Source: Allomyces arbusculus
Lineage: Eukaryota; Blastocladiomycota; Blastocladiomycetes; Blastocladiales; Blastocladiaceae
NCBI GenBank assembly: GCA_027604705.1
Contig: JADHYV010000153.1
Location: 1-20,620 of the forward strand
DNA length: 20,620 nucleotides
Reading direction: 5' to 3'
Position 1 is the first letter of the stretch. Every line of letters starts with the position of its first letter. Positions 1 to 20,620 of this stretch are shown piece after piece. The position numbers and the translations under genes are program-made. The notes beneath the pieces are model-generated. The model was given only the letters and a program-made list of their open reading frames with translations. It did not search any database and had not been told where the DNA came from.

Positions 1-293
1 GCAACACGCTGTGCCACTGAAGTGATCGACCACATCATGAAACAAATTTTTGTTTACATGACCGCCCGGAAAGTTGTGGTGAGCGGACAAAGAGCGAAGT
101 GCAGCGAAGTTGTGAGCAATCTTTGTTTCAGCCACACTCTAGCACCCTCCAGCATCCAACATCTCGATGCCGTCGCACCCGCGTCGTACACATGAACAGA
201 CCACCAGATGCAAGGATGTGCACGGTACCAGAGTATCATTGACCTTTGACCTGGTCGTTTCTACCTGGCCAATCCACGACCGCCGATGCCATG

Positions 294-400
294 CCCATAG
301 AGCCCTTCCAAATTGTCACCACCTTTACGGAAAATACGTCAGTCACCGACGAACATCCCGCTGGGCGCGGGCGCCGAAGCCAAGGGCTCGACGTCGCGGT
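294..400 (+). pseudogene. Decayed fragment of an EXLX1-like expansin gene (exon 3 part)
   Basis: This stretch matches the start of the third exon of the intact expansin gene at 3566-3702. In one frame it reads PFQIVTTFTENTSVTD, which aligns without gaps to PFTVVTQLSDGSTITD of the intact protein (6 of 16 identical, most others conservative). The match then continues one frame away as IPLGAGAEAKGSTS against VPLRSGAEVQGSAS. The frame change comes from about two missing bases near 349-352, where the intact gene has a TAC codon. At DNA level 359-399 matches 3662-3702 at 32 of 41 positions. No proline/glutamine-rich tail follows, and the upstream exons would fall mostly left of the window, so only this piece can be seen. 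It encodes part of the second (CBM63-like) domain. I read it as a dead duplicate. Confidence 0.72.
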
Positions 401-1052
401 TTCTCGCGTGCAGTTATGCATTTGCTCGATGGGCAAGATGCTCATTGCAGCACCGACTGACATGCCATGAGATCATTGTACATTCAATACAAGAGGATCT
501 ATTGATGTGTCTCTTGCTTCTATTTGAATTGCTCTTCAGGGCTCGAGCTGATTTTGGCCGGAACTTGATGCGAATGGATTGAACGAGTGACAGCCGCACT
601 GATCCGCGAATCAAAGGATGAACACGCCCACTTCCAACGCGCCCACTTCTCGAATAAAACGAACGGCACATACTTCCGCCGGATAACAACCTGGGATTTA
701 CGTATGTTGGCCCGGACTTTGCCTCAACCGGAGCGTGCGCATTGCCCGTGCACCGCATGCATGCCGGCAGACATTGGCAGCCCCCTTCCGCCACCCGCGC
801 CGCACATCAATGCCGCGGAACCAACGGGCGCGCGATGCCCATCCCGAAGTCCCAATTGCTTTTCCTCCTGCTTAGGAACAAGCGAATGACGGTACCTCCA
901 CCCACCCACGCCCATTCTCGGCAACAAAACCCGATCCCCTCGCGTGGCGCGCCCACTGTCCACCACCTTGCACCAGTCGGCGGCCGCAACTGCACCATGC
1001 ACAGCATAGCGATCGCGCACCGCTCACCAATGGAGATGGAGGCGACGGGCAT
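401..1052. other. Intergenic stretch, no gene supported
   Basis: Only short overlapping open frames are present, with no family motif, no convincing start context and no TATA box. I looked here for the missing first two exons of the decayed expansin copy at 1783-1907 (secretion signal, CGVCIR and GDLDVT motifs) and did not find them. Confidence 0.5.
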
Positions 1053-1640
1053 TTGGGGCACGAAGGCGGCCAAGACGCTGGCGCACCCGCTCCACAGGTC
1101 GAACCTTCACCCGCTTCACCCCGACCTGCACCTGCACCCCGACCTGCTCGCGCTGTCCAAGATCGTGATTCTGCTCGCGACGCATGCAGCGCAGCAGCGT
1201 GTCGTGACGTGCCCCGTTCCGGTCGCGCATTTGCCACTGCATCCAGCTTGAGCGCCGCATCTTCCATCATGAGCGCTATGCCGCCGACCGAACCGGCTCC
1301 GGGATTGCGCCGCTCAAGTCATCTCCAAGCACGCGGCGCCGTGGCGCCACTGCCGACAAATCCAACCGCGACACGGCCGAGCACGACACAGAAACGTGAG
1401 CACTCTCCTACAGATCAAGGATCGCGTGTGACTGCGCCGCCGCGTCCAAGCAAGAGCACGGCACCGCGCGAGTCTTCGCTGCCACGCGCAAGCTCGAGTT
1501 CGACACCACGCGCGAGCTCGGACACGACACCACGGGCCAGGCGCGGCACAAGTCGCGCGCGACCGAGTCGTGGCACTCAAGGGCGGCGAGGTACCGAGGA
1601 CGCAGATCCCATGGATGTGGACGACAAGCCGGTCGGCTGA
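1053..1640 (+). CDS. Possible disordered Ser/Pro/Arg-rich protein (doubtful)
   Basis: This is an open frame of 195 codons from an ATG. The predicted protein is almost entirely Pro, Ser, Thr, Arg and Ala, with imperfect repeats of the type TPRASS and TPRARRGTSRARPSRG, and it ends in an acidic tail DADPMDVDDKPVG. Such DPMDVD-like acidic tails occur in real fungal proteins, which is the main point in favour. Against it: codon third positions are less GC-rich than in the confident genes nearby, there is no TATA box or strong start context, long frames are open on the other strand too, and no domain is visible. A shorter version could start at the ATG at 1269. No function can be given; low-complexity non-coding DNA is an equal possibility. 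Confidence 0.3.
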   Translation: MGHEGGQDAGAPAPQVEPSPASPRPAPAPRPARAVQDRDSARDACSAAACRDVPRSGRAFATASSLSAASSIMSAMPPTEPAPGLRRSSHLQARGAVAPLPTNPTATRPSTTQKREHSPTDQGSRVTAPPRPSKSTAPRESSLPRASSSSTPRASSDTTPRARRGTSRARPSRGTQGRRGTEDADPMDVDDKPVG

Positions 1641-1782
1641 TTTGGGGTTGTCGGTGTCTTTCGCTCCTTCCTTTTCTTCATCTTTTTGACCTTGATGGTC
1701 GCTTTGCCTGCTGCTTGCTCTAATGAGAGGAGGCGGAAGCGCGAGGTGAGTGTAGCTCCAGTCACATATCAGGGGTCGATAC

Positions 1783-1907
1783 GTTTCAATTGCTGGATTT
1801 TGGTTCGGGGAATACATACGGACGGTTCGTTCAATTACCAAACGATTACCGACTATAATATCCCGCTGCACGCGGGGGCCGAGGTGCTGGGGTCGCGGTC
1901 GCAGTAA
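1783..1907 (+). pseudogene. Second decayed EXLX1-like expansin fragment (exon 3 part)
   Basis: The predicted peptide TITDYNIPLHAGAEVLGSRSQ closely follows TITDYNVPLRSGAEVQGSASQ of the intact expansin (residues 219-239). At DNA level 1864-1904 matches 3662-3702 at 33 of 41 positions. Upstream, the match DFGSGNTYGRFVQLPND (against DSGFGSGPFTVVTQLSD) is in another frame, so at least one frameshift separates the halves. A splice acceptor-like CAG at 1770-1772 sits a little upstream, preceded by a donor-like GTGAGT at 1746-1751. A stop at 1905-1907 follows directly after the conserved core, so the Pro-rich tail of the intact gene is absent. The first two exons are not visible upstream. I interpret this as a relic of a tandem copy; a short live exon in an unknown gene is much less likely. 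Confidence 0.75.
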
Positions 1908-2743
1908 CACTGGTCGGTTTGGATGCCCATCAGCCCAACGTGCTTGCAGGCGTCGCGCCACGGCGCAGAGAGCGGAAAGACAAGGTGGAGAAGGAACATA
2001 TCAATTGAGAAAGCCAAAATATACACTTGATTTCCGCACTGATCGCAGTTGGACAGTTTGGGTCTGGTGGGAGATGAAGAAATGAATTACATCGCATCCT
2101 CGCGACTCGCGACGGGAGACAAGGGATAAACCACATCATTCAGCGTCATTCGCGCATGACCGATGTTGTGAACAAGTTTCCGCCGCCTAACTCCACCACT
2201 CCAACACATCGCAGCCATCGCAGCCCGTATCGCGCAGTGCTGTTGCGCCTGACCGCGTACCACCGTCTGCAAGGATGTTGTGCAAGGCACCAGAAAGAGG
2301 CACCAGAAACCTGTTAACCCAGCTCAACACTCTCGTTTCCACCAGACTCCGCTCCCGTCCACGCCGTCGTGGTTGCTGAGCACCAGCTGGCGCGCAGCGC
2401 CTCAAACGAACAAGTTCACGACAATTGTTCCAAGTTTCGACACAACAGCACGGACACGACAAATGCATTTTCGTTGTTGCAATGACGAAGATGCGAGGCG
2501 ACGACGGGCGCCCCGCCGTCCTGAACTTGGTCGTGTTCATGACCGTCCGGCGCCAGTTTGCTGCCCGGGAATTCCAATGCACGGCTAGGGGATTTCCTGC
2601 TTCCTCGTCCACCGCCACCGCCAAAGCATCTCACGCGCAAGCTCTGATCGACCATCGTCGCCACCCGTTTCCATGCATCAATCGACAACACGCCGTGCGA
2701 GGGGACAATGGACACGCGTGTGGAGACGATCCCGACGCCGCTA
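1908..2743. other. Upstream region of the expansin gene, no gene supported
   Basis: This interval lies between the second expansin relic and the TATA box of the intact gene. Open frames exist on both strands (for example on the minus strand across 2187-2624), but they overlap one another, show no family motif and have no start context. It probably holds the expansin promoter. Confidence 0.5.
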
Positions 2744-2752
2744 GATATAAAA
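2744..2752 (+). promoter_or_regulatory. TATA box of the expansin gene
   Basis: GATATAAAA lies about 70 bases before the ATG at 2822, which leaves a leader of roughly 40 bases if transcription starts about 30 bases downstream. The leader is pyrimidine-rich and the start context is CACCACGATGG. Confidence 0.75.
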
Positions 2753-2821
2753 GACGGCCCGACCCGCCCGCCGCCGGGCTCGCCACCATAGACTGCGACT
2801 CTCCCTCCCTGTACCACCACG

Positions 2822-4020
2822 ATGGCCGCCGTCCGCTCCGCCCACGCGCTGCTCTTTGCCGTGCTACTCCTGCTCGGCCTCTCTGCCGCCGAGGCGCGCC
2901 CGCAGCTCGCCAAGCGCCACACGTCGACCTACAACTACCTGCAGAATGGTGTGGGCAAGATGACGTTCTGGACCGAGAGCGGCGACTCGAACGGCCAGTG
3001 CCTGCTCGACCCGCCGGCCAACCAGATGGCCGTTGCGCTCGCGACTGACGGTCTCGACAACTTTGGCAAGGTAATCGCACCGTACCCGGATTCGATGTTT
3101 GATGCGTGTCCGCCACATTCACGCGAAAACTGACGCGTTTTACCGTGCATAGAATCTCGCGTCGATGTGCGGTGTCTGCATCCGCATCCACAACGGCGAC
3201 AAGTCGGTCGTCGCGCACGTTATCAACAAGCTGCCCGACGCCGACCGCGGTCCAGGCGATCTCGACGTGACGGGCCCCGTCTGGCGCGCACTCACGACGA
3301 TTCCGCCGGGTCAGCTCTTCGACATCAAGTGGGAGGTCGTTGACTGCCCCGACGTGTCGGGCCCGCTCGTCTACAAGTGGAAGGACGGCTCGTCGCAGTA
3401 CTGGGCTGGGATTGAGATTCGCAACCACAAGAAGCCCGTTGTGAGCGTCTCGGTGAACGGCATCAAGGCGCCGCGCAAGATGTGTACGTGGCGTTTTCTC
3501 CGCCTGGCCGTCCTGACCCCGCGCTGATCGCGTTTGCTGACCCGGTCGTGCTCCCCTCCTGTCAGTCAACTACTTCGTCTCCGACTCAGGGTTCGGTTCG
3601 GGCCCATTTACTGTCGTCACCCAGCTCAGCGACGGATCGACGATTACCGACTACAACGTGCCGCTCCGCTCGGGCGCCGAGGTCCAGGGGTCGGCGTCGC
3701 AGGGTGCTGGGTCGTCGCAGCCGCAGCCGCAGCCGCAGCCGCAGCCGCGGCCGCAGCCCACGGCCGGTCCCGCGCCCGCTCCGACGAGCGGTGCTCCTGC
3801 TCCGGCGCCGACGGGTGGTAGCCCGGCCCCCGCGCCGACTGGTGGCGCTCCCGCTCCCGCGCCGACGGGCGGTGCCCCTGGCCCTGCCCCGACGGGTGGT
3901 GCTCCTCAGCCGGCGCCGACGGCCGCGCCCACGAGCACGCCAACGCTCACGCACCTGCCCGGTGGCGTGTGCAAGCTGCGCACCACGTCGACGGTCACGG
4001 TCACAGTCACGGTGGCGTAG
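2822..4020 (+). CDS. Secreted EXLX1-type expansin with Pro-rich tail
   Basis: Expansins loosen cellulose-containing walls without hydrolysis; this one should be secreted. Proposed exons are 2822-3070, 3153-3483 and 3566-4020 (344 aa), with introns of 82 nt each, donors GTAATC and GTACGT, and a CTGAC branch-like motif in both. Residues 1-25 form a signal peptide, followed by a Kex2-like KR at 31-32. Domain 1 (about 33-145) is a double-psi beta barrel with MCGVCI and GDLDVT; D121 corresponds to the essential Asp of bacterial EXLX1. Domain 2 (about 150-235) is CBM63-like: KDGSSQYWAGIEIRNHKKPV matches the EXLX1 segment EGSSRWWAAIQVRNHKYPV, so the cellulose-binding aromatic pair becomes Y166/W167, and F194 sits near the third aromatic position. 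F194 is encoded across the second splice junction. Residues 245-258 are Gln-Pro repeats, then about five 10-residue APAPTGGA-type repeats, then an STVTVTVTVA end. No clear GPI signal. Family assignment is firm; the exact target wall is unknown. Confidence 0.9.
3718..3759 (+). repeat. CAGCCG tandem repeat encoding Gln-Pro
   Basis: About seven hexamer units, mostly CAGCCG with one CGGCCG interruption, encode the QPQPQP stretch at residues 244-258 of the expansin. Being hexameric, changes in copy number keep the frame, so the linker length may vary between strains. Confidence 0.85.
3760..3921 (+). repeat. 30-nt coding repeat, APAPTGGA-type linker
   Basis: About five imperfect 30-base units encode GAPAPAPTG-like decapeptides at residues 260-312 of the expansin. 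Pro/Thr-rich linkers of this type are commonly O-glycosylated in secreted fungal proteins; that role here is inferred. Confidence 0.8.
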
Positions 4021-6886
4021 AGCGAGAGAGGGGAGATCATGATGTAGACGGATGACATTTGCAATACATGCCGCGCCACTGGCGGCGGAGCGGATTGATG
4101 GCCAGTATTTCCTTGACGTGAGATTTGTTGAACGCGCTCACGACGGAACTGTGTCGAGCATTTTGGTCTCAAAGCATGCTCACCAGATGTGTTGTCAGTA
4201 TCAACAGAAACCCCTTCGTCCACATTCAGCTGGCTGTACCCGTTTTACTTGGCCCAAAAAAAAAACCGCTAGAGGGCCTGTCTCCAGGTTCTCCACCCAG
4301 ATTTTGTCTAATCGAAGCGCTTGGGGAAGTTGATTGAGTCCTGATCTGTCCTCTTCTCGCTTGGCACGCGTTGCGCCGCATTCTTTTGCCCTTCCTCTTG
4401 TCCAAAACAACTAGACGCTTACACCGCACACTGATGTCCCAGTTAGTAAAGGGCAGAATAGCCGCAAAGACAGTGGGAGATTGGCGCGTCGGTCTGATGA
4501 CAGACATGAAAATCAATGCGATCTGTTGACTGTGTTGCTCTCTGCTGGCGGCCCACCAACACGAGACAACTGGGGACGCACGACTCGGCCTGCACTCGCT
4601 CTGTCTTATGCCCACATCCTTCGCCCGGCATTATTTTCGATCGCGTTTGGCCTCTTTGATGCTCCTTTGGCGTGGGTCGGTGGGAAGTGGTCACACGAGC
4701 GCCGTCATGCATGCCTGTCCCATCCCATGACTTGACTCCCGACCAGTCCTCGGCGGGAATATCACGGAGGTCCATTGCACTGAGTAAACAGCATTGGTGG
4801 GAACGCTCTCCCTCTTCTCCACCCGACAAACTGTCTAGTTGACGTGTTAGGAGCACTTAAGTGATCGTGCTGATTCTGCGGCCCTGCCCGTTGTGAGGCC
4901 TCATTTGCGTGGCCCACCTGCGCGGCTCTGGCGCGGCCCTGCGCACATTTCCCCATCCAATGCAATTCGACACGAGCACCCGCAGTGAACTGCGATTTGC
5001 TCACGGCGATGGCGGCTGGCATCGTCGCCACCGCGCATCGGTCCTGAGAAGAGGATGTGAGCAGGAGTGCACGATCTGCTAGCCATTACCAATGCACCAA
5101 CCCGACACGGGTGAGAACCGTGCGGCATGCGAACCCGCAATCCACCGCACACTCCGTCCGCATCTCTATTGTTTTTTGGCGACGGCGGTGCTCTTGGAGC
5201 CAGAATTGATGTGCCAGTCATTGGGAGGACTATTCAGGCGTCACGTTGCATCTCCCTTCTCATTTTCGTCCACAAATCAACGCTGTTCCGACCAGACCTC
5301 ATCCGACAAACCGCGGCCCATATCCGACTTGCCATTTGTCAGGAAACATGGGCGGAAATAGTCTCCATCCTCTCCTCCCCTCAGCAGTTCTACTTGAAGC
5401 GCTTGGGGCAGGTGATCGTGTGGATATCGCCTTGCTCTGGTTGGCCGCCGCGCGACCTGCACACGCGGTGTCTGTGCCCATCAACTTGCACGGTACAGAA
5501 ATGCAACGTGAGTAGCATGGTGGACTGCGTTGTGATCAAGCTGATGGCAGCCGCAGGGCATCATTGTCATCGACAGCGGGAGCTCCGCCCATCCGCCCAG
5601 CAGCAAACAAAATCAGATCAGACGCGCGATTTGCTCGCCATTTGCCCCAAGCAACCATTGGCAGCTGCATGGCTGGGAACGTGCGACTTACGAGCCCGAA
5701 CCGCACATCCGCCGAGCGCATCGTCCGCACCTCCGCCATCCATCAACCACAGCGGCGGAGTTTTGACATGGGTGAGAAAGTCCCGTCGCGCCGCACCATC
5801 TCCTGGCCCTCCCACCACCGTCTCCCAGCCCTCCCATCACTTCCACTTGTACTCATCTTTGCCCACCGTCGCGGTCACCGTGACCAATTTCTACGTCGTC
5901 GTGCGCCACCGTGGATCAAGTTTCATCGACGGCATGGTTGGTGGGGCGGCGGAAACGGCTCAACGATCCGTTTCTGGGGCACCACGACCCGGTGTGGGTT
6001 GCATCCGTTTGAGTGCGCGGCCGATGCGCAAGAGAAGAACCACCGAAGAAATGACTCTCGAAAACTCTCGCGAGGTGGGTGTTTGAGGTTGGCGGTTTCT
6101 GGCCCTGCCAAGTCTGCCCAGCCAGCGTCCGGAAAAACTGCGTCTTGGGTGTGTTCGCGTCAAACAGGGCCCAAAGAGCGGTGAACCGCAGCATGGATGT
6201 GATCACAATGACGAAGCGGAGGGCCAAGTCGGCCAAGGAGCTGCTCGACGATGGAACAGTGACGAAGCGCCGCTTGGCAGCTTGGCACTGGTGGCAAAGT
6301 TTTCCAGAGCAACTCTGTCATGGATGATGGATCATCATTTCTCCAAAAAGGAGCTAGAACATCATTGCTTGAGGAATGCACCAGACGTTTTCATTATTGC
6401 TGCTGCTTTTGGCATGCATCCAGCTGCTTCGGGCATGTCAAAGAAAGGTATTTACACGGGACCGAATGAGGTGGCGTGAGTCGAGGAAGAGGTGGAGAAG
6501 GGGGACGATTTTCTATGATACAGCCCGCGCGGGAGGAGGGGCGGTCGAGAGAGAGAGTCGGTGGGAAGAAAGCGGCGGCGCACGCGCGCAGAGAGCGGTG
6601 GATCACGACCCAAACGAATGAGGAAAATGAAAGAAGAGGACCAACAGCGGGCACACGCGGGAAAGGAGACCGAACAAGGGCAAACGAAACGGCAAGAGAC
6701 TCCCCAGAGAACTTTTTGGAACTTGCTTTTTTGCTTGGCCGACGACCAAAGACGACGACGACCGACGACAACGGTGCGATGACGGGCGCACGAGAACGGA
6801 ACGGCACGGGCGCGGCGGCGGCAAGGTTGCCCCACACGACGGACGGGGCAGCGCCAGCGGGCGGGCAGGCACGACAGTCTTGGTGC
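4021..6886. other. Long region without a supported gene
   Basis: Almost 2.9 kb between the expansin stop and the Ecl1-like gene. It contains a run of ten A at 4256-4265, a purine-rich stretch around 6480-6560 and a short palindrome at 6324-6338. The longest open frame is 5127-6086 (+, 319 codons). Its product has no recognisable domain, no signal peptide and no GC-rich third codon positions like those of the confident genes, and frames overlapping it are also open. I found no tRNA B-box with a matching fold on either strand. Confidence 0.5.
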
Positions 6887-7402
6887 TCAGCGCAGGCGCA
6901 GCGGCGCGACAAAGGCGGTCTGCGTCGTGGTCGACTGGCGCACTTGCGTGGATACGGCTAAGGGCAGCGCTGACGACCCGAGCGACAGGTGCGGCATAGC
7001 GGTCCAGGATCCCACGGAGCTCGGCGCCGTCGTGGATGCGGGTGAGCGCGGCGAGAGCGACCAGGTGGACGAAGCGGTGGACGAGGCCGGCGACAATGGC
7101 GAGAGCGGCGACAAGGCGGTCGGCGACGTCGGTGCGGTCAGGTCCCAGGCTGACGAGAGCACGGGCACGGGTGCGACTTTGCGGCGCGCCGACAGGGCCG
7201 GGAAGACCGACGTGGGGGTCAAAGCGAGCGGCGACGACGACGGCGAGAGCGTGGTCATTGACGAGGCAAACGGCGGCAGCGACGGCGACGTTGCGGGCGA
7301 GGCACGCAACGACTTGGCAAGGTCGACGCGGCGGCAGAGCTCGGAGCAGTAGGCACCACCCGTCGTGGCCTTGTCGCAAACGAGGCACCAGTTGGCATCC
7401 AT
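6887..7402 (-). CDS. Ecl1-like zinc-finger protein
   Basis: Single-exon protein of 171 aa. The start MDANWCLVCDKATTGGAYCS carries four cysteines at positions 6, 9, 19 and 23 (C-x2-C-x9-C-x3-C), the layout of the Ecl1-type zinc finger of small fungal proteins. In fission yeast the family (Ecl1-3) extends chronological life span and responds to nutrient and stress signals; transfer of that role to this gene is inference. The rest, about 35-171, is disordered and rich in Ser-Pro and Thr-Pro (for example ALSPLSPLSP), offering many possible sites for proline-directed kinases. The frame stays open for 41 codons upstream of the chosen ATG but contains no other ATG, and a TATA box sits about 150 bases upstream, so 7402 is the natural start. 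Identification rests on the finger and on position at the extreme N-terminus; the remainder is not diagnostic. Confidence 0.72.
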   Translation of the reverse strand: MDANWCLVCDKATTGGAYCSELCRRVDLAKSLRASPATSPSLPPFASSMTTLSPSSSPLALTPTSVFPALSARRKVAPVPVLSSAWDLTAPTSPTALSPLSPLSPASSTASSTWSLSPRSPASTTAPSSVGSWTAMPHLSLGSSALPLAVSTQVRQSTTTQTAFVAPLRLR

Positions 7403-7474
7403 GATTGATGTTGGTTGGAGGTGGTGGTGGTTGGTTGGGTTGGAGGGGGCGGGTCCGGGCGGTGTGATCAGGTC

Positions 7475-7514
7475 GAAAGGCCTGGTGGTGCTCGGTCGAT
7501 GAAAGGCCTGGTGG
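7475..7514 (-). repeat. 14-bp direct repeat in the leader of the Ecl1-like gene
   Basis: GAAAGGCCTGGTGG occurs exactly at 7475-7488 and again at 7501-7514, 26 bases apart. Both copies lie between the predicted TATA box and the ATG, so they should be in the 5' leader or at the transcription start. Each contains the palindrome AGGCCT. The leader has no upstream ATG. Confidence 0.7.
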
Positions 7515-7551
7515 ATGAGGATCAAAGGCGGGACGGCGGGCGCGCCAGGGG

Positions 7552-7558
7552 TTTATAT
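7552..7558 (-). promoter_or_regulatory. TATA box of the Ecl1-like gene
   Basis: ATATAAA read on the minus strand, about 150 bases before the ATG at 7402. It implies an ATG-free leader of about 120 bases rich in CCAAC and CACC. Confidence 0.65.
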
Positions 7559-9170
7559 CGTGGGGGGCGACGACGAGAGACGGGGCCGAGGGTGTGGCCT
7601 TGTCGATGGGACGGGGGCAACGTGTGGACACGCATCGCATCGCATCGCATCGGCCTGTGGTCAGCACGGCGCATGCAAGGCAGACACGCAGCGCGCGGGA
7701 AGCGGGGCGGTGGGCAGCGTGCCTGCCGGGAAACGCAGCTGTGCATGCGGCACGAGTCACGGAGAACAGCGCGCCATCGCGCATCGACAAGGTGGCAAGA
7801 CGGAGCACACCACTCCAGCAGTCACACGCCTGCTTGGCACTTCGCCCCCTTCGTGCGTTCTTGCGCGCTCGCACTCCACATCGCTGGATGGATGGCCCCA
7901 GCGGGGTGCGCCTGGTGCGGCGTGGAGCTCGCGCGCACGCCGGGAACCGCGCACAACACGCGCTCCAACGTGGTGGTTGTGGCGCCTTTCCGTTTGGAAA
8001 AAAATGAGTGAAGGCCGGCGCCAACAACAACGGTTGTTCGCACGATCCGCCAGAAGACTTGGCCCCGCACCTTCCTTTCGGTTGTGTAGGCAGAGGTTTT
8101 TCCAGTCGTCGCCTGCCAAAGCAGTCGTCGAAAACAAGCAAGGGAAAACAAACGCAACCCAAACACGTTTCCTCATCGTTGCGCAACTTCACGCCATTTC
8201 GTCGTCAGAATGTACGCAACCCTCTCCGTGCTGCGCCTTCTCCCACGTGGAACGCCGCCCAGAGCACTGCCCACGCCTTCAGCCCAGATTGCATCGCCAT
8301 GTCGCGTGTCGCTCCGCCTTGGTCCCACCACGTGATCCGTGATCAAGACGATCATGGCGACAGTGGCAACGCTTTCATTTTTCGAGAGCGGATCCAGTCG
8401 AATGTTGCGTTCTTGTGTCACGTTTGCGCGCTTCATTAGCTTCATTTCGACCCAGTCTCCTGGTCCCACACCGAAGCGACTGCTCCTCTGCACGGGTGGT
8501 GGAGAACGCTCAAGACGAGCGGAGTGGTTGGACATGCACGTTCACCAGCTGGCCAGATCAGCGGCGAGTCAGCTGCTGGAGGTGAACAAAGGACGAGCTT
8601 GGCACCGCTGGGCACAGCTTGGCGCCGTCCACGAGGAGGAAAGAAGGCGGTACTGAGCCAAGCCGGTGAAAGCCAAACCACGCCATGCGTTTACCCACTT
8701 TTGGCCGTTATATACCTGTCCCTCGTGTTCCTGCCAGTCAACCTACGTGCTGGATGGCGTGAACCTTGGACGAAAGCTGGTGGAAAATGGTCGCGCAGAA
8801 GGTCTGGCACGATGGGGATTTTTTCCTGCCGTACACGCGCGTGCGCTCCGCGTCCTTGTTCGTCGTTGGCGTCGTGCCGTGGTACCTGCCGCGCTGACCG
8901 GCATGACAAGTGCGTGAGCCGCTCTCGTCAACATGGTTCGACACGAGGTCCGGCAATTCGATGATAGAATGACCGAGCCGCCAAGAACGACGATGCTGGG
9001 CCTCACGCAAGAGTAGAGGCCAGAGCACAATCAATCGACGCAACAGTTCATTTGTCACAGCAAAATCGTACAATCTCCTCTCACGCAACAGCAACTGCAA
9101 CACCAACGAAAATGACAATTTGCATGCACGCCAACCGCGCAATCAATCACGCAAGCAGACCTGCACTCCT
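7559..9170. other. Region without a supported gene
   Basis: It lies between the Ecl1-like promoter and the 3' end of the ABC transporter. It contains the GCATC pentamer repeat at 7632-7651 and a TATA-like GTTATATACC at 8706-8715 that leads to no convincing frame in either direction. Short frames at 8210-8329 (+, Arg/Leu/Pro-rich start) and 8354-8656 (+, 100 codons) have no family match, no supporting splice sites and ordinary composition. Confidence 0.5.
7632..7651 (+). repeat. (GCATC)4 pentamer microsatellite
   Basis: Four uninterrupted copies of GCATC lie about 75 bases upstream of the TATA box of the Ecl1-like gene. Confidence 0.85.
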
Positions 9171-9184
9171 CCCCCCCCCCCCCC
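9171..9184 (-). repeat. G14 homopolymer directly after the transporter stop codon
   Basis: Fourteen C on the plus strand, with four more C at 9186-9189. On the transporter mRNA this reads as TAA, two bases, GGGG, A, then fourteen G and AGG. The guanine density would allow an intramolecular quadruplex in the mRNA at the very start of the 3' UTR. Homopolymers of this length are also prone to sequencing error. Confidence 0.8.
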
Positions 9185-9191
9185 TCCCCGC

Positions 9192-12100
9192 TTACCAACG
9201 GCGCTGGAGGTGCTTCTTGGCCGCGGCCTCGGCCGCCATTCGGTAGAGCACGTCGAGCTCGCCCGACTCAGCACACATGTGGTAGAACGCGCCATCGCCC
9301 CGCTGCAGCAACTCGAGCGGCGCGCCCTCCTCGATCACACGGCCGTGATCCAATACGACCACACGATCAAAGTCGATGATCGTCTTGGTGCGGTGCGCAA
9401 TACACAGCAGCGTTGCCTGGCCAAACTCGGGCGACTCGCGAATCGTCGCCTGGATTTTCGCGTCTGACTGGCCATCAATCGACGCGGTCGCCTCGTCGAG
9501 GACAATAATCTTGGACCCGCGCAGCAACGCGCGCGCAATCATGAGCAGCTGCCGCTGCCCGACCGACAACGATGACGCGTTCTCCTGCACCTCCATGTCG
9601 AGCGTGAGCGGCGTCGTGCCACACTGTACGCGGTCGAGCGCACGCTGCACGACCTCGTCCGAGAACTCGTCAAAGATATCGAGGTTCGACCGCACCGTGC
9701 CCTTGAAGCAGACCGGTTCCTGCGGAATAATCGTCAACCGCGACCGCAAGTCAGCAAGCGCGATTTGGCCAATGTCGACGCCGTCAATCACGATCCGGCC
9801 GGCCTCGCACGCGAGGAACCGGAACAGCGCCAGCGTGAGGGAACTCTTGCCGGCGCCCGTCCGGCCGAGAATCGCGGTCCGCTCACCGGGGCGCACCGTG
9901 ATCGTCACGTCCTGCAGGATCGGCGGCAGGTCGCGGCGGTACCGGCACGACACGTTCTGGAACTCAATTTGCCCGTGCTGCGGCCAGTTGTGCGGGACCG
10001 GCAGAAGCTCGGCGGGTTCATCGGCCTGCTCAATGACGGGCGCCGCGGGCGCCTCGATATCAGTGGCCGCCGCTGCGGGCTGTTCGGGCTGCGCGACCAT
10101 GGCCGAGACCTGCACGAGTTCCTGGACCTCGGGCGTGTGCTTCAACCGTGCTCCCGGCTCGTGCGGCAGGTGCAGGTACTCGCCGATTCGCTCGACGGCG
10201 TTGAGATTGATTTCGAGCATCGACCATCCGCGAATCAGCCACACGACGGAACTCGAGAAGATGAGCGCGTACGAGAGCGTGAACCCGGCAAGACCGCCGT
10301 CGAGCCGGTCGAGCGACATCAAGATGGCAAGCCCCGTGCACAGAATGACGAGCGAGTCGGCAAAGCCCGTGCGCTGCGACATCCACCGGTTCAGACCGAT
10401 CTGGGCGTAGAGCATGCGGAACGTGTTGTCGGCACGGCGCCAGAGCACCTTGACGAACCGGTCTTCGGAGCGGTACGCGCGAATCGCAGACGCACCGGCA
10501 ATCGACTCTTGGAAGTGCGAGAAGAGGGGCGATTGGTGGGTCGACATGACACGCTTAATTTCACGGGTCGAGATCAGATAGTAGTTGGCAATTGACCTAT
10601 TGATGAAAAGTCGGGGCAAGGTGAGCTGATACTTTGAGAGCGATTGCCTGGGAGTCAGGTAGAGAACAACGGACCAGTAGAGGTAGAACAGGAACGGGAT
10701 CGCGATGAGGAACGGCGGCACGACAAACCCGACGAGGGCAATCTCCATGAACATGCCGACGCCCGAGCGCACAAAGGCGGCAAGCGACATCATGATACCG
10801 TTGTCGATCGAGCCCTGCGAGGTGGAAAGAGCGTCAGTCCACATCTTTTGACCCTCGACGATGCAATATCAGCGCGTACCATATCCGCCGAGAATCGGTT
10901 GGTGATGCGGCCGTTGGGCGTCGCATCGTACCACGACACGGGTGCGCGCAACACACTCACAAGCAGCCCGTCGTGCATCGTGCGCGAAGCCGTCATCGAC
11001 CCGTGGAATCGGAAGTAGCTGGTAGCAAACTGGACGAGCACCGAGACGAGGCCAATGACCGAGTAGATCGACAAATAAAAGTTGACGTCCACGACATTCT
11101 CGAGCACCTCCACAAACGCGGCCACCGCCGACGCGGCCATGGCCGCAAACGCCGTGATACCCGACACATCCGCGTCATCGTCGTTGACCGCGGGCGTCAG
11201 CGAGTACTGCTTGGCCCAGACACGCAGCCAGTTATCAGACCCCATTTGCAGCAGGTACGTGAGCACGGTCAGCGACAGGAAAGTCGTCCAGAACGGCCAC
11301 CCGCCCGACGCGACGAAGTAGAGCTTGTAGACGGCAAAGTCGACACTGCCATTGCGCTTAGCCTCGACCGTGTTGGCGGCCGTCCCTCGCTTGTCCGCGA
11401 TCTGAGCCTTTTTCGGTGCAGTCGAATTGGCCGCGGACCCTTCCGTGGACGCCGTCATGGACGTGGTCTCGTCCTCGGGCACGGCGTTGAACAGCTTGGC
11501 CTCCTCCGAGTCGCCGAGTTGCTCGAGCACCGACGCGCGGTCACCTTGCGCGACAATACGACCATCGCGCACGACCACGATGAAATCAGCCTTGGCCGCC
11601 GCGAGCGCGACCGAGTGGCTGATCAAGATGCGCGTGTGCCCGTCAAGCAAGCCCGTAATACTCTCATCAAACACCTTGCGCGCCGTGGGCGCGTCAAGCG
11701 CCGAGAGCACGTCGTCAAACAGGTACACGTCGGCGCCCGAGTAGGTCGCGCGCGCCAAGTTGAGTCGCTGCTTTTGCCCACCACTGAGAACAATCCCGCG
11801 TTCACCGACCTGCGTCTTGTCGCCGCCGGCCAGGACCTCGAGGTCGCGGGCGAGCGCACAGGCTTCAATCACTTGCGCGTACCAGTCCTCGTCGTAGGGC
11901 GCGTTGAACGTAATGTTGTTGCGAATCGTCGCGTTCATGAGCCACGGGTTCTGCGAGACGTAGGCGACGCCTTCCGTCGGCATGTGCACTTGGCCTGACT
12001 CGCGGTGCATTTCGCCGAGAAGACCGTGCAGCAGCGACGACTTGCCCGACGCCGTGAGACCCACAATCAGCGACAGCTTGCCCGGCGGGAAAGTCACGTT

Positions 12101-14446
12101 CAGATCGCGCAAGTAGAAGGGTTCGCGCGCGGCGAGCGTCGAGGCAGCGAGCGTCGAGGCGGCGCCCGATGACGGCGCAGCAGAACGGGCTTGGCCAGCG
12201 GCGAGGGTGTTGTCGGCATTGTTCGAGTCGGGCTCGACGTCCCACGAGAGCGTCGCGTTCGTGAACCCAACTTGCGCGTGGTCAATGACCTTGGGCTTGC
12301 CGGCGCCGATGGTCTTAGGGAGCTCGGCCGATGAGTCACGGAACGTGCCGTAAGCCGACGACGCGGCCGACGCGGCAGCAAGTGTCTGGTCCGACTCGGG
12401 CGTGGTGATGGCCGTGCGCACAGGGGCAGGCACCGTCTTACCATGCCCAATCGACTCGAGAATCTGGTCGCGGAGCGGGTGCTCGATGAAGTAGTCGAGA
12501 TCGACATTGTCGTCAAGGAATGCCTTGATACGGCGGTACGACACACGCACTTCAAAGAACTGCGTGATGCGGAACGCCAAGTCGTCGACGGGACCCGAAA
12601 GCGCGCGGAACAGAGCAATCGCCGTGAAGCAGAGCGTCGCATCGAGTTCGCCACCCTGCAGCTTCGAGAACGACAGGAACGTGACGAGCGAGACGATGAT
12701 CAAACTCGACGTGTACATGGCATTGGTCACGGCCTGGATCAAGAAGTACTTGCGCAGCCGCTGCAACTCAGTAGCGCGCGACGCCTCGACACGCTCGTGG
12801 AACTTCTCCTCCCACGCCATGAACTTGATCATGCGCATCGACACGAGCATCTCGTTGATGCGCGCCATGCGCTGGTCAGATGCCTCCATGACGGCCCGCT
12901 GCAGCGTGTACATTTGCTTGGTGAGCCACGACTGTACGGGCACGAGCGTGAGCAGCACGGCAATCCCGACAAAAGCCGACCACCCGAGCACCATGTAGAG
13001 CGAGACAACCGAGATCACGACGCGCAGCGGCGTTGTCAGCAGACTGTCGCACCAGCAGAGCCAAATGTGCACACGGCCCGCGTCGGTCGAGAACAAATTG
13101 GAAATCTTGCCCGCCGCCGATGAGGCCTTGCGCGTCAAGACCTTCAAGTAGAGCTCAGTGATGAGCACCCCGCGTGCGCGGAACCCAGCACGCGTGCCGC
13201 AAAAGGCGCCGCGCGACTCGAACAGGTTGTTGATGTTGGTGAACAGGAACATGGAAAAGACGAGCACATAACCCTCGATCATGGTCGTCTCGTCGGTGCG
13301 GTGCTCAATGTACGAGACTAGAGCAATATAAAGGCAGTGCGGTCAGCGACGAATCACACAGGAATGTTGCGGCTGTCACGAAGACCATACCAATCTTGTT
13401 CAAGAAGAAGGGCCCCGTGAACGACAGGAACGCCGCGATAATGCCGCAAATGACCTGTGTGACCACGAGCGGAGCAATCGTGAGCCCGAGCGAGGCGCCA
13501 AACGACCAGCCCTTGTCGCGGTAGTCCTGAAACTTGCTCCACGAGCTAACGACGGAATTCGGTCAGCAGTCGAATTGGCATGTGACGAGAGAGATGGCGT
13601 CAACGCACGTCTGGGCACGGTCATCCTTGATCAGCTCCCACACGTCCGGGTCTTCAATGTGCTTCTTAGTACCACGACGCAGCAGCGGGTTGAGCCAGCT
13701 GTAGGTGACCCACCGCGAGAACCACGACGCCTGGCCCTCCAGCGACGGCAAGTACTCGCCTGGACCCGCAAAACGCGAGTCAAAATACTCTTCGAAGCGG
13801 TTCAGGATCATGTGCGCCTCCCAGACGGAGAGAAGCGCGAGAAGCGCGACATTGGCCGCCCACAGGTACCAGACCAGTCCGGTCCCCGGGTTGAGAGCGC
13901 ACACGATAAAGGCCAGCAGAAAGACGGGCAGCGTGTATACGTGCGAGTCGACGTTGGCCGTGCCAAGCGTAAACGCAAAGACGGCAACCTGATGGCGCGG
14001 GAGCGAGGAAGGAAGGGGCCATGAGGTAAGCAACCCGTTCGACTGATTCACGGAAATCAAAAGAGGAAAAGGGGGATCAGGGAAAGGAGAGCAGCATGCG
14101 CACGTACCCAGACGGCCGTCTGCACAATCAGCAAATCGCTTGCGGCTGTCCACGCCAGCAGCTGCAGCCATTCCACGGCGAGCAGAGCGACCGCCGCGGT
14201 AATGAGCGCGATCTTGGTCCAGCGCACCCATGCCGAGTCGGTCGGGTAGTCGCCAGCAAATTGCACGTCAATGGGCTCGAGGTTGTTGGCGTCGTCGGCG
14301 ATGGGCGTGTAGCCGTTGCGCTTTTGGTAGCGAGTGCGCAAGTAAAGAGGGATAGCAATGGCCAAATAGACGGCGGGCAACGTAGTGCCGACGAGTCTGG
14401 CGACAGATTGGAGCGGCGCAGTCAGGTCACGATCAGCGACGGGCAT
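9192..14446 (-). CDS. ABCC/MRP-type full-length ABC transporter
   Basis: ATP-driven exporter of the ABCC subfamily (MRP/Ybt1/Yor1 relatives), which usually move conjugates, organic anions or drugs across the plasma or vacuolar membrane. Proposed exons: 14446-14108, 13988-13609, 13545-13391, 13317-10880, 10814-10675 and 10596-9192 (1,618 aa). Introns are 119, 63, 73, 65 and 78 nt with donors GTACGT, GTGCGT, GTATGG, GTACGC and GTCCGT; the last is in frame and less certain. Order: N-terminal membrane segments typical of long ABCC proteins, first membrane domain, NBD1, linker, second membrane domain, NBD2. NBD1 has Walker A GLTASGKSS (711-719), LSGGQ (802-806), Walker B VYLFDD (822-827) and His859. 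NBD2 has GRTGAGKSS (1395-1403), Gln1443, LSVGQ (1494-1498), IIVLDE (1514-1519) and His1552. NBD1 has Asp where NBD2 has catalytic Glu, the usual ABCC asymmetry. The start is the first ATG in frame, at 14446. Substrate cannot be told from sequence. Confidence 0.94.
10597..10674 (-). other. Probable in-frame 78-nt intron in the ABC transporter
   Basis: The frame stays open through this segment, so it could be read as 26 extra residues. Removing it joins ...FLFYLYW to SIANYYLISTREIKR and restores the length seen in other ABCC proteins at this membrane helix (compare [22 protein letters not shown] of human MRP1). It begins GTCCGT, ends ATAG, and its size fits the other introns of the gene. The donor is weak, and the only clear CTGAC lies far from the acceptor. 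A shorter intron, 10632-10597 (36 nt, donor GTATCA), is an alternative but leaves extra residues. Confidence 0.62.
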
Positions 14447-16163
14447 GGATAGCCAGGGCAATCAAGGGTTGGAGGAGCGAGCGAACCCTTGGACAAAGCA
14501 CGGCTCGAGATGGCCGTCGGGCCCCACGGCGCGCACGGGCCACTCGACGAGGCGGCACGAGTCGGCCTGGACCATGGCGGTGGCAGCGTCGCGCAGGAGG
14601 TGGAGCTGGTGCAAATCGGCTGGTGGTTGGATCGATGGGCCGTAGCTGGCAGCTTGCAGCGAAATTGGAGCCGGTCGGTCGCGTTGCTCGCGTCGTTTCA
14701 AGCAAGGCACCCGCGTGTGCTCGTCGACGTCGACGTCCTGCGCAAACGAGCTTGTCGGTGCGGTTGGGATTCTGCTCGACGGTCGATGGCGGAGGGCCGG
14801 AGAGAGGGAGCGCCGTTGACGTTGGCTGTGCCGAAGTGCCAGGCAGCAGAGCGGAAGAAGGGCCGACCGTGCAGACCGTGCACCGCGCGTCGGCCCGTTT
14901 CCACAGAGTCCACGGCGAGAAAAAGGAAGGCCGCCAGGCACCTGCTGGGACAAATCGGATCACATGCGTGTGGCATCCACGTGGGTCGGGCCCTCGACCG
15001 GGCGCGTGCGTTTCAGCTCTGGCCTCTGATCACGAAAGCGCCGAAGTTTCAGCCGCGGCTTCGCAGATGTGTCAGCGTTGAAGATAGACGCATGATTGTG
15101 ACTTGCAATCAGTGCATTTGAAGCTGATTTTGCTCTCATCTACGCTCATTCGCGCTCATCCCATTCGTGCTCATTTGCTTGCTAACTGTCTCTTTGCCCG
15201 CGCCCGCTCCTCCCCTCCGTGACCATTCTCGCCACTCAACTCTCTATGCGTGCTGTCCGCGACGCGACTTGATGCAACCGCCCGCAATTCTACTGGGCGC
15301 CTGGCTCCAGTGGTTTGAGACGGCCATGACATGTGCCAGTTGGAGTGTGGACCGCCTCCCGTCCTTTGCATGTCCCTTCGCTGCCGATTCTCGGCCGCCC
15401 TGCACAACCATGGCCCCAACCGTGCGCGTCGTGCTGTCCCTTGGACCATGTGTGCCCGTGACGCGTCCTGGGGCAATTTGAATCATCGCCCGGGTCGGGA
15501 GTTGGTCCTGGAATTGGCTCTCTGAACTTTATCCGCGCGCATGTCCCTGCCGCTTCTCCATCCTTTGGACTGCCCTGCCCTGACTCTGGATTCAAATGCG
15601 GTTGTACGATTTGTACGCGAGAGAACGACGACATCGACGACAAGATGGCGACGCGGTTGTAATGGACTGCTGTCACACTCGCGGAGGGCGAAAAGCTCGC
15701 GGTGGTGCGCACGACATAATTTGCGAGCGCGTGATGCGTTACCGCTCGGCGAGTGCGACTTGCCTTGCTCACAACGTGTGCGAGCAGCGTGGCCCGACCG
15801 CAGTTGCCGCGCGCAGTCGGCGTGTGGTGTGGGATGCACCAGCCGTCGCAATGGCGCTCTTGGCCAGCCTTGGACAAAAACGCGCGACGCGTCTGTGCGA
15901 CTGCGGCGGTTTGGTGGCCACCGCACAGCGCCCCCTCACTTTGCTGGACCGCGCCGCCCTCTCTCGTCGCTTGCAACGCTCCGGGCCAACAGACAAGGTT
16001 GGATGGGACGCTGGGTGACCCATCGACGCTCTGCGGATTCCGCAGCCACATTTGCTTTTTGGCCCCGCGTTCTCGCCCACGACCAGCGGCGACGCCGCCG
16101 CTGCTGCGGACCGCCCTCCACCCCCGCCCACGCACGGACCAGGCCTCGCACGCTTCTGCCTCG
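14447..16163. other. Divergent promoter region between the transporter and the 16297 gene
   Basis: About 1.7 kb. Open frames run on both strands (for example 14489-15121 + and 15290-16207 -) but overlap each other and carry no family motif or start signals. It includes an E-box CACGTG at 14978-14983 and a cluster of GCTCAT motifs at 15144-15174. It probably serves as upstream DNA for both flanking genes. Confidence 0.5.
15144..15174 (+). repeat. Cluster of three GCTCAT motifs
   Basis: GCTCAT occurs at 15144-15149, 15154-15159 and 15169-15174, preceded by a related CTCTCAT at 15133-15139. The spacing of the exact copies is 10 and 15 bases, all in one orientation. This could be a cluster of factor binding sites or a small local duplication. 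Confidence 0.55.
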
Positions 16164-16171
16164 TATATAAA
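16164..16171 (+). promoter_or_regulatory. TATA box of the 16297 gene
   Basis: TATATAAA lies 126 bases before the ATG at 16297 and is followed at once by an ACGCG motif. The predicted leader of about 100 bases is CT- and CA-rich. Confidence 0.75.
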
Positions 16172-16296
16172 CGCGTTGCGCGCCCGCTCACCGTCTCGAC
16201 TCGCCACCAGTTTGCTCCGAACAACGAACCGGCCCTGCCCTAGAGTGCACCAGCCTCCCAGCTCCTCCCATCACCATTACCACCACCAAGTCCACC

Positions 16297-17130
16297 ATGC
16301 TCGCCGCTGCTGCTCCACCATCGCCCGGGTCGACGCGGTCCAACAGTGCTGCATCGCCGCTCATCAAGTCGCCGACCATCAAGCACGCGTCGTCGCCGAA
16401 CCTTGGCGCGCGCGCCCTCGCCGCCGCGCGTCGCGGCCTGCCGCGCCTCCACCTCCCGAAATGGGCCGCGATCGGGTCGACCAGCAAAGACGCGCACCAC
16501 GGCGCACCCATCCCGTCGCCGCCCGACTCGGACGCGTCCGACTCGGAGCCCGAGCAGCACGGCGGCACGCGCAGCAAGTCGCGCACCGCCAAGCACGCCG
16601 AGTTTGAGCCTGCCAAGGCATTGCAGTCGCTGCACACCGACTTTGATTGGCAATCTCCGTCCTCGTCCTCAACCGCACCCGACGCGTCCGCCGAACGCGG
16701 CGTCGTGATTCGCACCTCGGCCGCGAAACCCGCCATCGCCCCGCCGTCCCCCACGCCCTCATCCTGCCCGAGCTCGCCCGACCTCGCCGCGACCCGCCCG
16801 ACACGCCGCGTCCAGTTCGCCCCCTCGCCGCCGACCGTGCATTTCGTCGACCCTTGCTTTGACCGCACGCGCGACGACCCGAACACGCACCACCGCCGTG
16901 GACAGCGCGCGATGCGGCTCACGTTCCGCGACCTGGCTGAGCTGCTGGCGTTGCGGTCGGTCTTGCGCGCGCAGCACGCGCGCGCGCACGCGCCGGGACA
17001 CCCGATGCCCGCGACGGGAATTTGTGACCATTCTGTGTGCGGGTGCGGGGCGGTCGTGAAGGACGTCGACGTGCCGGCGGCCGTGGCGCGCGCGGTGCCG
17101 AGTTTGCTTGAGATGGAGGTTGGCGCGTGA
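16297..17130 (+). CDS. Hypothetical Ser/Pro-rich protein with RVxF-like motif
   Basis: Single exon, 277 aa, with strong context (TCCACCATG) and a TATA box upstream. I do not recognise the family. Residues 1-165 look disordered, with many Ser-Pro sites (SPLIKSPTIKHASSPN) and an acidic patch DSDASDSEPE at 78-87. Residues 170-186, RRVQFAPSPPTVHFVDP, form the best conserved-looking block; RRVQF fits the RVxF consensus by which regulators dock to protein phosphatase 1, so a phosphatase-targeting role is possible but unproven. Residues 207-232 suggest a helix (MRLTFRDLAELLALRSVL). Near the end, GICDHSVCGCG (241-251) has three closely spaced cysteines and a histidine that could bind a metal. No signal peptide or membrane segment. 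Third codon positions are strongly GC, like the confident genes. It converges with the sterol reductase, the two stop codons being 414 bases apart. Confidence 0.75.
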   Translation: MLAAAAPPSPGSTRSNSAASPLIKSPTIKHASSPNLGARALAAARRGLPRLHLPKWAAIGSTSKDAHHGAPIPSPPDSDASDSEPEQHGGTRSKSRTAKHAEFEPAKALQSLHTDFDWQSPSSSSTAPDASAERGVVIRTSAAKPAIAPPSPTPSSCPSSPDLAATRPTRRVQFAPSPPTVHFVDPCFDRTRDDPNTHHRRGQRAMRLTFRDLAELLALRSVLRAQHARAHAPGHPMPATGICDHSVCGCGAVVKDVDVPAAVARAVPSLLEMEVGA

Positions 17131-17544
17131 ATGGTTTGGGTTGGGTGGAGCGTTTGGCTTTCCTGGGACGGGACGAGAAAAAGTTTTTGGGCGTGTGCTA
17201 TACCCCCGCGCATTGCGTTCCGCGATTGCGACATGTATATAGATACGGAGCCAGTTTTGAAGCGGCCGGTTGTCGCGCCGGCCGCGATTGGAAGAAAAGC
17301 TTTTGACTTGCGTGAGTTCATTTCTTTCGAGTGGAGAGCGTGAGTGGACAGTGAAGAAGGAAACTGATGCAACCTGATCTTAAAGAACACGGCAGCCAAC
17401 AAGCAGCAAAAATGAGCAAACCAAGCCCTTCGACGAGACAACGACAACAGCAAAATTGCAATGTGTTGGTTCTCTACAAACGTTCAACGGCAACGACCAC
17501 GACCACTCGACCTCGACTGCGGCACGACACAACAACGACCCTGT
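17131..17544. other. Convergent 3' intergenic region
   Basis: It separates the stops of the 16297 gene and the sterol reductase and should hold both 3' UTRs. A TATA-like ATGTATATAGATACGG at 17233-17248 leads to no gene in this space. AC-rich repeats (ACGACAACAGC, ACGACCACGACCAC) occupy 17440-17530. Confidence 0.55.
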
Positions 17545-19526
17545 TCACGCCCGGGCGTTTTTGTTGACCTTGTCCCAAATCTCCGGCAGGCGCTCGCCAC
17601 AGTTGAAGCGGTCGCGCACCTTGTCGTAGAGCTCGTGGTCGAACATCTCGCGGAACTCGCCGCGAGACATCATCGTGTCAGCGTAGAGAGCTTGGTAGCC
17701 TTGAACGCCGCGCACAAACTTTTCGATCACCTGCAAACTGCGCTCATGATGGAATTTCAACGACTTTGGCACGCCGTAGGCTCCAATGTCGCAATAACAC
17801 TGCTCTGCCGGGTGCGGGGGAGTGAGCGATCCGGCGGGCGTGGTCACTTCTTGCGGCGGGTAGGCCGACTCGTCCGAGTTCAACACCGCGACCGCAGGCA
17901 CTTCACCGCGCTCAGCGAGCAAGTTCTTGGGCGGCGAGAGCATGCGCATCGGGCAAAGCCAGAGCGGGTAGACCTCGAGCTCGTCGTGGAACAAGTCGAG
18001 CGACTCCTTGAGCGTCGAAATCGGCACGAGCAAGTCCTGCGCGGCGTGCTTGGTCTCCCAGAGCACCTTGAGCTTGCCTGTCGTGGTCATCTTCAAAATC
18101 GAGATCTTGGGCGTGCCGATCCACGCGATAAAGTACCGGTACCACCACGAGTTGCCCGAGGGCACAATGTCCTGGATTTCCCAGAAGATTGACCGCGTGT
18201 GCCGGTGGTAGTAGTCGCGCAGCGGCAGGTACTCGATGGCGTGCGGCGTGCCGGCAGGGCGCTTCAGGAACGAGGCGACGTGCGTGAAGAACTAATCGAG
18301 GTCAATAATGGTCGTGAGTGCCGACTCTCTCAGCAAAACGCGCAAGCGATCCCTCGACACGTACCCACGGCTTGTACCAGCGCGAGAGCACATTGAGCGT
18401 GGCGCCCTTGGGCACGGTACTCGCGAGCTTGCCGACCATGACGACACCCGTCTCCTTCGAGTACATCAACTCCTCGACAAAATCGTTTTTGTTGTCGCGC
18501 GACGCGCGCTCAAACACCTCGACACACTCCTGCTGCGTGTGGCACGGAATGTACTCGATCTGAACGTAGGGCTTGGCGCGAATCAGCTTGATCTCGGCGG
18601 CGACCAAGAACCCAATCGTTCCGTGCGACCACGGGATCGTCGCAAACAGCTCGGGCTCGTGGTCCTTGTCGCAGTAGACCACATCGCCGTTGGGCAGCAC
18701 AATTTCGAACGCCGTGCACGTGTGCTGGAAGAGGCCGTACTTGTGCGACGACGTCTCGATCCCGAACCCGTTGATCAGGCCGCCGACCGTCAGGTCGTCG
18801 AGTTCCGGCAGGACTTGCAGCGACCAGCCCTTCTTGATGAGCTCGCGCGAGAGACGGCCCATGTTGCAGCTACAGAGCCCCGAAAGTTGCAGCACATGAG
18901 TGTTGGCTCGAATTCGACAAATTTCAAAAAATGCAGACGTACCCGGGCTCGACGCGCACCACTTCGCGCTCCTCGTCAATCTCAATAATATCGCGCAGCG
19001 CGTGCACCTCGACTCCACCCCAGTGCTTCTTGTAGATACCGGCCTTCATCGACATGGCCAGGAACCCGGGCCGCGCCGTGCACAGACGAGTCGCGCCCGC
19101 AGCCACCAACTCGCGGATCTGGCGCTGCACGTTGGCGACGCGCGCAGCGTGAATCTGCTTGCGCAGCGTGGCGTCGCCGACGGGCGGCATTTGCAAGTCA
19201 AACATCCAGTCGCGCAGGGCCTCAACGGCATCCCAGGCAATCGACGCGGGCGCGACAAAGATGGTCGCAAAGATGCCGCGGTTGTAGGTGACAAAGTCGG
19301 CAGCCAGGTCGAGGAAGGGCGCAAGCAGCGGGCCCGTGATACGGCCATTGGCGAGGGCCTTGAGCACGGCGCCGGCCTTGCCGAGCGTCCAAACGGTCGC
19401 ACCAAACAGCGGCGTCGCGAGCGCAAAGAAGGTCTGCACGCCGAGCAGCGCCAGGCCTCGTGGCGACAGCAAAAAGGGTCGCACGTGCGTCGCCACCGGG
19501 CGCGCTTCCTTGGAGAGAGTCCCCAT
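17545..19526 (-). CDS. DHCR24-like delta(24)-sterol reductase (FAD-dependent)
   Basis: Related to animal DHCR24 and plant DIMINUTO/DWF1, membrane-bound FAD enzymes that reduce (or in plants isomerise) the sterol side-chain 24 double bond, normally in the ER. Exons 19526-18943, 18869-18365 and 18291-17545 give 611 aa; both introns are 73 nt with GTACGT donors. The FAD domain has LPELDDLTVGGL (215-226), IETSSHKYGLFQH (232-244) and PWSHGTIGFLVAAEI (274-288), nearly identical to human DHCR24. The C-terminal half keeps LRDYYHRHTRSIFWE, YPLWLCP, CDIGAYG and LYADTMMSRGEFREMFD. Compared with the 516-aa human enzyme it has a longer N-terminus with two hydrophobic segments (about 24-48 and 85-101), and a roughly 25-residue Pro/Thr-rich insertion before CDIGAYG. 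The start at 19526 is the ATG nearest the conserved part; a longer frame upstream is Ser/Arg-rich and looks non-coding. Ergosterol synthesis does not require this step, so the true substrate is open. Confidence 0.94.
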
Positions 19527-20620
19527 CTTGGATTCTTGGAATGGATTGGTGCTGGGCCGGGCGGGGCGGGGGACGTCGCGCGCGCGGGTGCTTGGATCGG
19601 CACAAAGTCGCGGCGGCAGCAAGTGCGAGCGACGGGACTGGCAAATTTGACCGGACGAGCTCGACGAGCTGGACGACAGCGGCGGCGTCGGATCGCAAAG
19701 GCACCAGCGGCGGCGACGGTGAGGACGGCATATGGGTGCGGTGGACCGTTGAGCGTGATTGCGCGTGCATCGAGTGTGGCGTGCCGTGGCGCACTCACCG
19801 CAACAGAAATGTGGTGGTGACTTTGCTCTGATCATCACATTTGCAACAGAGATGCAGAAGGTTGCAACACTCTTGCTGCCATCAAAAGTGTGGACCGTCA
19901 GAAATGGACCTTGCTTTGGCATCATTTTCCTTCAACCATCCAACAACCAGCAGCTGCAAACCATCAACCATCAATGCCAGCGATGAACAAGCAGAACGAC
20001 ACCCAGGAGTGACTGCAACTGGTCTCGATCAGCCATAGAATGGAATTCAAGACAGTCGCCAGCTTGTTTTGGCCGAAATGTGTTCACCAAACAGGGTTGG
20101 CCTTGGTCTTGAATTTTTGCCATTCAATGCATGCTTCCACTCGTCTCCACTCTCCAACTTGTACCAACGCGTGCCTCTCTATATTGCAAGTTGATCCAAT
20201 AGTTCACACTCTCATTGAAGGCGGCCATGCTTTCGCCTGCAACAATGACTAGTCTCTGCTGTTACAGTGGTCACTTGATAGAGCGCGTCTCTCTCCTTCC
20301 CCAACGCGCCTTGTTGACCTGCCCCCTGGCTTTCAACACAGGCCACCGTGTAAACTTTTTCTTGTTACAACGCGCTTTCCGCGCCCCTCCTTTCCAACGT
20401 TGCCCGCCAGCTGGCCGCTCACTTGCTACAACGCGCCTCCTCCACCATGGCTGTCGACCACCCTCCACCATCGTCGACGTGATCCGACGCGACCCCACGC
20501 GATTCGACCGTGCGCACAGCAAGCAGCTGAGTGTGGCCCCGCCGGCACCAGGACGCCGACATCACCAATCCAGCGCCATTTGCGCGCCCAACTGCACGAC
20601 GTGTACAGCAGCTCATTGAG
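19527..20620. other. Upstream region of the sterol reductase, to window edge
   Basis: It contains the reductase leader and promoter; I see no TATA box. A donor-like GGTGAGTGCG on the minus strand at about 19792-19801 could belong to a leader intron, but no acceptor stands out. Four AACGCG motifs lie in 20166-20437. A plus-strand frame is open from 20253 to the edge and ends in a protein-like IQRHLRAQLHDVYSSSL, but it lacks an ATG inside the window; an ATG at 20447 in good context (CCACCATGG) is in another frame and reaches a stop after 11 codons. Confidence 0.45.
20303..20437 (+). promoter_or_regulatory. Repeated TACAACGCGC motifs (MCB-like)
   Basis: CTTGTTACAACGCGCT (20361-20376) and CTTGCTACAACGCGCC (20422-20437) differ at only two of 16 positions and are 61 bases apart. 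A third AACGCGC is at 20303-20309, and AACGCGT at 20166-20172. The core resembles the ACGCGT box bound by fungal MBF cell-cycle factors. They could serve a gene to the right of the window or the sterol reductase about 780 bases or more away. Function is inferred only. Confidence 0.5.

Follow-up and report, generated by a model that had tools for sequence, protein, structure and literature searches.

An EXLX1-type expansin gene and probably old exon-3 relics beside it at a contig end of Allomyces arbusculus

The stretch of DNA analysed here, termed the window, spans contig C153 from end to end (20,620 bases); the Allomyces arbusculus genome to which it belongs is assembled as 25.9 million bases in 197 contigs. 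Expansins are proteins that loosen plant cell walls, and a complete gene of this kind lies on the plus strand of the window at 2822-4020. Two GT-AG introns are required to read it: exon 1 (2822-3070) specifies a hydrophobic N-terminus and, as judged from solved expansins and the NCBIfam EXLX1 family, the start of domain D1; exon 2 (3153-3483) specifies the rest of D1 and the start of D2; and exon 3 (3566-4020) specifies the end of D2 and a Pro-rich repeat tail, read straight from the sequence and closed by TAG at 4018-4020. Codon scores of the first two exons are coding-like (+0.49 and +0.53). Splice models were obtained by a scripted trial of GT and AG sites around the changes of frame; two were free of stops up to the terminal one, giving 344 and 347 amino acids, the longer differing by a later second donor, and the 344-aa model is used throughout. 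Elsewhere in the window, at 9192-13342 and 18302-19045 on the minus strand, are ABC transporter frames and a FAD_binding_4 frame, ABC_membrane and ABC_tran being present in each of the two ABC transporter frames.

Visual inspection of the 344-aa protein shows a hydrophobic N-terminus followed by two expansin domains and the Pro-rich tail. Its description as EXLX1-type in an earlier note, made from this sequence, is borne out by family model NF041144, which matches spliced residues 1-245 at 130.9 bits, above the cut-off of 100, and does so from position 3 to position 191 of its 194, with D1 and D2 both present. PDB entry 9ms5 aligns over residues 45-236 (E 7e-25) and B. subtilis EXLX1 matches at E 4e-19; Pfam gave no expansin domain in the protein at E up to 1. 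Residues important in B. subtilis EXLX1, taken from a portion of PMC5072189, were compared through an alignment to that protein with positions counted by hand. Equivalents of Thr14, Ser16, Asp82, Lys119 and Trp126 are retained; Phe stands at Thr12, Asn at Asp71 and Leu at Tyr73; and among the D2 aromatics Trp125 is replaced by Tyr and Tyr157 by Phe, Trp126 being the one kept. By analogy with its family the product is most likely a secreted, non-enzymatic, cellulose-loosening protein. To call the gene live is a fair prediction in one sense, that of an open, well-formed reading structure.

Part of exon 3, a core at 3601-3702, had been proposed to occur in three places in the window, and this holds: two relics upstream, on the same strand, outscore every DNA and translated control window. 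The stronger, copy 2 (1773-1907), has a secure core at 1818-1907 that ends in TAA; the part ahead of it, 1773-1817, owes its assignment only to its position and to a weak peptide match, whose score is equalled or exceeded in 28 of 1252 control windows. When the segment 1-4300 was compared with itself, copy 2 (1842-1904) matched intact exon 3 (3640-3702) with 81% identity over 63 bp (E 9e-12). The Smith-Waterman score against exon 3, 78, was reached by none of 786 controls, which were overlapping windows of the same genome whose best score ranged from 34.0 to 41.5 by query, and the translated core scores 83, the best of 937 control windows scoring 29. Searched for over the whole genome, copy 2 has a protein E of 0.025 and a DNA E of 1.6e-9.

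Copy 1 (300-399) lies nearer the contig end. Its second half is secure; the score of its first half alone is reached in 16 of 1252 control windows. In the same self-comparison 352-397 matched 3655-3700 (78% over 46 bp, E 3e-5), and copies 1 and 2 matched each other (73% over 49 bp, E 0.015). The Smith-Waterman scores of the copy 1 core, 56.5 against exon 3 and 49.5 against copy 2, were reached by no control (0/786 for either), and its translation scores 50, again with 29 as the best of 937. A translated search of the window with the intact protein, the check proposed in the earlier note, recovered copy 2 (E 8.6e-6) and failed with copy 1, for which a 16-residue in-frame piece gave an E of 0.13; copy 1 was also absent from the matches listed in whole-genome protein and DNA searches. 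Support for copy 1 comes from the DNA level and the empirical controls. The sequence comparisons show homology of both copies with the intact gene, beyond chance.

In both copies coding structure is missing or broken. Copy 1 is read in one frame up to mid-core and in another thereafter; the core of copy 2 is open, with its TAA directly after it, a stop that in alignment falls near the end of the solved bacterial expansins. Beside an intact open gene, the earlier summary "one live, two dead" is a fair one.

Exons 1 and 2 were not detectable ahead of copy 2 by DNA shuffles, tblastn or peptide scores against controls, nor was exon 2 detectable ahead of copy 1 in DNA and peptide searches of the same window. 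Peptides of these exons scored in 1-300, 400-1790 and 1905-2821 at levels that 46 to 339 of 545 control windows reach, the true exons giving 271 and 601 under the same scoring. By the layout of the intact gene, about 180 bases of copy 1's exon 2 would be expected in the window and are absent, and its exon 1 falls beyond the contig end. The claim that only the last copy has all its exons thus stands for copy 2, and for copy 1 as far as exon 2 is concerned, exon 1 being off the contig. DNA before the cores gave no match to the intact exon 2 end, intron 2 or exon 3 start (231 of 1000 shuffles as high for copy 2, 270 of 1000 for copy 1, and 313 of 1000 for the contig C3 stretch described below). 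A candidate exon 2 remnant at 1327-1589 was rejected: its long DNA alignment is equalled in 20 of 300 shuffles, and the best exon 2 peptide score in 400-1790 is reached by 46 of 545 control windows. Seven ORFs at 658-2820 were codon-scored and gave negative values in every frame scored, exons 1 and 2 giving about +0.5; this counters the notion that the relics are exons of another gene.

Flanking DNA is shared in one instance. The segment 105-232, on the plus strand before copy 1, is related to 2161-2294, which is also on the plus strand and precedes the ATG of the intact gene by 528-661 bases; no shuffle of 1000 and no control window of 350 scored as high. Between bases 1-104 and 2060-2161, where a continuation of this flank would be expected, there is a weak match (4 of 1111 controls); against the whole of 1911-2821, bases 1-104 score as 85 of 1000 shuffles do. 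At copy 1 the upstream flank directly precedes the exon-3 piece, which fits deletion of the part between. Searches for such a flank ahead of copy 2 (375 of 1000 shuffles) and downstream of the intact gene (32 of 300 with 1-293 and 297 of 300 with 2100-2320) found none. Given its lack ahead of copy 2, any ends assigned to the unit are tentative, and an alternative is to take 2161-2294 as 3' flank of copy 2. The spacing of about 1.5 and 1.8 kb given for the copies is correct, and the regular tandem unit that the term array implied was not found among them. A dispersed repeat was considered and rejected: at E up to 0.01 the segment 1-2800 matches itself, the end of contig C3 and intact exon 3 only.

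The end of contig C3 bears on the extent of the cluster. Bases 1-84 of the window (plus strand) correspond to the final 84 of C3 in reverse orientation; all but one of these 84 agree, the first 77 without exception. At the other end, the window's last 77 bases (20544-20620) recur unchanged inside contig C18 (305114-305190), the identity being broken by a mismatch directly ahead of them; exactly 77 bases at both ends suggests that the assembly breaks at repeated 77-mers. About 90 bases beyond the common 84-base sequence, C3 carries a candidate exon-3 stretch that is a probable, weaker fourth relic, so called mainly for its place. With copy 2 as query it scores 44 (best control 34, 0/786), and with 233-425 as query 38.5 (best control 37, 0/786); no shuffle of 100 scores as high against copy 2, its translation scores 31 (best control 29, 0/937), and the stretch ahead of its core compares with copy 1 at 9 of 1000 shuffles. 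When copy 3 is the query its score is reached by 264 of 786 controls, and when the copy 1 core is the query by 49 of 786; the pre-core part compares with exon 3 at chance (1150 of 1252 controls). An independent model built from the three copies gives it 12.8 bits, below a 15.3-bit chance match inside C3; a model that itself contains it gives 56 bits. For this stretch chance similarity may still be the explanation. Exons 1 and 2 were not found in the first 1700 and 5000 reversed bases of C3, a region that lies 3' of the relic and so says little on its missing exons, which would fall off the contig. Reversed bases 1166-1701 of the C3 end have diverged copies on C62 (85%, 73%) and C24 (68%). The sequence common to the C3 end and the window start, together with the putative relic, indicates that the cluster runs into the contig end and is truncated there.

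Over the whole genome NF041144 detects one EXLX1-type two-domain gene, the intact gene, such counts being lower bounds; an exon-by-exon search with the same model gave no piece at the cut-off of 100, the best reaching 77.5. At least seven other genomic places, at E below 1e-3, match NF041144 positions 1-104 of 194 only: three on C38 (40898-41281 being treated as one place), two on C63 and one each on C5 and C144, with a further C38 match at E 0.011. The three of the seven that were scanned hold the first domain alone. Those on C38 fall within about 10 kb (40898-51019) and those on C63 within 4 kb (31844-35515); a C38 relative with an internal stop appears, by eye, to be a gene with an intron. 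Further exon-3 cores elsewhere in the genome were sought by protein and DNA sequence searches alone.

How old the relics are can be gauged from their differences from the intact gene. Over 33 codons copy 1 shows 36 differences, distributed 13/7/16 over the codon positions (dN 0.44, dS 0.68, dN/dS about 0.65), and copy 2 shows 12 over 21 codons, distributed 3/3/6 (dN 0.16, dS 0.42), the dN and dS values resting on small samples of 16 to 33 codons. In simulations the observed BLOSUM sum was reached in none of 5000 runs for copy 1 and 10 of 5000 for copy 2. Amino-acid identity was reached in 688 of 5000 (not significant) and 197 of 5000, and the excess of third-position changes in 322 and 776 of 5000 (neither significant), such that two of the three measures of constraint are weak for copy 1. 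At the protein level the differences are conservative, and we take them to reflect divergence while the protein was under constraint, with truncation later. Conservative differences combined with a dS of about 0.4 to 0.7 point to an old duplication, a period as working genes and later loss. The recent copy-number change proposed in the earlier note does not agree with these values, nor with the presence of exon-3 pieces where whole extra copies might be expected; a recent tandem array is rejected on the same dS values and the lack of a common unit.

What is established is that copies 1 and 2 are homologous and that a related flank lies beside copy 1 and the intact gene. The reading we prefer, with a probability of roughly 0.7, is that an old duplication gave rise to diverged paralogues and that all but one complete gene then decayed. 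The locus would once have held several diverged EXLX1-type paralogues, of which one is still complete at 2822-4020, and at least two others, probably with one more at the C3 end, would have been reduced to exon-3 remnants some 70 to 130 bp long. We infer that duplication came first, that the copies then diverged under protein constraint, and that their 5' parts were lost last, probably through deletion or unequal exchange.

An unlikely alternative is that short partial duplications copied the exon-3 end alone, exons 1 and 2 never having stood beside the relics. This would account for the failure to trace either of the first two exons ahead of copy 2, or exon 2 ahead of copy 1, but the protein-like, conservative differences in both relics imply time spent in working genes, and copy 1 is accompanied by upstream flank. 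It is very improbable that the fragments are live terminal exons, either of other transcripts or of tail-less expansin genes with missed first exons, even though the copy 2 core is open, with its stop near where the solved bacterial proteins end, and copy 1's exon 1 would fall off the contig: copy 2 has no exon 1 or 2 upstream, no frame among the seven ORFs at 658-2820 is coding-like, and the frame of copy 1 is broken. Alternative last exons of the intact gene in cis are impossible, since both copies lie 5' of it. Chance similarity in GC-rich DNA, suggested by the 15.3-bit stretch inside C3 and by the tblastn value of copy 1, is hardly tenable for copies 1 and 2 given pairwise scores that no DNA (0/786) or translated (0/937) control window reaches.

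The preferred reading, old duplication followed by decay, may be extended, though quite doubtfully, by supposing that a larger expansin cluster, still undergoing rearrangement, lies in an assembly gap, the relics on C153 and C3 being the two edges of it that can be seen. If so, the 77 exact common bases beside strongly diverged relics would speak for recent exchange or duplication in the DNA flanking dead copies that are themselves old. Compared with the first suggestion, the cluster is of greater age and lower regularity; it is also truncated by the contig end, where pseudogene counts are lower bounds. Events of this kind are ordinary; the gene family is, for a eukaryote, somewhat unusual. 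With an intact expansin and at least two dead ones, the genome documents on a small scale how a wall-loosening function was gained, diverged and was lost. A literature search for fungal expansin pseudogenes gave no paper among the matches listed. According to the part of PMC11040781 used here, EXLX-type expansins are nearly all bacterial, eukaryotes contributing <3% of the EXLX sequences retrieved, and fungal EXLX sequences were too dissimilar for retrieval in that study.

Like the bacterial EXLX1-type expansins (NF041144; B. subtilis EXLX1/YoaJ, PDB 2bh0; 9ms5), the intact protein has the two-domain D1-D2 arrangement; unlike them, its gene has introns and specifies a hydrophobic N-terminus and a long Pro-rich tail. 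Its identity to plasmid-borne EXLX1 members is 27.5-33.9% (8 of 12 matching records), and bacterial genomes scanned with exon 2 yielded no relative. With loosenins and other expansin-related proteins that lack D2, as described in the same part of PMC11040781, it has the D1-type barrel domain in common, but it differs from them in possessing D2. By their matches, the seven D1-only places found elsewhere in the genome, three of them examined, belong with these D2-less proteins. The locus as a whole resembles ordinary pseudogene clusters formed by duplication and loss, with one intact member and truncated, broken-frame neighbours, and differs from them in that each relic here keeps the end of one exon only.
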